A stretch of DNA of 64,000 nt from contig NZ_SMRU01000006.1 of NCBI RefSeq assembly GCF_004354015.1, forward strand, positions 1 to 64,000. Reading direction: 5' to 3'. This document shows positions 1 through 64,000 of this stretch, piece by piece. How positions within the stretch are numbered: position 1 is the stretch's first letter; every line of letters begins with the position of its first letter. Origin of the DNA: Arthrobacter terricola (GTDB lineage: Bacteria; Actinomycetota; Actinomycetes; Actinomycetales; Micrococcaceae). The notes under the pieces are model-generated. The model ran no database searches and was not told the origin of the DNA. It was given only the letters and a program-made list of their open reading frames with translations. Made by a program: the position numbers and the translations under genes.

Positions 1-1
1 C

Positions 2-265
2 TCCGAAATGGCCGGACACAAAGCCTTCACCATGGCCACCGACATGCAGGTCTACTTCTGCGACCCCGCTAGCCCCTGGCAACGCGGCTCGAACGAGAAC
101 ACCAACGGCCTGCTGCGCCAATACTTCCCCAAAGGCACCGACCTGTCCGTCTACGGACCCGAAGACCTCGAACACGTCGCCCAGGAACTCAACGGCCGCC
201 CACGCAAAACGCTCGACTGGAAAACCCCAGCCGAGCGCCTACGTGATTTACTACTAACCACCTAA
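2..265 (+). CDS. IS30-family transposase, C-terminal part (cut by window edge)
   Basis: This is the last 87 codons of a transposase whose 5' part lies outside the window; the frame is open through position 2, so the visible ATG at 8 is internal. The protein carries the IS30-type integrase-core tail: [20 protein letters not shown], which includes the last catalytic acidic residue (E of NENTNG), then the end of the core with [10 protein letters not shown] and TPAERL. The protein ends at TAA 263-265, a few bases before a terminal repeat, which fits the usual gene layout of these elements. Whether the whole element is intact cannot be judged here. Family assignment is secure from the conserved block. 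Confidence 0.9.
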
Positions 266-270
266 CCACC

Positions 271-299
271 AAGTGTTGCAACGACCCCTAGAAACCGCC
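271..299. repeat. Right terminal inverted repeat of the IS30-family element
   Basis: Just after the transposase stop the sequence reads GTGTTGCAACGACC followed by a purine-rich GAAACCGCC end, the kind of terminus seen on IS30-family elements. The left repeat and the target duplication are outside the window, so the exact outer base is inferred. The element ends about 30 bp before the stop codon of the adjacent IclR gene. Confidence 0.55.
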
Positions 300-329
300 A
301 ATCTTAGGGGGTGTTAGGTGTACACAAAC

Positions 330-1121
330 TCAAGTGGGGTCGGGCCGGGCGGAGCTGATTTTGTGGGCTTCTTCCATGAGCAGCTTGCCGAGGAATTCTT
401 GTCTTTCGGGGCGGAACCTTGGTTCGATGCCGGTCAGGGACAATGCGCCGACCGGCCTGCCCAGAGCATCGAAAACGGCAGCCGCCATCCCCCAACTGCC
501 TTCGAGGACCAACCCCGGATTCACCGAATAGCCGGTCAGCCTGGTCCTTTCCAGGCTGACCCGGACAATCTCCAGTGAGTGGCCCGTGGCGAAATCCCCC
601 GCATGCTGTTCCCAGCCGGACAAAATGGCGTCCTGTTCATCCTCTGGCAGGAACGCCATCATCGCCGTCCCGGCCGAAGCAACTCCGAGCGGAAACCTCA
701 CCCCCTCGTGCAGGACGAAGGAGCGGACAGGGAAGCTCCCTTCCTCGCGCAGCACGCAAACCGTTTCATTGCCGCGTCGAATCGAATAAAAGGCACTTTC
801 ACCGGTTTCCTCGGCCAAGCGACGCAGACTGGGCCGGGCAAGGTCTTCGAAGGGGAACCGGGCCGCGGCCACAGAGCCCAGCAGGAACATCTCCGGGCCA
901 AGGATCCAGTTTCCGGTCTTGTGGTCGTGGTCGAGGAGGCCTTCGGCGGCCAGGGATGTGAGCAAGCGGTAGACGGTGGGACGCGTCAATCCCGATTCGC
1001 GAACCAGGCCAGCGATGGACATGCCCTCCGGCTTGCGCCCGACGAGGCGCAAAAGCCCCGCTACGCGACCAACGACTTGCGCGCCCTGGACGGGCGCGCC
1101 TTGAACCTGCCGAGTCGCCAA
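330..1121 (-). CDS. IclR-family transcriptional regulator of the CoA-transferase/thiolase operon
   Basis: Predicted DNA-binding regulator of 263 aa. An N-terminal winged helix (VVGRVAGLLRLVG ... GLTRPTVYRLLTSLAAEGLL) is followed by the IclR effector domain (FPFEDLARPSLRRLAEETGES ... GSWGMAAAVFDALGRPVGALSL). I chose a TTG start at 1121 because GAAAGGGG lies 5 nt upstream and it gives the usual family length; an upstream ATG at 1217 in the same frame would add 32 residues with no IclR resemblance and would run through likely operators. It is divergent from the CoA-transferase operon, so it most likely controls that operon, as PcaR-type IclR proteins control pcaIJF. The effector is not known; beta-ketoadipate or acetoacetate-type keto acids are guesses from context. 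Confidence 0.88.
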   Translation of the reverse strand: MATRQVQGAPVQGAQVVGRVAGLLRLVGRKPEGMSIAGLVRESGLTRPTVYRLLTSLAAEGLLDHDHKTGNWILGPEMFLLGSVAAARFPFEDLARPSLRRLAEETGESAFYSIRRGNETVCVLREEGSFPVRSFVLHEGVRFPLGVASAGTAMMAFLPEDEQDAILSGWEQHAGDFATGHSLEIVRVSLERTRLTGYSVNPGLVLEGSWGMAAAVFDALGRPVGALSLTGIEPRFRPERQEFLGKLLMEEAHKISSARPDPT

Positions 1122-1142
1122 AATGACCCCTTTCAAAAAATC

Positions 1143-1157
1143 CTCCACAATATGGAC
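1143..1157. promoter_or_regulatory. Candidate IclR operator, copy overlapping the regulator's 5' region
   Basis: CTCCACAATATGGAC is an imperfect inverted repeat that matches the perfect palindrome at 1263-1277 in 11 of 15 positions on the opposite strand. It sits about 20 bp upstream of the chosen TTG start, a position suited to autorepression. Evidence is pattern only. Confidence 0.35.
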
Positions 1158-1172
1158 ACTCTCAACGCTACC

Positions 1173-1187
1173 GTCCACACTGTGCCG
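1173..1187. promoter_or_regulatory. Candidate IclR operator, middle copy
   Basis: GTCCACACTGTGCCG shares the first half GTCCAC and the central GTG with the perfect palindrome at 1263-1277. It is the weakest of the three copies in this divergent promoter region. Confidence 0.25.
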
Positions 1188-1262
1188 TCGGCCAGCCAAA
1201 ACCAAGAATCGGGCCATTGACCACCAGAACTAGCACCCCTAGGCTCCTTTCCCAGAACACGT

Positions 1263-1277
1263 GTCCACAAAGTGGAC
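1263..1277. promoter_or_regulatory. Perfect palindrome, likely IclR operator for the CoA-transferase operon
   Basis: GTCCACAAAGTGGAC is a perfect inverted repeat with 6-bp arms and a 3-bp centre, the size expected of IclR-family operators. It ends 30 bp before the ATG of the first operon gene, so a bound regulator would contact the core promoter. Two weaker copies lie toward the divergent regulator gene. Confidence 0.5.
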
Positions 1278-1307
1278 TCGCAAGCGACTCAACGACGAGG
1301 AGAACCT

Positions 1308-2021
1308 ATGGCCAGACTCCAGCACAGCGCTGCCGAGGCCTTGCATGACATCCTGCGCGACGGCCAGACCCTGGCGGTCGGCGGCTTCGGACTCAGCGGC
1401 ATCCCTGCCGACCTGATCGAGGCCGTCCGCGATTCCGGCGTCCAGGACCTGACAATCGTTTCCAACAACATGGGAATCGACGGCAAAGGACTCGGAATCC
1501 TGATCGAAGCCGGCCAGGTCCGCAAGGTCATCGCATCGTATGTAGGCGAAAACAAGCTCTTCGCCGAGCAGTACCTTTCGGGCCGGCTCGAGGTGGAGTT
1601 CACTCCCCAGGGCACGCTTGCCGAGCGGCTTCGCGCAGGCGGCGCGGGCATCCCCGCTTTCTACACGCGGACCGGCGTCGGAACCTTGGTGGCGGAGGGG
1701 AAGCCGCTCGAAGAGTTCGACGGCGTCACTTACGTCCGCGAGCGCGGGATCGTTGCCGACGTCGCACTCGTCCACGCGCATACGGCGGACACGGACGGCA
1801 ACCTGATCTACCGCTATACGGCCCGGAACTTCAACCCCTTGGTGGCAACCGCCGGCAAGGTGACCATCGCGGAGGCCGAGGTGATCGTACAGCCGGGCGA
1901 GCTGGATCCGAACCACATCGTGACGCCGGGCGTCTATGTTCAGCGCCTCGTCCAGGCAAGCAACAGGACGAAGGACATCGAGCAGCGCACCGTCCGGCCC
2001 CGCGCAGCAGTCCCGGCCTAA
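1308..2021 (+). CDS. 3-oxoacid CoA-transferase, subunit A
   Basis: Alpha subunit (237 aa) of a family I CoA-transferase that moves CoA from succinyl-CoA to a 3-keto acid. DGQTLAVGGFGLSGIP near the N-terminus matches the family I signature for this subunit. The ATG at 1308 follows GACGAGGAG at good spacing; a longer reading frame from 1272 has no such site. The B subunit starts 26 bp downstream and a thiolase follows, so the three act in series: keto acid to keto acyl-CoA, then thiolytic cleavage to acetyl-CoA. Substrate could be 3-oxoadipate (PcaI role) or acetoacetate (ScoA role); sequence reading alone does not separate them. Confidence 0.9.
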   Translation: MARLQHSAAEALHDILRDGQTLAVGGFGLSGIPADLIEAVRDSGVQDLTIVSNNMGIDGKGLGILIEAGQVRKVIASYVGENKLFAEQYLSGRLEVEFTPQGTLAERLRAGGAGIPAFYTRTGVGTLVAEGKPLEEFDGVTYVRERGIVADVALVHAHTADTDGNLIYRYTARNFNPLVATAGKVTIAEAEVIVQPGELDPNHIVTPGVYVQRLVQASNRTKDIEQRTVRPRAAVPA

Positions 2022-2047
2022 ACCCAGCACAGTAAAGGAGCACAACC

Positions 2048-2731
2048 ATGGCATGGACCCGCGACGAAATGGCGGCCATCGCGGCCCGGGAACTCAACGA
2101 CGGCGACTACGTCAACCTCGGCATCGGCATCCCCACGCTCGTTGCCAACAACCTGCCCGACGGTGTGCGGGTTGTCCTGCAGAGCGAGAATGGCCTGCTG
2201 GGCATGGGCCCGTTCCCCTATGAAGGCGAAGAAGACGCCGACCTCATCAACGCCGGCAAGCAAACCGTCACAGTCCTTCCAGGCGGCAGCATTTTCGACT
2301 CGGCAACGTCCTTCGGCATGATCCGCGGCGGGCATGTGAAGGTCGCGATCCTCGGTGCAATGCAGGTTTCCGGAACCGGTGACCTCGCCAATTGGACCAT
2401 CCCGGGGAAGATGGTCAAGGGCATGGGCGGGGCCATGGACCTGGTGGCGGGGACTCCGCGCGTCGTGGTCCTGACGGAGCACAACGCCAAGGACGGCACG
2501 GCGAAGATCGTCCGGGAGTGCACCCTTCCACTGACGGGCCAAGGGGTGGTAGACCGCATTATCAGCGACCTTGCGGTCTTCGATCTCCTGCAGGCAAAGG
2601 ACGACGACGGCGGGCGGCGCCTCGTGCTGACGGCCCTCGCGCCGGGGGTCACCATCGCGGAAATCCAGGCCAAGACGGAAGCGGCGTTCGACGTGGAACT
2701 CCGGCAAGACTACGAAGGAGAAGCAGCATGA
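2048..2731 (+). CDS. 3-oxoacid CoA-transferase, subunit B
   Basis: Beta subunit (227 aa), the partner of the preceding gene. It contains LQSENG, the exact family I active-site signature whose glutamate forms the glutamyl-CoA thioester, followed by LLGMGPFP and the glycine-rich [20 protein letters not shown] segment. The start ATG 2048 follows AAAGGAG. The stop codon overlaps the ATG of the thiolase gene (ATGA at 2728-2731), indicating translational coupling. Together with the A subunit it makes a complete heteromeric enzyme. Specificity (3-oxoadipate or acetoacetate) is undecided. Confidence 0.92.
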
Positions 2732-3948
2732 GCCTGAAGGAACGCTTCGGCAAGGACGTACTCCTCACGGGTTGGGGACACAGCAAGTTCGGCAAGCTCA
2801 GCGACGAGACGCTTGAGTCATTGATCGTCCGGGTGTCCACGGAGGCGATCGCCAACTCGGGCCTCGAACCGCGGGACATCGACGAGATTTACCTCGGGCA
2901 ATTCAACTCGGGAATGATGCCGTTGGGGTTCACGTCCTCGCTCGCCCTGCAGGTGTCCCCGCAATTGGCCAACGTGCCGGCGACACGCACCGAAAACGCC
3001 TGTGCCTCGGGTTCGGCCGCGTTCCAGCAGGGCGTGAAGTCCGTGCTGGCCGGCACCGCCCGCAACGTCCTGGTGATCGGCGCGGAAAAGATGACCGACG
3101 CCGGAGCAGACGTTGTGGGGGCCGCACTGCTGGGAGCATCCTACGAAATGGCGGGGAAGCCGTCCACCACGGGCTTCACGGGACTCTTCGCCGAAGTAGC
3201 CAAGCACTACGACAAGCGGTACGGAGGTGGCATTGCTCAAGCTGGACAAAGCTACGCGAGCCTCGGCGACGTCCTCGGTTCCATTGCCGCCAAGAACCAC
3301 CACAACGGCATGGATAACCCGTACGCGCAGATGCACCGGGATTTCGGCGAGGAGTTTTGCCGCACGGTTTCCGAGAAGAACCCGATCGTCGCCGAGCCGC
3401 TCCGCCGCACCGATTGCTCGCCGGTGTCCGACGGCGCCGCCGCCGTCGTGCTTTCCCTGGGGCCGTCGTCGGGCGCTGCTACTGAACCCGTACGGTTGGC
3501 GGGCTTCGGGCACGCGAACGACTTTTTCCCGGCGGAGCGCCGCGACCCCACGGAGTTCACTGCCACTCGCGCTTCGTGGGAGCGGGCGTTCGCGATGGCC
3601 GGCGTCGGGATCGACGAGTTGGACTTCGCTGAAGTCCACGACTGCTTCACCATCGCCGAGTTGATCATGTACGAGGCCATGGGACTCACGCCGCGCGGCG
3701 AAGGCGCCCGCGCTGTACGGGAAGGCTGGGTCTACAAGGACGGCAGGCTGCCCGTCAATGTGTCCGGCGGGCTCAAGGCCAAAGGCCACCCCGTTGGCGC
3801 GACCGGCGTCTCGCAGCACGTCATCGCCGCGATGCAGCTCACGGGAACGGCGGGCGCGATGCAGCTGCCGCGCGCCCGCCGCGGTGCCGTGCAGAACATG
3901 GGCGGCGTAGGTATCGCGAATTACGTGAGCATTTTGGAGGCCGTCTAG
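2728..3948 (+). CDS. Thiolase family protein (SCP-x-like acetyl-CoA acyltransferase)
   Basis: A 406-aa thiolase expected to cleave the 3-ketoacyl-CoA made by the upstream CoA-transferase. The nucleophilic cysteine is in [12 protein letters not shown] (about residue 92), and the C-terminal catalytic block is [14 protein letters not shown]. The sequence resembles the SCP-x branch of thiolases (GWGHSKFG N-terminus, [12 protein letters not shown] before the GHP block, and no C-terminal CxG cysteine motif of classical thiolases). That branch differs from the classical PcaF thiolase expected in a beta-ketoadipate operon, so the true acyl-CoA may be different or branched. ATG at 2728 overlaps the upstream stop. 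Confidence 0.88.
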
Positions 3949-3985
3949 CCAGCTTCTAGTTCGAGGAGGCGCCCCCTCAAGTTTC

Positions 3986-4564
3986 TTACTTAGCCGCGAG
4001 TACCGCTGCTCCGGCTGCCGCGCATGCTTCGTCGAGTGCGCCGTCCGGGGCACCCCCGACGCCGATCCCGGCCACCGAAACACCGTTCACCTTCAGCGGC
4101 ACTCCGCCGGCGAGGAAGAGGGTGCCGGGCAGGTCGTCGATCGACGGTCCGTTGCCGTTGATCCGCTTGGCGAGTTCACTCGTGGGGGCGCCGAAGGCGG
4201 CAGCCGTATAGGCCTTCTGCTTGGCGGCTTCGATGGTGTGCTCGGCGGCGTTGTCGCCCCGGAGCAGTGCCTGGACGGTGCCGAAACGGTCGACGACGGC
4301 CACCGTCACGAACGGAAGCTTGTCCGCCTGGCACTTGGCCAAAGCTGCAGTCACGGCTTGGCTCGACGCGCCCACGGTGATGCGGTTCTGGGGGACGACG
4401 TTCTCCGCGGACGGATTGACGTCGACGGCGGTCGCGGCCTTCGCGACGGCGGGCGCGGCACTCGGGGCGGATGGCGTCGTGGCATTCGCGACGGCGGTCG
4501 CTCCGCCGGTCAGGAGCATTGCTCCGGCGGCAGCGGCGGCGAGGATCTTGTTGGACTTCTTCAT
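3986..4564 (-). CDS. Secreted haem-binding protein, HbpS/GlcG (DUF336) family
   Basis: A 192-aa exported protein. The N-terminus MKKSNKILAAAAAGAMLLTG is a typical signal peptide, followed by an Ala/Pro-rich linker and a GlcG/HbpS domain (PFVTVAVVDRFGTVQALLRGDNA ... TLFLAGGVPLKVNGVSVAGIGVGG). The ATG at 4564 is preceded by GGAGG; a longer frame to 4681 is unlikely. In Streptomyces reticuli HbpS is an extracellular haem/redox sensor that acts on the SenS-SenR two-component system. Here the gene is divergent from exactly such a kinase/regulator pair, so an accessory-sensor role is a reasonable inference. Haem ligands were not identified. Confidence 0.85.
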   Translation of the reverse strand: MKKSNKILAAAAAGAMLLTGGATAVANATTPSAPSAAPAVAKAATAVDVNPSAENVVPQNRITVGASSQAVTAALAKCQADKLPFVTVAVVDRFGTVQALLRGDNAAEHTIEAAKQKAYTAAAFGAPTSELAKRINGNGPSIDDLPGTLFLAGGVPLKVNGVSVAGIGVGGAPDGALDEACAAAGAAVLAAK

Positions 4565-4725
4565 GGCGGTCCTCCGGGAGGTCGGCAGCAGGTACAGTTC
4601 AATGCTCCCGACCTGGCTCAACGGGCACATCGGGCGCCCGGCTCTCCCCGGCTCATCCTTTCCGCTCCGGGTATCAGCCAAAAGGCGGAGAGACCCGCAA
4701 GACGAACCCGCCTAGCATTGGAAGA

Positions 4726-5898
4726 ATGCCGGCCCGCTCGAACAATTCCGTTTCCCACCCGATGAGGGAGCGGATCGACACGGCCGTGCACCTCAGCTTC
4801 GCCGTGCTCATGGTCGCCTCGGGCGTGCGCTACGTCCTGCGGCACAGCCCTGCCGACAACCTCGGGACGATCGCGTTGGCTGCTGCCGTGTGTGTCCTTT
4901 ACACCGTGGTGGCCGTGCTCGCCAAATGGCGCCAGCCGTGGCTGTGGTGGATGATCGCCCTCGTTCTTTCGTGGGCCGTGCTGGTGATCGCCGCGCCGAG
5001 TTTCGCGTGGTGTTCCTTCGCGTTGTTCTTCTTGTCGCGCGTCGCCTTCAGCGGCTGGATAGCGTACCTGGCGGGCGGCGTGACGGCGCTCGCCACCGCC
5101 GTCGGACTGTTCCGCCTCAGCGGGGACACCGACGTCGCCATGCTGCTGGGACCGCTCGCCGCCGGCGTCTTGCTCACGATGGTCTACGACAGGATCGAGC
5201 AGGACGCCGCGCTTCAACGGCAACTGCACGCCGAAGTCTCCCAAGCGCAGGAACGCCTCGCCGCGAGCGAGCGCGAAGCCGGGATCGCGGCGGAACGCGA
5301 GCGCGTTTCCCGCGAAATCCATGACACCGTCACGCAAGGGCTCGCAAGCAGCCTGCTCCTGCTCGAGGCGGCGCGACGCTCGTGGCCCGAATCGGGGGCG
5401 AAGGCGGAGATACAGAAGGCGGGCACCCTCCTGCGCCAAAACCTGGCGGATACCCGGAGCCTGGTCCATGAGCTCTCGGCCGCCGGCCTCGAAGGCGGAC
5501 CGCTACCCGAAGCCCTGGAACAGGCAGCCCTGCAACACCTCGATTCGGTCCGGTTCCACGTAACCGGCGTGCCCCGACCCGTCCCGGCAGACGTCCGGCA
5601 CGCATTGATGCGCGTCACCCAGAGCGCCGCGGCGAACATCAAGCGCCACGCCCACGCCGGACAAGCCAGCGTGACCCTTGGCTTCCTTCCCGGTGGGGTC
5701 ACCTTGGACGTGTTCGACGACGGCCGCGGCTTCGATCCCGCAGCGGTACCTCCGCCGTCGGAACAGGGAGGGTACGGCCTGCGCGCCATGAGGCAACGGG
5801 TCGAACAACTGGGTGGCGTGTTCTCGGTGGAGAGCTCCCCGGGCGAAGGAACCGTCGTGGCCGCGCAGCTGCCCTTGCCTCCGGAGGAAAACCCATGA
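4726..5898 (+). CDS. Sensor histidine kinase, NarL/DesK type (SenS-like)
   Basis: A 390-aa membrane kinase. Four to five hydrophobic segments span residues about 20-155, with very short external loops, then a coiled coil (HAEVSQAQERLAASEREA) leads to a HisKA_3 dimerisation domain whose phospho-acceptor lies in SREIHDTVTQGLA (H199 with this start). The HATPase domain has the N box region (QSAAANIKRHAHA), DDGRGFD and GGYGLRAMRQR. The ATG at 4726 follows TTGGAAG; ATG 4762 is an alternative. With hardly any sensor domain of its own, it plausibly depends on the divergent HbpS-like protein. The response regulator gene overlaps its stop by 4 bp. Confidence 0.9.
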   Translation: MPARSNNSVSHPMRERIDTAVHLSFAVLMVASGVRYVLRHSPADNLGTIALAAAVCVLYTVVAVLAKWRQPWLWWMIALVLSWAVLVIAAPSFAWCSFALFFLSRVAFSGWIAYLAGGVTALATAVGLFRLSGDTDVAMLLGPLAAGVLLTMVYDRIEQDAALQRQLHAEVSQAQERLAASEREAGIAAERERVSREIHDTVTQGLASSLLLLEAARRSWPESGAKAEIQKAGTLLRQNLADTRSLVHELSAAGLEGGPLPEALEQAALQHLDSVRFHVTGVPRPVPADVRHALMRVTQSAAANIKRHAHAGQASVTLGFLPGGVTLDVFDDGRGFDPAAVPPPSEQGGYGLRAMRQRVEQLGGVFSVESSPGEGTVVAAQLPLPPEENP

Positions 5899-6521
5899 AG
5901 CCGATCTCCGTCCTCCTCGTTGACGACCACCTGGTAGTCCGGAGCGGACTCAAGGCGCTCCTGGGCACCCAACCGGACATCGCCGTCGTCGCCGAAGCCG
6001 CTTCCGGCGAGGAAGCGCTCGCCGCAGCCCAACAGCACCCGGCCGACGTCGTCATGATGGACCTCGCAATGGGCAACGGGATGGACGGAATCGAGGCGAT
6101 CAAGCGCCTGCGCCAAGCCAATAACCGGCAGGCGGTGTTGGTTTTCACCACGTACGATTCCGACGCCGACATCGTCAGGGCCGTGGATGCCGGGGCCATG
6201 GGGTACGTCCTCAAGGACGCCGCACCGGATGAGATCTTCGCGGCGGTCCGGGGTGCGGCTCAAGGCAAGAGCGTCATGAGCGCTCCGGTGGCAAGCAAGC
6301 TTTTCCAACAGCTTCGCAACCCGGACGAGGTCCTCACGCCGCGGGAAGCCGAACTCCTCAGCCTCCTCATCCAAGGCCTCAGCAACCGCGAACTCGGCAA
6401 GCGGCTGTTCATCTCCGAGGCCACGGTCAAAACCCATCTGGCGCATATCTACGCCAAGCTCGGCGTCGAAACCCGGGCCGCCGCGATCGCCGTCGCAATC
6501 CGGCGCGAAGGGATGCGCTAG
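5895..6521 (+). CDS. LuxR/NarL-family response regulator (SenR-like)
   Basis: A 208-aa regulator with an N-terminal receiver domain (acidic pocket VDDH, phospho-acceptor D56 in VVMMDLAMG, conserved FTTYDSD and VLKDA) and a C-terminal LuxR-type HTH (LTPREAELLSLLIQGLSNRE ... ATVKTHLAHIYAKLG). It starts with ATGA overlapping the kinase stop, so the two are co-translated. In the HbpS-SenS-SenR model SenR controls antioxidant genes and hbpS itself; whether that holds here is inference from gene order only. Confidence 0.93.
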   Translation: MKPISVLLVDDHLVVRSGLKALLGTQPDIAVVAEAASGEEALAAAQQHPADVVMMDLAMGNGMDGIEAIKRLRQANNRQAVLVFTTYDSDADIVRAVDAGAMGYVLKDAAPDEIFAAVRGAAQGKSVMSAPVASKLFQQLRNPDEVLTPREAELLSLLIQGLSNRELGKRLFISEATVKTHLAHIYAKLGVETRAAAIAVAIRREGMR

Positions 6522-6572
6522 CAGTTCCCGCAGCCCCTTCACCAGCTACCCGGCCGGGTCTAAACTGACGCT

Positions 6573-7139
6573 ATGTCCGACCTCGCAGGGCGCAAGTTGT
6601 TCAAGCATTCCGGAACGGCACTTCTGTTCCGGGGAGTTTTGGCCATTTTCCTTGGCCTTCTGATTGCGTCCCTACCGGTCGCAACGGTCTTCGCACTCGT
6701 CTATGTTTTCGGTGTTTGGGCCATCACCGACGGCCTGACCAACATCGCTCATTACTTTTATGACCCCGCGCGGCATTCGCGCTGGAGCATGATCGGCGGC
6801 ATCGTCTCGGTGGCCACCGGACTCGTGGCCGTCGCTTGGCCGGGCATCACCGCAGCGGCATTCGGCGTACTCATCGGAGTCTGGGCTTTGGTCCTCGGCG
6901 TTTCGCAATTCATCCTCGCAATGGACGCGCGTGCCAACATCAGGGGATGGTGGCTCTGGGTGGCCACAGCACTCGTCACGATCCTCTTCGGGCTCTTCGT
7001 GCTGATCAATCCCGCCGGCGGATTCCTGAGCGTCGTCGCCTTGCTGGCCACGTATTCCGTGGTCGCCGGGGTGCTGTTGATCGCCTCCGGCGTCAAGCTC
7101 CGTAGGCGCGCCGCGAGGCCCCTGCTGCTGGCCGGGTAG
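6573..7139 (+). CDS. HdeD-like (DUF308) membrane protein
   Basis: A 188-aa integral membrane protein with about six hydrophobic helices arranged as the DUF308/HdeD repeat (FRGVLAIFLGLLIASLP, ITDGLTNIAHYF, GIVSVATGLVAVAWPG, VWALVLGVSQFILAM, FGLFVLINPAGG). HdeD proteins are linked to acid resistance in enterics but the biochemical activity is unknown. The gene has its own spacing (51 bp) from the response regulator and could be part of the same transcript. The C-terminus ends in a short basic tail. Confidence 0.82.
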   Translation: MSDLAGRKLFKHSGTALLFRGVLAIFLGLLIASLPVATVFALVYVFGVWAITDGLTNIAHYFYDPARHSRWSMIGGIVSVATGLVAVAWPGITAAAFGVLIGVWALVLGVSQFILAMDARANIRGWWLWVATALVTILFGLFVLINPAGGFLSVVALLATYSVVAGVLLIASGVKLRRRAARPLLLAG

Positions 7140-7193
7140 CCTCCGGAGCAATCCGCCACAGGGGATGCGTTCGCTCCCAAGTTCGGTAAGTTA

Positions 7194-8006
7194 GTGGCTG
7201 TGAAGATTGCTACCTGGAATGTGAACTCGCTCCGCGCCCGCGCCGACCGCGTGGAGGCTTGGCTGCAGCGCAGCGACTGCGACGTCCTCGCCATGCAGGA
7301 AACCAAGTGCAAGGACGACAACTTCCCGTGGGAACTCTTCGAACGCATGGGCTACGAAGTTGCCCACTTCGGTTTGAGCCAATGGAACGGTGTGGCGATC
7401 GCTTCCCGAGTAGGGCTCGACGACGTCGAGCGCACCTTTGTTGACCAACCCGCCTTCGGAAAGTCAGGCAAGGATCCGCACCAGGAAGCCCGTGCCATCG
7501 GTGCGACGTGCGACGGCATGCGGGTGTGGAGCCTGTACGTCCCCAACGGGCGCGCCTTGGACGACGAGCACATGCCGTACAAGCTCAAATGGCTGGACAC
7601 CTTGAAGGGCCACGCCGCGAACTGGGTGGCCGAAGATCCCGAAGCCCAAGTGGCGCTCATGGGCGACTGGAACATCGCGCCGTTTGATGACGACGTTTGG
7701 GACATCGACTTCTTCCGGGCCAACGCGATGACCCACGTCAGCGAACCCGAGCGGGAAGCCTTCCACGCGTTCGAGGCGGCCGGCTTCAAAGACGTCGCAC
7801 GCGAATACACTCCGGGTCCCGGCGTTTACACCTACTGGGACTACACTCAATTGCGCTTCCCCAAGAAGGAAGGCATGCGCATCGACTTCGTCCTGGGCTC
7901 GCCGGCACTGGCCGCCCGCGTCACGGGCGCCTCGATCGACCGCGAGGAGCGCAAGGGCAAGGGTGCCTCGGACCATGCTCCCGTGATCGTGGAGCTCGCG
8001 GACTGA
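7194..8006 (+). CDS. xthA: Exodeoxyribonuclease III (AP endonuclease, Xth family)
   Basis: A 270-aa Mg-dependent AP endonuclease/3'-5' exonuclease for base-excision repair. All family motifs are present: KIATWNVNSLRAR, MQETKCKDD, SLYVPNGRALDDEHM, MGDWNIAPFDDDVWD, GMRIDFVLGSPAL and ASDHAPVIVEL, giving the catalytic Asn, Glu, Tyr, Asp-Asn and Asp-His residues. The start is GTG at 7194 (reading M-A-V-K-I-A-T-W); GTG 7200 is two codons later and also possible. Length is normal for the family. Confidence 0.95.
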   Translation: MAVKIATWNVNSLRARADRVEAWLQRSDCDVLAMQETKCKDDNFPWELFERMGYEVAHFGLSQWNGVAIASRVGLDDVERTFVDQPAFGKSGKDPHQEARAIGATCDGMRVWSLYVPNGRALDDEHMPYKLKWLDTLKGHAANWVAEDPEAQVALMGDWNIAPFDDDVWDIDFFRANAMTHVSEPEREAFHAFEAAGFKDVAREYTPGPGVYTYWDYTQLRFPKKEGMRIDFVLGSPALAARVTGASIDREERKGKGASDHAPVIVELAD

Positions 8007-8040
8007 GGAAGCTGACAAACACGGAGGAGGCGGCCCTGCG

Positions 8041-8910
8041 ATGAACGGAAAGATCTACGGGAGTCAAGCGGGGCTGCCGTTCTCGTCAGCCCTGCGCGTC
8101 TACGAACCGATCGAAGCCTTTCCCGAGGAGCAGCGCCAACAGCTCGTCGCGAACGGCAATCGTGGAGGTTCGCGGGCCGCCGTCGAGAACGCCGAGCTGC
8201 TCGCCTCCCTGGGCCGCGTGACCCGGGAAGGCGGCGACCCCTTTCCCACGGGCAGCACCGATCTGGTGCGGATAACGCGCATCCCGTCTACTGACCGGAA
8301 CGATCCCGACGGCGGGCGGCTGCTTTATTGCCCCAGCCAACTTGTCATCCGGGCCGGGCTTGCGGCGAACGCCCTCATGGAAGGGATCCACGGTCCGCTC
8401 GCCGAGCTGCTCATCCCCGTGGACCAGCGGGACCGGCATCAAGCCCGGATCGACCGAATCAACGCGAGCCATGACGCGAAGCGGGTTCACACGAGGGCCT
8501 CCACCTGGGGCATCCCGTTCAGCTGGTTCTCGCTGTTCCAGGAGTCGGACCGCAAGGACGTGGTGGAATCCGGAGGCCGGATCCTCACAGTGCGAATCTG
8601 GGCTTCCCTCACCGATGCCTTGGACCGGGCACGCTTCGCCGTGGCCAATCTTGCCCTCGCCGCCCCCGACCTCGACATGCTGGACGACCTGACCCAGCTC
8701 ACCGAATGGCTCGAGCTGTTTCACGTTCAGTCGATGGTCGAGCTCGACTACGGCGCAGTGGCGGACAAGGTTTACCCGGACGAATCGCCCATGGACGTCC
8801 GGCTTGGCATCGAATGCCTGGCCGAAGGGGACATGACCGGGGCTGCCGCGGCGTACCGCAGGCTGGCTTCCCGCTGGATCCCGATCAGGCAGTTGGCGCG
8901 GGCTTCCTAG
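8041..8910 (+). CDS. Conserved protein of unknown function
   Basis: A 289-aa soluble protein that I cannot assign. It follows xthA by 34 bp and has a strong GGAGGAGG ribosome site before ATG 8041. The N-terminus has GLPFSSALRVYEPIEAFPEEQR, and the middle has DGGRLLYCPSQLVIRAGLAA and TSTWGIPFSWF-like aromatic stretches. There is no signal peptide, no membrane helix and no known catalytic motif. The C-terminal end (from TGAAAAYRRLASRW) overlaps by 26 bp with the convergent LacI gene. Codon usage is like the neighbours, so it is a real gene; a link to DNA repair is only positional. Confidence 0.82.
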   Translation: MNGKIYGSQAGLPFSSALRVYEPIEAFPEEQRQQLVANGNRGGSRAAVENAELLASLGRVTREGGDPFPTGSTDLVRITRIPSTDRNDPDGGRLLYCPSQLVIRAGLAANALMEGIHGPLAELLIPVDQRDRHQARIDRINASHDAKRVHTRASTWGIPFSWFSLFQESDRKDVVESGGRILTVRIWASLTDALDRARFAVANLALAAPDLDMLDDLTQLTEWLELFHVQSMVELDYGAVADKVYPDESPMDVRLGIECLAEGDMTGAAAAYRRLASRWIPIRQLARAS

Positions 8911-10003
8911 TTGCTTGGTTTTGGCCAGTTCGGTGGGCTTCGGCTGGCGGGGCGGCGCACGGCGGCGCCGTAGTTTCACGGATGATCAGGCGGTGGGGCG
9001 CCTTCATGGACCTGACTGATCCCGCCGCGCCGCCCAATTCGTCGAGCAGCATGCGGGTGCCAAGCTGGCCCTGTTCAACCGGGTCCTGGGCTACCGTGGT
9101 CAGGCCCATGGCTTCGGCGAATTCGTGGTTGTCGATGCCGATGATGGACAGATCTTCCGGAACCCGAACGCCACGGCGACGTGCCTGCAGCATTGCGCCC
9201 ATGGCCATTTCGTCGGAAGCACAGAAGAGCGCGGTGGGCTTGGGGCCGGGCTTGTTCCACAGCTCGTCAAAAGCTTGCTGCCCGCTGCCTACCGTGAAGT
9301 TTCCAAAGATATCCCATTCCGGCGGCATCGAGAAGCCCGCACTGGTCATGGCATCAGTGAATCCGTCCACGCGGAGCCGAGGCACTGTGAAGTTCAAGTC
9401 TGAATCGTCCTGGCCATGGAGGAGGGCGATCTCCCGGTGGCCCAGGTTCAACAAATGCATGGTGGCTTCCACGGAAGCCGCATAGTCGTCGATGCCGATG
9501 CTGGGACAATCCTCCACCGGCCCTCCGACGATCACCAAGGGGATGTCGATCCTTTGGAGGTCGGCAATTTCCTCGGACGTCAAGGACATGCAAAGGACCA
9601 GGAGGGCATCGATCTGCTTATAGACCATGGTCTTGCTGAACAGCCGTTCCCGCGCGCCGCGCTGGCCGCCCAGGTTAAAGAGGGAGAGGTTGTAGCCGCG
9701 GGCATGGAGTTCCCGGTCCACTCCCTCGATGGCCTTGAAGAAGAACCAACGATCGACGTACGGTGCCAGGACGCCGATGGTCCTGGTGCGCCCCGTGGCG
9801 AGTCCCGACGCCGACGACGACGCGACGTAGCCGAGCTCTCCCGCAACCCGCAGGATCTTTTCCCGGGTTGCGGGAGACACTCGGGGAAGTCCCCGGACGG
9901 CCCGTGAAACCGTGGCCGTGGAAACGCCCGCGGCCTTTGCGACGTCCTCAATGCTGGCGCCCGCGTGGCCGCCACGCTGGGATCGTTCGCTTGTCTTAGC
10001 CAC
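8885..10003 (-). CDS. LacI-family regulator of the alpha-glucoside ABC importer operon
   Basis: A 372-aa repressor. The LacI HTH and hinge are at the N-terminus (SIEDVAKAAGVSTATVSRAV ... VSPATREKILRVAGELGY), followed by a periplasmic-binding-protein fold (RTIGVLAPYVDRWFFFKAIEG, LVIVGGPVEDCPSIGIDDYA, PTALFCASDEMAMGAM, EDLSIIGIDNHEFAEAMGLTTV). It lies downstream of the sugar importer genes in the same direction, with a 119-bp gap that allows its own promoter. A LacI consensus site is found in the divergent importer/alpha-glucosidase promoter. The 26-bp tail-to-tail overlap with the unknown gene at 8041-8910 is unusual but both frames look coding. Confidence 0.93.
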   Translation of the reverse strand: MAKTSERSQRGGHAGASIEDVAKAAGVSTATVSRAVRGLPRVSPATREKILRVAGELGYVASSSASGLATGRTRTIGVLAPYVDRWFFFKAIEGVDRELHARGYNLSLFNLGGQRGARERLFSKTMVYKQIDALLVLCMSLTSEEIADLQRIDIPLVIVGGPVEDCPSIGIDDYAASVEATMHLLNLGHREIALLHGQDDSDLNFTVPRLRVDGFTDAMTSAGFSMPPEWDIFGNFTVGSGQQAFDELWNKPGPKPTALFCASDEMAMGAMLQARRRGVRVPEDLSIIGIDNHEFAEAMGLTTVAQDPVEQGQLGTRMLLDELGGAAGSVRSMKAPHRLIIRETTAPPCAAPPAEAHRTGQNQATRKPAPTA

Positions 10004-10101
10004 TCAAAGCCCCCTCAATTATTCAGTTCGGAAGCCGAGGGTTCCTTCCCAGACGGCAGACAACCAGAGTATTCCGGCTGATCTCCCTTAACCGATTCCG
10101 T

Positions 10102-10112
10102 AAACATTGTTT
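10102..10112. promoter_or_regulatory. Short palindrome upstream of the LacI gene
   Basis: AAACATTGTTT is an 11-bp inverted repeat about 100 bp upstream of the regulator start. It could be part of a promoter or operator for the lacI-type gene but does not fit the CG-centred LacI consensus. Confidence 0.2.
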
Positions 10113-10122
10113 CGACGGCTGC

Positions 10123-10395
10123 TCACCTGATGCGCCTGGTTGTCCGTGCGGGGAGCCGACGGCGAAGCCGAAGCATCCCCCACAGTGCCAGCAATAGTGC
10201 CAGCAGGCCCAGGGCCCAACCCAGGGCGGGCTGGGACGTGAGCTCGGCGGCCACGGTGATCACCAGCAGGACCAAGGCCCAAAAGCCGAGGAAACCTATC
10301 ACGAGGTCGAAATCTTCCGCCGATTGCACTCGCGTGTGCCGCTCCTTGGCCGGGCTGCCGATGGGCGGCCCGGCCGAATCCGGAGTTTGCGTCAT
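10123..10395 (-). CDS. Small two-helix membrane protein in the importer operon
   Basis: A 90-aa protein of unknown function. After a polar N-terminus it has two hydrophobic helices (LVIGFLGFWALVLLVITVAA and LGWALGLLALLLALWGML) and a strongly basic C-terminal tail (RLRRRLPARTTRRIR). Its ATG overlaps the stop codon of the upstream permease (ATGA), so it is made together with the ABC importer. It may associate with the permeases, but no homologous function is known to me. Confidence 0.75.
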   Translation of the reverse strand: MTQTPDSAGPPIGSPAKERHTRVQSAEDFDLVIGFLGFWALVLLVITVAAELTSQPALGWALGLLALLLALWGMLRLRRRLPARTTRRIR

Positions 10396-11267
10396 TTGAC
10401 GGCGCCTGCGGTCAGGCCCGCCACGATCTTGCGCTGGAAGATCAGCACGAGGATCACCAGTGGAATCGTCACAACTGTTCCGGCTGCCATGACGGCGGTG
10501 TACGGCTCCTGGTGGGCCTGGGCACCCGCGAAGTAGGCGATAGCCACCGTAACGGTCTTGGTCTGGTCGTTGGATAGCTGGCTCGCGATGAGGAACTCAT
10601 TCCACGAGGCGATGAACGCCAGGATGGCTGTGGTGAACACGGCAGGCGCCGCAAGCGGCATGATCACCTTGCGGAATGCCTGGCCCTGGGTGCAGCCATC
10701 AATCCGGGCTGACTCCTCCAGCTCCCACGGCATTTCCCGGAAGAAGGAGGTCAGGGTGTAGACCGTCAAGGGGAGCACAAACGAGATGTTTGGAATGATC
10801 AGCGCCTGATACGTGCCGTACCAGCCGATGTTGGTGAACAGCTGGAACAACGGCGTCACCAAGGCCACGCCCGGGAACATCGATGCCCCGAGGATAAAGC
10901 CGAGGACCAGGAACTTGAAGCGGAATTCGAGCCTGGACAAGGCATACGCCGCGAACACCCCGAAGAGCAAGGCAACCACGGTGGTCACTCCTGACACCAA
11001 GAGGGAGTTCAAGAGGTTGCGGCCGAAGTGGTTGCCCAGGTTTTCAGAGAACACCGTGGTGAAGTTGTCCCAGGTGACGTGGGTGAAAAAAGGCGTCGAA
11101 TCGAAGGTGTATCCAACGTCGCGGAACGCGGTCACAATCATCCAGTAGAACGGAATCAAGCACCAGATGAAGATAATTGCAGCGCTGATGTACGTGCGTC
11201 CGTTCGCCCAGCGTTCCCGCCGTCGGGCTGCCGTCTTGGGCGCGGTGTCAATGCTCACGGCGGTCAT
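10392..11267 (-). CDS. Carbohydrate ABC transporter permease, MalG type
   Basis: A 291-aa inner-membrane permease with six predicted helices. The conserved EAA loop that docks the ATPase is ELEESARIDGCTQGQAFRKVIMPLAAP. It pairs with the MalF-type permease encoded immediately upstream (stop/start overlap at 11264-11267) and with the lipoprotein receptor at 12371-13651. No ATPase gene lies in the operon; a shared MsiK-like ATPase encoded elsewhere is usual in actinobacteria. Alpha-glucoside specificity is inferred from the divergent GH13 alpha-glucosidase. Confidence 0.93.
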   Translation of the reverse strand: MTAVSIDTAPKTAARRRERWANGRTYISAAIIFIWCLIPFYWMIVTAFRDVGYTFDSTPFFTHVTWDNFTTVFSENLGNHFGRNLLNSLLVSGVTTVVALLFGVFAAYALSRLEFRFKFLVLGFILGASMFPGVALVTPLFQLFTNIGWYGTYQALIIPNISFVLPLTVYTLTSFFREMPWELEESARIDGCTQGQAFRKVIMPLAAPAVFTTAILAFIASWNEFLIASQLSNDQTKTVTVAIAYFAGAQAHQEPYTAVMAAGTVVTIPLVILVLIFQRKIVAGLTAGAVK

Positions 11268-12283
11268 TTTTCCTGCCCCTTGGTCTTAGGTGTGGCTGAG
11301 GCGACAGCGTTGGCTCCGAGGAAACGAACGAAGATGAACGCAACGAGGAAGATAATCAAGAAGGTGATGGTGGACAAGGCCGCTGCTGAATTGAATCCTT
11401 GACGGATCTGTTCAACCACCAGGATGGACAACGTTGTTGTGCCGTTCGAGCCCTGGGTCATGATGGCCGGGAGGTCATACATGCGCAGTGCGTCAAGGAC
11501 ACGGAACAGGACAGCCACCATGAGTGCCGGCTTCACCAGCGGCAAGGTGATCTGCGTGAAACGCTGCCATGCCGACGCGCCGTCGACCTTCGCGGCTTCG
11601 TACACTTCTGCCGGGATGATCTGGAGGCCCGCCAAGATCAGGAGGGCCATGAACGGCGTCGTCTTCCAAACGTCTGAAATGATGATCGCCCAACGGGCTG
11701 GCCACTCGCTGCCTGTCCATAGGATCGCCGTGCCGAAGAGCTTGTTGGCGATTCCGTCGAAAGCGAAGATGAAGAACCACAGCTTCGCGGTCACGGCCGT
11801 TGGAATGGCCCACGGAACCAGGACAGCAGCCCGAAGTGCACTACGACCACGGAAAGTCCGCGCCATGATAATGGCCATCCAGAATCCCAGGACAGTCTCG
11901 AGGACTACGGTGACCACCGTGAAGAAGAACGTCGTTCCTACTGCGTCCCAGAACTGGGAGCCGAGCGTGCCGGGCGCACAGGCTGCGGAGCCACATTTCT
12001 GGGCCAACCAGTGGACGAAGTTGTCAAAGCCGGCGGCTCCACCCTGGACGAATACCTTGGTGACCGGGTCAAGACCCTGGTCCTTCTGGAACGCCATGAC
12101 AATCGCGTTGACCACCGGGTACACGATGACGACGGCGAGCAACACCAAGGCGGGCGAAATCAACCAGAACGCCCACCGGCCTTGGGACGTGGCCGCCCGG
12201 TCCTGTCCTACTTCTTTTTGAACTTTTTTGGGTTTGGGGCTTGGTGTCTCTGGCGCCCGCTTAGGCTGCGCAAGGGTGGACAT
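11264..12283 (-). CDS. Sugar ABC transporter permease, MalF type
   Basis: A 339-aa permease with an N-terminal cytoplasmic extension rich in Lys/Pro (PKPKKVQKEVGQ), then six to seven helices. The ATPase-docking loop is EVYEAAKVDGASAWQRFTQITLPLVKP. It is the first of two coupled permease genes. The periplasmic-side loop between helices 1 and 2 contains a cysteine pair (KCGSAACAPG), uncommon in the family. The receptor gene lies 87 bp upstream on the same strand. Confidence 0.93.
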   Translation of the reverse strand: MSTLAQPKRAPETPSPKPKKVQKEVGQDRAATSQGRWAFWLISPALVLLAVVIVYPVVNAIVMAFQKDQGLDPVTKVFVQGGAAGFDNFVHWLAQKCGSAACAPGTLGSQFWDAVGTTFFFTVVTVVLETVLGFWMAIIMARTFRGRSALRAAVLVPWAIPTAVTAKLWFFIFAFDGIANKLFGTAILWTGSEWPARWAIIISDVWKTTPFMALLILAGLQIIPAEVYEAAKVDGASAWQRFTQITLPLVKPALMVAVLFRVLDALRMYDLPAIMTQGSNGTTTLSILVVEQIRQGFNSAAALSTITFLIIFLVAFIFVRFLGANAVASATPKTKGQEK

Positions 12284-12370
12284 GTCCCCTCCTTCCGGAA
12301 ATTGATAGCGTGCCCCTCGGGCGGCCGGTCGCTTGTAGCTCCAGCCGCCCGAGGTTTACTGGGGGTGTCG

Positions 12371-13651
12371 CTATTGGCTGGCCGAGTTGATGGCCGTGTC
12401 CATGTCCTTCAGTGCCTGATCGACGGACTTGTCACCCTTGATTGCCGCGTAGGCATTGTCCTGGATGGCTTTGGTGACCGCTGGGTAGAACGGCGTGACC
12501 GGGCGCGGCACGGCATTCGAAATCGAGGTCTTCAGCACCGGAAGGTACGGCAGCTGCTGGACCAGGGTCGGATCGTCGTACAAGGAACCCAGGACCGGAG
12601 CCAGCGAACCCTGCGTGGCGTAGAACTTCTCAGTTTCTTCGCTGGTCATGAAGGTCAGGAAGTCCTTGGCCGTTGCCTTGTGCTGCGAGTAGACGCTGAC
12701 GGCGAGGTTGTGTCCACCGAGGGATGAGGCGCCGGGGCCATCCTTACCCGGGAGCGGGGCCATGCCGAAGGTGTCCTTCACCTTGGACGAACCGTCCGTC
12801 TTGGCGAGGTTGTAGACGTAGGGCCAGTTGCGCAGGAAGAGGAGCTTGCCGTCCTCGAAGGACTGCCTGCCCTGTTCCTCTTGGTAGGTGACGGCCTGGG
12901 TGGGGATGTTTCCGTTCTTGTAGGCAGCGACCAGGTTGTTTAGGCCAGCCTTGGCGGCGTCAGAAGTCACCGTCGATTTGCCGTCGTCACCAACGATCGT
13001 GCCGCCGGCCGAGTTGATGGCTTCAGCCGCGTTCACGGTGAGGCCTTCATACTTGGCGAACTGTCCTGCGTAGCAGTCGATGCCGTTCTGCTTCGCGATG
13101 GGGCACATGCTCATCATCTCGTCCCAGGTCTTGGGCGGGGTGGGCACGAGGTCCTTGCGGTAGAAGAGGATGCCGCCGTCAGAGGTCTGGGGTGCCGCGA
13201 ACAGCGTGTTGTTGTACGTTGCCGTCTTGACCGTGGCAGGCAGCATCTTGGACGTATCGATGCTCATCTTGTCGGTGAGCGGTTGCAGCCAGCCCTTCGC
13301 CGCAAACTCGGCAGTCCAAATGACGTCCACGTCAACGACGTCGTAATTGGCGTTCTTGGCCTGGAAGTTCTGGACCAGATCGTCGTGCTGCTGGTCCGCC
13401 TGGTCGGACTGCTCCTTGAACGTCACCTTCTGGTCCGGGTGCGCCGCGTTCCATTTGTCGACGAGCGGACGGACGACATTCGAGTTGTCCTTGCCTTGCA
13501 CGTAAGTGATCGGACCACGGCCATCGAGGTTGGCCGCGGCGTCGCCGCCGCTTGAGGCTGTGCTGCCGCCACCGCCGCCGCCACAGGCGGACAGGGACAT
13601 GGCTAGCACGCCGGCGACAGCTACCGGCAAAAGGTACTTGCGTGTGTTCAT
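12371..13651 (-). CDS. Extracellular sugar-binding lipoprotein (ABC receptor, family 1)
   Basis: A 426-aa solute receptor. The signal sequence ends in the lipobox LSAC with the lipidated cysteine at C23, followed by a Gly-rich linker (GGGGGGSTASSGG). The mature part is a cluster-1 carbohydrate-binding fold (ITYVQGKDNSNVVRPLVDKW, AKNANYDVVDVDVIWTAEFA, PQTSDGGILFYRKDLVPTPP, LFLRNWPYVYNLA). It is the first gene of the importer operon and its promoter is shared with the divergent alpha-glucosidase gene, so maltose, maltodextrin, trehalose or another alpha-glucoside is the likely ligand. Confidence 0.93.
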   Translation of the reverse strand: MNTRKYLLPVAVAGVLAMSLSACGGGGGGSTASSGGDAAANLDGRGPITYVQGKDNSNVVRPLVDKWNAAHPDQKVTFKEQSDQADQQHDDLVQNFQAKNANYDVVDVDVIWTAEFAAKGWLQPLTDKMSIDTSKMLPATVKTATYNNTLFAAPQTSDGGILFYRKDLVPTPPKTWDEMMSMCPIAKQNGIDCYAGQFAKYEGLTVNAAEAINSAGGTIVGDDGKSTVTSDAAKAGLNNLVAAYKNGNIPTQAVTYQEEQGRQSFEDGKLLFLRNWPYVYNLAKTDGSSKVKDTFGMAPLPGKDGPGASSLGGHNLAVSVYSQHKATAKDFLTFMTSEETEKFYATQGSLAPVLGSLYDDPTLVQQLPYLPVLKTSISNAVPRPVTPFYPAVTKAIQDNAYAAIKGDKSVDQALKDMDTAINSASQ

Positions 13652-13738
13652 GCTTGGAACTCCTCAGTGAGTGAACCAGGTTTTTCCGCAGTGCGGTTGA
13701 TGTGGTGAGCCTCACACTAGTAAGGTTCCTGCTAGGAA

Positions 13739-13752
13739 TGCAAGCGTTTACA
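13739..13752. promoter_or_regulatory. LacI-type operator between the importer and alpha-glucosidase genes
   Basis: TGCAAGCGTTTACA fits the CG-centred LacI/CcpA-like consensus TGNAANCGNTTNCA at every defined position. It lies 27 bp before the alpha-glucosidase GTG and 87 bp before the receptor ATG on the other strand, so one repressor could control both. The local LacI gene (8885-10003) is the obvious candidate. Confidence 0.55.
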
Positions 13753-13778
13753 CAAAAAATGTCGCCGAGAGGATTCAA

Positions 13779-15629
13779 GTGCCGCACTCCCCGATCCCAA
13801 CCCCCGGTTCGAGCATCTCCGCGTGGTGGGCGAGCGCCGTCGTCTACCAGATTTATCCTCGCTCCTTCGCCGACGGCAACGGGGACGGGATGGGCGACCT
13901 CGCCGGTATCACCGAGAAATTGCCCTACCTCCAAAGCCTGGGCGTCGACGCCGTGTGGCTCTCCCCGTTCTACAAATCGCCCCAAGCGGACGCGGGCTAC
14001 GACGTCGCGGACTATCGCGCGGTCGACTCACGTTTCGGCACCCTGGATGACTTCGACGCCATGCTGGAGAAAGCCCACAACCTGGGCATCAAGGTGATCG
14101 TGGATCTCGTGCCGAACCACACTTCGGACGAGCACGCCTGGTTCCAGGAAGCCCTCGCGGCCGCCCCCGGCTCACCCGAACGCGAGCGCTACATGTTCCG
14201 TCCGGGCAAGGATTCCGTTCCCGGTTCCGGGGACGGGGACCTGGCACCGAACAACTGGAAGTCCATCTTCGGCGGTCCCGCCTGGACCCGCTTGAAGAAC
14301 GACGACGGCACCCCGGGCGAGTGGTACCTGCACCTTTTCGACACGAAACAGCCGGACCTCAATTGGGAAAACCCGGAGGTCCACGACGAAATGAATTCCG
14401 TGCTGCGGTTCTGGCTGGACCGCGGAGTGGACGGATTCCGGGTGGACGTTGCCCACGGCTTGGTCAAGGAAGCCGGACTTCCGGACTGGGAGGGCGCCGC
14501 TGCGATGGTCGAGGGCGGGTCGGCCGCCCCGGGCGTCCACAGCGAAGACGTGGAACCGCACACGGCGCACTCCCACGCCGGTTCGGTCGCGACACCCGCC
14601 GGGAGCACCGCCGTCGAGCACCAGGTCAAGCCGCCGCTGGATCCGCCGTCGCCCTATTTCGACCAGGACGGCGTCCACGAGATCTACCGCGAATGGCACA
14701 AGGTCCTTGCCGAATACGACGGTGACCGCATGTTGGTTGCCGAGGCTTGGGTGGAGCCGGCCGAGCGGCTCGCGCGGTATGTCCGCAGCGACGAAATGCA
14801 GCAGGCGTTCAACTTCGATTTCCTCCTGGCCGGTTGGGACGCCGAACGCATGTCCGAGGCGATCGAGCTCTCGCTGGATGCCGCCGGTTCCGTGGGCGCA
14901 CCGTCGACGTGGGTCCTAAGCAACCACGACACCGTCCGCCACCCAAGCCGCTTCGGCCTGGAAAACCCCACCACGTTCCCCAAGGGCATCGCGGCACAAG
15001 ACGAACAGCCCGACGCCGATCTCGGCCTTGCCCGGGCACGCGCGGCATCGATGGTGTCCTTTGCCTTGCCCGGTTCCGCCTACCTGTACCAGGGCGAGGA
15101 ATTGGGTCTTCCTGAGCACACGTCGTTGCCCGACTCAGTGCGTCAGGACCCCAGCTTCTTCCGCACAGGGGGCGTGGAGCGCGGCCGGGATGGTTGCCGG
15201 GTGCCTTTGCCGTGGAGCTCGGCCGAGCCAGGGTTCGGGTTCTCGCTCGCGTCGCCGGACGGCGCAGCACCCGCCGCGTCGCCCGCCGAACCGTGGCTGC
15301 CGCAGCCCGAAGCCTTCGGTGAGCTGGCCGCGGACCGCCAGGCCGGCGTCGAAGGTTCCACGCTTGAGCTGTACCGCTCCATTCTTGAGTTCCGCAGGGC
15401 CAGGAAATTGGGTTCGGGTACCTTCACGTGGGCCGAAGAGCATGATCCAGCCAATGGGGTCCTGGCATTCCACAACCGCGACGTCATGGCAGTGGTGAAC
15501 ATGGGCTCCACTGCGCTGCCTGTGCCGGACGGCTTCCGGGTGGAGCTCTCCAGCAGTGGCGCCGGGAGCGGTTCGAACGCGCGGGATGGCATTGCGCCGA
15601 ATAGCGCGGCGTACCTCGTTTCGCTGTAG
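13779..15629 (+). CDS. Glycoside hydrolase family 13 alpha-glucosidase
   Basis: A 616-aa cytoplasmic enzyme, with no signal peptide, that would release glucose from imported alpha-glucosides. The oligo-1,6-glucosidase/alpha-glucosidase branch is shown by VVYQIYPRSFADGNGDGMGD, then DLVPNHTSDEH, the nucleophile in DGFRVDVAHG, the acid/base in MLVAEAWVEP and the transition-state Asp in VLSNHDTVRH. A Gly/Ala/His-rich insertion (about residues 245-290) between the nucleophile and acid/base is longer than usual. GTG 13779 follows GAGAGGA and sits in the shared promoter with the importer. Maltase, isomaltase or trehalose-linked specificity is undetermined. Confidence 0.93.
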   Translation: MPHSPIPTPGSSISAWWASAVVYQIYPRSFADGNGDGMGDLAGITEKLPYLQSLGVDAVWLSPFYKSPQADAGYDVADYRAVDSRFGTLDDFDAMLEKAHNLGIKVIVDLVPNHTSDEHAWFQEALAAAPGSPERERYMFRPGKDSVPGSGDGDLAPNNWKSIFGGPAWTRLKNDDGTPGEWYLHLFDTKQPDLNWENPEVHDEMNSVLRFWLDRGVDGFRVDVAHGLVKEAGLPDWEGAAAMVEGGSAAPGVHSEDVEPHTAHSHAGSVATPAGSTAVEHQVKPPLDPPSPYFDQDGVHEIYREWHKVLAEYDGDRMLVAEAWVEPAERLARYVRSDEMQQAFNFDFLLAGWDAERMSEAIELSLDAAGSVGAPSTWVLSNHDTVRHPSRFGLENPTTFPKGIAAQDEQPDADLGLARARAASMVSFALPGSAYLYQGEELGLPEHTSLPDSVRQDPSFFRTGGVERGRDGCRVPLPWSSAEPGFGFSLASPDGAAPAASPAEPWLPQPEAFGELAADRQAGVEGSTLELYRSILEFRRARKLGSGTFTWAEEHDPANGVLAFHNRDVMAVVNMGSTALPVPDGFRVELSSSGAGSGSNARDGIAPNSAAYLVSL

Positions 15630-15652
15630 CCCGCTAAACGCCCCTCGCGGGC
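15629..15652. terminator. Small hairpin between convergent genes
   Basis: GCCCGC and GCGGGC form a 6-bp GC-only stem around a 12-nt loop, between the alpha-glucosidase stop and the AmaP stop on the other strand. There is no clear T-run, so it is a weak bidirectional terminator candidate. Confidence 0.35.
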
Positions 15653-15662
15653 ATTCCACGGC

Positions 15663-16274
15663 TCAGCGGACGCGCTCGGCCTTGCTGAATCTCGCGCGTG
15701 CGCCCGCTCCGATGTGGATCACGACAGGGGTTTTGCGGCCCACCACCATATCCAGTGCTTCGACGAGCCTGGAAATGTCGTCAGCCAATGCGTGTGGCGC
15801 GACGCCTTGGCGGGGTTGGACCCTGATTTTGAGTCCCGGAATTCCCCTGACGTCGAAAGTGGCGACGGTGATTCCGGCGAGGTCCGTTCGTTCCGCGAGC
15901 GCGGCTTTGAGTGCTTGCTCCGCGAAGCTTCCGCCGATGCTGACGCTGCCGGGGGTCCGGGTGTCATCGTATTCGGAGACGAGGAGGTTGGCCCTGCCCT
16001 TCCCCTGCTGGGCGACCCAAGCCACCATCAGCACGATCAGGACAATCATGATCGCCGCCGCAGCAACCCACAGCCAGCTCTCCTCGCGCCCCGGAATGCG
16101 GGTCTGTTCCGAAAGGAACTTCGCGTGATCCCATACCCCTGTTGACCAGTCGCGCCACCAACTGCCCACCGCGGGAACCGTCGCGAGCAGCACCAAGAGG
16201 ATCCCGATAACCAGCAATGTCAGTCCGAGAATGCCGATCAGGATGCGGTTGAGTACGTGCGGAGTGCCGTTCAT
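15663..16274 (-). CDS. amaP: Alkaline-shock membrane anchor protein AmaP
   Basis: A 203-aa protein with two N-terminal membrane helices (about residues 9-35 and 67-88) and a C-terminal Asp23-like domain (SIGGSFAEQALKAALAERTDLAG ... GLKIRVQPRQG). AmaP anchors Asp23-type proteins to the membrane in Gram-positive bacteria. It is the last of five overlapping genes (15663-18061), all on the minus strand, and its ATG overlaps the stop of the DUF6286 gene. Role in envelope stress is by family knowledge. Confidence 0.85.
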   Translation of the reverse strand: MNGTPHVLNRILIGILGLTLLVIGILLVLLATVPAVGSWWRDWSTGVWDHAKFLSEQTRIPGREESWLWVAAAAIMIVLIVLMVAWVAQQGKGRANLLVSEYDDTRTPGSVSIGGSFAEQALKAALAERTDLAGITVATFDVRGIPGLKIRVQPRQGVAPHALADDISRLVEALDMVVGRKTPVVIHIGAGARARFSKAERVR

Positions 16275-17023
16275 GCGCCAATCACCCCCGAGGTTGCCAC
16301 GTTGACACGCACTGAGGGCATGGGGAAAGGCGACATGGTCCGGAGTTCGTCTTCGACGGCCGCGAGGATGCGCTCCTCGTGCAGGGGTATCCCGGAGGTC
16401 GGCCGCACGTTGACCACGACGTACCGCTTCGACACCACCACCATGACCTGTTCCTGCGTAACGTTCGCCGCTGTCCTTGCCGACCGTGCGAGGGCGGAGG
16501 CTATGACCTCGTCATCCACCACCACACCGGCCCTCGGGTCCTCCAGAAGGTGCCGGGACCTCCGTCCCGGCAGGATGGCGTTCAGGAAGAAAATCAATCC
16601 CACCATGGCCACTACGGCGCCCAATGAACCCAGCAGCAACGGGGATATCCCCGCAGGCAAGGCCGTGAGGCGTTCCCCCGCCGTCTGGGGGTCGATGAGC
16701 CACGGCGGCTGGCCGAGCGCACGCAGCGCGGACTCGAACAGCGCGTAGACGCACGCGGCGATTACAAGGACCGCGGCGACCCCGGCCATCCCGGCACGCG
16801 AAGAGCGCGATTCCCGCCGAAGCATCCGTGGGAGTCCGACGTCGATCCTGTCCCCTTCCGACGCCGGTACTGGCACCCCGGGCGCCTGGGTGTCGTTTGG
16901 GTGCGGATCGGCAAAGTCCGGTTCGGCAAAGTCCGGTCCGGGGATGTGCGGATCCGTGGTTGGCTGCTGTGGGATCTTTCGTGCGGGGTTTCCGTGGGGC
17001 GCGTTTCTCTGCACATGGCTCAC
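16271..17023 (-). CDS. DUF6286-type membrane protein of the Asp23 cluster
   Basis: A 250-aa protein: a Pro/Asp-rich cytoplasmic N-terminus with a short repeat (DFAEPDFADPHP), two membrane helices (around 78-98 and 127-147) and a soluble C-terminus with an Asp23-like pattern (VTQEQVMVVVSKRYVVVNVRPTSG). Such proteins accompany amaP and asp23 genes in actinobacteria; the activity is unknown. Both ends overlap neighbouring genes by 4 bp. Confidence 0.8.
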   Translation of the reverse strand: MSHVQRNAPHGNPARKIPQQPTTDPHIPGPDFAEPDFADPHPNDTQAPGVPVPASEGDRIDVGLPRMLRRESRSSRAGMAGVAAVLVIAACVYALFESALRALGQPPWLIDPQTAGERLTALPAGISPLLLGSLGAVVAMVGLIFFLNAILPGRRSRHLLEDPRAGVVVDDEVIASALARSARTAANVTQEQVMVVVSKRYVVVNVRPTSGIPLHEERILAAVEDELRTMSPFPMPSVRVNVATSGVIGA

Positions 17024-17403
17024 TGGACGCGGGCTCCTTCGGTGATGCGAGCGCCACTGATCCGGATATCCACCCGGCTAAGGGTGGAGCCACTGAGCTC
17101 CATCACACGCTCAAGGATGGTGGTCTTCGCCGTCACTGCCCGCTCCCACACTGATCCGCCGAACCTTCCAAGCCTCAAAGGATCCATCAGGACGTCAACT
17201 AGGGAAGGCACGCCAATCGGTGCGGCGATCGAGAGGGCCAAGAGGCCGTCGTCGTCCGACCATTCGGCGCGGACATCCTGCGGCGAGACACCGAGCGATT
17301 CCGCGGCGGCGGCCTGCGCCAAGGCGGTGAGTGCCTGGGTGCTGATCCGGTTGTGGCCGGCCATCGTGGTGGCGGGCTGCACCGCCTCAGCCGCGGACAT
17401 CAT
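17020..17403 (-). CDS. Short Asp23-like protein
   Basis: A 127-aa soluble protein lying between the DUF2273 and DUF6286 genes. The layout (N-terminal STQALTALAQAAAAESLGV helix, then DGLLALSIAAPIG and SGSTLSRVDIRISG strands) resembles a reduced Asp23/Gls24 fold, which fits its place in the cluster. Start ATG 17403 overlaps the preceding stop; a second ATG is the next codon. Confidence 0.72.
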   Translation of the reverse strand: MMSAAEAVQPATTMAGHNRISTQALTALAQAAAAESLGVSPQDVRAEWSDDDGLLALSIAAPIGVPSLVDVLMDPLRLGRFGGSVWERAVTAKTTILERVMELSGSTLSRVDIRISGARITEGARVQ

Positions 17404-17591
17404 GAAGACGAGCGCCGGCCGGTCAGTGCATCCAGGACGCTGCGAAGATCAAGTTTTCCGTCCGCAGCCCGGCCCAGGAGCGCACCAATGCCCATGAACA
17501 AAAGGGCAATCACGAAACCCCACAGCCCGAATTGGAACGCCATGAACGCCACAAAGGCGCCGATCCCGATTCCGACGACAGTCATGTTCAC
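17400..17591 (-). CDS. DUF2273-like small membrane protein
   Basis: A 63-aa protein with two hydrophobic segments separated by a tight turn (VVGIGIGAFVAFMAFQFGLW and GFVIALLFMGIGALLG) followed by a polar tail ending in Arg/Ser. This is the small membrane component that sits next to asp23 genes. It overlaps both neighbours by 4 bp, supporting translation as one unit. Confidence 0.8.
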   Translation of the reverse strand: MNMTVVGIGIGAFVAFMAFQFGLWGFVIALLFMGIGALLGRAADGKLDLRSVLDALTGRRSSS

Positions 17592-18061
17592 TGGAGTGGC
17601 TCCCTTTCCGCTAAGGCACCCTTTGTTCCGGCCTTGACGAGCGAGGCAACATAGACATCGTTGATCTCGACGTTGACCTCAATGACTTCCAATCCCACGA
17701 GCGACTCGACCGCCCTGTAAACCGCGGCCCGCACCTGGTTGGCGACGTCGTGGAGGGGGTATCCGTAAACGGCCACGAGGTTGACGTCCACGGCTACTTG
17801 GGTTTCGCCCACTTCGGCACGTACCCCGGCTGCATGGTCCTGGCTGCCGACGGCGTCACGGATGGCCCCGAGGGCTCGGGAAGGGGCTGAGCCAAGGGAA
17901 TAGACGCCGGGAACTGCCCTCGCCGCGATGCCTGCAACCTTGGCGACGGCGGAATCTGAAATGATGGTGCGTCCGCTCCCGGGCAGCGCGTGGTGTTCCT
18001 CGGAAACCGGAACCCCCATGGCCTCCGGGTCAGGCGCGGCGAAGCTTTCCTGCTGTTCCAT
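17588..18061 (-). CDS. Asp23/Gls24 family envelope stress protein
   Basis: A 157-aa cytoplasmic protein and first gene of the five-gene cluster. The Asp23 domain runs from RTIISDSAVAKVAGIAARAV through YGYPLHDVANQVRAAVYRAV to VEVNVEINDVYV. In firmicutes Asp23 is a membrane-tethered abundant stress protein. The ATG at 18061 follows GGGGAGGGC. Because all four downstream genes overlap, expression is probably set only here. Confidence 0.9.
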   Translation of the reverse strand: MEQQESFAAPDPEAMGVPVSEEHHALPGSGRTIISDSAVAKVAGIAARAVPGVYSLGSAPSRALGAIRDAVGSQDHAAGVRAEVGETQVAVDVNLVAVYGYPLHDVANQVRAAVYRAVESLVGLEVIEVNVEINDVYVASLVKAGTKGALAEREPLQ

Positions 18062-18233
18062 GTAGCCCTCCCCTTCTGTTGATTACCACCCTAGCGCTTG
18101 CCCCTGACAAGGCGGAGACAAAGGGGAATACAAAGAAGACGGAGCCCGTCGTGGCCGAACAAATTTCCCGGAAATTCCGGGTTTTGGTTTAAATGAAGAA
18201 AAGCGCCGGTTCCGAAGAACTGACGCTTCCCAG

Positions 18234-18309
18234 TGGTGGCTCCGACCGGCGTCGATCCGGTGACCTTTCGATTTTCAGTCGAACGCTCTACCAACTGAGC
18301 TACAGAGCC
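18234..18309 (-). tRNA. tRNA-Phe (GAA), CCA encoded
   Basis: The minus strand folds into a standard cloverleaf: GGCTCTG acceptor paired with CGGAGCC, D arm GCTC/GAGC, anticodon loop CTGAAAA (anticodon GAA) and T arm ACCGG/CCGGT. Discriminator A is followed directly by an encoded CCA. Confidence 0.95.
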
Positions 18310-18359
18310 TTAGGTGACATTGTCACCATGATTGCCGGAATTTCTTCCGGCAATCAAAG

Positions 18360-18433
18360 CGACCCTGACGGGACTTGAACCCGCGACCTCCGCCGTGACA
18401 GGGCGGCGCGCTAACCAACTGCGCTACAGGGCC
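18360..18433 (-). tRNA. tRNA-Asp (GTC)
   Basis: Cloverleaf on the minus strand with acceptor GGCCCTG/CAGGGTC, D arm GCGC/GCGC, anticodon loop CTGTCAC (anticodon GTC), T arm GCGGG/CCCGT and discriminator G typical for Asp. CCA is not encoded. Confidence 0.95.
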
Positions 18434-18517
18434 TTGCTTGTTTGCAGTATCTCTACTGCTTTTTTCAAGGCTTCCAGCCTACCAGACTTTTCAGACTGGT
18501 TTGACCACTTCCTTGCG

Positions 18518-18590
18518 TACCCCCAACGGGATTCGAACCCGTGCCGCCGCCGTGAAAGGGCGGTGTCCTAGGCCGCTAGACGATGGGGGC
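18518..18590 (-). tRNA. tRNA-Glu (TTC)
   Basis: Cloverleaf on the minus strand with acceptor GCCCCCA/TGGGGGT, anticodon loop CTTTCAC (anticodon TTC), T arm ACGGG/CCCGT and discriminator A. It is the promoter-proximal member of a Glu-Asp-Phe tRNA transcript. Confidence 0.95.
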
Positions 18591-18672
18591 CTGGAACAAT
18601 CCGAATTTGCGACAGGCAACAACACATTACGGTTTCCCGTGTGCTTTTCGCATCTCGCTCGTCCGAACTGGA

Positions 18673-18688
18673 CTCTAAAACTTTAGAG
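18673..18688. promoter_or_regulatory. AT-rich palindrome upstream of the tRNA cluster
   Basis: CTCTAAAACTTTAGAG is a perfect inverted repeat with 7-bp arms. It is about 80 bp upstream of tRNA-Glu and 130 bp upstream of the divergent EamA gene. It might be a regulator site or a weak stem; no protein is suggested by it. Confidence 0.25.
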
Positions 18689-18818
18689 CATAGGTGGGGA
18701 TATTCCAAAATCGGCGCACGAGCAGCCGAATAACCGCTCCCCGATGTTGGCAGTTTCTTGCTGAAAGACGTCCGAATTCCGCCAGTCCGGAGCAGTCACG
18801 CCGGGCTAGATTGGCAGC

Positions 18819-19727
18819 ATGGCCACAAGCACTCCAGTCACTCCGGCGACCACCAACTCCCGGACCATCAACAAGCTCGGCGTTGCCGCCGTCGTCGTCA
18901 CCGTTGTCCTTTGGGCGTCTGCCTTCGTGGGCATCCGCGCCGTCGGACCCAGCTTCTCCCCCGGTTCCTTGACGCTCGGGCGGTTGGCGGTTGCCGCCGT
19001 CGCGCTCGGCATTGTGGCGCTGCCCAAGCTGCGCACCTGGCCGAAAGGCCGCGAATGGTGGCCGATCCTCGCGTACGGCGTCATGTGGTTCGGCGGCTAC
19101 AACGTGGCGCTCAACGCAGCTGAACACTTGCTCGACGCCGGCACCAGCGCCATGCTGATCAACGTTTCACCCATTCTGATCGCCGTCCTGGCGGGCTTCA
19201 TCCTGAAGGAAGGCTTTCCGCGCTGGCTGATCATCGGCAGCCTCGTAGCGTTCGGCGGGGTCGCGCTGATTGCGCTCGGCTCCGGTCAGCGTTCGACGGC
19301 GGACGTCGCCGGAGTGCTGCTGTGTCTCCTCGCCGCCGTCCTCGCCGCGGTGAGCGTGATCGTCCAGAAGCCCGTGCTGCGCAAGTTCCCGGCAGCGCAA
19401 GCGACCTGGTTCGGCATCATGGTGGGTGCGGTGTGCTGCTTGCCGTGGGCCGGCCAGCTTGTGGCCGAGGTGCAGGCGGCTCCACTTCCGGCCACGCTCG
19501 GGTTGGTTTACCTGGGCGTCTTCCCCACGGCGATCGCGTTCACCACGTGGGCCTACGCCTTGTCCCTGATTGAAGCGGGAAAGCTCGCCGCCACGACCTA
19601 CCTCGTCCCGGGCACCACGATCCTGATTTCCTGGGCATTGCTCCACGAGATTCCCGGCATCTGGGGCCTCGTTGGTGGAATCGTCTGCCTCGTGGGCGTC
19701 GGGCTCACCCGGCGCAGGTCCCGCTAG
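18819..19727 (+). CDS. EamA/DMT-family transporter
   Basis: A 302-aa membrane exporter with ten predicted helices in two EamA repeats (ASAFVGIRAVGPSFSPGSLT in the first; AAVLAAVSVIVQKPVLRKFP at the start of the second; LEAG-type motif SLIEAGKLAATTYLVPGTT near the end). DMT transporters usually export amino acids or other metabolites. The gene stands alone; the convergent PfkB kinase gene ends 22 bp away. Substrate unknown. Confidence 0.9.
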   Translation: MATSTPVTPATTNSRTINKLGVAAVVVTVVLWASAFVGIRAVGPSFSPGSLTLGRLAVAAVALGIVALPKLRTWPKGREWWPILAYGVMWFGGYNVALNAAEHLLDAGTSAMLINVSPILIAVLAGFILKEGFPRWLIIGSLVAFGGVALIALGSGQRSTADVAGVLLCLLAAVLAAVSVIVQKPVLRKFPAAQATWFGIMVGAVCCLPWAGQLVAEVQAAPLPATLGLVYLGVFPTAIAFTTWAYALSLIEAGKLAATTYLVPGTTILISWALLHEIPGIWGLVGGIVCLVGVGLTRRRSR

Positions 19728-19749
19728 CCACCTCGCCGGAAAGGTGCGC

Positions 19750-20673
19750 CTACCGCGCCATTCCGGCGAGGAGCTCGCGGTGCGTGGGCGGGTTGGCCCC
19801 GCGGCGCCCCACCGTGATGGCGGCGGCCATGGACGCGGTCTGTCCGATGCGCTCCAGCACAGTGGGCGCCAACCCTTGGCTTCCACGCAGCAGCAGCCCG
19901 AGGATCAGGGCCGACATGTAGGAATCGCCGGCACCGATAGTGTCCGCCACCACGGAAGCCACCGCGGGAACGATCAGCTGGGTGTGCGGCGTCGCCATCA
20001 GGGAGCCCTCGGCGCCGCGAGTCACCACGGCCAGGCCCGCGCCGAGGCCCAGGATATGGCGGGCGGTCTCTTCGAGGGACTTGCGCGGGTAAAGCCAGAA
20101 GGCGTCGTCGTCGCTGAGCTTCACGACGCCGGCCAACGGCACCAGCTCTTCGAAAATACGCAAAGCCTCGCCGTGGCTGCCGAGGAGGTCTGCGCGGATG
20201 TTGGGATCGTAGGTGACCATGCACCCGCCTTGCGCTTGTTCCAACAGGTTCCGCACCGAGCTGGCGCCGGGTTCGAGGAAGGTTGCGATCGAGCCCGTGT
20301 GCAGGATCTTCGGCGCATAAGGCAGGGTGGCGCGACCCAAGGACCATTCGATGTCAAAGGAGTACTCGGCCGAACCGTCGGCCGCGATTTCCGCCGTCGC
20401 GGTGGCCGTCTTGGTGAGCGACTGCGAACCGGGCAGCACCACGACGCCGGCGCTAGCCAGGTGCGTGGCGATGGACTCGCCGCGCGCGTCCCGGCCGACG
20501 GCCGTGAGCAACCCGGCCTTCACGTCAAGCCGGCCCAGGCCGTACGCGACGTTGGCAGGCGATCCACCCGGGTATTCGGTCTCGCCTTGCGGCGTGTGAA
20601 CGATGTCGATGAGGGCTTCGCCGACCACGACGACGTCGAGCGGCTCGGGCGAGAGGGACGCGAAGTGGTTCAT
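19750..20673 (-). CDS. PfkB-family carbohydrate kinase (fructokinase-like)
   Basis: A 307-aa sugar kinase. The ribokinase-fold N-terminal block is GGSPANVAYGLGRL and the C-terminal ATP/catalytic block is ADTIGAGDSYMSALILGLL, with the catalytic Asp in GAGD. VVGEALIDIVHTPQGETEYPG is typical for fructokinases. Its ATG overlaps the stop of the LacI gene upstream (20670-20673), so regulator and kinase form a two-gene operon without a transporter. Fructose is the likely substrate but this rests on resemblance only. Confidence 0.9.
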   Translation of the reverse strand: MNHFASLSPEPLDVVVVGEALIDIVHTPQGETEYPGGSPANVAYGLGRLDVKAGLLTAVGRDARGESIATHLASAGVVVLPGSQSLTKTATATAEIAADGSAEYSFDIEWSLGRATLPYAPKILHTGSIATFLEPGASSVRNLLEQAQGGCMVTYDPNIRADLLGSHGEALRIFEELVPLAGVVKLSDDDAFWLYPRKSLEETARHILGLGAGLAVVTRGAEGSLMATPHTQLIVPAVASVVADTIGAGDSYMSALILGLLLRGSQGLAPTVLERIGQTASMAAAITVGRRGANPPTHRELLAGMAR

Positions 20674-21734
20674 GGGGTTCCTGTTCCTAGGTGGGAGGGT
20701 TCCCGTGGCACGGCCACGGACTGGCGTTCAACGAGCGGGCATTCAAAGTATTCGGCGCGGCCATCGCGCTCCGCACCGGCCAAAAGCAGCTCGACCGCGC
20801 GCCTGCCCATCCCGACGAAGGGCAGTTCGAGCGTAGTCAGGCCGGGGCGCAGATATGGCGCGAGGGTTTCCTGGTTGTCGAAACCCACAACGGACACGTC
20901 GCCCGGGACGGATAACCCGAGCTGGGCCAGGGCCTGGTAGGCGCCCCAAGCGGTGCGGTCGTTCGCGCAGAAAACGGCTGTGGGCGGCTGCTTGCCGGTC
21001 ATGAGCGCGAGGGCATTGTCGAAGCCGCCGGATTCGTGCCCGTCGCCGATCCTGTGGAGGCCGGGATCCGGATCGATGCCCGCTTCCGTGAGGGCGCGCC
21101 GGTATCCGTCATAGCGCCCGACGGCGGCTGGCAACTCCCCGTCCGGGGCCCCAAGGTTGATCATCGCGATCCGGCGATGGCCGGCGTCGAGGAGCCTTTT
21201 CGTGGCGACGTAACCTCCCGCTTCCTCCTGCGGGGCGATGCTGGGAAAGCGTCCCGCGCGGTCCCGCGAATTAAGCACGACGGCGGGCACCTCGGCCAGG
21301 ACGTCGGGCACGTCAAGGACCCGGTGGTACATCGCGGCGTAGACCACTCCGGCCACCTTGTAGGACAACATGGCCTCCAACGATGCGGCTTCGAGGGCCT
21401 TGTCTCCGCCCGTATTCACCGTCAGGAGGAGCAAACCCGATTCCCATGCTTTGGCCTGGGCGCCTTCAATGATCTTGCCGGCAAAAGGGGCCGTGGCCAC
21501 GAAGTCGCCGACAAAACCGATCATTCCCGCCACGCCATCGCGCAACACTTTGGCGTGGGCGTTGGTCCTGTAGCCCAAGCGGTTGGCGGCAGCGTGGACG
21601 CGCTGCCGGGTCTCCTCCGAGAATCGCGTTCCGGCGGCATCGTTGAGCACCAACGACACTGTGGCCTGGGAAACACCGGCAGCGGCAGCGACGTCGTTCA
21701 TCGTCGTGCCGGATCTGCTGCCGTGGCGGTTCAT
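20670..21734 (-). CDS. LacI-family regulator coupled to the sugar kinase
   Basis: A 354-aa repressor. HTH: TTMNDVAAAAGVSQATVSLVLN; core: GMIGFVGDFVATAPFAGKII, AAMYHRVLDVPDVLAEVPAV, PTAVFCANDRTAWGAYQAL, GDVSVVGFDNQETLAPYLRPGLTT. It overlaps the PfkB kinase gene by 4 bp. A CG-centred palindrome at 21769-21786 is well placed for autoregulation. An in-frame ATG at 21701 (MNDVAAAAG) is a possible shorter start. Confidence 0.92.
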   Translation of the reverse strand: MNRHGSRSGTTMNDVAAAAGVSQATVSLVLNDAAGTRFSEETRQRVHAAANRLGYRTNAHAKVLRDGVAGMIGFVGDFVATAPFAGKIIEGAQAKAWESGLLLLTVNTGGDKALEAASLEAMLSYKVAGVVYAAMYHRVLDVPDVLAEVPAVVLNSRDRAGRFPSIAPQEEAGGYVATKRLLDAGHRRIAMINLGAPDGELPAAVGRYDGYRRALTEAGIDPDPGLHRIGDGHESGGFDNALALMTGKQPPTAVFCANDRTAWGAYQALAQLGLSVPGDVSVVGFDNQETLAPYLRPGLTTLELPFVGMGRRAVELLLAGAERDGRAEYFECPLVERQSVAVPREPSHLGTGTP

Positions 21735-21768
21735 CGATTCCTTGTCTGTTTTGGCTTAACTTGCGGCC

Positions 21769-21786
21769 TGGTTATACGAATTACCA
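21769..21786. promoter_or_regulatory. Candidate LacI-type operator upstream of lacI-pfkB
   Basis: TGGTTATACGAATTACCA is an imperfect palindrome with a central CG and outer TGGT/ACCA; 14 of 18 positions are symmetric. It lies 35 bp upstream of the regulator's ATG. Confidence 0.45.
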
Positions 21787-21852
21787 GCCCGGAAAACTGT
21801 AGCTGCAGCCACATCCAGCGTCAATGATGAAGCCGCGCGTTACAGTCGGAAC

Positions 21853-22398
21853 ATGCCCATCGATTTGCCTCCCGGCCTGCCGATTATTCCCGATGGCGAA
21901 GTTCCCTTTAGCCAGCGCATCTTCGGCGTGCGCCCCACGGCAGCGAGGGCGGCCGACGTCGATGCTGCGGGCACGGCTGCTGCAGAGGTAGCTGGCGCGG
22001 CTGGCGGCACTGAGGCTGGCGGCGCCGCGCCTTTCGAGATGTCGCCGGAGGACTTTGAGGCGGCCGTCAGTGATGCCTTGCTCCTGATTCCGGACAAGGC
22101 GGCCCGGGCGATGGACAACGTGGCCATCTTCATTGAAGACGATTACACGCCGCAGTCCGGAGACGACCCCGGCACGGTTCTGCTCGGCCTGTATGAAGGG
22201 GTGCCGCTGACGGAACGCGGTTCATGGTGGGACGCTGGCTCACTCCCGGACCGGATCACCATCTTCCGCCAACCCATCCTGGATATTTGCGCCTCCCGAC
22301 AGGACGTGATCGACGAGGTCGCCATTACGGTGATCCATGAGATCGCCCACCATTTCGGAATCGGGGACGACCGCTTGCATGAACTCGGCTGGGGCTAG
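21853..22398 (+). CDS. Small zinc metallopeptidase-family protein
   Basis: A 181-aa protein with a zincin motif near the C-terminus (VIHEIAHHFGIGDDRLHELG; HExxH with a downstream acidic residue). Such short one-domain putative metallopeptidases (formerly DUF1025) are common in actinobacteria; no substrate is known. An Ala/Gly-rich stretch (residues about 30-58) separates a Pro-rich N-terminus from the domain. No signal peptide, so cytoplasmic. Confidence 0.83.
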   Translation: MPIDLPPGLPIIPDGEVPFSQRIFGVRPTAARAADVDAAGTAAAEVAGAAGGTEAGGAAPFEMSPEDFEAAVSDALLLIPDKAARAMDNVAIFIEDDYTPQSGDDPGTVLLGLYEGVPLTERGSWWDAGSLPDRITIFRQPILDICASRQDVIDEVAITVIHEIAHHFGIGDDRLHELGWG

Positions 22399-22437
22399 GC
22401 GGTTGATCTAGGTCCGGGCTGAGCCGAATCCCCGCCG

Positions 22438-25400
22438 TTAGGCAACAGTGCCAGCTGCGCCGTCCACCGTGATCGTTTGGCCCGACGTGATCCGGGAAGT
22501 GGCATCCGGGACCCCGACGACGGCCGGAATCCCGTACTCCCGGGCGACGACTGCGCCGTGCGAGTTTGGACCGCCCATCTCCATGACGAGGCCCGCAGCG
22601 GTTAGGAATAGCGGAGTCCAACCGGGGTCGGTGGATGGAGCCACCAGGATCTCCCCCGGTTCCAAATGCGCACCCACGGGGTCCATGATCACTCTGGCCA
22701 CGGCAGTCACGGTCCCTGCGGATGCGGGAGCTCCCCGCAGCACGTCGCCAGCCACTTCGGGACTGGTCTCCGGAATGTCGTTGGACTGGGCGCCCCCGCG
22801 TTGGGCGCTTGCCGTTGTTTTACCGCTGTTCCGGCTACCGGAAGGCAAGGCTTCGGGTTCAGTCCCGTCGGAAAGGAGCACCCTGGGCACATGGCGGCGG
22901 CGCAATTCCAGCTCGTATTCGTCCCGGCGCCGAGCCACGAGTTCATGGAGGTCCTGGCCATCCAGGCCTCTATGGGCGTCGTCGAAATCGAGGAAGAAAA
23001 CGTCCGAGGGGTCATCGATCCTTCCCGCCTCTGCGAGCGCTTCTCCCACCAATGCCAGTTGGGACCGGGCAGCGGCCAAAGCAACCACGAGGTTGTATTT
23101 CGGGAACTCGCGTAGCCCGGAGAACATGCGGGTGCGCTCTAGCGCGGCTTTCACAATCTTGGCGTGGAAGACGCTCTTCGACCGGGCCCTTGCCACCAGG
23201 ACGGCAGCCTGTTCCTCGGCGTCGCGCGCTGCTTTCTCAAATTGTTTGTCCGGAGCGAGCCGGGGGTCCTCGAGGCGCAGGTAGTTGATGAGCACGCCGA
23301 TGATGTGGGTGGGATCATCGGACCAGCGGGCCATGCCGAGGTCGATTTCCGCGACTGCCCGGTGCCCGTAGCGGCTCAGGAAGTCTTCGAGTCCGCCCTG
23401 GGCGACAGAGGGCAGTCGGCCCTCACGGTACTTTTGCACGAGGGCGGCGGGACCGGCGTCGGCGAAGGCGCGGGCGGACGCGGCATCATCCCGGATGGTG
23501 GTTGCCAGCTGCCACAGCGCAAGGTCCATTTCCGTGGTGACATTGTTGGGCAGCCCACGGATGATGGTTTGGAGTTCGTCCCAGGAGGCTTGTTCGCCGA
23601 GGAGTTTCCTGACAATTCCCATGGTTGCGAAGCCGACCACAACCGGCGGCAGGGTGTTGGGTATGACAGTGAAGAGTTCCTTGCCGAGGATCCGCTCGAC
23701 GTGGCCAATCCTTTCCCGCGGAGAGGCATCCGCAGGAACCGCCAACGCGGCCTTCAATTCCTCGGCGACCTTATTGACGCGTTCAAGCGCTTCCTTCGGC
23801 TTGAAAATGGCTCGGACGAGTGTCTCGGGCACGCGATAGCGAAGCACGATAGGTGCCACGTGCTTGATCAGTTTCAGCGGCGTCTTGTTGGTAACGGCGA
23901 AACCAGGATCATCAAACAGCGCCCGCATGACGGTGGCCGAACGGGACTCCATGAAGTCGAAGGCCTTCGGGACAATCGCGCGACCTATGGTGCTTCGCAG
24001 CGGAGTGGCGAGATCGAAATAGATCCGCATTCCGGCCTCATAGTATGGCGAAGGACCGTTCCGCGGTTCAGGGACCTGGAAACCCGCCGTGCGCGCCACC
24101 GACGCAGCAAGGACCCTGATAGCGGCGAGACCCATAGGGGTAAGCGGGCGCGTGAGCCCTTGTGCAAGGCTGAAACACAAGTACGCGTGCGGACCTGGGG
24201 CTGCGCTGTAGTTATTCGGGTTTTGGTGAGCAGTGTTTGGGCGAGCCGAGTTCGGACGGACTGGGTGAGGACGGACAGGGTTCGGGTAAAGCGTCGTGAT
24301 GGGGCGTGCCTGGGTGAGCCATAGCTTTCCGTCGCCGTCCAAGGCCCATTCGATGTCCTGCGGCGAACCGTAGTGTTCCTCCACTCGCTGCCCAACGTTT
24401 GCCAGGGACCTGATCTGGGAATCGTCCAGGCAGGCAGTTTGGCTTGGCGAGCCCGAGCCCAAGTCCGACCCGGAGCCCGAGTCCGGATGCGACGGTGCGT
24501 CAAGGCGTTCGGTGCCGCCCCCAGGCAGCGAACGAATCACGAGTTTCCGGTCCCCGAGCCTCCGCTGCGTGATCCTGCCCGTGAGCGAATCCACCACGAA
24601 ATGGTCCGGGTTCACCGCGCCTGAGACCACTGCCTCACCGAGGCCGGGGTTGGCATCGATGACTGCTTCGCGGCGACGCCCCGTGACCGGATTCGCAGTG
24701 AAGAGGACGCCTGCCGCCTCCGCATCCACCATGAGTTGAACAACGACGGCGAGGGTCACCGCAGCGTGCTGGATTCCATTGCTGGCCCTGTAGCTGACAG
24801 CGCGGTCCGTCCATAGGGATGCCCAGCATTTTCGAACGGCGTCGAGAACAGCCTCGGCACCCACAACGTTCAAGTATGTGTCCTGCTGCCCCGCGAAACT
24901 CGCAAAGGGCAGGTCCTCGGCAGTCGCGGAAGACCTGACGGCCACCGCGGCATCTGAACCGAGCCCCGTGTAGGCCGAGCGGATGGCTTGCTCAATTTCG
25001 GCGGGCATACCGGACTCGAGCACTGCGGTCCTGGCGCCGGCCGCGAGCACGCCCAGCCGGTCAAGGTCTCCCGGCTCGGCGGACTCGAGTTCGTGAATTA
25101 TCTCGGAGAGCGCGCGGGCCGTGTTGCCCGAAGCGTCCAGGCTGGTGCCTGTCCCAGGTCCCTGGCCATCGGCGTCGGGGTTTTCGTCCACCTGCAGTGC
25201 GCGCCGATATGCCTCAGTGCTGAGGCAAAACCCAGGCGGAACCGGAAAACCAGCCCACGTCAGTTCGCCGAGGTTTGCCGCCTTGCCGCCAACCTCGGGA
25301 AGCATGGCAGCCCGGATCTCCCGTAATGCGAGAATCAAGCGCGGCGCGGTTCCTGACGCCGACTCAGGCCCCGCCCCCGGCGCCCACTCAGACCCAGACC

Positions 25401-25461
25401 CAGACCCCGACCCCGACCCCGATTCGGACCCCGGCTCCGACTCCGACTTCTCCGTGATCAT
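22438..25461 (-). CDS. PEP-synthase/rifampin-phosphotransferase-like protein
   Basis: A 1007-aa protein. An ATP-grasp PEP/pyruvate-binding domain (LPEVGGKAANLGELTWAGFP ... VAVRSSATAEDLPFASFAGQ ... ANPVTGRRREAVIDANPGLG) is followed by a long all-alpha middle region, and ends with the PEP-utilising swivelling His domain (VMEMGGPNSHGAVVAREYGI, catalytic His in NSHGA). There is no C-terminal PEP-binding barrel, so the order matches rifampin phosphotransferase (ATP domain, substrate domain, His domain) rather than PEP synthase. The N-terminal 45 residues are a Ser/Gly/Glu repeat and may be upstream of the true start (an in-frame TTG begins just before ILALREIRAAM). Two more low-complexity linkers occur at about 330-350 and 385-415. 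It follows a universal stress protein gene by 38 bp. Substrate unknown. Confidence 0.8.
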   Translation of the reverse strand: MITEKSESEPGSESGSGSGSGSGSEWAPGAGPESASGTAPRLILALREIRAAMLPEVGGKAANLGELTWAGFPVPPGFCLSTEAYRRALQVDENPDADGQGPGTGTSLDASGNTARALSEIIHELESAEPGDLDRLGVLAAGARTAVLESGMPAEIEQAIRSAYTGLGSDAAVAVRSSATAEDLPFASFAGQQDTYLNVVGAEAVLDAVRKCWASLWTDRAVSYRASNGIQHAAVTLAVVVQLMVDAEAAGVLFTANPVTGRRREAVIDANPGLGEAVVSGAVNPDHFVVDSLTGRITQRRLGDRKLVIRSLPGGGTERLDAPSHPDSGSGSDLGSGSPSQTACLDDSQIRSLANVGQRVEEHYGSPQDIEWALDGDGKLWLTQARPITTLYPNPVRPHPVRPNSARPNTAHQNPNNYSAAPGPHAYLCFSLAQGLTRPLTPMGLAAIRVLAASVARTAGFQVPEPRNGPSPYYEAGMRIYFDLATPLRSTIGRAIVPKAFDFMESRSATVMRALFDDPGFAVTNKTPLKLIKHVAPIVLRYRVPETLVRAIFKPKEALERVNKVAEELKAALAVPADASPRERIGHVERILGKELFTVIPNTLPPVVVGFATMGIVRKLLGEQASWDELQTIIRGLPNNVTTEMDLALWQLATTIRDDAASARAFADAGPAALVQKYREGRLPSVAQGGLEDFLSRYGHRAVAEIDLGMARWSDDPTHIIGVLINYLRLEDPRLAPDKQFEKAARDAEEQAAVLVARARSKSVFHAKIVKAALERTRMFSGLREFPKYNLVVALAAARSQLALVGEALAEAGRIDDPSDVFFLDFDDAHRGLDGQDLHELVARRRDEYELELRRRHVPRVLLSDGTEPEALPSGSRNSGKTTASAQRGGAQSNDIPETSPEVAGDVLRGAPASAGTVTAVARVIMDPVGAHLEPGEILVAPSTDPGWTPLFLTAAGLVMEMGGPNSHGAVVAREYGIPAVVGVPDATSRITSGQTITVDGAAGTVA
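25383..25446. repeat. Degenerate hexanucleotide tandem repeat
   Basis: About ten imperfect 6-bp units (CAGACC, CCGACC, CCGACT and variants) encode the Ser-Gly/Ser-Glu run at the N-terminus of the PEP-synthase-like protein. Changes in copy number would keep the frame, altering only linker length. Confidence 0.7.
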
Positions 25462-25499
25462 TGCCGTCCGTCCCCCGCCGCCTGCTCGTTCCCCTGGGC

Positions 25500-26552
25500 C
25501 TAAGCCGCGCCGAGCATGGGGCCGAACCTTGGGCGGTCCTCGAGCCTCGGATCATCACGGTCCGGAACAACGAGCACTGGACCCTTTGCATGGTGCAGGA
25601 TGCCATCCGAGGTTGATCCGAGGAGCATTCCTGCGAAGCCCCCGCGGCCACGAGTACCGACCACCACAAGTTCAACGCCACGGCTGACTTCCACAAGCAC
25701 CTCCACCGGAGAGCCGTCCAGCAATTGGGTTTCCACGGGCAGCTTGGGGAAGTGGCTCTTGAGCCAGGCCATGCCGGCTTCAAGCTGAACCTTGATATCC
25801 CTGAACAGCGCTTCCCTGTCCAAGGGAGCCGGAACCCAGGCGAGGGATCCGCTGTATTCCGGAACGGCACAGATGACGCGCAGCTTCGCTCCCATCCTCT
25901 GGGCTTGTTCAGCGGCCTCCAACACGGCAATCCGTGCCTGCTCCGAACCATCCACGCCCACGGCCACAACGTTCTCGATCACGTGGGGGCCTGACTTGGC
26001 ACGCTCTGCCTTGATGTGTTTGTCCTCGGTGCTTTCACCCAGGCGGTCCGAGCAGAAGAGCGGCACGGTCACTGTTGGGCACTTCGAGTGGGCAGGGAGT
26101 GCACTGCTAACCGAGCCCAACAGCCTGCCAACGAAACCACCACGCCCGCGCGTACCGAAAACTAGGAGTTCGGCCGATTCGGACAGGTCCAGCAGCACGC
26201 CGGACGCGTCGCCATTCTCAACTGAGCCATCGACGTCGATGGCGTAGCCGGCAACTTTCTCGAGCGCTTGCTTGACGATCGCTTCGGCACCGTCCCGTAT
26301 GACGGAATCGTCCACTGTTGCGTATCCGCCGTCCAAGCCCGAGGCCGCGAAGATCGGAACGGAGTACGCCGTCACGACGTGGAGCGGGATCTGCCTCCGC
26401 TCAGCTTCCCGCGCGGCCCAGACGAGGGCGCATTGGCCGTGCTCGCTACCGTCAACGCCAACCACAATTCCGCCAGGGGCGATCGATGGCTCCTCCCCGT
26501 TGCCTTCGGGGTCCGGGTGATGGCTTTCAGAGTGTTTGCTGTGCTGGTCCAT
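25500..26552 (-). CDS. Tandem-domain universal stress protein
   Basis: A 350-aa protein with two USP domains. Each starts with a VGVDGSE strand (GGIVVGVDGSEHGQCALVWA and VVAVGVDGSEQARIAVLEAA) and ends with the ATP-binding G-rich loop (GTRGRGGFVGRLLGSVSSAL and GTRGRGGFAGMLLGSTSDGI), so both are of the nucleotide-binding class. A His/Glu/Pro-rich N-terminal tail precedes the first domain. It is the first gene of a probable two-gene operon with the PEP-synthase-like gene. Similar tandem USPs in actinobacteria respond to hypoxia or dormancy; no such link can be seen here. Confidence 0.93.
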   Translation of the reverse strand: MDQHSKHSESHHPDPEGNGEEPSIAPGGIVVGVDGSEHGQCALVWAAREAERRQIPLHVVTAYSVPIFAASGLDGGYATVDDSVIRDGAEAIVKQALEKVAGYAIDVDGSVENGDASGVLLDLSESAELLVFGTRGRGGFVGRLLGSVSSALPAHSKCPTVTVPLFCSDRLGESTEDKHIKAERAKSGPHVIENVVAVGVDGSEQARIAVLEAAEQAQRMGAKLRVICAVPEYSGSLAWVPAPLDREALFRDIKVQLEAGMAWLKSHFPKLPVETQLLDGSPVEVLVEVSRGVELVVVGTRGRGGFAGMLLGSTSDGILHHAKGPVLVVPDRDDPRLEDRPRFGPMLGAA

Positions 26553-26951
26553 GGGGCCTGCCTCCTCGCACTACTGGCTGATGTTGCGGCTATTCTGCCA
26601 GAGGCCGTGCCCACAACGTGCTTTCCCTGTGCATTCCTTACACCGGCGTGAGTTGTGGCCTCCAATGATCACTATTCTCGTTTGCAGGAGGCGAATCAAG
26701 CCGGAATCAGCGTATGTGGATAACGCTTGGAACACCTTCTAAACAGCGAAATCCCGGGGTGAAAAAAGCGTTCGCAGACATGCCGATGACGGGGCTATCC
26801 AGCACACGATTTCTTCTGTAATGTTCGAGGCACTGATGACGGTGATCGTGTTTTCCAACACGCCAACGGCCTTCAGTCGCGACCGCTTGGGGACTCGGAC
26901 GCTGCCCCTGTATTGCCTTGGGTAATGCACTTTTCAAGGAGGAGCCAAGCT
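26553..26951. other. 400-bp intergenic region, no gene found
   Basis: Lies between the divergently oriented stress protein and the flavoprotein-like gene. It is less GC-rich than the flanks near 26640-26830 and presumably holds both promoters. Frames on either strand look like noise. The only clear signal is the AAGGAGGAG ribosome site at 26936 for the next gene. Confidence 0.5.
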
Positions 26952-27623
26952 GTGTCAACCATGCCTGCTGCGAGGACGGAACGCACCACCACGGTAGTCA
27001 TTGGCGCCGGCATGTCCGGCTTGGCCGTGGCCAGCGAGCTCAGTCGCTATGGGGTGGACGCAATCGTTGTTGATGGCCTGTACATCACGGGAAGCACGCA
27101 GTCGCCCGGCACGGGTCTCCTTCCGCGTTGCGATGCCGCCGACGTCGCATGCCTCCAGGAGCGCAGTGAAATCCTGAGGCACCTCCGGAACTATGCCACG
27201 AGCCACAGCCTGGACGTCCGGAACACCACGCGGGCCGTCCGCCTGGACCGCGTGGATGAAACCGCCGTCGAGGGCTCGGTGGCCAGTGTCTCGCTGCAGG
27301 ACAAGCCTGATTCACACCAATGGGCTGTCCACACGCCGAACGGCGTGCTCCTCGCCGACCACATCGTCGTTACCCGCTGCGGGCAGAGCCAATTGCGGCG
27401 GATGCTTGCCGATCTTGGTATCGCGATTGGCCAGAACTTCGTGGCAGCCATGCGGGCGATCGGAATGTACCTGGTGGGCGTCGGCGAACTCGCGACTCCC
27501 ACGCCCAAAGAGGTCCTTCGCCAAGCCAAGGTAGTGGGCCAAGCGATTTCGGCCAAGGTGCACCCGGACAGCGTCCATGCAGCCCACGTCGGGGTCTTCG
27601 CGGCGCTCCCGACCCTCGCCTAG
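26952..27623 (+). CDS. Short FAD/NAD(P)-binding Rossmann protein, flavoprotein-like
   Basis: A 223-aa protein starting with GTG at 26952, chosen because AAGGAGGAG lies 7 nt upstream. A dinucleotide-binding fold is obvious (TTVVIGAGMSGLAVASELSRYGVDAIVVD), as in flavin monooxygenases, but the rest is much shorter than the 350-450 aa of that family. Residues 45-150 partly follow the family pattern (LRNYATSHSLDVRNTTRAVRLD, HTPNGVLLADHIVVTRCGQ); the second GxGxxG motif and substrate domain are missing. It may be a trimmed, possibly inactive or accessory protein. Codon use looks normal, so it is probably expressed. Confidence 0.7.
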   Translation: MSTMPAARTERTTTVVIGAGMSGLAVASELSRYGVDAIVVDGLYITGSTQSPGTGLLPRCDAADVACLQERSEILRHLRNYATSHSLDVRNTTRAVRLDRVDETAVEGSVASVSLQDKPDSHQWAVHTPNGVLLADHIVVTRCGQSQLRRMLADLGIAIGQNFVAAMRAIGMYLVGVGELATPTPKEVLRQAKVVGQAISAKVHPDSVHAAHVGVFAALPTLA

Positions 27624-27642
27624 AAAAAACCCAACGCCACAA

Positions 27643-27693
27643 GCGCTTGTTTCCGGTACCAGCGCAAGTAGCTCCGGAATGCGAAACAAGCGC
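27643..27693. terminator. Hairpin between convergent genes
   Basis: GCGCTTGTTTC and GAAACAAGCGC form a perfect 11-bp stem around a 29-nt loop that has its own CCGG/CCGG pairing. It lies 20 bp after the flavoprotein-like gene and 60 bp before the end of the CopC gene on the other strand, so it can serve as a bidirectional terminator. Confidence 0.55.
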
Positions 27694-27752
27694 CGGGCAT
27701 CGGGGCCCGGACATCAGGGACCAGGCATCAGGGCCGGCGCCCTGCCTAAGTC

Positions 27753-28385
27753 CTAGTCATCGTCCGTCGTGTCCTCTGCGCCACCAACTCCAGCATCTTC
27801 AGTGTCCCCGCCTCCCGCGAGCTTGCGCCGCGCGGTGACTCCCAGGAACACCAGAAGCCCTACGGCCACTACCGCGAGCCCGACGATGCTCCAAGGGAAA
27901 GGCTGGGAGGCGTCCGGGGCTTTGTCCGGCGTGGTGGTCGAACCCGGGGCGAGCGTACCGGCGGTGGGCACCGCGCCGGAACTGCCGGCCGACGTCGTAC
28001 TTCCGGTTTTCGCCGTGAAACTGAAGCTCCCCTCGATGGGGTGCGAATCCGAGCTGACAACCCGCCAAACCACTGTGAAGGGACCGGCAGGGGCGCCCGG
28101 CTTCAGCTTTTGCGAGACGACGGTGTCCACGATCTCGACGGAGCCGTCCGCCCAGTTCTGGCCGGTAGAGTCCTTGACCTGGATCTGAGATCCCAGCAAG
28201 AGGGGCCGGTTGTTGAAGGTGATGGATACGGAATCGGGCACGCTATCAACAGTTGAGCCGTTCGCCGGCGAGGTTGATTCGGCGACATCATGCGCCAGGG
28301 CGGGTGCGGCGGAAATCAACACCGCAGAGAAAAGTACCGCGGTGACAGCAATGACGGCGGCCAGCAACTGGCGGATAGGGCGCAT
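27753..28385 (-). CDS. CopC-domain copper-binding protein with C-terminal anchor
   Basis: A 210-aa exported protein. A signal peptide ends near APALA-H, leaving the His that CopC proteins use as the N-terminal Cu(II) ligand (HDVAESTSPANGSTVDSVPD). The Greek-key domain ends with VVWRVVSSDSHPIEGSFSFT, giving the second conserved His. A Ser/Thr/Gly linker leads to one membrane helix (IVGLAVVAVGLLVFLGVTA) and an acidic tail. No CopD or YcnI gene is adjacent, unlike many CopC loci. Role: extracytoplasmic copper handling. Confidence 0.88.
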   Translation of the reverse strand: MRPIRQLLAAVIAVTAVLFSAVLISAAPALAHDVAESTSPANGSTVDSVPDSVSITFNNRPLLLGSQIQVKDSTGQNWADGSVEIVDTVVSQKLKPGAPAGPFTVVWRVVSSDSHPIEGSFSFTAKTGSTTSAGSSGAVPTAGTLAPGSTTTPDKAPDASQPFPWSIVGLAVVAVGLLVFLGVTARRKLAGGGDTEDAGVGGAEDTTDDD

Positions 28386-28499
28386 GAGCGGACGACTCCC
28401 TTTTTGTTGGATTCCTTACAGACTAGGCGAATTCGCTGGGTGTCCGCTGTCACGGGCATAGGATTTGAGAGCACACTTCCCCGATCCCCGGAGACCTCC

Positions 28500-29942
28500 A
28501 TGCTCAAACAGGGCTCAGCCATCGATCGCTACTTCAAGATTTCGGAACGTGGATCCACCTATTCCCGCGAAATCAGGGGCGGGTTCGCAACGTTCTTTGC
28601 CATGAGCTACATCGTCGTCCTGAACCCGTTGATCCTCTCCGGGGCGGACTCCTCGGGCCACTCCTTGGGTTTCCCCGCTGTCGCAGCGACCACCGCGTTC
28701 GTTGCCGGAATCCTGACGATCCTCATGGGCGCGTGGGCCAAGCATCCGTTCGCGGTGGCCACCGGCCTGGGCGTGAACGCGTTCGTGGCCGTCACGGTCG
28801 CGTCCCATCCCGGCCTGACCTGGCCGGACATGATGGGCCTGGTGATGCTTTCCGGCTTGACCATGCTGATCCTGGTGCTCACCGGCTTCCGGACGGCCGT
28901 CTTCAAAGCCGTGCCCGAGGCCCTCAAGACGGCGATCGTGGTGGGCATCGGCCTGTTCATCGCTTTGATCGGCCTGGTCAATGCGGGGTTCGTGCGCCGC
29001 GTCCCGGACGCCGCCGGCACCACGGTCCCAGTCAGCCTCGGCGTCGACGGGAAGCTCCTTGGCTGGCCCACGCTGGTCTTCGTCGTCGGACTGGTGCTGA
29101 CGATCGCGCTCGTGGTCCGCAAGGTGCGCGGCGCCATCCTGATCGGCATCATCGCTTCGACAGCCCTGGCCGCCGTCCTTGAGTTCACCTTGCACATCGG
29201 CCCGAGCTTTGACGGGAAGAACGTCAATCCCCGTGGCTGGTCCCTCGTGGCGCCCAAGTTCACCCAGTGGGCCGCCCCCGACCTGTCCCTCATCGGCAAG
29301 GCGAACCCGGTGGGCGCGTTCCAGCACCTCGGCATCATCGCGGCCGCGCTCCTCGCTTTCGTGATCCTGCTGAGCATCTTCTTCGACGCCATGGGAACCA
29401 TGGTGGGCCTGGCCCGGGAAGCCGGCAACGTGGACAAGCACGGAAACATCCCGAACGTGGACCGTGTCCTCCAGGTGGACGCCCTCGGCGCGATCATAGG
29501 CGGCGGCTCGTCCGTGTCTTCCAATCAGATCTTCGTGGAGTCGGGCGCGGGCATCGGCGAAGGCGCCCGGACCGGCCTGGCATCGATCGTGACTGGCTTG
29601 CTGTTCCTCGTGGCCATGTTCGTCACCCCGCTCATCAACCTGGTCCCCTTCGAGGCGGTCGCGCCTGCGTTGGTTGTGGTCGGCTTCATGATGGTGTCCC
29701 AAGTGAGCAAGATCCATTGGGAAGACTGGGCGCTCGGAATTCCCGCCTTCCTGACGATCGCCCTCATGCCGTTCACCTACTCGATCGCAAACGGCCTGGG
29801 CGCGGGATTCATTTCCCACGTCCTGATCCGCACATTCCAGGGCCGCGCCCGCGAAGTCCATCCGCTCATGTGGGCCGTGGCTGCCGCTTTCCTGCTGTTC
29901 TTCGGCATCGGTCCGGTCGAGGAAATCCTGGGCGTCAAATAG
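28500..29942 (+). CDS. NCS2-family purine permease (AzgA-like)
   Basis: A 480-aa permease with about 12-14 helices. N-terminal YFKISERGSTYSREIRGGFA and TFFAMSYIVVLNPLIL, MGAWAKHPFAVATGLGVNAF, then FFDAMGTMVGLAREAGNVD and GGGSSVSSNQIFVESGAGIG match the AzgA branch, which imports hypoxanthine, guanine or adenine with protons. The ATG at 28500 was chosen over an upstream frame because GGAGA precedes it and it begins at the family N-terminus. It stands between CopC and hutG with no shared operon signs; its stop is 74 bp before hutG. Confidence 0.9.
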   Translation: MLKQGSAIDRYFKISERGSTYSREIRGGFATFFAMSYIVVLNPLILSGADSSGHSLGFPAVAATTAFVAGILTILMGAWAKHPFAVATGLGVNAFVAVTVASHPGLTWPDMMGLVMLSGLTMLILVLTGFRTAVFKAVPEALKTAIVVGIGLFIALIGLVNAGFVRRVPDAAGTTVPVSLGVDGKLLGWPTLVFVVGLVLTIALVVRKVRGAILIGIIASTALAAVLEFTLHIGPSFDGKNVNPRGWSLVAPKFTQWAAPDLSLIGKANPVGAFQHLGIIAAALLAFVILLSIFFDAMGTMVGLAREAGNVDKHGNIPNVDRVLQVDALGAIIGGGSSVSSNQIFVESGAGIGEGARTGLASIVTGLLFLVAMFVTPLINLVPFEAVAPALVVVGFMMVSQVSKIHWEDWALGIPAFLTIALMPFTYSIANGLGAGFISHVLIRTFQGRAREVHPLMWAVAAAFLLFFGIGPVEEILGVK

Positions 29943-29945
29943 GCC

Positions 29946-29963
29946 TTTCCGGGATACCGGACA
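29946..29963. promoter_or_regulatory. Candidate HutR (IclR) operator upstream of hutG
   Basis: On the minus strand this reads TGTCCGGTATCCCGGAAA, matching the site upstream of the hut IclR gene at 59726-59743 (TGTCCGGTATCCCGTACT) in 14 of 18 positions including the first 14 without a break. It lies 54 bp before the hutG ATG. It has its own symmetry, TCCGG-GATA-CCGGA. Confidence 0.55.
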
Positions 29964-30016
29964 CCCTCGGCGCCCACGCGGTGTATTTCGGACCGGCAAT
30001 GCGCTGAGCTTGAACT

Positions 30017-30967
30017 ATGTACACCGCGCTGCCCGCTATCGACATTCCGCCCACCCCTTGGACCGGCCGCCACGACGGCGACGGCGACGAACACCGCCGC
30101 TGGTGGCAGGCGGTGGCTCCCCACAGCCGCGGAAACGTGGGCACCGGCTCCCGGCCCGCCGTCGTCGTGGGTTTCCGTAGCGACGAAGGGGTGCTGCGCA
30201 ACAAGGGACGCGTAGGCGCGGCGGCCGCTCCGACGGCGATCCGCAACGCCCTGGGTCCGCTCGCCTTCCACCTGGACCGGGATGTGTTCGACGCCGGTGA
30301 CGTGGCGGTGGACGACGGCTCGCTCGAGGCGGGCCAAGACCGCGCAGGCAGCGTGGTTTCGGAACTGCTCGACGCCCGCAACCTCACCGTCCTGCTGGGC
30401 GGCGGGCACGAAACCGCCTTCGCCAGCTACTTGGGCGTCGCCGGCTCGGAGGCTGTGCGTTCAGGCAAACGGCTCGGTGTCCTGAACCTGGATGCGCACT
30501 TCGACTTGCGTGACGAGCCCGTGCCGAGCTCGGGCACGCCGTTCCTGCAGATGGCCCGTGCGGAAGCCGCCGCAGGCCGCGAATTGAATTACGCCGTCGT
30601 CGGGATTTCCGAACCCAACAACACGCGGACCCTTTTCGACACGGCAGACCGCCTGGGCGTGAAGTATCTTCCGGACGAAGACTGCTCTGCGGAGGCCGTG
30701 CACGAGTTCGTCGCGCGGTTCCTTGAGGGCGTGGACGTGGTGTACCTGACGATCGACCTCGATGTCCTGCCGGCGTCGGTGGCGCCCGGCGTGAGCGCCC
30801 CGGCCGCTTATGGCGTGCCGTTGCCGATCATCAGCGCGGTGTGCAAGCAAGTGGCGGCAAGCGGAAAGCTCCTGCATGTGGACGTCGCAGAGCTCAATCC
30901 CGAGTTCGACATCGACTCCCGGACCGCCAAGGTGGCGGCGCGACTGGTGAACACGCTGCTCGCGTAG
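30017..30967 (+). CDS. hutG: Formimidoylglutamase
   Basis: A 316-aa ureohydrolase-fold enzyme that hydrolyses N-formimidoyl-L-glutamate to glutamate and formamide, the last step of the direct histidine degradation route. The binuclear manganese motifs are all visible: LLGGGHETAFASY, LNLDAHFDLRDE and LTIDLDVLPASVAPGVSAP. The length and the N-terminal TPWTGRHDGD and GFRSDEGVLRNKGRVGAAAAP fit HutG rather than arginase or agmatinase. hutU and hutH are about 25 kb away on the other strand, but a common operator motif suggests joint control. Imidazolonepropionase (hutI) is not in this window. Confidence 0.93.
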   Translation: MYTALPAIDIPPTPWTGRHDGDGDEHRRWWQAVAPHSRGNVGTGSRPAVVVGFRSDEGVLRNKGRVGAAAAPTAIRNALGPLAFHLDRDVFDAGDVAVDDGSLEAGQDRAGSVVSELLDARNLTVLLGGGHETAFASYLGVAGSEAVRSGKRLGVLNLDAHFDLRDEPVPSSGTPFLQMARAEAAAGRELNYAVVGISEPNNTRTLFDTADRLGVKYLPDEDCSAEAVHEFVARFLEGVDVVYLTIDLDVLPASVAPGVSAPAAYGVPLPIISAVCKQVAASGKLLHVDVAELNPEFDIDSRTAKVAARLVNTLLA

Positions 30968-30973
30968 CCGCGC

Positions 30974-33469
30974 TTACGCACCTCGAAGAGTGACGACGGC
31001 GTCGAGGTCCAGTTTGCTGACCGACGTCCCGATGCGGAGGCGGTAATCCCCGGGTTCGTATTGCCAGCCGTTGTCCCAATAGGCCAGCAGGCGCGTGGGC
31101 ACACTGAGCGTGGCGGTGACGGTTTCGCCCGCCCCGGCAGTGACCGGGACGGACGCGACAAGCCAGCGAACCGGCCGGTCTACGGCGGAATCGGGCCGTT
31201 CGGCGTACACCTGCACCACTTGCTTGCCGTGACGGGAGCCCGTATTGGTTACCGTGACGGCAAGCGGCACAGCAGAGCCGGCTTCGGCAACACCGCCAGC
31301 GATCTCGACGGCGTCAAGCGCCCACGTCGTGTACCCGAGGCCGAATCCAAATTCGTAAGCAGGTTCCGCGTCGGTTTTCAGCCACGCCCGGTAGCCGATA
31401 TGGATGCCTTCGTCGTAACTGAGCTTGCCTTCGGCGTCCGGTGTGGTGTTCAGGACGGGCACGTCTTCCTGCGCGGCCGGCCAGGTGGTGGGGAGCCGGC
31501 CGCCTGGTTCCGCTTCGCCCGTGAGGATGTCCGCGAGCGCCGTCCCGAATTCCTGGCCGCCGAAGTAGGTCAGAAGGATCGCGGAGACGTCCTGGCGCCA
31601 CGGCATCAGGACCGGCGAACCGGAATTGACCACCACCACCGTGCGCGGATTCGCCTCGGCTACGGCGTGCACCAGGCGGTCTTGCAGTCCGGGCAGTTCC
31701 AAGGACGTGCGGTCGTAGCCTTCCGATTCCACGCGTGAGTTGGTGCCGACTACGACGACGGCGACGTCGGCAGCGCGGGCGGCCGCAACCGCGTCGGCGA
31801 TCAATGCTTCCGGGTCGGGCTGAGCCGCTTCCAGGCCTATGGTCACCGCCAAGGCGTTGGAGAGGGCGTCATCGCCGTCGTCGAGGTCCAGTTCCACCAT
31901 GACCTCGAGCGGGGTGCCGGCGGTGGCTTCGACGCGCACTGATGCCGAGGGTGGGGCGAGGAACGCCGCGCCCAGGTCCGTGCCGCTCGCTTCGATACTT
32001 GCTTCGTGCAGGAGGACACCATCCACGAAGATCCTGCCGTGGCCCACGGTAGCGAAGCCGAGCTGGATTGAACCGCTGATTTCAGGCGTGTAGAAAGTAT
32101 GGAATCGGACCATGGACGATTCCTCGATGGGCACGTCGCCGCCAAACCAGACCAAGGCAGTGGAGCGGCGGTCCTCGGCGAACAGTTCCTGGCCGGTGGA
32201 GTCGTAGAACTGCGCGCGCAGGCCAGGCTCCCCCGTCACCGGGTTCCTGAGTTGTGCGAGGGGTAGTTCGGCAACGCCCTCCTGAACCACCGCGCCCACG
32301 CTGTACGTGACGTTTTCGGCCCCGAACGCCGCTTGGATTCCGTCCAGCGGCGTAACGATCCTCTCCGGGACCACGGTGGCCGATCCGCCGCCTTGGGTCC
32401 TGGCGTGGAGGGCGTTGTGCCCGATCACGGCGAGCTTCACCGCCGACGCCAGGACCAGCGGCAGCACGCCGTCGTTCTTCACCATGACGGTACCGGCAAC
32501 GGACGCTTCGCGAGCGAACGCGAGCGGGTCTTCCCGGTCCGACGGTTCTGCCGCCACGGGCTCGAAGCCTTCCAACGCCCCCACCCGGGCCGCGAGTTGC
32601 AGGATGCGCAGCACCTTCCGGTCGACGGCGTCCTCGGAGACCTCGCCGTCCTTGACTGCCGCGACGAGCGCGGAACCCCAAGGGCCGTCCGGGCCGGGCA
32701 TGACGAGGTCCTGGGAATGCCGGGCGCTCTCCAGGCTGCGTACCGCGGTCCAGTCGCTGACGACAACGCCGTCGAATCCCCACTCGCTGTTCAACGGCGT
32801 TTCCAGCAGCTCATTCTCGGTAGCTGTGGTGCCGTTGATCGAGTTGTACGCACTCATGACGAGCCAGGCGCGCGACTCGACAATCGCCTTCTCGAACGCC
32901 AGGAGGTATAGCTCCCGCAGGGGTCGTTCGGCCACGAGCGCGTCAACGGTGAAGCGGTCGGTCTCGGAATCGTTGGCGACGTAGTGCTTGGGCGTCGCGC
33001 CCACGCCGTTGCGCTGCACTCCCGCCACATACGCCGCGGCAAGCTCCGCCGTCAGGACCGGATCTTCGCTGAACGCCTCAAAGTGCCTGCCGCCGAGCGG
33101 CGAGCGGTGCAGGTTGATGGTGGGCCCGAGAACGACGTCGACTCCCTTGCGTCGCGCTTCGACGGCGGAGGCGGCGCCCAGGCGATCCGCGATCGCGGGA
33201 TCCCACGAAGAACTGATGGCCGTCGCGGAGGGGAAGTTCATGGACGGTTCACGCTCGTCCCACACCTCGCCCCGGACGCCAGTGGGACCGTCAGAGAACA
33301 GCATTCGGCGCAAGCCGATCTTCTCGAGGGGCCATGTTGTCCAGAAGTCCCGGCCAGTGAGCAAGCGGACTTTCTCCCCGAGGCTGAGCTGGGCAAGGAG
33401 GTCTTCGAGTCGAGCGTCCGTGAGCGCTTCGAGCCGGGCGTCCGCGCCCGGTTCCGCTTGAGTTTCCAT
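30974..33469 (-). CDS. Beta-glucosidase, GH3 family with PA14 domain
   Basis: An 831-aa intracellular enzyme with no signal peptide. Order: GH3 N-terminal barrel (FSDGPTGVRGEVWDE; PTINLHRSPLGGRHFEAFSE; nucleophile Asp in FDGVVVSDWTAV), GH3 C-terminal domain (VKLAVIGHNAL) interrupted by a PA14 domain (residues about 385-525; FYDSTGQELF, HGRIFVDGVLLHEA), then the rest of the C-domain (ELPGLQDRLVHAVAEANPRT, GQEFGTALADILTGEAEPGG) and a fibronectin-III-like end (VTNTGSRHGKQVVQVYA). This layout suits exo-acting beta-glucosidases on plant oligosaccharides. It stands alone and is convergent with hutG, 6 bp apart. Confidence 0.93.
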   Translation of the reverse strand: METQAEPGADARLEALTDARLEDLLAQLSLGEKVRLLTGRDFWTTWPLEKIGLRRMLFSDGPTGVRGEVWDEREPSMNFPSATAISSSWDPAIADRLGAASAVEARRKGVDVVLGPTINLHRSPLGGRHFEAFSEDPVLTAELAAAYVAGVQRNGVGATPKHYVANDSETDRFTVDALVAERPLRELYLLAFEKAIVESRAWLVMSAYNSINGTTATENELLETPLNSEWGFDGVVVSDWTAVRSLESARHSQDLVMPGPDGPWGSALVAAVKDGEVSEDAVDRKVLRILQLAARVGALEGFEPVAAEPSDREDPLAFAREASVAGTVMVKNDGVLPLVLASAVKLAVIGHNALHARTQGGGSATVVPERIVTPLDGIQAAFGAENVTYSVGAVVQEGVAELPLAQLRNPVTGEPGLRAQFYDSTGQELFAEDRRSTALVWFGGDVPIEESSMVRFHTFYTPEISGSIQLGFATVGHGRIFVDGVLLHEASIEASGTDLGAAFLAPPSASVRVEATAGTPLEVMVELDLDDGDDALSNALAVTIGLEAAQPDPEALIADAVAAARAADVAVVVVGTNSRVESEGYDRTSLELPGLQDRLVHAVAEANPRTVVVVNSGSPVLMPWRQDVSAILLTYFGGQEFGTALADILTGEAEPGGRLPTTWPAAQEDVPVLNTTPDAEGKLSYDEGIHIGYRAWLKTDAEPAYEFGFGLGYTTWALDAVEIAGGVAEAGSAVPLAVTVTNTGSRHGKQVVQVYAERPDSAVDRPVRWLVASVPVTAGAGETVTATLSVPTRLLAYWDNGWQYEPGDYRLRIGTSVSKLDLDAVVTLRGA

Positions 33470-33679
33470 GGCGGCGTACTTCCTGGCTTGGCGAATGTAG
33501 CGAGGCTGGCCCTGCGCAATTGCTCACGAGGTTAGCACTGAACGCTTTTCAATCAAGGCCGGAGCGGAGCACGAGTTTGGAGGTCGCACGGGTTCACAGC
33601 GCGCAACGCCGCGACACCGGGCGAAAGGCGGCGAAACCATTGTTGGATCGGCCGGCACGGGCTGCCTACCCTCGATGCA

Positions 33680-33750
33680 CGTGGTGTACCCAAGAGGCCA
33701 GGGAGCTGCCTGCAAAGCAGCGCACGCGGGTTCGAATCCCGCCACCACGT
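33680..33750 (+). tRNA. tRNA-Cys (GCA)
   Basis: Cloverleaf on the plus strand: acceptor CGTGGTG/CACCACG, anticodon loop CTGCAAA (anticodon GCA) on a GCTGC/GCAGC stem, T arm GCGGG/CCCGC and discriminator T, as expected for Cys. Length 71, CCA not encoded. The gene is isolated between the beta-glucosidase and the FadR regulator. Confidence 0.95.
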
Positions 33751-33805
33751 CTCTTTGGGTGTGTGGGCCGCTACTGCGGCAGGCGGTTACTGCGCTGAAC
33801 TTCTA

Positions 33806-34564
33806 CTACTGCGAGCTGCTGGCTGCGTCGTAGCCCGCCAAGAGCCGCCGCGATGCCGTGCCCATGTGCGAGACCATGGCCTCGGTGACGAGTGCGGGAT
33901 CGCGGGATTCGAGGGCTTTGAAGATAGCGCGGTGCTCCGAGAGGGCAGCGGCCGCGTGGCCTTCGTCGGTCAGTGCCCGGTCCACCCAGATCCTCAGGAG
34001 CGACCGGATGCTCTGGAGCAGTTCCTGGAGGACCTGGTTTCCGGAGGCCGCGGCGATTTCCTTGTGGAACGCGGCATCTGCCTCGACGAACACCGCGAGG
34101 TTGTCGAGTCCGGACTCCATCGCATCGAGGTCGGCCCGCATGCGCTCCAGAGCTTCGTCACTGATCCTGGTGGCGGCCAACTGGACGGCTTGGACCTCCA
34201 AGCCGCTGCGCAATTCGACCAACTCGCGCGTGCGCGGCTCACCCAGCATGAGTCCCCAACTGAGCGTGCGCGGCAAAAGTTCGGAGACGCCGTCGCGCAG
34301 GTAGGTCCCGGATCCCGGCCGGACGATGACGATCCCGAGGATCTCCAAGGCGGCCAGTGCTTCGCGCACCGCGGAACGTCCGACGCCGAGCGAAGCCGCC
34401 AGCTGCCGTTCGGCAGGAAGGCGCGTCCCGGCTGCGATGTCGCCGCTCGTGAAGTACGCAAGCAGCCGCTCCGCAACCTCGGAAACGACGGAGCCGTGCT
34501 CCATGGGTGCAAGGGCTGCCGTGATGTGGGCCGCTGCGGCCGCGGAATTTACTGACACATTCAC
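33806..34564 (-). CDS. FadR-family (GntR) regulator of the apionate/tetrulose operon
   Basis: A 252-aa regulator. The GntR winged helix (VVSEVAERLLAYFTSGDIAA, LPAERQLAASLGVGRSAVRE, GIVIVRPGSGTYLRD) is followed by an all-helical FCD effector domain whose likely metal ligands are the Asp/His/His residues in VEADAAFHKEI, and LSEHRAIFKALESRD with VSHMGTASRRL. FCD regulators usually sense sugar acids or other carboxylates. The gene is divergent from the six-gene catabolic operon, and near-identical palindromic sites lie 7 bp upstream of its own ATG and in front of the operon. ATG 34504 is an alternative start. Confidence 0.92.
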   Translation of the reverse strand: MNVSVNSAAAAAHITAALAPMEHGSVVSEVAERLLAYFTSGDIAAGTRLPAERQLAASLGVGRSAVREALAALEILGIVIVRPGSGTYLRDGVSELLPRTLSWGLMLGEPRTRELVELRSGLEVQAVQLAATRISDEALERMRADLDAMESGLDNLAVFVEADAAFHKEIAAASGNQVLQELLQSIRSLLRIWVDRALTDEGHAAAALSEHRAIFKALESRDPALVTEAMVSHMGTASRRLLAGYDAASSSQ

Positions 34565-34570
34565 AGCGTA

Positions 34571-34589
34571 GCAACCGGATGACCAATTT
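34571..34589. promoter_or_regulatory. FadR-type operator copy next to the regulator gene
   Basis: GCAACCGGATGACCAATTT matches the stronger site at 34626-34644 in 17 of 19 positions. It begins 7 bp upstream of the regulator start codon, suiting autoregulation. Confidence 0.5.
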
Positions 34590-34624
34590 CGCCTGACGAG
34601 CCGGACCGTCCCATCGAGTGATCA

Positions 34625-34644
34625 GTCAACCGGTTGACCAATTT
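34625..34644. promoter_or_regulatory. FadR-type operator for the catabolic operon (perfect palindrome)
   Basis: GTCAACCGGTTGAC (34625-34638) is a perfect 14-bp palindrome followed by CAATTT, a flank shared with the other copy. It sits between the two divergent genes, about 125 bp upstream of the transporter start, and likely overlaps the operon promoter. Confidence 0.6.
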
Positions 34645-34766
34645 AGATTTCAGTCCTATGGTTGAAATCACACGTTCACGTCGCCGGGTGCTACCGGCAA
34701 AATCACGAGCCAACCCGGCACCTCCAGTGCAGGAGCCACCGGGATACCCAATACCAAGGAGTCAAT

Positions 34767-36134
34767 GTGGACACCACGCAATCAGTGGTCGAACGCTCGA
34801 CAATCAAGAAGGTCGCGATCCGGCTGGTGCCGTTCGTTGCCCTGATGTTCTTCATCAATTACCTGGACCGGACGGCCATTTCCTTCGCCGGCCCCAACGG
34901 AATGACCACGGACCTGGCGCTTTCCGCTGCGCAGTTCGGCTTCGCTTCCGGTGTCTTCTTCATTGGCTACATCCTGTTGGAAGTCCCCAGCAACCTGGCC
35001 CTGCACAAGTTCGGCGCACGCCGCTGGCTCGCGCGAATCATGGTCAGCTGGGGCATCGTCTCCTTGCTGTTCACCTGGGTGGGCAACGTGGAACAGCTCT
35101 ACATCCTCCGCTTCGCCTTGGGCGTGGCCGAGGCCGGCTTCTTCCCAGGCGCCATCCTCTTCCTGAGCCTCTGGGTACCGGCCAAGCACCGCAGCAAGAT
35201 CCTCGCCCTCTTCTACTTGGCACAACCCCTCACCACGGTGGTAGGCGCCCCGCTTGCCGGTGCCCTCATCCAGCAGCACAACGTCTTCTTCGGCCTTGAG
35301 GGCTGGCGTTTCATGTTCTTCGGCGTGGCCATCCCCGCCATCCTGATCGGCGTGATCTCCTGGTTCTACCTGGCCGACTCACCCGCCAAGGCCAAGTGGC
35401 TGACCTCCGAGGAAAAGACCTGGCTGATCGGCGCGCTCGAAAAGGAAAAGAGCGCGACGTCGGACGGCGGCAAGCACGCAAGCGTCCGGACCGTCTTCGG
35501 AAACGGCCGCGTCTGGATGCTCTCTGCTATCTACTTCGGCTTCATCTACGGCCTCTATGCCCTCGGGTTCTTCCTGCCCACCATCATCAAGGGCTTCGAG
35601 ACCCAGTTCGGTTCGAAATTCGACGTCTTCCAGCAAGGCCTCATCACGGCAATCCCCTACCTGCCCGCGGCCGTCGCCTTGTACTTCTGGTCGAAGGACG
35701 CCACGAAGCGCGGCGTCAAGACGTGGCACATCGCAGTTCCCGCACTTACCGGAGCAATCAGCATCCCGCTGGCTCTGTTCGCAGGCTCTCCGGCCGCGAC
35801 GATCGCCGTCATCACCATCACGGCCATGTCCATCTTCGCGGCACTGCCGAACTTCTGGACCGTCCCCACGCAATTCCTCACGGGCGCCGCAGCCGCGGCC
35901 GGCATCGCGCTGATCAACACCGTTGGAAACCTGGCCGGCTTCAGCGCGGGCTACATCACGGGCTGGCTCAAGGACTGGACCGGCAGCTACACAGTACCGA
36001 TGTTCGTCGTCGGCGGTTTCATGTTCCTGTCCTCGATCCTCATGGTCGTACTCAGCCGCCGGGGAAAAGCGCCTGAGGGGCTGCGCGCAACCGCAATGGA
36101 TACCGCAGCCGCCGGCAAGCCCTCCCAAGGCTGA
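34767..36134 (+). CDS. MFS transporter, anion:cation symporter type (sugar-acid importer)
   Basis: A 455-aa, 12-helix permease. LMFFINYLDRTAISFAGP in helix 1, GYILLEVPSNLALHKFGARR with the family ARRW turn, and RFALGVAEAGFFPGAILFLS are characteristic of the ACS family that brings in galactonate, glucarate, tartrate and similar carboxylates. I chose GTG 34767 because AAGGAG lies 5 nt upstream and it matches the family N-terminus; a frame from 34662 has no support. As first gene of the operon, it most likely imports the operon's substrate, arguing for a sugar acid such as D-apionate rather than a neutral polyol. Confidence 0.9.
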   Translation: MDTTQSVVERSTIKKVAIRLVPFVALMFFINYLDRTAISFAGPNGMTTDLALSAAQFGFASGVFFIGYILLEVPSNLALHKFGARRWLARIMVSWGIVSLLFTWVGNVEQLYILRFALGVAEAGFFPGAILFLSLWVPAKHRSKILALFYLAQPLTTVVGAPLAGALIQQHNVFFGLEGWRFMFFGVAIPAILIGVISWFYLADSPAKAKWLTSEEKTWLIGALEKEKSATSDGGKHASVRTVFGNGRVWMLSAIYFGFIYGLYALGFFLPTIIKGFETQFGSKFDVFQQGLITAIPYLPAAVALYFWSKDATKRGVKTWHIAVPALTGAISIPLALFAGSPAATIAVITITAMSIFAALPNFWTVPTQFLTGAAAAAGIALINTVGNLAGFSAGYITGWLKDWTGSYTVPMFVVGGFMFLSSILMVVLSRRGKAPEGLRATAMDTAAAGKPSQG

Positions 36135-36191
36135 TCCCACCTTCCCCACCCCCACCCGAGCCTTTCCGCACACTGTTTCCAGGAGTTCCGC

Positions 36192-37946
36192 ATGACCCGT
36201 TTGTTCAATGAGCCCTCGGCTTTTGCTGATGAGATGATCGAGGGTTTCGTCGCGTCGCATGGCCGGTGGGTGCGCCGGGTGCCTGGCGGGGTAGCCCGCA
36301 GCACCCGCAGCACTCCGGGTTCAGTGGCGTTGGTGATCGGTGGCGGTTCGGGCCATTACCCGGCGTTCGCCGGTTTGGTCGGGCAGGGCCTGGCCCATGG
36401 CGCGGCGATGGGGAATTTGTTCGCGTCCCCGTCCGCGCAGCAGGTTTACAACGTGGCCAAGGCCGCGGACAACGGCGGCGGGATCCTGCTGGGCTACGGC
36501 AACTATGCCGGAGACGTGCTGCACTTCACCCAGGCCCAGGACAAGCTCCGCGCCGAAGGCATCGATTGCCGCAGCATCGCCGTCACTGACGACATTTCCT
36601 CCGCACCGCTGGCCGAGAAGCACAAGCGCCGTGGCATCGCCGGTGACCTGACCGTCTTCAAGGTCGCCGCGGCGGCAGCCGAGGCCGGCTACCCCCTGGA
36701 CGCCGTCGTCGGGATCGCCGAACGCGCCAACGAACGCACCCGCTCCTTCGGCGTCGCGTTCACCGGCTGCACCCTGCCCGGCGCCCCCGAACCGCTGTTC
36801 ACGGTCCCCGCGGGCCGGATGGCCGTCGGGATGGGCATCCATGGCGAGCCGGGCATCGGCGAAACGGGGATCCCGACGGCGGACGAACTCGCCGAACTGC
36901 TCGTCAAAGACCTCCTCGCCGAGGTCCCCGACGGACTGCAGATCCAAGGCGCGCGGGTGGTGCCGATCCTCAACGGCCTGGGCAGCGTGAAATACGAAGA
37001 ACTGTTCGTTCTCTACCGCCGCGTCGCGCAACTCTTGGCCGAGGCCGGGATCATCGCGGTGGACCCGCAGGTCGGCGAACTCGTCACGAGCTTCGACATG
37101 GCCGGGACCTCCCTGACCCTCTTCTGGCTCGACCCCGAACTCGAGCAACTGTGGCTTGCCCCGGCGGATGCGCCCGCGTTCCGCCGCGGCGCCGTGACCG
37201 CGGAAGCGCTCGACGCCGATGAACTCACCGCCGCTGCCGAGCAGCTCACCGTGATCCCGGACGCCTCTGACGAGTCCAAAGCATCAGCCACCGCCGTGCT
37301 GGCCGCCCTCCACGCGGCGAAAGCCGTGATCGACGCGAACGTGGCCGAACTCGGCCGCATCGACGCGATCGCCGGAGACGGTGACCACGGCATCGGCATG
37401 GAACGCGGAATCCACGCCGCCACCGCGGCCGCGGCAGACGCCGTCGAACGCGGGGCCGGTGCCGGGACCGTACTGGAACTGGCCGCGGACGCCTGGGCCG
37501 ACAAAGCCGGCGGCACCTCCGGAGCGCTGTGGGGCATGGCCCTGCGCGCCGTCGGACACGCCGTGGGGAACACCGAACGCCCCACCGCGCAGGCCGTGGC
37601 CGCCGGAGTGGCCGAAGCGAAACGCTCCATCATGGACTTCGGCAAAGCCAAAGTCGGGGACAAAACCCTCGTGGACGTCCTGGCCCCCTTCAGCGACGCC
37701 CTCACCGCCGCCGTCACCGACGGTTCCCGGTTGCGGGACGCCTGGGGCACCGCGGCCGCGGTCGCCGAGCAGGCCGCCGAAGCCACCGCGACCCTGCTGC
37801 CCCTCATGGGCCGCGCCCGGCCGCACGCCGAAAAAAGCCTCGGCACCCCCGACGCCGGCGCGGTCTCCATGGCCCTGATCATCCGCGCCATCCACAACAC
37901 CCTCACCGACACCACTGTCACGACCCTTCTGAAGGAGAACGCATGA
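36192..37946 (+). CDS. Dihydroxyacetone/tetrulose kinase, fused DhaK-DhaL (LerK-like)
   Basis: A 584-aa ATP-dependent kinase. The DhaK half has [20 protein letters not shown] and the covalent substrate-binding His in [12 protein letters not shown] (H217). The DhaL half (from about residue 360) has the Mg-ATP motif [14 protein letters not shown] near residue 395 and [16 protein letters not shown]. The fused form resembles dihydroxyacetone kinase and the L- or D-erythrulose kinases known from mycobacteria. In this operon, with two tetrulose-phosphate isomerase-like genes, L-erythrulose 1-phosphorylation fits best. It starts 57 bp after the transporter and its stop overlaps the rpiB-like ATG. 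Codon choice is extremely GC-rich and uniform from here to 40.9 kb. Confidence 0.9.
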
Positions 37947-38413
37947 GCGCCGCACTACGCCTGGTCATCGGATCCGACGACGCCGGATACGACTACAAAG
38001 AAGCCCTCAAAACCGACCTGCAAGCCAACCCCCTGGTCGAATCCGTAACCGACGTCGGGGTCGACGCCGCATCCCACACCCCCTACCCCTCGGTGGCGAT
38101 CGCCGCCGCGGAACTCATCGCCGCCGGCAAAGCCGACCGCGCCCTGCTCATCTGCGGCACCGGCCTCGGCGTCGCGATCGCTGCGAACAAAGTCCCCGGC
38201 ATCCGCGCCGTCACCGCACACGACTCCTTCTCCGTCGAACGCGCCATCCTGTCCAACAACGCCCAGGTCCTCACCATGGGCCAACGCGTCATCGGACTCG
38301 AACTCGCCCGCCGCCTGGCCAAGGAATGGCTCACCTACACCTTCGACGAAAGCTCCGCCTCGGCCGAGAAAGTCGCACTCATTAAGGACTACGAAGGTGT
38401 CACTTCCTGCTAA
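37943..38413 (+). CDS. RpiB-family isomerase (EryI/DerI-like tetrose-phosphate isomerase)
   Basis: A 156-aa RpiB/LacAB-fold enzyme. [13 protein letters not shown] forms the phosphate/substrate loop and [15 protein letters not shown] carries the catalytic cysteine (C71). RpiB relatives in erythritol and threitol pathways interconvert D-erythrulose-4-phosphate and D-erythrose-4-phosphate; that role fits here because a kinase and a TIM-like gene flank it. A housekeeping ribose-5-phosphate role is less likely given the operon. ATGA overlap with the kinase and a 17-bp overlap with the TIM-like gene show tight coupling. Confidence 0.88.
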
Positions 38414-39269
38414 CACCCACACCGCAAACCACGACGGCGGCACCCGGCCCGGTGCCGGACCGTCCGGTGCCGACGCGCACCGACCGGGCGCGGTGATCGG
38501 GGTCAGCCTGAAAATGTACTTCGGCTACCAGCGCTCCGTGGACTACTGCCGCGAGATCGCCACCCTGGCGTTCAAGCACCCAGCCGTGGTGAACGACGAC
38601 ATCGAACTCTTCGTCCTCCCGGCCCTGCCCGCACTGCCCGAAGCGTCCCGCATCCTGGGCGCGGCCGGCGTCGGGACCGGGGCGCAGGACATCTTCTGGG
38701 AAGACGAAGGCCCCTACACCGGCGAAACCGGCGCGAAAACCATCGCCGAACTCGGAGGACGCTACGCCGAAGTCGGGCACGCCGAACGCCGCCGCATCTT
38801 CGGCGAAGACGACGCGGTCATCGGGCTGAAGACCGCCGCCGCTTACCGCAACGGCCTCACCCCAGTGCTCTGCGTCGGGGAACCAGCCGCCGGCTCGCCC
38901 GAGGAAGCGATCGCGCACTGCACCGCCGAGATCGACGCCGCCCTCAACCGGGCCGGAACACTCGGCCCCGCAGGACGCACCATCGTCGCCTACGAACCGC
39001 AATGGGCCATCGGCGCCCCCGAACCAGCCACCCCGGCTTACATCAGCGCCGTGGTCCGCGGCCTCGACGAACACCTCCGAAACCTGCCCGGCCAACACGA
39101 CAGCCGGGTCATCTACGGAGGCAGCGCCGGACCCGGACTGATCACCGAACTGGACACCGCCGTCGCCGGCCTGTTCCTCGGACGCTTCGCCCACGACCCG
39201 CAAGCACTGGCCGCCATCCTGGACGAAACCGCCGCCCGGATCGCCGCTGGCAAGGAAGTGGCGGCATGA
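38397..39269 (+). CDS. Triose-phosphate-isomerase-like protein (EryH/LerI-like)
   Basis: A 290-aa TIM-barrel enzyme. Catalytic features are [10 protein letters not shown] (His128), the base in [10 protein letters not shown] (E200) and the phosphate loop YGGSAGPG. The usual Asn of the N-x-K motif is replaced (SLKMYFGY keeps the Lys), and VGHS becomes VGHA, so it is a diverged TIM like TpiA2/EryH, which isomerises tetrulose phosphates. It also has about 30 extra, Pro/Gly-rich N-terminal residues. Start GTG 38397 lies inside the end of the rpiB-like gene after AAGGA. L-erythrulose-1-P to D-erythrulose-4-P is the most likely reaction. Confidence 0.87.
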
Positions 39270-40081
39270 GCAGAATCGGGCAGGCCAGTCGTATTGGATT
39301 AAGCAGCTACGCGTTCTTCTGGCAACTCTCAGACCAGGTCAGCAACCCGCTCACCCTCCACCAAGCCCTCGAACGCACCGCCGCCATGGGGGTGGACCTG
39401 TTCCAGATCTGCGACTACGCGCCCCTGGAGGACATGAGCGACGACGAACTCGGCGCCGTCCGGGCCACCGCGGACAACCTCGGCATCACCCTCGAGCTCG
39501 GCACGAAAGGCATCCGCCCCGAGCACCTGCGCCGCTTCCTGCACATCGCACGGATCCTCGGCTCCGCGCTGCTCCGGACCATGTTCAACGTTCCCGGACA
39601 CACCCCGGACAACGACGAAGCCACCGCGATCTTCACCGAGATCCTGCCCGAGTTCGAGGCCGCCGGGGTGCGCATCGCCGTCGAAACCTACGAACAAGTC
39701 CCCACGGAACGGATCCTGGAGGTCATCCGGGCCGTCGGCAGCCCGTACCTGGGAATCTGCTCCGACCCCGCCAACACCGTCGCGGCACTGGAGATGCCCC
39801 GTCAGGTGATCGACGCCGTCGAACCCTACGTGCTCAACATGCACATCAAAGACTTTGCGTTCAGCCGCAAACAGGGATGGGTCGGATTCACGTACTCCGG
39901 CGCACCCCTGGGCGAAGGCCTTCTCGACTACGACTACATGGTCGAAAAGATCCAACCCAAGCAAAGAAACATCAACCAAATCGTCGAACACTGGCTGCCC
40001 TGGCAGGACACCGAAACGGACACCATCCACCTCGAAAACCAGTGGACCCAGCAAAGCATCGAATTCCTAAGGAGCAAGTGA
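39266..40081 (+). CDS. Xylose-isomerase-like TIM-barrel protein (OiaC- or EryC-like)
   Basis: A 271-aa protein of the sugar-phosphate isomerase/epimerase (AP_endonuc_2) superfamily. Likely metal ligands are in AVETYEQVPTERI, GICSDPANT, LNMHIKDFAF and the C-terminal Glu/His block. The family includes EryC (tetrulose-phosphate racemase) and the 3-oxo-isoapionate decarboxylase OiaC. With the ApnO-like gene just downstream and an erythrulose-type kinase upstream, decarboxylation of 3-oxo-isoapionate to L-erythrulose is the more economical reading; racemase is the alternative. ATG 39266 overlaps the previous stop. Confidence 0.85.
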   Translation: MSRIGQASRIGLSSYAFFWQLSDQVSNPLTLHQALERTAAMGVDLFQICDYAPLEDMSDDELGAVRATADNLGITLELGTKGIRPEHLRRFLHIARILGSALLRTMFNVPGHTPDNDEATAIFTEILPEFEAAGVRIAVETYEQVPTERILEVIRAVGSPYLGICSDPANTVAALEMPRQVIDAVEPYVLNMHIKDFAFSRKQGWVGFTYSGAPLGEGLLDYDYMVEKIQPKQRNINQIVEHWLPWQDTETDTIHLENQWTQQSIEFLRSK

Positions 40082-40082
40082 A

Positions 40083-40943
40083 ATGTCAGCAGAAATATTG
40101 ACCGTGGCCGTCATCGGAGCCGGTGGCAAGATGGGGATGCGCGTTTCCCGCAACCTCCAGAAGTCCAACCACGCCGTCACCTACAGCGAGAACTCCCCCG
40201 CCGGCCAGGACCGGGTCCGCGCCGAAGGCCGCGAGATCACGGCGACTGACGACGCCGTCAAGGGCGCCGACGTCGTAATCCTCGCCGTCCCGGACACCGT
40301 CCTGGGCCTCGTCTCCGAAGGCGTTGTGCCGCAGATGAAGTCCGGCGCGATCCTGCTCACCCTGGACCCGGCCGCCGCTTACGCCGGGCTGCTGGCCAAG
40401 CGCGACGACGTCGTGCAGGCCGTTGCGCACCCGTGCCACCCGTCGGTGTTCCTCGAGCGGACCACCAAGGAAGAATGGGCCGACACCTTCGGCGGCGCAG
40501 GCGCCCCGCAGAACGTCGTTGCCGCGATCGACGACGACGCTCCCGCCTCGGCCCGCGAAGCCGCCGAAACGACCATCCGGACGATCTACGCGCCGGTCAT
40601 TGACGTGCACTGGGTCACCGTCAAGCAGCTCGCCATCCTCGAACCCACCCTCGTGGAAACCGTCGCCTGCATGATCGGCACGCTGCTCAACGAAGCCCTC
40701 CACGAGACCGTGCACACCGCCGGCGTCCCCGAGGAAGCAGCCAAGGCGATGCTCTTCGGCCACGTCCAGATCGCGCTCACCAACGCCCTGCGCGGCTCCA
40801 ACCCGTTCTCCGAGGCCTGCGAAATCGCCATCCAGTACGGCAAGGACACCATCATCAAGGACGACTGGAAGAAAATCTTCGACGACTCCGAACTCGACGG
40901 CGTCATTGCCAAGATGCTCAAGCTGGACGCCGTCAAGCGCTAA
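40083..40943 (+). CDS. 6PGDH-like oxidoreductase (D-apionate oxidoisomerase-like)
   Basis: A 286-aa NAD(P)-dependent enzyme. The Rossmann loop is VIGAGGKMGMRVSRNL (residues 10-25), followed by ADVVILAVPDTVLG and a C-terminal all-helical phosphogluconate-dehydrogenase-type domain (LVETVACMIGTLLNEALHE, AMLFGHVQIALTNALRGSNP). HPCHPSVFL is an unusual His/Cys segment near the cleft. ApnO, which oxidises D-apionate with migration of the hydroxymethyl group to give 3-oxo-isoapionate, has this two-domain layout. The start is 1 bp after the upstream stop, with GGAGCAAG before it. Specific activity is inferred from operon content. Confidence 0.85.
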   Translation: MSAEILTVAVIGAGGKMGMRVSRNLQKSNHAVTYSENSPAGQDRVRAEGREITATDDAVKGADVVILAVPDTVLGLVSEGVVPQMKSGAILLTLDPAAAYAGLLAKRDDVVQAVAHPCHPSVFLERTTKEEWADTFGGAGAPQNVVAAIDDDAPASAREAAETTIRTIYAPVIDVHWVTVKQLAILEPTLVETVACMIGTLLNEALHETVHTAGVPEEAAKAMLFGHVQIALTNALRGSNPFSEACEIAIQYGKDTIIKDDWKKIFDDSELDGVIAKMLKLDAVKR

Positions 40944-40950
40944 AAGCCAA

Positions 40951-41007
40951 CGCGGGGTCGCTTACGGCCCGTTGCGAGCAGCAACATGGGCCGTAAGTGA
41001 CCCCGCG
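40951..41007. repeat. Long inverted repeat at the end of two convergent genes
   Basis: Two 20-bp arms (40951-40970 and 40988-41007) pair with one G-T wobble, and the 17-nt loop contains a further GTTGC/GCAAC stem. It directly follows the ApnO-like gene and overlaps the last 15 codons and stop of the patatin-like gene. It can act as a bidirectional terminator, but size and nesting also suggest a REP-like repeat. Confidence 0.65.
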
Positions 41008-43400
41008 TCGAGATCCGCGATGGAAGCCTCGAGGAATTCCTTGGTTACACAGCCCCGGGTTTTTGCCTTGAGGATTCCCAGGCCCGCTTCCTCCGCGAGC
41101 ACTGTGCGGAGGGCATCGGCTACCTCGCGGCTGCTGATTCCTGGTTGGATCAGGCCGAGTAGTTTCGCGGTGGCGTCGAGGCGGCCCCAAAGGTAGTCGT
41201 TTTCACGCCAGTCTTTGCGCAAGAACGCGGCGAACTGCCCCAATCCTGTGCCCTTGAGCTTGGGGCCTTCGCTGGTGACGGCTCCGTCTTCAGGGCTGAT
41301 CCGGCTGATTTCGATCCGCTTGGATTGCCGGATTTCAGACAACGCGAGAATCGGATAGACCACGGCGTCCCACAGAGGGTAGCCGGCGTACGCTTCCAAG
41401 AGCCGCTGCGCTTGATTCGCATTGCTGCGCGGCCACGCCTTGAGTAGCCCGCTGAATTCGTTCCAAAATGCCGTGTCCTGGCTCGCGCGTGGAGACTTCA
41501 GGCTTGCGAGGAAGGAATCGAGGGATTCCATGTTTTCCCTCGCGAATCCGTGGGGGTCGAGCGCCGCCGGTTCCTTGTTGGCCACGCGGGCAAAAAGGGC
41601 AGCACCGGTTTTCGCCGCGCTGTTCAGCGTTTCCGGCAAGGCGTGAAGTGATTCCAACGCGTCGTAGACGGCGGTTTTCGCCGCGTCCACTAGGGCTCTT
41701 TCAGCGCTGTCCGGCCGGTCCTCATATAATTTGTTGAGTTCCTGGATGAGGAACCGGAGCCGACGTTCCTGGTAAGGCACGTCGTAGTCACCGAAAAAGC
41801 CCTTCAAGCCGTCAATACTGAAGTTGGCGTTTTGGCCCTTCTGCAGCGCCCATGCCCGGAGGACCTCCCGGATGAATGCGGCAACGCTTGATTCCTCGGA
41901 GTATTTGAAGATCTTGGTGACCGCTTTGCCGAGGTTTACGGCGATCGCTTCCAAGCGGAGCTGAAGATAGCCCTCCAGATTTTTGCCCATCTCGGTAGCA
42001 GCCAAGCGTGCGAGATCGTCCTCGACGAAGCAGACGTCTCGGTACTCGGTGGTGCCGGTGACCCTTTGCCCACGATCGTTCAATACTTGCCCGATCCTCG
42101 ACTCGAGGCCTTTCGTGAGGTCGCTGATCTGTTCAATACGCGCGTTCCGGTGCCGCAATCCGACCAGTCCCTCCAAGATGGACTGATGCGCGGGAATCGC
42201 AGTTGCCCCCGCCACCATGCTCCCGGGCCAGCTCGGGAGGCGCACCTTACGGTTCGGCAAGGGGGGAACGGGATGGGGATCGATGTAGACGAGGTAGCGC
42301 TCAACCTCTGTGTCCGCACGCTTGTGTTCTATGGTCTTGATGGCATGATCGAACGGGGCGTTGTCCAGGACGCCGCCGTCCATGAACCAGGTCTTGCGGG
42401 GGTCGTCCCCCCATCCCCTGTAGTCGTCGAAGAAGTCCTTCACGAACTTCCTCGTCTTGAATGGCGTCGCGTCCCAACTGTCCCCTGTTTGGGCGAGTGC
42501 ATTGAATGCCTGGGCGAATCCTTCGATGGTCACCGGTGGAAACCCGCCGGGGAAACTGGACGTCGTACGGGCGGCGAAGGCCAATACGGGGTTGCCGTCC
42601 CGTTCGAACTGGTTCTCCGCCGGAGCTCCGGAGACCGCCCTGAAGTGCATTACGTGGCGGTGCGACACATCCTGGAGGATCGTTCCGCCCGGATGAAGCA
42701 CCAAGAATCGCTTGTGTCCGGCGCCATCGGTAATCGGGACGAATAGGTCCAACGACTGGCCCCGGGGAATGAGCGGTCCTGTAGTTATCGGGGGCGCGTT
42801 GTCTATCGCCTGAAGGCTCCGGCTGACCAATCCGACCATTCCGGGTCCGTCCAGCGGAGCGGCGTCGGGCGTGAACACAAGCCTTCCAACGAACTCCACG
42901 AGGCGAAACCACACGTCCCCGAATCCAGCCATGAGGGTCCGGACATCTGCCTGGTTGAGCCAGAGCTTCTTGAGCGGTTCGAGGGATCGGCCGATCGCCA
43001 TGGCCTTCGCCAGGAACAAGCCGTCGAGGCCGCCTGCGGAAGTACCGGAAACGATATCGACCACCACCCTCGGCAGGGCGCCCTGGTGGTTCTTAGCGCT
43101 TTCGCGGAGTGCCTGCACATAGGCGTAACGGGTTGTTTCCGGCGCGATGTCCTGTGTTTCGCCGGACTCGAGGAGCCGCGAGGCGATGACCAGCTCAAGG
43201 ATCTCACGCGTCACCCCATACATATAGACGGCCAGGGACACGCCCCCATAGCACACTAGTGCTAAGCGGATTTCCCTCGTTGGACCAGCGGCACCGGGGC
43301 GCCCATCAAACTCAGCTGCCGGGCCGCCGTCGGACGCGCCGCCACTCGGCCGGGCGCGGGGCAACCACCTCCGAAGGCTGAGCTTCCGCATCCAAGCCAT
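40962..43400 (-). CDS. Patatin-like phospholipase with C-terminal DUF3376-type region
   Basis: An 812-aa serine hydrolase candidate. The patatin block begins with REIRLALVCYGGVSLAVYMYGV (oxyanion region), the nucleophile elbow is GTSAGG (S121 with this start) and the dyad Asp lies in WFMDGGVLDNAPF. A long C-terminal half without recognised catalytic motifs fits the DUF3376 part of actinobacterial patatin-like proteins. I prefer ATG 43400 (MAWMRKLSLRRW, a basic amphipathic start); a GTG at 43445 would add 15 residues. Likely a lipid acyl hydrolase, possibly membrane-associated through the basic N-terminus. It is not linked to the neighbours. Confidence 0.87.
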   Translation of the reverse strand: MAWMRKLSLRRWLPRARPSGGASDGGPAAEFDGRPGAAGPTREIRLALVCYGGVSLAVYMYGVTREILELVIASRLLESGETQDIAPETTRYAYVQALRESAKNHQGALPRVVVDIVSGTSAGGLDGLFLAKAMAIGRSLEPLKKLWLNQADVRTLMAGFGDVWFRLVEFVGRLVFTPDAAPLDGPGMVGLVSRSLQAIDNAPPITTGPLIPRGQSLDLFVPITDGAGHKRFLVLHPGGTILQDVSHRHVMHFRAVSGAPAENQFERDGNPVLAFAARTTSSFPGGFPPVTIEGFAQAFNALAQTGDSWDATPFKTRKFVKDFFDDYRGWGDDPRKTWFMDGGVLDNAPFDHAIKTIEHKRADTEVERYLVYIDPHPVPPLPNRKVRLPSWPGSMVAGATAIPAHQSILEGLVGLRHRNARIEQISDLTKGLESRIGQVLNDRGQRVTGTTEYRDVCFVEDDLARLAATEMGKNLEGYLQLRLEAIAVNLGKAVTKIFKYSEESSVAAFIREVLRAWALQKGQNANFSIDGLKGFFGDYDVPYQERRLRFLIQELNKLYEDRPDSAERALVDAAKTAVYDALESLHALPETLNSAAKTGAALFARVANKEPAALDPHGFARENMESLDSFLASLKSPRASQDTAFWNEFSGLLKAWPRSNANQAQRLLEAYAGYPLWDAVVYPILALSEIRQSKRIEISRISPEDGAVTSEGPKLKGTGLGQFAAFLRKDWRENDYLWGRLDATAKLLGLIQPGISSREVADALRTVLAEEAGLGILKAKTRGCVTKEFLEASIADLDAGSLTAHVAARNGP

Positions 43401-43989
43401 TTGACGATCCCGCTCTGGTGAAGCTGAACAAAATCCGGCGCGCACGGGACAAAATCACGAGCGTAGCGGCTTAAATCTCACCCCGCCGGCGTCGGCTGTC
43501 AAGGCCAACGCCTTAGCGTTCTTGAGGCCAGGAGGGGACCTATGGCAAGCTCCGGGACGTTTCCGACGCGCTCAGTCTGGTCCTCGCCTCGCTCACCGTT
43601 CAACCAACCGGCAACGCGACGACATCTTCGCGTAACGTCGGATTTTCCGTGAATTAACACCCCGCTCGAACATGACGTGGGGGGTCCGCATGCTGGAGGA
43701 CCGGTGTCCTAGTATGGGGCTCGGCGAGACCCCGTCACGCCCTTGTCATTAGCCGCAGAGAGCCCGGCACAACAGGCATTAGATGGCGCTCGGAATTGGA
43801 AGTCCAGGGTGATCAGTCCACCTGCCGTTGCTGCCGTTCCGGCAAGGCGGCACCGGCCAACAAGGCCGGGGCGGGCGAAGACTCCGGCAACCAGGCCGTC
43901 TGCGAAGACCGGCCAGTAGAGGATCGCCGCCCGCGGCACCTCGTTTGCACGAGGCGCGGTGGGCGGCTGGAGCACTTCGGAGGTATTGC
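43401..43989. other. 590-bp intergenic region upstream of the glucan cluster
   Basis: No convincing gene of normal size. A 36-codon frame at 43542-43652 has a strong AGGAGGGG ribosome site but a low-complexity, Arg/Ser/Pro-rich product, and is listed as a finding. The region 43650-43720 is rich in GGGG runs. The long spacer, together with the atypical genes that follow, may mark the edge of an acquired segment. Confidence 0.4.
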
Positions 43990-45459
43990 ATGTATGTGGT
44001 GATGGTGGCCAGCGAATGCGCACCGGTGGCAAAAGCCGGGGGCTTGGGCGATGTGATTTTCGGGCTGAGCCGTGAGCTGGAGATCCGGGGGCACGAGGTA
44101 GAGATCGTGCTGCCCAAGTATGCGGGCATGCGGCACGAGGATGTGTGGGGGTTGACAATTGACTACCACGACCTCTGGGTGCCGTGGCACGGGGATGCGG
44201 TCCATTGCAGCGTTTGGTTCGGCTACGTGCACGGGCGAAAGTGCTTTTTCATCGAGCCCCACTCGGACGAAGGGTTCTTCGACCGGGAGCTCATGTACGG
44301 TTACGCCGACGACGTGGACCGCTTCACGTTCTTCTCCAAGGCCGCCATGGAATACCTGTACAAAGTGGGGAAACGCCCGGATGTGATTCACTGCCACGAC
44401 TGGCAGACGGGACTGGTCCCGGTGCTTTTGTATGAGCAGTACGGGCATGTGATGCCCGACCAGCGGGTGTGCTACACCATCCACAACTTCCGCCATCAGG
44501 GTTTGACCGGCCCCAAGGAGCTTTGGAGCACCCAGCTGGGCCGGCCAGACTATTTCCTGGACCGTGTCCGCCTCGGCGACGACCACAGTTTCCAGGCGGT
44601 GAATTTGATGAAGGGAGGGGTGGTTTACTCGAACTTCACCACCACAGTCTCGCCCAACCATGCCGACGAGGCCCGCTACGGCGACGGCGGGGACGGGCTG
44701 GGGCCGACCTTGTCGACACATCAGGCCAAGTTCGGCGGGGTACTCAACGGCGTGGACTACGACACCTGGAACCCCGAAATCGATCCTTTCATCCCTGAGC
44801 GGTATTCGGCAGAGTGGATCGACGGCAAGTACGCCGCAAAGAGACGACTGCGCGAACGGCTCTGGATGCGGGACACCTACAGCCCTATCGTTGCCTACGT
44901 GGGACGTCTCGACACCCAGAAGGGTGTGCACTTGGTGCATCACGCCTTGTTCTACGCCCTTGAGAAGGGTGCCCAGTTCGTGCTCTTGGGTGACGGCCTG
45001 GACAAAGAGATCAACGGACACTTCCGGCATCTCAAGCACTACCTCAATGACAACCCGGACTGCCATCTGGAGGTCGGATACAGCGAGGAACTGTCGCACC
45101 TGATCTACGCGGGGGCGGACATGCTCGTGGTGCCGTCGATGTTCGAGCCGTGCGGCCTGACCCCGATGATCGCCATGCGCTACGGGACCATCCCGGTAGT
45201 CCGCGGGGTGGGCGGCATGGTCGACACGGTCTTCGACCGGGACTTCTCGGACCGTCCGGACTGGCAGCGCAATGGATACGTGTTTCACCAGGCCGACAAC
45301 GCCGCCGTCGAATCGGCGCTGGAACGGGCGTTCGGGCTGTGGTACGACCACCCCGGCGAGTTCCGTCAGCTGATGCTCAACGCGATGCGCAGCGACTACT
45401 CCTGGGCCCGCCCCGGCCAGGACTATGTCAACATCTACGACCACATCCGCCACAAGTAG
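43990..45459 (+). CDS. glgA: Glycogen/starch synthase, glycosyltransferase family 5
   Basis: A 489-aa GT5 enzyme that extends alpha-1,4-glucan from a nucleotide-glucose donor. The N-terminus has VMVASECAPVAKAGGLGDV with the donor-binding KxGGL motif, followed by DVIHCHDWQTGLVPVLL and, in the C-domain, YVGRLDTQKGVHLVHHA, VPSMFEPCGLTPMIAMRYGT. ATG 43990 has GGAGG at good spacing. Actinobacteria normally use a GT4-type GlgA/GlgM; a classical GT5 synthase in an operon with two GH57-type genes is uncommon for the group and suggests transfer. No ADP-glucose pyrophosphorylase gene is nearby. The next gene starts 23 bp downstream. Confidence 0.92.
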   Translation: MYVVMVASECAPVAKAGGLGDVIFGLSRELEIRGHEVEIVLPKYAGMRHEDVWGLTIDYHDLWVPWHGDAVHCSVWFGYVHGRKCFFIEPHSDEGFFDRELMYGYADDVDRFTFFSKAAMEYLYKVGKRPDVIHCHDWQTGLVPVLLYEQYGHVMPDQRVCYTIHNFRHQGLTGPKELWSTQLGRPDYFLDRVRLGDDHSFQAVNLMKGGVVYSNFTTTVSPNHADEARYGDGGDGLGPTLSTHQAKFGGVLNGVDYDTWNPEIDPFIPERYSAEWIDGKYAAKRRLRERLWMRDTYSPIVAYVGRLDTQKGVHLVHHALFYALEKGAQFVLLGDGLDKEINGHFRHLKHYLNDNPDCHLEVGYSEELSHLIYAGADMLVVPSMFEPCGLTPMIAMRYGTIPVVRGVGGMVDTVFDRDFSDRPDWQRNGYVFHQADNAAVESALERAFGLWYDHPGEFRQLMLNAMRSDYSWARPGQDYVNIYDHIRHK

Positions 45460-45482
45460 CCCGACTACGGGGAGGGAATCCG

Positions 45483-46922
45483 ATGGACGAATACGTGGAC
45501 GGCCTGCCAAACATCTGCGGGGAGGAGACCATGATCGCCCGGGCGATCGCAGCCAGCCGGGAACAGCGGGTGTTCAACAGCATGGACCCCGCCCGGCTGG
45601 ACAGCGGCTTCGCCGCGGCGTTACACATGCACCAACCGTTGATACCCGCCGGAGGGCAGGATCTGAAAAGCGCGGCGGTGATCTCGAACCTTGCGTGGAT
45701 GATGGACAACCCGGACCAAGGCGACAACCACAACGCCCCGGTCTTCGCATGGTGCTACAAGCGGATGGGTGAGTTCATCCCGCAACTCCTCGATCAGGGA
45801 CTGTCACCCCGGGTGATGCTGGACTACTCAGGCACCCTGCTGCACGGAATGCGTCAGATGGGACGCGACGACGTTTTTGACGCGCTAACCAGGATCACCC
45901 GTGAAGATCCTTCGCGAGGTGCCGTGGAGTGGCTTGGATCCACTTGGGGGCACGCCGTGGCCCCCTCCACGCCCGTCCAGGACTTCCGGCTGCACGTCAG
46001 CGCCTGGCAGCACCATTTCGCCGCCATCTTCGGCACCGAGGCGCTCGGCAGAGTTCGAGGCTTCTCGCCAGCCGAGATGGCTCTGCCGAACCAGCCCGAT
46101 GTCGCCTATGAGTTCGTGCGCACGCTGGTTGAGTGCGGCTACGAGTGGGTTATGGTCCAAGAGCACACCGTCGAACAACCCGACGGCCGACCCTTGGACC
46201 GCCCGCATCTTCCGCACCGGCTCACCTGCACCAGCTCCACCGGTGAAACCGCCACGATCACCGCGATCGTCAAAACGCAGGGCAGCGACACAAAACTTGT
46301 CGCCCAGATGCAGCCCTACTATGAGGCCAAGGGTCTCAGACCGCTACAGCTGGGGGGCCGGACGGTCCCGCCGCTGGTCACGCAGATCGCAGACGGCGAG
46401 AACGGAGGGGTGATGATGAACGAGTTTCCCCCCAAGTATTTTGAGGTCATGGCCGAATCTTCCGGATCGTCCACGCCCGCCCTGAACGTTTCCGAATATC
46501 TCGACGCCCTCACCGCCCTTGGTATCCAGCCAGAGGACCTGCCACCGATCCAGCCGGCGGGCCAGCACCGGGTCTGGGAGCGGCTTGCTCCCGGCGAGGG
46601 ACCCGAGCGGCTCAAAGAAGTGATCGACCGGCTCTCGGGCGAGGACGGCGGATTCCACATGGACGGCGGCAGCTGGACCAATAACATCTCCTGGGTGTCC
46701 GGCTATGACAGCGTCCTTGCCCCGATGCAGCGGGCCAGCGCCCTTTTCAACGAGCGATTCCTCAAAGCCGGGGTGCCGAGCAGCGATCCCGCCTACCGGC
46801 GGGCTCTGTTTCTCCTGCTCGCTTGCGAGACCAGCTGCTACCGCTACTGGGGCCAGGGCCTCTGGACTGACTACGGCGCCGAGCTCGCCCGCCGAGCGAT
46901 CGAAGCCTGCGAGGCCGCCTGA
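45483..46922 (+). CDS. GH57-type glycoside hydrolase/transferase-like protein, first copy
   Basis: A 479-aa protein. GFAAALHMHQPLIPAG is the GH57 first conserved region, the probable nucleophile Glu is in RGFSPAEMALP (about residue 197) and the probable acid/base Asp in IADGENGGVMMNE. GH57 enzymes are retaining alpha-glucan hydrolases, branching enzymes or 4-alpha-glucanotransferases. The ATG follows GGGGAGGG. Its stop overlaps the start of the second GH57 gene by one base. Placed between a glycogen synthase and another GH57, a branching or remodelling role is likely, but which is unclear. Confidence 0.83.
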   Translation: MDEYVDGLPNICGEETMIARAIAASREQRVFNSMDPARLDSGFAAALHMHQPLIPAGGQDLKSAAVISNLAWMMDNPDQGDNHNAPVFAWCYKRMGEFIPQLLDQGLSPRVMLDYSGTLLHGMRQMGRDDVFDALTRITREDPSRGAVEWLGSTWGHAVAPSTPVQDFRLHVSAWQHHFAAIFGTEALGRVRGFSPAEMALPNQPDVAYEFVRTLVECGYEWVMVQEHTVEQPDGRPLDRPHLPHRLTCTSSTGETATITAIVKTQGSDTKLVAQMQPYYEAKGLRPLQLGGRTVPPLVTQIADGENGGVMMNEFPPKYFEVMAESSGSSTPALNVSEYLDALTALGIQPEDLPPIQPAGQHRVWERLAPGEGPERLKEVIDRLSGEDGGFHMDGGSWTNNISWVSGYDSVLAPMQRASALFNERFLKAGVPSSDPAYRRALFLLLACETSCYRYWGQGLWTDYGAELARRAIEACEAA

Positions 46923-48073
46923 TGGCCGGGCAGATCGACTTCGCGCTGGTGCTCAACCTGCACCAACCTGCCGGCAACCTCGAGCACCTGCTCGAGACCG
47001 ACCCATGGGCGGCACGAGAGATCCTCTACGCCCTCGACCGCATTCCAAGGTCCCTCTGGCCCTACGAGGACATCGGCCGGGTCCACCTGTCGATCTCAGG
47101 CACCCTGCTCGAGACCCTCGCGGACCCTGCCTTCCAGTCCCGGGTGTATGGGATGGTGGACTGTGGATCCCTGCTTTGGCACTTGCAGAACACCGCCATC
47201 ATCGACATCCTGGGAACCGGGTACCACCACCCCGTCCTCCCACTCATTCCCGCCCACGACTGGCCCGATCACCTCCAAGCGTGGCGCCACATAGGCCAAC
47301 GGCTCTTCGCCCGACCCCATACCGGCGGCTTCTGGCCACCCGAGATGGGCTTCACTATGGAGCTCATCCCCCTGCTGCAGGCGATGGGCTACCGCTACGT
47401 GCTCGTGGACTCCAACAACGTCGAGGCAGTCGATGCGATGCGCTGGGACGAGCTGCGCTACCGAACACATGTCGCGCGCCACGCCGGCGCCGAGATCACC
47501 GTGGTCGTGCGCGACAGGGAACTCTCCGACGCCCAGGAGTCCGGGATGGACCCGGACTGGTTCATCCGCGAGGTCAATGCCCGCGCCCGGCACTGCGAGT
47601 TCACGCCTTTGGTCACCACCGCCACCGACGGCGACAACGGCGGATGGTTCAGAAACACGACCGATGGCGCCAACTTCTGGACCGCCTTCTACCAGCCCCT
47701 CCTCGAACGCGCCCGCGGCGGCACCGCAGGCGGGATCACCCCCGCCTTCATCGGCGATCACCTCGACCGCCACCCACCCTACGGCGAAGTCCGAGTGCGC
47801 GACGGGGCCTGGAACACCGGCTGGCACGACGGAAGCGGCTTCACCCAATGGACCGGCAGCCTCGCCCAGCGTGACGCCCTCGAACGGGTCCGGCAGGTCA
47901 GCCAGCAACTTCAAACAGCCGCCAGCAGGACCGACGTTTTCAACCCCGGCCTCGAGCTGGCCCGCCGCCATCTCCTCCAAGCCGAGACCAGCTGCAACTT
48001 CTTCTGGGGCGAAGCCTGGCTCGGCCGATGCCATGACCAACTCGACCAGGCCGCCGCCATCACGCCTAGCTGA
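46922..48073 (+). CDS. GH57-type glycoside hydrolase/transferase-like protein, second copy
   Basis: A 383-aa protein starting at a TGATG overlap. It has LVLNLHQPAGNLEHLL, the canonical nucleophile motif GFWPPEMGF (Glu near residue 141) and TDGDNGGWF with the acid/base Asp. It is not a close duplicate of the upstream copy: motifs are shared but the rest differs and it is about 100 residues shorter, close to the minimum for the family. WHDGSGFTQWTG and a C-terminal helical region with SCNFFWGEAW occur in both copies in variant form. Likely partner in alpha-glucan processing. Confidence 0.83.
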   Translation: MAGQIDFALVLNLHQPAGNLEHLLETDPWAAREILYALDRIPRSLWPYEDIGRVHLSISGTLLETLADPAFQSRVYGMVDCGSLLWHLQNTAIIDILGTGYHHPVLPLIPAHDWPDHLQAWRHIGQRLFARPHTGGFWPPEMGFTMELIPLLQAMGYRYVLVDSNNVEAVDAMRWDELRYRTHVARHAGAEITVVVRDRELSDAQESGMDPDWFIREVNARARHCEFTPLVTTATDGDNGGWFRNTTDGANFWTAFYQPLLERARGGTAGGITPAFIGDHLDRHPPYGEVRVRDGAWNTGWHDGSGFTQWTGSLAQRDALERVRQVSQQLQTAASRTDVFNPGLELARRHLLQAETSCNFFWGEAWLGRCHDQLDQAAAITPS

Positions 48074-48142
48074 AGGGACGGAAACCGATTCTCTCCTGCA
48101 CCACCTGTAGCGCTGGCCACAGAGGCAAGCTAGTGTGCGGGC

Positions 48143-48745
48143 ATGGCTGGTTTCCTCACGTGGGTATCGCAATCCGGGGTGGTGCAAGGAATCATCATCG
48201 GTGCAACATTCGCATTCTTGACGGCTGTCCTCGTCATGAATGCCGTGATCAAGACGGTGACAACAACCGTCAATGGCTGGAGCGCCATCCGGGCGTGCGG
48301 CCGCCCGGAGAACGGCGTCCTTGTACGGGCCGCCTGCGCCAAAGCTCTTCCGGCGGTCAACGTCTTTGAAGAGGCCGCCTACTGGACGGCCACCAAGGAC
48401 GGGTCCGGGCAGGGCCTCAGCGGCAACCAGGAGTACGTCCTGCGCTTTCCGGCCGGGCAACTCCCGCCGAACGACGCCTTTTGGTCCCTCACAGTGACGG
48501 ACATGGTGGGCTATATGGTCGACAATCCGATCAACCGGTCCAGCATCGATGACGGTTCGGAGCTTGTGGAAAACTCCGACGGATCAATAGACATTTACCT
48601 TCAACGAGCCGCTCCCAGCGGGCGTGAACAAAACTGGCTGCCGACCCCGGCAGGGAAATTCAAGCTCATGCTCCGTGCCTACTTGCCCGGCACGGAAATC
48701 CTCAATGAGAAATACCAGGTCCCACCGATCATGAGGATCCAGTGA
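48143..48745 (+). CDS. DUF1214-domain membrane-anchored protein
   Basis: A 200-aa protein with one N-terminal helix (VVQGIIIGATFAFLTAVLVM) and an exposed DUF1214-like domain (GNQEYVLRFPAGQLPPNDAFW, LTVTDMVGYMVDNPINRSSI, GKFKLMLRAYLPGTEIL). In most bacteria DUF1214 is the C-terminal half of a DUF1254-DUF1214 protein; here the DUF1254 half is encoded by the next gene, 1 bp away, in reversed order. Function of the family is not established. Confidence 0.8.
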   Translation: MAGFLTWVSQSGVVQGIIIGATFAFLTAVLVMNAVIKTVTTTVNGWSAIRACGRPENGVLVRAACAKALPAVNVFEEAAYWTATKDGSGQGLSGNQEYVLRFPAGQLPPNDAFWSLTVTDMVGYMVDNPINRSSIDDGSELVENSDGSIDIYLQRAAPSGREQNWLPTPAGKFKLMLRAYLPGTEILNEKYQVPPIMRIQ

Positions 48746-48746
48746 C

Positions 48747-49406
48747 ATGAACCGGCTTATTTTGAAATACGGATTCCCTATCACCGTGGTCATCCTGGCA
48801 ATATTTGCGTGGGTCGTTTTCCAGCGGATTTCCCGCGGATGGGACGAAGTGGTTCCCCTCGCGATTGTGGCCGTGGTGGTGTGGGTGCTGGGCGCCCCGG
48901 CCTTCATCTACCTTTGGCCGCGCATCACGGTCAATGGCTTTAAGCGGGCAATCCTCAAGCACGGCCTGGGCGGTGGGCCTATCCCGCTTAATTCGCTGTA
49001 TGCGGCGCCCCTCACTTCTTCGTCCTCGGCACCCGCCCGGAGCCTCCTGGCAACGGGGACCAACAAGCTGCTCTACGTCGCCGGTTGGCTCGATCTGAAG
49101 AAGGGGCCGCTGATCCTTCGCGTCCCGGACATGGCAGGCCGCTATTACAGCGTGCAATTCACCGACCCCTCGAACAGCGCTAATTTCGCCTACGTCGGAA
49201 AGCGCGCAACCGGAACGCGGGCCGGCGAGTATTTCCTCACTGGCCCCGATTGGAACGGAACTGTACCGGCGGGAATGACACGGATTTCTTCGCCCAACAA
49301 TTCAGCGCTTGTGGTTGGACGAGTATTTGTCGCGAACGAAAGCGATCTCCCCACCGCGTACGGACTGGCGCAACAGATTCAGCTCGTTCCGCCAAACCTC
49401 GCGTAG
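48747..49406 (+). CDS. DUF1254-domain membrane-anchored protein
   Basis: A 219-aa protein with two N-terminal helices (FPITVVILAIFAWVVF and VVPLAIVAVVVWVLGAPAFI) followed by a DUF1254-like domain (TNKLLYVAGWLDLKKGPLIL, VPDMAGRYYSVQFTDPSNSAN, SPNNSALVVGRVFV). It starts one base after the stop of the DUF1214 gene, so the two proteins are likely made in equal amounts and may form the complex equivalent of the usual two-domain protein outside the membrane. Confidence 0.8.
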   Translation: MNRLILKYGFPITVVILAIFAWVVFQRISRGWDEVVPLAIVAVVVWVLGAPAFIYLWPRITVNGFKRAILKHGLGGGPIPLNSLYAAPLTSSSSAPARSLLATGTNKLLYVAGWLDLKKGPLILRVPDMAGRYYSVQFTDPSNSANFAYVGKRATGTRAGEYFLTGPDWNGTVPAGMTRISSPNNSALVVGRVFVANESDLPTAYGLAQQIQLVPPNLA

Positions 49407-49530
49407 CACCCGGGAACTCCCCCTCCCCAAACCTTTACGGCCTGCCGAGCCGCGGCCATGATGAAAGCAGGCGCAAGGCCTCGCCGACCGCATCGCACGG
49501 CCGTTCCTTGCGTGGCGGAGGCGCAGTGAG

Positions 49531-52500
49531 ATGTCACCAAGGATCGGGTCCGCGGAAGGATTCCTGACCGACTACTACGAGCACGTGGCCGACGACGACG
49601 TCCGCAGCTACAGTAGCGACACCCTCTTGGACCGGGCGCGGTACCACCGCTCTTTGGCGGAGCGGCGCACTCCCGGCCAGGCCGTCGTCGGGATCCTCAA
49701 CGAGGCTGAGGCCAGCATCGTCGCCATCGTCACCGACGACATGCCGTACCTGGTCCCGTCCATCACCGCGGAAATCACCAGGGACAACACGTCCATCCGC
49801 CTCCTGGTCCACCCCACCTTCAGCGTCAGCCGCGACACTTCAACCCACGCGCTGAGCGAAGTGCGCCGGGGACCGTCACGCGCGGGCCTGCCGTCCGGCA
49901 ATGAGCCTTCCGTGCCTGCAGCCGAAGACCACGACGACGGCGGGCGGCTCACGGAGGCGTGGATCGCCGTCGAGATCTCCCGGTTGCCGGACGATGCGAG
50001 CGCCGAGCGACTTGTCGAGCGGCTGCAGGCCGTGGTGGGCGATGTCCGGGCGGCTTCGAAGGACTCGGCTGCCATCGATGGGAAACTCGACCGGGAAATC
50101 CGTGCTTTGGAAGCCCTCGAGGAGCGGCTTCCAGCGGCGAGGGATACCAAGGAGTTGCTGACTTGGCTCGGCGACGGGAATTTCGTTTTCCTCGGCTACC
50201 GCGAACCCAACGGACGCCGCGGATTGGGCCTGCTGAGGGACAAGGTCACGTCCCCCGGAGCCCCGGAGGTGACGCGCCGCAAGCGCGGTCCAGGACTCGG
50301 CACGAAGCCCGAACTGATCCTGAGCAAGTCCACCCTGCGCTCCACGGTTCTCAGGCGCGCATATCTCGACGAAATCACGATGGCAACCGTCAACGAAAAC
50401 GGCGAACGCACGACCGAATGCACCTTTGTGGGCCTCTTCGCACCAAGTTCGGCATCCCGATCGGCCTTGCAGATCCCCGTCATCCGCGACACCGTCAAGC
50501 AAGTTCTCGAGTCGTTCAATTACCCGCCGAATTCGCATGACGGCAAGGAACTCCTCGCGGTGCTTGAGGCGTATCCGCGGGATGAGTTGTTCCATATCGA
50601 CGCCAGGCAGTTGGCCGCCCATGTAGGCGAAATCCTCCGCCTCCAGGAACGGCACAGCACGCGGCTGTTCCTCCGCCCGGATTCGCACGGCCGCTTCATG
50701 ACGGCGTTGGTGTTCCTGCCGCGTCACCGGTTAAGCAGTGCGGTCAGGCTCAACATCGAGCGCGAGTTGCGCGAGGCTTTCGGTTCGGACGCGATCGAGT
50801 TCGAGCTTCGCCTCGGCGAGTCCGACATGGCGCGGTTGTTCTTCCGTATCCTGCTGCCCGACGGCGGTTTGGTCACCCCGGCTGAAGCGCCCGACGCCGG
50901 TCCGGTCACCGCAGCCGCGGTCGCCTCGGTCGGTGCGCCTGCCGCCGTCGTCGATCCCGCGATACTTGAGCAGCGGATCATCGCGGCGACCCGCTCGTGG
51001 GCGCAAGGCCTCGACGAAGCGCTCCAGGCGCAGTTCCCCGCGAAGGAGGCCGCGCGGCTGTCGCAGCAATGGGTTTCGGCGTTTCCCCCAAGCTACAAGG
51101 CCGATTATGCGGTGGAGGACGCGGTTGATGATATTGCCCGCTTCGAAAGCTTTGGCCCGCCGGGTTCGCCCACTGGGCCGGACGGCGACCCTTTGCTGAC
51201 CATCTACCGCCGCCCGGGAACGGCCGTCTTGGCCGAGGACGCCCGGATCCGGCTGTACCTGACGCGGCCGCAAAGCCTCACCCAGATCCTGCCGTTCTTC
51301 CACAATCTGGGGCTCCAGGTCCTGGACCAGCGGCCGTTCGACGTGCATCCCGCAGACGGCCGCGCCTTCTTCTTGTACGACCTCGGCCTTAAATACCCGC
51401 GCGGAGTGGACCCCCTGGCGACGGGCGAGCTACTGCAGGATTCCTTCCGCGCCGCGATGCGCGGCGACGTCGAATCGGACGCCTTTGATGCGTTGGTGCT
51501 GCGCGAAGGCATCGACTGGCGGCGGACGGCCGTGTTGCGGGCATATTCGAAGTACCTTCGCCAGCTTGGAAGCACCAATTCCTACGGTTTCATCGCCGAC
51601 ACCCTGCTGGAGAACGTTCGGGCCAGCAACGCGCTGCTTGAGCTTTTCGAGGCCAAGTTCGATCCCGACAGGTTCGAACCCGATCTTTTCGACCCCGAAC
51701 TGCTTCACGCGACCAGCAAGTACAGCGCCCGGCAACTGGCCATGGACGCGGCGCGCGCGAAACTGGCCGAAGCGATCGACGCCGTTCCCGTCCTCGACGC
51801 CGACCGCCTCCTCCGCTCGCTGGCGAGCTTGGTTGAAGCGACACTGCGCACAAACTTCTACTTGGGCAAGCCGTACTTGAGCTTCAAGCTCGATCCCTCG
51901 AAGATCCCGGCAGCGCCGGCTCCCCGGCCGAAGTTCGAAATCTGGGTCTATTCGCCCCGGGTCGAGGGTGTCCATTTGCGGTTCGGTTTGATAGCCCGCG
52001 GCGGCTTGCGCTGGTCCGACCGCCGCGAAGACTTCCGCACCGAGGTCCTCGGCCTGGTGAAGGCGCAGACCGTCAAGAACGCCGTCATTGTGCCTACCGG
52101 CGCCAAGGGCGGCTTCTATCCCAAGCAACTTCCCGATCCGGCGGAGGACCGGGCTGCTTGGTTCGCGGAGGGCCAGGAATGCTACCGGACCTTCATCCGC
52201 GGCCTGCTGGACATTACGGACAACCTGGTTGCGGAACCGGGCGGATCCAACGGGCGTACGGCGCCTCCCCAACGCACGGCTCCAGCCCAACGCACGGTAC
52301 CGCCGGCCCGCGTAGTACGGCACGACGGCGACGACTACTACCTCGTGGTGGCGGCGGACAAGGGGACGGCAACGTTCTCGGACATCGCCAACGCGCTCGC
52401 GTCGGAGTACGGATTCTGGCTCGGGGATGCGTTCGCTTCGGGCGGGTCTGTCGGCTATGACCACAAGCAGATGGGCATCACTGCCCGGGGCGCCTGGGAG

Positions 52501-54486
52501 TCGGTGCGGCATCATTTCCGCGATCTCCTCATGGATTCCGACACGGAGGACTTCACGGTAGTGGGAATCGGCGACATGAGCGGCGACGTCTTCGGCAATG
52601 GCATGCTCTTGTCCAAACACATCAAGCTGGTAGCGGCTTTCGACCACCGGCATATCTTCCTTGATCCCACGCCGGATCCGGCAATTTCCTTCGCGGAGCG
52701 GAAACGGCTCTTCAAACTCCCGCGATCGTCCTGGGCGGACTACCGCGCCGCCAAGATCAGTCCGGGCGGCGGCGTTTACTCCCGCCTGGACAAGTCGATC
52801 CCCGTTTCGGAACCGGTGCGCCGGGCGTTGGGTTTGGCGAGCGATCCAGAACAGGATGAGGGCACGACGGCGATGTCCCCGCCGGAGTTGCTTAAGGCCA
52901 TCCTCACGGCCCCGGTCGACTTGCTGTACAACGGAGGCATCGGCACCTATGTGAAGGCCTCGACGGAAACCCATGGTGAGGTGGGAGACAAAGCAAACGA
53001 CGCTATCCGGGTCAACGCCGGACAATTGCGGACCCGCATCATTGCCGAGGGCGGCAACCTCGGCGTCACCCAGCGGGGCAGGATCGAAGCCGCCCTGGCC
53101 GGGATCCTCGTGAACAGCGACGCAATCGACAATTCGGCCGGGGTTGACTGCTCGGACCATGAGGTGAACATCAAGATCTTCCTGGACCGGATGATCGCGG
53201 CAGGCAAGATGCCCGCCGTCGAGCGGGCGGCCTTCCTGCACTCGCTCGAGGACGAAGTGGGGCGCCTGGTCCTGAAAACCAATGTCGACCAGAACGTCCT
53301 CCTGCTCAACGACCGCCAATTGGTCCTCAAGTGGAGCCCGAGCTTCGAACGGACAATGGATTGGCTCGAAACCGTCACGGACCTCGATCGGGACCTCGAG
53401 TGCCTGCCGACCACCCGGGAGTTACAGGCACGGGTGGCTGGGGGCACCGGGCTGACTTCTCCGGAACTAGCGGTGCTTGCGGCCTATGCCAAGATCGAGC
53501 TATCCCGTGAGTTGACCGAGGGCGGCCTCGCCGACGATCCGTGGTTCTCAAGCACGCTGCGCGGCTATTTTCCACGCCGGATTTCGGAAAGGTTTGGCGA
53601 GGAACTCTTCGCCCATCCCTTGAGGCGCCAGATCGTGGCAACTGTGGTGGCCAACGACATGATCAACTTCGGCGGGATCGCTTTTGCCTTCCGGACCATG
53701 GAGGAAACCACTGTCTCGGCCGTGGCCGTGGCCCGCGGTTTCGTGGTCATGCGGCAGATCTGGGACTTCGACTCGGTCATGGACGCAATCGCGCGGGTTC
53801 CGGCGAATGTCCCGAGCGAACATGCTTGTGCCGTAGCGCTGGACATGCGCCGCTTGCTGGACCGCTCAACGCGCTGGTACGTGACCCATGATTTCCGGGA
53901 CAAGCCCATCGCGGACGCCATGGCACGGCTCGAACCGCCCATGGCCCAATTGCGCTCGAACTTCACCCGCTTCCTCCACGGCATGAACCTGCAGCATTCC
54001 TTGGTCCGCCTCGCCAATACTGACGCCCAGGGAATACCGCACGAGCTCGGGATCCGGGCATCGGAACTCCTGGTCAGCTACGGGCTCCTGGACATTTCCG
54101 CGATCGCCGAAGAACTCCAGGAACCGGCGGAGGCCGTGGCGGAGGTGTATTTCGCGGTGTTCGAAAGGATCTCAGCCATACCGCTCCTGGAACACATCAC
54201 GCTGTTGCCGCGGGAAACCCATTGGGAAGCATTGGCCCGGGCAGCGCTGCGGGATGACATGTACCTGGTCCTCGCAGACATGACCAAGGAAGTTGTCCGG
54301 CATACTCCGCGTTCTTCCGCGATCGGCACGGATCCGGTGGAGCGGATCATGGATTGGGAACACGGGAACATCGAGCAGCTCGCGCGTATCCAGGACACAA
54401 TCCAGGAGGCAATCAAGCCCGGCCCGGTGGACATCGCGGCCTTGTCTGTGGCCGTGAAACTGCTTCGCGCGATGGTCCGTCACTGA
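49531..54486 (+). CDS. NAD-specific glutamate dehydrogenase, large (about 180 kDa) class
   Basis: A 1651-aa enzyme that deaminates glutamate to 2-oxoglutarate with NAD. The N-terminal third is the regulatory region of this class (ACT-like parts, e.g. GDGNFVFLGYREPNGRRGLG). The catalytic core has GLIARGGLRWSDRREDFRTE, VLGLVKAQTVKNAVIVPTGA with KGGFYPK (catalytic Lys about 856), and the NAD fold VVGIGDMSGDVFGNGMLLSK, LYNGGIGTYVK, RIIAEGGNLG. A Gln/Pro/Arg-rich insertion (about residues 908-932: RTAPPQRTAPAQRT) interrupts the core and looks lineage-specific. It can consume glutamate from the hut pathway nearby. ATG 49531 has a weak upstream GGAGG. Confidence 0.95.
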   Translation: MSPRIGSAEGFLTDYYEHVADDDVRSYSSDTLLDRARYHRSLAERRTPGQAVVGILNEAEASIVAIVTDDMPYLVPSITAEITRDNTSIRLLVHPTFSVSRDTSTHALSEVRRGPSRAGLPSGNEPSVPAAEDHDDGGRLTEAWIAVEISRLPDDASAERLVERLQAVVGDVRAASKDSAAIDGKLDREIRALEALEERLPAARDTKELLTWLGDGNFVFLGYREPNGRRGLGLLRDKVTSPGAPEVTRRKRGPGLGTKPELILSKSTLRSTVLRRAYLDEITMATVNENGERTTECTFVGLFAPSSASRSALQIPVIRDTVKQVLESFNYPPNSHDGKELLAVLEAYPRDELFHIDARQLAAHVGEILRLQERHSTRLFLRPDSHGRFMTALVFLPRHRLSSAVRLNIERELREAFGSDAIEFELRLGESDMARLFFRILLPDGGLVTPAEAPDAGPVTAAAVASVGAPAAVVDPAILEQRIIAATRSWAQGLDEALQAQFPAKEAARLSQQWVSAFPPSYKADYAVEDAVDDIARFESFGPPGSPTGPDGDPLLTIYRRPGTAVLAEDARIRLYLTRPQSLTQILPFFHNLGLQVLDQRPFDVHPADGRAFFLYDLGLKYPRGVDPLATGELLQDSFRAAMRGDVESDAFDALVLREGIDWRRTAVLRAYSKYLRQLGSTNSYGFIADTLLENVRASNALLELFEAKFDPDRFEPDLFDPELLHATSKYSARQLAMDAARAKLAEAIDAVPVLDADRLLRSLASLVEATLRTNFYLGKPYLSFKLDPSKIPAAPAPRPKFEIWVYSPRVEGVHLRFGLIARGGLRWSDRREDFRTEVLGLVKAQTVKNAVIVPTGAKGGFYPKQLPDPAEDRAAWFAEGQECYRTFIRGLLDITDNLVAEPGGSNGRTAPPQRTAPAQRTVPPARVVRHDGDDYYLVVAADKGTATFSDIANALASEYGFWLGDAFASGGSVGYDHKQMGITARGAWESVRHHFRDLLMDSDTEDFTVVGIGDMSGDVFGNGMLLSKHIKLVAAFDHRHIFLDPTPDPAISFAERKRLFKLPRSSWADYRAAKISPGGGVYSRLDKSIPVSEPVRRALGLASDPEQDEGTTAMSPPELLKAILTAPVDLLYNGGIGTYVKASTETHGEVGDKANDAIRVNAGQLRTRIIAEGGNLGVTQRGRIEAALAGILVNSDAIDNSAGVDCSDHEVNIKIFLDRMIAAGKMPAVERAAFLHSLEDEVGRLVLKTNVDQNVLLLNDRQLVLKWSPSFERTMDWLETVTDLDRDLECLPTTRELQARVAGGTGLTSPELAVLAAYAKIELSRELTEGGLADDPWFSSTLRGYFPRRISERFGEELFAHPLRRQIVATVVANDMINFGGIAFAFRTMEETTVSAVAVARGFVVMRQIWDFDSVMDAIARVPANVPSEHACAVALDMRRLLDRSTRWYVTHDFRDKPIADAMARLEPPMAQLRSNFTRFLHGMNLQHSLVRLANTDAQGIPHELGIRASELLVSYGLLDISAIAEELQEPAEAVAEVYFAVFERISAIPLLEHITLLPRETHWEALARAALRDDMYLVLADMTKEVVRHTPRSSAIGTDPVERIMDWEHGNIEQLARIQDTIQEAIKPGPVDIAALSVAVKLLRAMVRH

Positions 54487-54587
54487 GCTGTCAGGCTGTC
54501 CGCTTGCCAGTCATCTGACAAATCCTTGCGACAGGACTATGATTGATCAGTCGCCTTCGCATGCGACAAGTAAGAGGAGGCCCCCAA

Positions 54588-54809
54588 ATGATCGCTGCCC
54601 CAACAGCAGAACGCGAAATCCGCTTGTCTTTTTCAAGCGCGGAGGAAATGCACGACGGACTTGATCGTGCCGTTAACTCCCTCATCGAGAGCGCAGCCAC
54701 GGATGCCAACTGCGGCATCCTGGTAACCCGCCACGAGCCCGGAAGCTACACGGTAGCCCTGGACGAGTCAGTGCCGTTCGGCCAAACGCTCGAGGCAATC
54801 GCCGCCTGA
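54588..54809 (+). CDS. Small conserved protein of unknown function
   Basis: A 73-aa soluble protein, probably real: ATG 54588 follows GAGGAGG at ideal spacing, and composition is balanced (EREIRLSFSSAEEMHDGLDR, NCGILVTRHEPGSYTVALDE). It lies 101 bp after glutamate dehydrogenase and is followed by a strong hairpin, indicating its own short transcript. No motif recognised. Confidence 0.7.
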   Translation: MIAAPTAEREIRLSFSSAEEMHDGLDRAVNSLIESAATDANCGILVTRHEPGSYTVALDESVPFGQTLEAIAA

Positions 54810-54828
54810 ACACCCCCAAAGACGGCAA

Positions 54829-54891
54829 AAACCGGGGCTTGTTTGCCAAACCGCACTCACAAGGAGCGGGATGGCAAACAAGCCCCGGTTT
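54829..54891. terminator. Perfect 20-bp-arm hairpin between convergent small genes
   Basis: The arms 54829-54848 and 54872-54891 are exact inverted copies (core ACCGGGGCTTGTTTGCC) around a 23-nt loop. The left side is preceded by an A-rich run and the right side followed by a T-rich run, as in a bidirectional rho-independent terminator for the genes ending at 54809 (+) and 54907 (-). Confidence 0.75.
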
Positions 54892-54906
54892 CTCTGTTTA
54901 AAACCC

Positions 54907-55155
54907 TTACGCCCTACGCAACACCACGCCGTCGGACTTCATGAAAAGCTGCTTGGCCGCTTCATCGGCGCCTGGTCCCGCAGGTTCGAGCCACACAACG
55001 TTGCCGCTGCCCGACACTTCCTGCACCTCCCCGGCCGCAACCACGTGAGCATGCCTCACGACTTCGATCCGCTCCCCCACCCTGAGCGTTCCCCAGTTGG
55101 AAACGACGGCGGACTGTGCGATTCGCCTGGACATGACCGTCCCGCGTGCCTTCAT
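54907..55155 (-). CDS. Small basic/beta-rich protein of unknown function
   Basis: An 82-aa protein whose pattern (LRVGERIEVVRHAHVVAAGEVQEV, NVVWLEPAGPGADEA) resembles a small beta-barrel of about 60 residues with a polar N-terminus. Start ATG 55155 has AAAGGGG about 11 nt upstream; ATG 55134 (MSRRIAQS) is an alternative. It is transcribed toward the strong hairpin at 54829-54891. No function assigned. Confidence 0.65.
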   Translation of the reverse strand: MKARGTVMSRRIAQSAVVSNWGTLRVGERIEVVRHAHVVAAGEVQEVSGSGNVVWLEPAGPGADEAAKQLFMKSDGVVLRRA

Positions 55156-55275
55156 TGAACTTCTACCCCTTTGTGGATGTTCGTTGTTTCAGTTGTGTGT
55201 GTCGGATCTTTCCCCGGCAGGCCCACGACATCGTCGGCGTGGACATGCCGTACCCCATAAGTTCTACTACATGAA

Positions 55276-55318
55276 AAGCGCCCCGGGGCGTGTTTTGCCA
55301 AACATTTCCGGGGCGCTT
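55276..55318 (-). terminator. Rho-independent terminator after hutH
   Basis: In the hutH direction AAGCGCCCCGG pairs with CCGGGGCGCTT (11-bp stem) and the stem is followed by TTTT within the end of the arm and a T-rich stretch. It starts 35 bp after the hutH stop codon. Confidence 0.65.
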
Positions 55319-55352
55319 CCATTTGTTCATCCGATCAGTATTTTGTTCGGAT

Positions 55353-56945
55353 TCAGGCGAGAATTCCGACGGCGGATTCGGCCGCCGCACGAACGTCGCC
55401 GGAGCCGACCAAACGGTCCGCCGCTTCCAGCTCAGGTGAGAGGAAGCGGTCGGTTCCCGGGCCGTCGACGACGCCGCGCAGCACCTCGATCACAGCCGCA
55501 CCGGCAGGCCCGGGCGTGAGTTCGCCGTCGGACAGTTTGGTGCGGATGTCCAGCGCGCGGGCGCTCGTGACGAGTTCGACGGCGAGTACGCGGCGCAGGT
55601 TCTCCACGGCCTTACGGAGCTTGCGTGCAGCGTGCCAACCCATGGAGACGTGGTCTTCCTGCATCGCGGAGCTCGGGATGGAGTCCACGGACGCCGGGAC
55701 GGCCAAGCGCTTGTTGTCCGAGACCAGGCCGGCCTGGGTGTACTGAGCGATCATGAGGCCCGAGTCCACGCCGGGATCATCGGCGAGGAACGCCGGGAGT
55801 CCGTGCGAACGGGCGGGATCGAGCATGCGGTCCGTGCGGCGTTCGGCGATCGAGGACAGGTCGGCGACAGCGATCGCCAGGAAGTCCAGGACGTACGCCA
55901 CGGGTGCGCCATGGAAGTTGCCGTTCGAGGAGACCCGGCCGTCCGGCAGGACCACGGGGTTGTCGATGGCGGCCGCGAGTTCGCGGGACGCAACGAGTTC
56001 CGCGTGGGTCACGGTGTCGCGGACAGCACCGGCCACCTGGGGAGCGCAGCGCAGCGAGTACGCGTCCTGGACCCGGGAATCGCCTTCGCGGTGCGAAGCG
56101 ACGATTGCCGAGTTGGAGAGCACGCGCAGCATGTTGTCCGCGCTGGCCGCCTGGCCCGGGTGGGGCCGCAGGGCAGCGTGCAGCTCAGGCAGGAACACCT
56201 GGTCCGTGCCGAGCAGCGCCTCGACGCTGAGCGCCGCGGTGATGTCCGCCGTCGTGAGCAAGAGGTGAAGGTCGGCGATCGCCATCAGGAGCATGCCGAG
56301 CATGCCCTCGGTGCCGTTGACCAGCGCCAGCCCTTCCTTCTCCGCCAAGGTGACCGGAGCAATGCCGTGCGCGGCAAGCAGCTCAGCAACGGCCGGACGG
56401 CCGGGAACGCCGTACAGTTCGCCGTCGGGACCGGTCGCTTCGCCTTCGCCCATCAGGACCAGGGCACAGTGCGAGAGCGGCGCGAGGTCGCCGGAGCAGC
56501 CCAGCGAGCCGAACTCGCGGACTACGGGGGTGATGCCCGCGTTGAGGAGGTCCACCATGGTCTGCAGGACCACGGGACGCACGCCGGTACGGCCCGAGGC
56601 GAGGGTCTTGGCGCGCAGGAACATGATGCCGCGGATCACTTCGCGTTCAACGGCGGGGCCCATGCCCGCGGCGTGGCTGCGGATGAGCGACTTCTGCAGC
56701 TGCGTGCGGAGTTCGTTGGGGATGTGGCGGTTGGCCAAGGCGCCGAAGCCGGTGGACACGCCGTACGCCGGGGTGTCGCTGTGGGCGAGCCCGTCGATGT
56801 GGGCACGGACCTTGGCAACGGTGTCCAGGGCTTCCTGGGAGATGGTCACCTTGGCGTCGTAGCGTGCGACGGCGACGACGTCCTCCGGGGTGACGCCGCT
56901 GGATCCGAGGGTGACGGTGAGCGGCTCGTGGGTAATCGTGGTCAT
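55353..56945 (-). CDS. hutH: Histidine ammonia-lyase
   Basis: A 530-aa lyase that turns histidine into trans-urocanate and ammonia. The MIO cofactor is built from C150-S151-G152 in FGSLGCSGDLAPLSH, the Cys-Ser-Gly variant seen in actinobacterial HutH instead of Ala-Ser-Gly. Other conserved parts are YGVSTGFGALANRHI, the active-site Tyr region, and SNGNFHGAPVAYVLDFLAIA with QEDHVSMGWHAARKL. It starts 6 bp downstream of hutU, so hutU and hutH form an operon. A terminator follows. Confidence 0.96.
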   Translation of the reverse strand: MTTITHEPLTVTLGSSGVTPEDVVAVARYDAKVTISQEALDTVAKVRAHIDGLAHSDTPAYGVSTGFGALANRHIPNELRTQLQKSLIRSHAAGMGPAVEREVIRGIMFLRAKTLASGRTGVRPVVLQTMVDLLNAGITPVVREFGSLGCSGDLAPLSHCALVLMGEGEATGPDGELYGVPGRPAVAELLAAHGIAPVTLAEKEGLALVNGTEGMLGMLLMAIADLHLLLTTADITAALSVEALLGTDQVFLPELHAALRPHPGQAASADNMLRVLSNSAIVASHREGDSRVQDAYSLRCAPQVAGAVRDTVTHAELVASRELAAAIDNPVVLPDGRVSSNGNFHGAPVAYVLDFLAIAVADLSSIAERRTDRMLDPARSHGLPAFLADDPGVDSGLMIAQYTQAGLVSDNKRLAVPASVDSIPSSAMQEDHVSMGWHAARKLRKAVENLRRVLAVELVTSARALDIRTKLSDGELTPGPAGAAVIEVLRGVVDGPGTDRFLSPELEAADRLVGSGDVRAAAESAVGILA

Positions 56946-56950
56946 TGTTC

Positions 56951-58678
56951 CTACTTCTCGTTCATGGGGATGCGGACGCCGCGTTCCCTGGCGACCTCGA
57001 CGGCGCGGTCGTAGCCGGCGTCGACGTGGCGGATGACGCCCATGCCGGGGTCGTTGGTCAGGAGGCGTTCGAGCTTTTCGGCCGCGAGGTCGGTGCCGTC
57101 AGCGACGGAAACCTGGCCCGCGTGCAAGGAACGGCCGATGCCCACGCCACCACCGTGGTGGATGGAAACCCAGGTGGCACCCGAGGAGGTGTTGATCAGG
57201 GCGTTCAGCAGCGGCCAGTCGGCGATCGCGTCCGAACCGTCGGCCATGGCCTCGGTCTCGCGGTACGGGGACGCCACGGAACCGGAGTCCAGGTGGTCGC
57301 GGCCGATCACGATGGGGGCCTTGACCTTGCCTTCCTTGACGAGCTGGTTGAACAGCAGGCCGGCCTTGGCGCGTTCGCCGTAGCCGAGCCAGCAGATGCG
57401 TGCCGGGAGGCCTTCGAACTCCACGCGCTCCTGCGCGGCATCGATCCACTTGTGCAGGTGGGTGTTCTCGGGGAAGAGCTCCTTGATGGCCTCGTCCGTG
57501 ACGCGGATGTCTTCCGGGTCACCGGACAACGCGACCCAGCGGAACGGGCCCAGGCCCTCGCAGAAAAGCGGGCGGATGTACGCCGGGACGAAGCCAGGGA
57601 ACTCGAACGCGCGCTGGTAGCCGCCCTTGCGGGCTTCGTCACGGATGGAGTTGCCGTAGTCGAACACCTCGGAGCCGGCGTCCTGGAACTCGACCATGGC
57701 CTGCACGTGGCGGGCCATGGAGGCCTGTGCCTTCTTGGTGAAGCCTTCCGGATCGGCCTCGGCCTCGCGGTGCCAGTCCTCCACCGTGATGCCTTCGGGC
57801 AGGTAGGACAGGGGGTCGTGCGCGCTGGTCTGGTCCGTGACGACGTCGATGGTCAGTTCACCGGCCTTGTGGCGGCGCAGCAGTTCCGGGAAGACCTCGG
57901 CTGCGTTGCCCACGTAGCCGACGGACCAGCCGCGGCGTTCGGCCTTGGCCTTCTGGACCTTGGCGATCGCGGCGTCGAGGTCGGTCTCAACCTCGTCCAG
58001 GTAGCGCTTGCCGGCGCGGCGGCGCAGGCGGGTCTCGTCGACGTCGACAATCAAGCACGCGCCGTCGTTCAGCGTCACGGCGAGCGGCTGGGCGCCGCCC
58101 ATGCCGCCGCAACCTCCGGTCAGCGTCAGCGTTCCGGCCAGCGGACCTTCGGTGGAGCCCTCGACGGCGGGAGCCGGGTGACGTCCCTCGGCCGCCAGCT
58201 TATTTCCGACGGCGGCAAAGGTTTCGTACGTACCCTGCAGGATGCCCTGGGTACCGATGTAGATCCAGGAACCAGCGGTCATCTGGCCGTACATCATCAG
58301 GCCCTCGGCCTCGAGGCGGCGGAACTCGGGCCACGTTGCCCAGTCGCCTACGAGGTTCGAGTTGGCCAGCACCACGCGAGGCGCCCATTCGTTGGTGCGG
58401 AACACGCCCACCGGCTTGCCGGACTGGACCAGGAGGGTTTCGTCCTTTTCCATGGTCTCCAGGGTGCGGGTGATCGCATCGAATGCAGCCCAGGAACGGA
58501 CAGCGCGGCCGGTGCCGCCGTAAACGACGAGGTCGTCCGGACGCTCGGCAACCTCGGGATCGAGGTTGTTCATAAGCATCCGCAGCGGAGCCTCCGTCTG
58601 CCAGGACTTGGCAGTGAGCTCGGTGCCACGGGGGGCCTTGACCGGACGGGCTCCGGTAGTGAAATCAGCGGGTGCCAT
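56951..58678 (-). CDS. hutU: Urocanate hydratase
   Basis: A 575-aa NAD-dependent enzyme converting urocanate to imidazolonepropionate. Typical blocks: [40 protein letters not shown], the active-site Cys in [15 protein letters not shown], and [20 protein letters not shown]. Length and motifs are complete. It is the first gene of hutU-hutH and is preceded by a copy of the hut operator motif about 100 bp upstream. The N-terminal [20 protein letters not shown] is the expected start with ATG 58678 and GAAGGAG upstream. Confidence 0.96.
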
Positions 58679-58776
58679 GATGACTCCTTCGTCTCTGGAG
58701 GGTTGCTAGGGGAAAGTCCTTCTGTATCCAGTACAGCCCCTCCGCAAGCATCTCGGAACGGCTTTCCGGCGGGTGC

Positions 58777-58794
58777 TGTCCGGTATTACAGACT
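58777..58794. promoter_or_regulatory. Candidate HutR operator upstream of hutU
   Basis: TGTCCGGTATTACAGACT; the flanks CTGT...ACAG are symmetric. It matches the other four copies of the motif in the hut genes and lies 99 bp before the hutU start. A second short palindrome, CTGTATCCAGTACAG at 58722-58736, lies closer to the gene. Confidence 0.55.
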
Positions 58795-58848
58795 CACTCG
58801 ATTGGCGGCCGGACCAGTTTTGACGGGTGCTGCGATGCCGGCTGCCAA

Positions 58849-59658
58849 CTAGTTCGGTTGGGGGCGGCCGTGGATGCGGATGGACAACTCGTCGGCTGTT
58901 TTCTGGATGCGGGCGGCGAGCGCCGGCCACTCCCCAACAGGCACCCGGTCCTCGAGGAACGTGACGGCGACTGCCGCCGTCGGCCACCCCAAATGGTCCG
59001 TGACGGCTGCGGCGACTGAACCGAAACCGGGCGTCACTTCGCCGTGTTCGGTGGCGTAGCCACGTTGCCGGACCTGGTCCAGGTGCGAGGACAGCGCGGA
59101 GTACTTCATGATGGGCGATTCCATCTCGTGCCTTGCCGTAAATGCTGCGGCATTAGGGTAGAGAGCCCTGACCTGAGACTTTGGCAGGGCGGCCAAAATG
59201 GCGCGGCCGCTCGCGGTGAGGTGGCTCGGAAGGCGGACACCGACGTCGGTCACGAGGGACGGGCGGTTCTTGGCCCGCTCCTCCACGATGTAGAGCACGT
59301 CCCGGCCGTGCAGCACGGCCAGGTGGGCGCTCTCCCCGATCTGGTCCACGAGAGCCGCGAGCATGGGTCGGCCGAGGCGGGACAGCGGCTCTTGGCGCGA
59401 GTAGGCAGAACTGAGTTCGAAGGCGCTGATGCCCAGCCCGTATCGCTGCTCCTCGTGGAGATGCAGGACGAAGCCGTTCGCCTCCATGACTCCGAGCAAG
59501 TGGTAGACGCTGGAGCGCGGCAGGCCGAGGGCGGTGGCAATGTTGGATGCTGCCATGGGGCCGCGCCTGGACGCCAGCAGCTTCAGGATGCGCAGAGTGT
59601 TTTCCGCGGCGGGCACCTTGGACGTGGCCCGGCCTTGGGTGGTCGGCTGTATGGTCAT
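58849..59658 (-). CDS. IclR-family regulator of histidine utilisation
   Basis: A 269-aa regulator: winged helix AENTLRILKLLASRRGPMAA and LGLPRSSVYHLLGVMEANGF, then the effector domain with YGLGISAFELSSAYSRQEPL, SHLTASGRAILAALPKSQV and GEVTPGFGSVAAAVTDHLGW. It lies directly upstream of, and in the same direction as, hutU-hutH, with three copies of the motif TGTCCGGTATTNCAGACT-like in its own promoter and one upstream of hutU, so it is very probably the hut repressor/activator; urocanate is the usual inducer of hut systems but is unproven here. Confidence 0.9.
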   Translation of the reverse strand: MTIQPTTQGRATSKVPAAENTLRILKLLASRRGPMAASNIATALGLPRSSVYHLLGVMEANGFVLHLHEEQRYGLGISAFELSSAYSRQEPLSRLGRPMLAALVDQIGESAHLAVLHGRDVLYIVEERAKNRPSLVTDVGVRLPSHLTASGRAILAALPKSQVRALYPNAAAFTARHEMESPIMKYSALSSHLDQVRQRGYATEHGEVTPGFGSVAAAVTDHLGWPTAAVAVTFLEDRVPVGEWPALAARIQKTADELSIRIHGRPQPN

Positions 59659-59672
59659 GGCTCCTCTTCGAG

Positions 59673-59690
59673 TGCACGGTATTACACGGT
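59673..59690. promoter_or_regulatory. Candidate HutR operator adjoining the regulator start
   Basis: TGCACGGTATTACACGGT shares CGGTATTACA with the hutU site. It ends 14 bp upstream of the regulator ATG, so binding would block its own expression. Confidence 0.45.
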
Positions 59691-59725
59691 TCCGTCGCCT
59701 GCCCCGGAAGGTTCCCCGGGGCAGG

Positions 59726-59743
59726 TGTCCGGTATCCCGTACT
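59726..59743. promoter_or_regulatory. Candidate HutR operator, middle copy
   Basis: TGTCCGGTATCCCGTACT is the closest match to the site before hutG (29946-29963, read on the minus strand). Confidence 0.5.
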
Positions 59744-59793
59744 TAAGCGTGCGCCTTGGGCAGCCGATCCAGAAGCCAATCACCGAGGGAAGA

Positions 59794-59811
59794 TGTCTGG
59801 GATTCCAGACA
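59794..59811. promoter_or_regulatory. Candidate HutR operator, most symmetric copy
   Basis: TGTCTGGGATTCCAGACA has perfect 7-bp arms (TGTCTGG/CCAGACA) around GATT. It lies 136 bp upstream of the regulator gene and 8 bp after the stop of the MDR oxidoreductase gene. Confidence 0.55.
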
Positions 59812-59818
59812 TTTGCAG

Positions 59819-60802
59819 CTACCCTTCGGATACCACCGTGACCACCACTTTGCCCCGGACTCCGCCTTCATGCGCGTAACGGATTGCGTCCGGAGCTTCG
59901 GGGAGGAGGAACGTCCTGTCAATGACCGGTGTTACCTTGCCAGCGTTGATGAGCGCCGAGACCGCTTGCAAGTCGTCCTGGCGCTCCACGGCGATCAATC
60001 CGCTGAAATTCTGGCCCCGGAAGAGCGAATGCAAGGGAGCTCCCATGCCACGCTGAAATCCGCCGAGCCAGCGGCCGCCCCCTTCCCCGCCCACAATGAC
60101 AAGCCTCCCCCGCGGAGTGAGCGCCTTCCGGAGCTGCTTGAGCGGACGGTTGCCAGCCGTGTCCAGGATGAGGTCGAAGCGCTCAGGCCCGTCAGTGAAG
60201 TCTTCCTTGGCGTGGTCAATGACATGGCCGGCACCCGCTTGCCGGACGAGCTCCACTTTCGAGGTACTGCACACCCCGGTGACGTCCGCCCCGAAAGCCT
60301 TGGCCATTTGGACCGCGAACAATCCCACCCCGCCTCCGGCGCCGATAACAAGGACCTTCTCCCCGGATTGGGCCTTCCCGCTGCTCCTCAGGCCCTGGAG
60401 CGCCGTGGTTGCCGAGATGGGCACCGCCGCCGCCTGTTCGAAGCTCAGCATGGTCGGCTTGGGCGCAATCTTGTCCTGCTTGGCGCAAACATATTCGGCA
60501 AAGGATCCTTCGCAGGTGCCAAAGACGGCGTCGCCGGGCCGGAACCCGACTACTTTGGCGCCCACTTCTTCCACGACGCCGGCCACGTCCCGGCCGCGAA
60601 CGCGGTTCTTGGGCCTCGTCAGGCCGAATCCGAAGAGCCTGGTCAGGTACGGAAGCCCGGTCATCAGGTGCCAGACGCCGGGATCGACGCCGGCGGCATG
60701 GACCCGGATTAAGACCTCGTTTTCGCCCGGAACCGGCTGCTCGATGTCCGAAAGCTGAAGTACGTCAGGGGAACCGTAGGCGTCTTGGACGATTGCTTTC
60801 AT
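59819..60802 (-). CDS. Zinc-less MDR oxidoreductase (quinone-reductase-like)
   Basis: A 327-aa NADPH-dependent enzyme of the medium-chain reductase family. N-terminal GroES-like half (VLIRVHAAGVDPGVWHLMTG, VRGRDVAGVVEEVGAKVVGF) lacks the Cys/His zinc ligands; the Rossmann motif is VLVIGAGGGVGLFAVQMAKA. It resembles quinone or enone reductases such as those acting on reactive carbonyls. Its ATG overlaps the stop of the XRE repressor gene (60799-60802), so it is the last gene of a three-gene unit 61451-59819. Substrate unknown. Confidence 0.9.
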   Translation of the reverse strand: MKAIVQDAYGSPDVLQLSDIEQPVPGENEVLIRVHAAGVDPGVWHLMTGLPYLTRLFGFGLTRPKNRVRGRDVAGVVEEVGAKVVGFRPGDAVFGTCEGSFAEYVCAKQDKIAPKPTMLSFEQAAAVPISATTALQGLRSSGKAQSGEKVLVIGAGGGVGLFAVQMAKAFGADVTGVCSTSKVELVRQAGAGHVIDHAKEDFTDGPERFDLILDTAGNRPLKQLRKALTPRGRLVIVGGEGGGRWLGGFQRGMGAPLHSLFRGQNFSGLIAVERQDDLQAVSALINAGKVTPVIDRTFLLPEAPDAIRYAHEGGVRGKVVVTVVSEG

Positions 60803-61029
60803 AGCGCTTCTCCTTCATTGCCCGGGTAGTGGAACACGTCGTCGAGCGACACATCCAGCGCGCGGGCTATTTGGAATGCCATCTCAAGGGACGGCGAATA
60901 CCGGCCCTGCTCGATGGCGATGATGGTCTGGCGGGTCACCCCGATAGCGTCGGCCAGTTGGGCTTGGGTCATTTCCTCGCGGGAGAAACGCAGGGCGCGG
61001 ATGGAATTGGTGACCTTGGTCGGTTTCAC
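60799..61029 (-). CDS. Small XRE-type repressor
   Basis: A 76-aa HTH_3 regulator consisting of little more than the DNA-binding domain: SREEMTQAQLADAIGVTRQT, then IIAIEQGRYSPSLEMAFQIA and ALDVSLDDVFHY. The GTG at 61029 overlaps the stop of the membrane-protein gene (GTGA); GTG 61032 is equally possible. Such short regulators are often encoded next to a small membrane protein whose gene they control. A 20-bp palindrome (61504-61523) upstream of the unit is a likely site. Confidence 0.88.
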   Translation of the reverse strand: MKPTKVTNSIRALRFSREEMTQAQLADAIGVTRQTIIAIEQGRYSPSLEMAFQIARALDVSLDDVFHYPGNEGEAL

Positions 61030-61451
61030 CACGCCTGGAAACCCCGCCGATACGCGATGACCTTGGTGATGGACCCGAGGACTGCCGATAAGACGAACCC
61101 CAAATAGATCACGTTGGCGATCCAAAAGTAGTCCAAAGACACCATGGCCATAATGAGCGCGGCGACCGCCCCTGCAATGACGAACGACTGGCCGACGTAT
61201 TCGCCGAAGCGGTAGATCTCCCGGTCCCGCTGGTCCTTTCCCGCATTTCGGGGCGAAGCCATGCGGATCAGGATGTGGAGAACGATGGATATGACGATCG
61301 ATGCTCCGATGGTCCACAACATCGGAGCGGCGTAGGGCACGGACGTCAGCGGAATTACCGCCGCCTGCCCCAGGACAATGACGAGGTAAGCAGCGTAGGA
61401 GCCCACGGCAAGTACGCCCATGATCCAAGCGCTTTTCTCTTCGAACGACAC
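61026..61451 (-). CDS. Four-helix membrane protein partnered with the XRE repressor
   Basis: A 141-aa integral membrane protein with four helices in two pairs (residues about 9-28, 39-63, 86-106, 108-130) and a basic loop between the pairs (MASPRNAGKDQRDREIYRFG). This pairing with a small XRE regulator is seen in many Gram-positive genomes (DUF2178-like proteins) but the job of the membrane protein is unknown. First gene of the three-gene unit. Confidence 0.8.
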   Translation of the reverse strand: MSFEEKSAWIMGVLAVGSYAAYLVIVLGQAAVIPLTSVPYAAPMLWTIGASIVISIVLHILIRMASPRNAGKDQRDREIYRFGEYVGQSFVIAGAVAALIMAMVSLDYFWIANVIYLGFVLSAVLGSITKVIAYRRGFQAW

Positions 61452-61478
61452 GGCGCACTCCCCTTGGAAACGCTGGAC

Positions 61479-61523
61479 ATGTAAAACAAAGTTGACACGG
61501 TTAATGTAAAACTTCCTTTACAT
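61479..61523. promoter_or_regulatory. Operator region of the XRE unit: three ATGTAAA boxes
   Basis: ATGTAAA occurs at 61479-61485 and 61504-61510, and its complement TTTACAT at 61517-61523; the last two form a perfect inverted repeat with a 6-bp spacer. TTGACA lies between (61492-61497). The cluster is 28-72 bp upstream of the membrane-protein gene and also upstream of the divergent permease gene. Confidence 0.55.
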
Positions 61524-61674
61524 CGAGTCAAGAGCTTTTTACTTCTCGCCCGAGGAGGCCCCGATCCAAGGTCTGAGAACCGAGACAGCGATCCCCCGTG
61601 AGAACCATCACAGCCTGCTCCGGGATGGTGTGCTGGTTAACAGTCCCCCTCCCAATGACGAGAAGGTATTTCGC

Positions 61675-63147
61675 ATGCAGCAAACCCCAACAGCCGTCCG
61701 GACAACGGCTACCAAAGACGCTGAAGGCGCCGTATCAAGCGTCCTCAGCCGCGGACTCAATGTCCGCCACATCCGTTTCATGGCCCTCGGATCCGCCATT
61801 GGCACAGGCCTGTTCTACGGTTCGGCCTCTGCCATCCAGAAGGCCGGCCCGGCCGTCCTCTTCGCGTACATCATTGGCGGCGCGGCAGTGTTCATGGTGA
61901 TGCGGGCCCTCGGCGAAATGGCAGTCCGCCACCCGGTTTCCGGCTCGTTCGGCCAATACGCCAGCCGTTATCTTGGCCCGCTGGCTGGCTTTGTCACCGG
62001 GTGGACCTACGTCTTCGAAATGGCCATCGTCGCGATTGCCGACGTCACCGCGTTCAGTATTTATATGGGGTTCTGGTTCCCCCAGGTTGACCGATGGATC
62101 TGGGTCCTGGCGATCATCCTGGTCCTAGGCGCCATGAACCTGCTAAGCGTCAAGGTCTTCGGAGAGCTCGAGTTCTGGTTCTCGCTCGTCAAGGTGGTGG
62201 CGATCATCGCCATGATTGCCGGCGGCGCGGCGATCATTGTGTTCGGATTCCACACGGCCGACGCCAGCGCGGCACCCAGCGTGGGCAACCTCGTCACCCA
62301 TGGCGGCTTGTTCCCCAACGGTTTCGAAGGGCTCCTGGCCTCGTTCGCCGTCGTGATGTTCGCGTTCGGCGGGATCGAGACGATCGGCATCACCGCCGGC
62401 GAAGCCGCCGACCCCAAGAAGGTCCTTCCCAAGGCCGTGAACACGGTCCCCGTGCGTGTCCTGCTCTTCTACGTCCTGACGCTCGCGGTGCTCATGAGCC
62501 TCTTCCCCTGGAACGAGATCGGCAACAACGGCAGCCCGTTCGTGCAGATCTTCAGCGGCCTCGGGATCCCGGCGGCACCCCACATCCTGAATGCCGTGGT
62601 GATCACTTCGGCTTTGTCGGCGATCAACAGCGACATCTTCGGAGCCGGGCGCATCCTCTTCGGACTTTCGCAGCAGGGACATGCTCCCAAGAGCTTCGGC
62701 AAGGTTTCACGACACGGCGTTCCGTGGATGACCGTGGTCCTCATGGGAGGCATCCTCTTGGTAGGCGTCGTGCTCAATGCCGTGATCCCGGAGAACGTGT
62801 TCCTGGTCATCGCTTCCATTGCCACGTTCGCGACCGTCTGGGTGTGGGTCATGATCCTCGCTTCCCATGTCGCCATGAAACGTGAGATCAAGCGCAAGGG
62901 ACTCCCGGCGTCGGAATTCGCTTCGCCCTGGTGGCCCGCCGCGTCCGTGCTGACCATCGCTTTCATGGCACTCGTCATCACGATCCTCGGAGTCTTCGAT
63001 GACACACGTGTAGCCCTCTACGTGGGCGCGGTATGGCTCGTGCTCCTGGTTGTGGCGTACAAGCTGTGGGTCCGCGGCAATGGGCGCGTGCGCGCGGAAC
63101 TCGTTGACGAGACCTCGTCGCTCCCGGTGGTCGAGGCACGTTCTTAA
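61675..63147 (+). CDS. Amino-acid permease, APC family (ProY/HutT-like)
   Basis: A 490-aa permease with 12 helices. [20 protein letters not shown] is the APC helix-1 substrate-binding motif, followed by [40 protein letters not shown] and [20 protein letters not shown]. The family imports proline, histidine, aromatic amino acids or GABA. Its place 2 kb from the hut genes makes histidine a fair guess, but only a weak part-match to the hut operator was seen upstream. ATG 61675 has GAGAAGG 8 nt before it and was preferred over 61630. Confidence 0.9.
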
Positions 63148-63153
63148 AGACAG

Positions 63154-63248
63154 CTGTTCCTGACCTCCTTTGACCAGACCCCGACGGCGGAGCGGCGTTG
63201 GGGTTCGGCGTGTCGGACGTCCGCGGATCCAAAGAAGGTCAGGAACAG
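63154..63248. repeat. Structured inverted repeat, 95 bp, nested
   Basis: The outer arms 63154-63172 and 63230-63248 are 19-bp inverted copies with one mismatch. The interior holds a second stem (ACCCCGAC at 63178 with GTTGGGGT around 63198) and GGACGTCC. It follows the permease stop by 6 bp and can terminate its transcript, but length and nesting suggest a mobile or REP-like palindrome. Confidence 0.6.
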
Positions 63249-63342
63249 AGCCACACCGGGTGGACGGCGGGCTCTGTCGTCACCATCTGGACGACCGCCA
63301 AGGCCCGGAATACCATCAGGCCTGGTCCCGATCACCAGCCTT

Positions 63343-63957
63343 TTGGCCTTCGCCTTGACGGCGTTCGTCCTGATTGTCATTCCCGGCCCCAGCGTCCTCT
63401 TCGTGATCGGCCGGTCACTCGCCCTCGGCCGTATCGGCGGACTCTTGAGCGTCTTGGGAAACGCCTTGGGGATGGGTCCGCAGGTGGTCGCTGTCGCGTT
63501 GGGACTTGGGGCGGTCTTGGCACAGTCGGTGGTGGCATTCACGGCAATCAAATTCTGCGGCGCTGCGTACTTGGTCTACCTGGGCATCCAAGCGATCCGC
63601 CACCGCAACAGCGGCGCGGCGGCCGAGCGCACGCCGCCGACCCGATCAGCCTGGAGACTGGTCCGCGAAGGGTTCCTTGTGGGTGCGAGCAACCCCAAGT
63701 CAATCGTCTTCTTCGTTGCGGTGCTGCCCCAATTCGTGGACTACTCGGCCGGCAGCATTCCGTTGCAGCTTGCCGAGCTAGGAACGGTTTTCCTGGTGAT
63801 CGCGCTCCTATCGGACAGTGTCTGGGCCCTCGCGGCGGGCACCGCCCGGGAATGGTTTGCCCGTTCGCCGCGCCGGATCTCCACGTTGGGCGCCACCGGC
63901 GGGGTCATGATGATCGGGCTCGGCGGAACGCTGGCGCTGACGGGCACCAAGTCCTAA
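63343..63957 (+). CDS. LysE/RhtB-family amino-acid exporter
   Basis: A 204-aa protein with six helices typical of the LysE family: TAFVLIVIPGPSVLFVIGRS (with the family PGP motif), GNALGMGPQVVAVALGLGA, KFCGAAYLVYLGIQAIR, GFLVGASNPKSIVFFVAVLP. Family members export amino acids or homoserine lactones. The only usual start in frame is TTG 63343; family alignment suggests about seven more residues, beginning at an in-frame CTG (63322), and no good ribosome site is seen, so the start is uncertain. The nested repeat lies upstream. Confidence 0.87.
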   Translation: MAFALTAFVLIVIPGPSVLFVIGRSLALGRIGGLLSVLGNALGMGPQVVAVALGLGAVLAQSVVAFTAIKFCGAAYLVYLGIQAIRHRNSGAAAERTPPTRSAWRLVREGFLVGASNPKSIVFFVAVLPQFVDYSAGSIPLQLAELGTVFLVIALLSDSVWALAAGTAREWFARSPRRISTLGATGGVMMIGLGGTLALTGTKS

Positions 63958-63960
63958 CAG

Positions 63961-63999
63961 TCAGCCGACCGGCAGCCAATCCACCTTGGTACCCGTGTC
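63961..63999 (-). CDS. C-terminal end of a minus-strand gene (cut by window edge)
   Basis: A TGA stop on the minus strand at 63961-63963 is preceded by an open frame reading DTGTKVDWLPVG up to the window end. It lies 3 bp from the end of the convergent LysE-type gene, the expected place for a convergent gene. Too short to identify. Confidence 0.35.
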   Translation of the reverse strand, partial: DTGTKVDWLPVG

Positions 64000-64000
64000 G

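Follow-up and report, generated by a model that had tools for sequence, protein, structure and literature searches.

A FadR-linked operon of Arthrobacter terricola as the probable lower half of a two-locus apioside/D-apionate pathway

Introduction

D-Apiose catabolic pathways that combine ApdH, ApnL and ApnO with either OiaC or OiaK/OiaX were reportedly described by Carter et al. 2018. The operon analyzed here resembles these pathways in its enzyme classes, its step order, its ApnO homologue and its terminal erythrulose phosphate isomerases, but it carries neither ApdH nor ApnL and groups an MFS transporter with the lower pathway. They differ further from a second locus of the same genome (on contig C16), where a short-chain dehydrogenase (SDR) replaces the Gfo/Idh-type ApdH and is accompanied by a divergent ApnL-like protein, an apiosidase and an ABC importer, and in that an operator motif is common to both loci. 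The OiaK-OiaX clusters of Rhizobium, Paracoccus and Salipiger (L007, L008 and L249-L251) share the ApnO homologue and a regulator, annotated NanR, which we counted as a likeness; Rhizobium sp. BT03 also has TIM and RpiB genes, which lie within its OiaX operon, with DhaK and DhaL genes downstream. These clusters differ in that phosphorylation comes before decarboxylation, which is carried out by a RuBisCO-like protein (RLP), and in their ABC importer annotated for ribose.

A third type of system is the LerK-LerI-DerI module of bacterial tetritol use, together with EYK1 and the TIM and RpiB isomerases of Yarrowia, as described in PMC10733421 and PMC5992420. The likeness lies in a DAK-type kinase with TIM-like and RpiB-like isomerases leading to D-erythrose 4-phosphate, and the difference in the supply, which comes from tetritol dehydrogenases there and would come from ApnO and OiaC here. 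The cassettes of Pantoea sp. At-9b (L005) and Erwinia sp. E602 (L004) hold the same five genes (MFS-DhaKL-TIM-isomerase-6PGDH) in the same order at 52-69% identity, but with RpiB divergent and a sugar-binding transcriptional regulator in place of FadR. Among the matches listed from the open-licence literature, none of the titles dealt with apiose breakdown in Arthrobacter, and a description may exist elsewhere.

Results and Discussion

Operon layout and gene parts

The window is the whole stretch of 64,000 nucleotides that was analyzed. Based on its open-frame list and domain searches, the operon occupies 34767-40943 of the plus strand and consists of six same-strand genes, whose junctions, from the MFS gene to the 6PGDH-like gene, measure 57, -4, -17, -4 and 1 bp. 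The frames and gap lengths thus bear out the layout given in the initial annotation, which had also assigned the operon its own FadR regulator; this gene was indeed found, divergent and just beyond the interval first assigned. The features are as follows:

30974-33469, minus strand: GH3 glycosidase beyond the tRNA (Glyco_hydro_3 domains)
33680-33751, plus strand: tRNA-Cys between the GH3 gene and FadR, a unit boundary (ARAGORN)
33806-34564, minus strand: FadR/GntR regulator with FCD, divergent from the operon (GntR 64 bits, FCD 99 bits)
34570-34588, plus strand: second, imperfect operator copy beside the FadR start (AGCAACCGGATGACCAATT, 3 mismatches)
34625-34638, no strand: palindrome GTCAACCGGTTGAC, predicted operator (spacer alignment and genome-wide scans)
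34634-34662, plus strand: promoter-like site overlapping the palindrome (TTGACC, 17 nt, TATGGT; consensus scan)
34767-36134, plus strand: MFS transporter of the anion:cation symporter type, candidate D-apionate importer (MFS_1 153 bits)
36192-37946, plus strand: DhaK-DhaL fused kinase, candidate L-erythrulose 1-kinase, LerK-like (Dak1 360 bits, Dak2 157 bits)
37943-38413, plus strand: RpiB-like isomerase (LacAB_rpiB; TIGR02133 202.7 bits, above the cut-off of 168.2)
38397-39269, plus strand: diverged TIM-like isomerase (PF00121 165 bits)
39266-40081, plus strand: xylose-isomerase-like TIM barrel, candidate 3-oxo-isoapionate decarboxylase, OiaC-like (AP_endonuc_2, PF01261, 70.5 bits)
40083-40943, plus strand: 6PGDH-like enzyme, candidate D-apionate oxidoisomerase, ApnO (PGDH_C, PF16896, 190.9 bits; NAD_binding_2, PF03446, 36.8 bits)

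The MFS frame is listed from TTG 34662, and GTG 34767 is preceded by AGGAG. Its product scored 271.4 bits against the TIGR00893 D-galactonate transporter model, under the cut-off of 395, which places it in another subfamily of the same kind; homologues are 62-77% identical in those non-Arthrobacter loci that possess one, and in Paraburkholderia sprentiae a 66% homologue immediately adjoins ApnO-OiaK. The kinase aligns with DhaK structures through the IHGEPG motif, whose His we take to be the substrate-binding residue, and it has the domains and the His motif of a candidate LerK. The RpiB-like protein, one of five matches to its family in the genome, belongs in TIGR02133 RPI_actino, falls short of the DerI model (NF051858, 149.6 bits against a cut-off of 240) and has 3qd5/3sdw as its best PDB matches. 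For the TIM-like protein, whose gene could also start later (38493 or 38514), the PDB chain named L-erythrulose-1-phosphate isomerase (11ef, 1.7e-30) ranked fifth, behind the putative TIM 3s6d (2.6e-40, the best) and three TIMs.

The isomerase-like protein is, by its PF01261 match, fold search and gene adjacency, a xylose-isomerase-like TIM barrel encoded with the ApnO candidate, and its NCBIfam matches (two, both weak) included no OiaC model. Its AlphaFold model (pLDDT 88.5) has D-tagatose 3-epimerases as nearest folds and supports the fold class, at which level a decarboxylase and an isomerase look alike in structure. The last gene combines the 6PGDH-type NAD-binding N-domain with the PGDH_C C-domain, as in ApnO.

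The GH3 gene was rejected as an operon member because the tRNA-Cys separates it from FadR and no palindrome match was found upstream of it. It is possibly tied to the same diet, and 79% homologues share stretches with ApnL-like and SDR genes in two relatives (L124 and L133).

Conservation of the gene set

From the 187 relatives found for the isomerase-like gene, the best 80 were taken as the locus set (L numbers); in unannotated loci genes were called by a simple GC-frame script, which missed some. The full set (MFS, DhaKL, RpiB, TIM and 6PGDH with the isomerase-like gene) was present in 67 of these 80 loci, so that it is no chance assembly, and the one-operon arrangement is not unique to this genome and is common among bacteria. 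In 78 of the same 80 the isomerase-like gene lies directly before the 6PGDH-like gene, the exceptions being L173, where the contig ends, and L209, where a FadR-like gene intervenes. No other part of the loci is as constant as this pair, which is kept without the kinase and the sugar-phosphate isomerases in L170, L174, L178 and L208. Of the 36 Arthrobacter-type loci, 33 have a FadR homologue upstream, and the three without it are on short contigs. Among 14 further Actinomycetota loci 13 have one, the exception being Prauserella L217, and in several relatives SDR, ApnL-like, apiosidase-like or ABC genes adjoin the operon.

ApnO identity and the exchange of OiaK/OiaX

Ten loci with distant ApnO homologues were sampled by hand from 251 plasmid records; one of them (L007) supplied the OiaX, OiaK, ApdH and ApnL queries, and two unannotated ones (L006 and L254) were read by tblastn alone. 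OiaX-like RLP and OiaK-like kinase genes are nearby in nine of the ten, and ApdH-like and ApnL genes in seven, namely six of the nine RLP loci and that of S. meliloti, which has no RLP within its stretch. The window's 6PGDH-like protein is 37-44% identical to the sampled homologues that stand beside OiaX-, OiaK-, ApnL- or ApdH-type genes, and by this homology the last gene is a relative of ApnO. In a tree built without a non-ApnO outgroup, a branch (97/73) sets the ten apart from the neighboring isomerase-linked type.

The partner genes of the two types differ as well. None of the ten sampled loci has an isomerase-like gene, and none of the 80 isomerase-type loci (the best 80 of 187) gave an OiaX or OiaK match at 1e-10. 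In loci of the window's type the isomerase-like gene and DhaKL thus appear to replace OiaX and OiaK, as expected for a route from ApnO through OiaC, LerK, LerI and DerI. An OiaX-type route in this genome was ruled out because the OiaX model had no match there; across the genus, 35 of 198 genomes matched that model below its cut-off and 0 above.

The second locus

On C16, which like C54 and C76 is another contig of the same genome, lies a locus with a LacI regulator, an ABC importer, an apiosidase-like hydrolase, an ApnL-like lactonase and an SDR; the second C16 permease, the C54 genes and the C76 genes other than DhaKL, RpiB and isomerase-like were named by eye. The hydrolase matches the PF13204 Apiosidase-like domain, presumably GH140-associated, with 57.5 bits against a cut-off of 26.5, and also DUF5060 and DUF5605, which points to a GH140-type apiosidase; it has no obvious signal peptide. 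The ApnL-like protein has NF049900 as its sole NCBIfam match, at 159 bits and thus under the ApnL cut-off of 750; it is 26% identical to R. leguminosarum ApnL across the alignment, in which 47 columns are invariant among 11 sequences. The SDR, a candidate apiose dehydrogenase, belongs to no specific family. A search of the genome for a Gfo/Idh-type ApdH gave 26 matches, none of them convincing (best 68 bits, 26% identity). The C16 locus is preceded by the same palindrome as the FadR-operon spacer. The apiose dehydrogenase and lactonase that the initial annotation reported as absent are lacking from the operon, as it said, but candidates for both are present in the genome.

Operator motif

FadR and MFS genes stand in the expected geometry in 52 loci, whose spacers numbered 39 after identical strings were removed (two pairs come from one genome each); TCAACCGGTTGACCAATT occurs in all 39 aligned spacers and the exact 14-mer in 36. 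The overlapping promoter-like consensus is weak by itself, with 1 found and 0.5 expected. Among 37 hand-picked whole genomes, from which the decayed carriers G001, G009 and G036 were excluded, the motif was present in 19/19 with the ApnO operon in comparison to 0/18 without it, and all 34 motif rows (33 distinct sites) fall at most 10 kb from ApnO, ApnL-like or apiosidase genes. As a control, the reversed pattern matched once in the window's genome when up to 3 mismatches were allowed. The association has its exceptions: in four ApnO genomes (G123, G127, G204 and G209) the operator is missing at a distant ApnL-like locus, and in G022, G064 and G067 a second apiosidase copy is 17-23 kb away from a motif site. 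Just 3 of the 44 loci outside Arthrobacter have the exact palindrome, and in the At-9b and E602 stretches it was absent, with best matches of 3 and 4 mismatches. A third exact palindrome of the window's genome, at C54:165532, was not accepted as a regulon member because it sits between convergent gene ends. The C16 LacI regulator could be an alternative binder of the C16 site.

Survey of the genus and rival explanations

Among 198 genomes of the genus (G numbers), apiosidase was found in 27, all 27 with ApnO (p 5e-14), and ApnL-like genes in 43, of which 35 have ApnO (p 1.5e-11) and 8 lack it; both p values are too small because the genomes of a single genus are not independent. In 26 of the 35, an ApnO copy lies no more than 15 kb from the ApnL-like gene (the copy is broken in G117 and G188).

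The initial annotation had the cell, without upstream steps, depend on acid released by others. The corresponding reading, a stand-alone D-apionate scavenger operon with the C16 locus serving something else, draws on the MFS protein, which is of the sugar-acid type and stands beside ApnO-OiaK also in Paraburkholderia, and on the many carriers without an ApnL-like gene: no match was found in 38 of 73 ApnO-positive genomes of the genus (fragments, broken copies and a single 30% stray, G191, are counted among the 73), nor any ApnL-family match in 25 of 30 carriers searched outside it. For this organism we regard it as unlikely, since the C16 locus with its ABC importer, apiosidase, ApnL-like and SDR genes bears the operon's own motif, and both parts are contiguous in several relatives; scavenging may hold for other carriers. 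That another branched or C5 sugar acid (e.g. hamamelonate-like) is degraded by enzymes that resemble ApnO and OiaC would fit the identity of just 37-44% to the RLP-linked ApnO group and the divergence of the ApnL-like and apiosidase-like proteins, yet three apiose-linked signals agree, namely PF13204 above its cut-off, the sole-match ApnL model and ApnO homologues beside OiaX/OiaK, and we consider it very unlikely.

An operon for a tetrulose or tetritol (L-erythrulose, erythritol or threitol), with the 6PGDH-like and isomerase-like enzymes performing side reactions, is highly improbable. The DhaKL, TIM-like and RpiB-like parts do match tetritol routes as presented in PMC5992420 and PMC10733421, but domain and family searches found no tetritol dehydrogenase among the operon genes. 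Erythritol or threitol as the main function was ruled out because the isomerase-6PGDH pair varies least among the loci and a separate RpiB-DhaKL-SDR-isomerase-transketolase cluster is present on C76.

Proposed pathway

The D-apionate route is supported by the conserved gene order, by the partners of the ApnO relatives and the exchange of OiaK/OiaX for the isomerase-like gene and DhaKL, and by the shared operator motif and the co-occurrence with apiosidase and ApnL-like genes. Judged from sequence comparison, the operon is quite probably the lower half of a FadR-controlled two-locus apioside/D-apionate pathway; the route through 3-oxo-isoapionate and L-erythrulose and the sugar-acid MFS transporter first proposed are thus retained, and the genome-wide absence of upstream steps is given up. 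We infer every substrate, the FadR-operator contact and the direction of regulation as follows. Apiosides would enter by the C16 ABC importer and D-apiose would then be freed by the apiosidase-like hydrolase, oxidized to the lactone by the C16 SDR and converted to D-apionate by the ApnL-like lactonase, with D-apionate also being taken up by the MFS protein. The ApnO-like enzyme (40083-40943) would oxidize and rearrange D-apionate to 3-oxo-isoapionate, which the OiaC-like enzyme (39266-40081) would decarboxylate to L-erythrulose, and the DhaKL kinase would convert this to L-erythrulose 1-phosphate. FadR may repress the operon by binding GTCAACCGGTTGAC across the promoter until a pathway compound releases it, and the same FadR may also control the C16 locus.

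A wider proposal is made tentatively, with the balance tipped slightly against it: an as yet undescribed apioside regulon of Arthrobacter-type bacteria, spread over two loci, would have this operon's FadR as its master regulator and comprise ABC uptake, an apiosidase acting inside the cell, an SDR as apiose dehydrogenase, a divergent lactonase and ApnO-OiaC-LerK, the MFS protein would be a dedicated D-apionate importer, and carriers of the lower half only would live on D-apionate leaked by rhizosphere apioside users.

For the use of apiosides by common soil actinobacteria, the analysis names a regulator, an operator and a set of genes that can be tested, and it proposes a D-apionate importer. 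Across bacteria, two apparently interchangeable paths would lead from ApnO to erythrulose 1-phosphate, by OiaK/OiaX or by OiaC/LerK, and D-apionate would be a metabolite shared by cross-feeding if many carriers truly import the acid alone.

Operon genes and borders

Re-reading of the window bore out the six open frames and the junctions described in the initial annotation. The MFS protein belongs to MFS_1, and its top NCBIfam match was TIGR00893 (D-galactonate transporter), with 271 bits in comparison to the 395 required; the other genes fall into the DhaK-DhaL (DhaKL), RpiB, TIM, AP_endonuc_2 (xylose-isomerase-like) and 6PGDH-like (with PGDH_C) families. The names and reactions for ApnO, OiaC, LerK and the lactonase reportedly come from Carter et al. 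2018. The features next to the operon were as follows:

33806-34564, minus strand, divergent from the operon: FadR regulator (GntR + FCD, by domain search)
33680-33751: tRNA-Cys, between FadR and the GH3 gene and separating them
30974-33469: GH3 glycosidase gene, beyond the tRNA-Cys as seen from FadR

Homologues of the GH3 gene (79%) share stretches with ApnL-like and SDR genes at two other loci (L124 and L133). At L133, GH43 and rhamnosidase genes sit between the GH3 homologue and an apiosidase, which suggests plant glycoside breakdown.

The candidate ApnO and its partner genes

In the PDB the 6PGDH-like protein matched 5t57 (4.9e-64) and 3c24, both deposited under general oxidoreductase names. 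A homologue is present in 251 plasmid records, among which those of Erwinia sp. E602 and Pantoea sp. At-9b (63-64%) stand in the same cassette as that of the window, and ten distant loci were chosen from these records for inspection. OiaX-like (RuBisCO-like protein, RLP) and OiaK-like genes lie nearby in nine of the ten, several so named in the records, while at the tenth, from S. meliloti, genes of the ApdH-like and ApnL-like kinds are present and no RLP lies within the stretch. ApdH-like and ApnL genes were found at 7/10 of these loci, and the neighbour protein in R. leguminosarum reached 1056.9 bits on the ApnL model (cut-off 750). The isomerase-like gene was absent from all ten, and OiaX and OiaK gave no match at 1e-10 in the 80 isomerase-type loci (best 80 of 187 relatives). 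In a 91-protein tree, midpoint-rooted with no outside outgroup, the ten distant homologues all fall on one side of a branch (97/73). Because OiaX/OiaK and the isomerase-like gene never co-occur in the inspected loci and the tree is split, ApnO is, as judged from gene neighbourhoods, partnered either by OiaK and OiaX or by the isomerase-like gene and DhaKL.

Both partner sets should yield L-erythrulose 1-phosphate, a common product which fits the action of OiaC followed by LerK. TIM and RpiB genes are also within the OiaX operon of Rhizobium sp. BT03. The AlphaFold model of the isomerase-like protein (pLDDT 88.5) has D-tagatose 3-epimerases as nearest folds and is compatible with more than one reaction. 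EC names for the OiaK/OiaX version are found in PMC11747546, the RLPs are mentioned in PMC6302742, Carter et al. 2018 is cited in PMC10176493, and LerK/LerI/DerI, Yarrowia/Brucella isomerases and tetrose use are treated in PMC10733421, PMC5992420 and PMC12780249, respectively.

In the haloarchaeon Natrinema sp., a plasmid-borne ApnO homologue (37%; L253) has OiaK-like and RuBisCO-like genes as neighbours, and the OiaK/OiaX type may therefore extend to archaea.

Distribution of the operon

The one-operon arrangement, considered possibly undescribed in the initial annotation, proved to be widespread. A single search of named genomes, in which the isomerase-like alignment served as query, gave 187 relatives, the best 80 of which were retained as loci: 36 Arthrobacter-type, 14 other Actinomycetota (Streptomyces, Kitasatospora, Actinoplanes, Planosporangium, Salinibacterium, Actinoalloteichus, Prauserella), 29 Enterobacterales (Pantoea, Erwinia, Pectobacterium carotovorum, Serratia and others) and one Propionivibrio MAG. 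MFS, DhaKL, RpiB, TIM and 6PGDH genes were all present in 67 of these best 80, and the isomerase-like and 6PGDH-like genes were neighbours in 78. Reduced loci retain this pair: in Leminorella (L178) it is accompanied by MFS, and Arthrobacter mobilis (L174) and Planosporangium (L208) gave matches to ApnL-like, FadR, isomerase, 6PGDH and SDR, with MFS, kinase and sugar-phosphate isomerases not found at either locus. Since an MFS of the window's type (66%) adjoins ApnO-OiaK in Paraburkholderia sprentiae, the MFS type is, on this gene-neighbourhood evidence, tied to the ApnO substrate rather than to the OiaC branch.

Decaying operons were also seen: FadR and 6PGDH remain as fragments in G001 (L061), both MFS and DhaKL are missing between RpiB and FadR in G036 (L056), and a shortened 6PGDH remains in G009 (L060).

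Candidate genes for the upstream apiose steps

Uptake of the acid only, as had been proposed, is wrong for this genome, in which contig C16 (L063) encodes a LacI regulator, an ABC importer, a hydrolase with an Apiosidase-like domain (PF13204, 57.5 bits vs a cut-off of 26.5), an ApnL-like protein (529 aa; NF049900, 159 bits, under the cut-off) and an SDR. In several relatives such genes adjoin the operon: the order SDR-ApnL-like-FadR-MFS and onward is contiguous in G022, G065 and G004; a single stretch in G167 holds SDR, ApnL-like, apiosidase, ABC, LacI, FadR and the operon; and in G064 ABC, apiosidase, ApnL-like and SDR genes come beyond FadR. The upstream genes are not in the stretch around the operon in other carriers, such as L051-L054.

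Among the 198 genomes of the genus survey, ApnO was found in 73, ApnL-like in 43 and both in 35 (Fisher 1.5e-11), and the apiosidase (E up to 1e-30) in 27, with ApnO in 27/27 (5e-14) and ApnL-like in 26/27, both p values being too small as the genomes are related to each other. ApnL-like lies at most 15 kb from ApnO in 26 of the 35 genomes with both, and in G169 apiosidase and ApnO are both broken. Eight genomes have ApnL-like without ApnO, which counts against the linkage.

Predicted operator

All 39 aligned FadR-MFS spacers, which come from 37 genomes, contain the motif TCAACCGGTTGACCAATT, and 36 of them have the palindrome GTCAACCGGTTGAC in exact form. A promoter-like -35 overlaps the palindrome, as would be expected for a repressor. 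In the whole genome from which the window comes, the 19-base form occurs exactly at the operon, with one mismatch at C16:19490 between the LacI and ABC genes, and with two mismatches at C54:165532 between convergent gene ends; three more rows with three mismatches were overlaps of these sites or the half-copy at 34570, and the control with the reversed pattern matched once.

For 37 whole genomes selected from the genus, the motif (at most one mismatch) was present in 19/19 with ApnO vs 0/18 without, and the reversed control had no matches in any of the 37. None of the 34 rows (33 distinct sites) was more than 10 kb away from an ApnO, ApnL-like or apiosidase gene, the ApnO copy at the G137:C10 site being a fragment. 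Among the best 80 of 187 loci, the exact palindrome was found in 30 of the 36 Arthrobacter-type (of the other six, three are short contigs, one has a deletion of the spacer region and two have a G-to-A form) and in 3 of the 44 others (Actinoplanes, Salinibacterium, Planosporangium). The distant ApnL-like loci of G123, G127, G204 and G209 had no motif site, and no palindrome was found at L130, L131 and L138, the three inspected of the eight ApnL-like loci in ApnO-less genomes. Because the site stays beside FadR in G010, G028, G029 and G035, though these genomes have no ApnL-like or apiosidase match, we infer that FadR is the protein binding the predicted operator.

A more divergent ApnL-like type (35-37%) directly adjoins FadR at L122 (12507-14555), L123 and L135, and these loci have no palindrome of their own.

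Other possible sugar-route clusters

A second cluster, on contig C76 of this genome (L232, 8218-15569) and with some gene names assigned by eye, combines RpiB, DhaKL, SDR, MFS and split transketolase genes with a xylose-isomerase-like gene that differs from the operon's; it resembles the Pararhizobium cluster L009 and may serve a tetritol route or a non-oxidative one of the apiose type. In two relatives (G004:C2:266746-273829 and G112:C1:2343968-2351029), about 4-5 kb separate a RuBisCO-like gene from a 41% apiosidase homologue. The OiaX model gives these RuBisCO-like genes 413 and 408 bits, under its cut-off of 700, and the pairs are perhaps another RLP-based sugar route.

Proposed pathway

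The shared operator motif and the two-locus layout, as well as the SDR/apiosidase version in Arthrobacter-type bacteria, are new as far as the literature searched shows. The genes, their order, their co-occurrence and the operator motif are direct observations, and the D-apionate chemistry proposed in the initial annotation is probably right, judging from the ApnO partner genes, gene order and co-occurrence. The ABC importer would take up apiosides, which would be cleaved in the cytoplasm (the C16 hydrolase carries no obvious signal peptide, as judged by eye), and the SDR and ApnL-like proteins would convert the product to D-apionate, while the MFS would import external D-apionate. ApnO, OiaC, LerK, LerI and DerI would then carry D-apionate to D-erythrose 4-phosphate, with FadR repression presumably relieved by some pathway compound.
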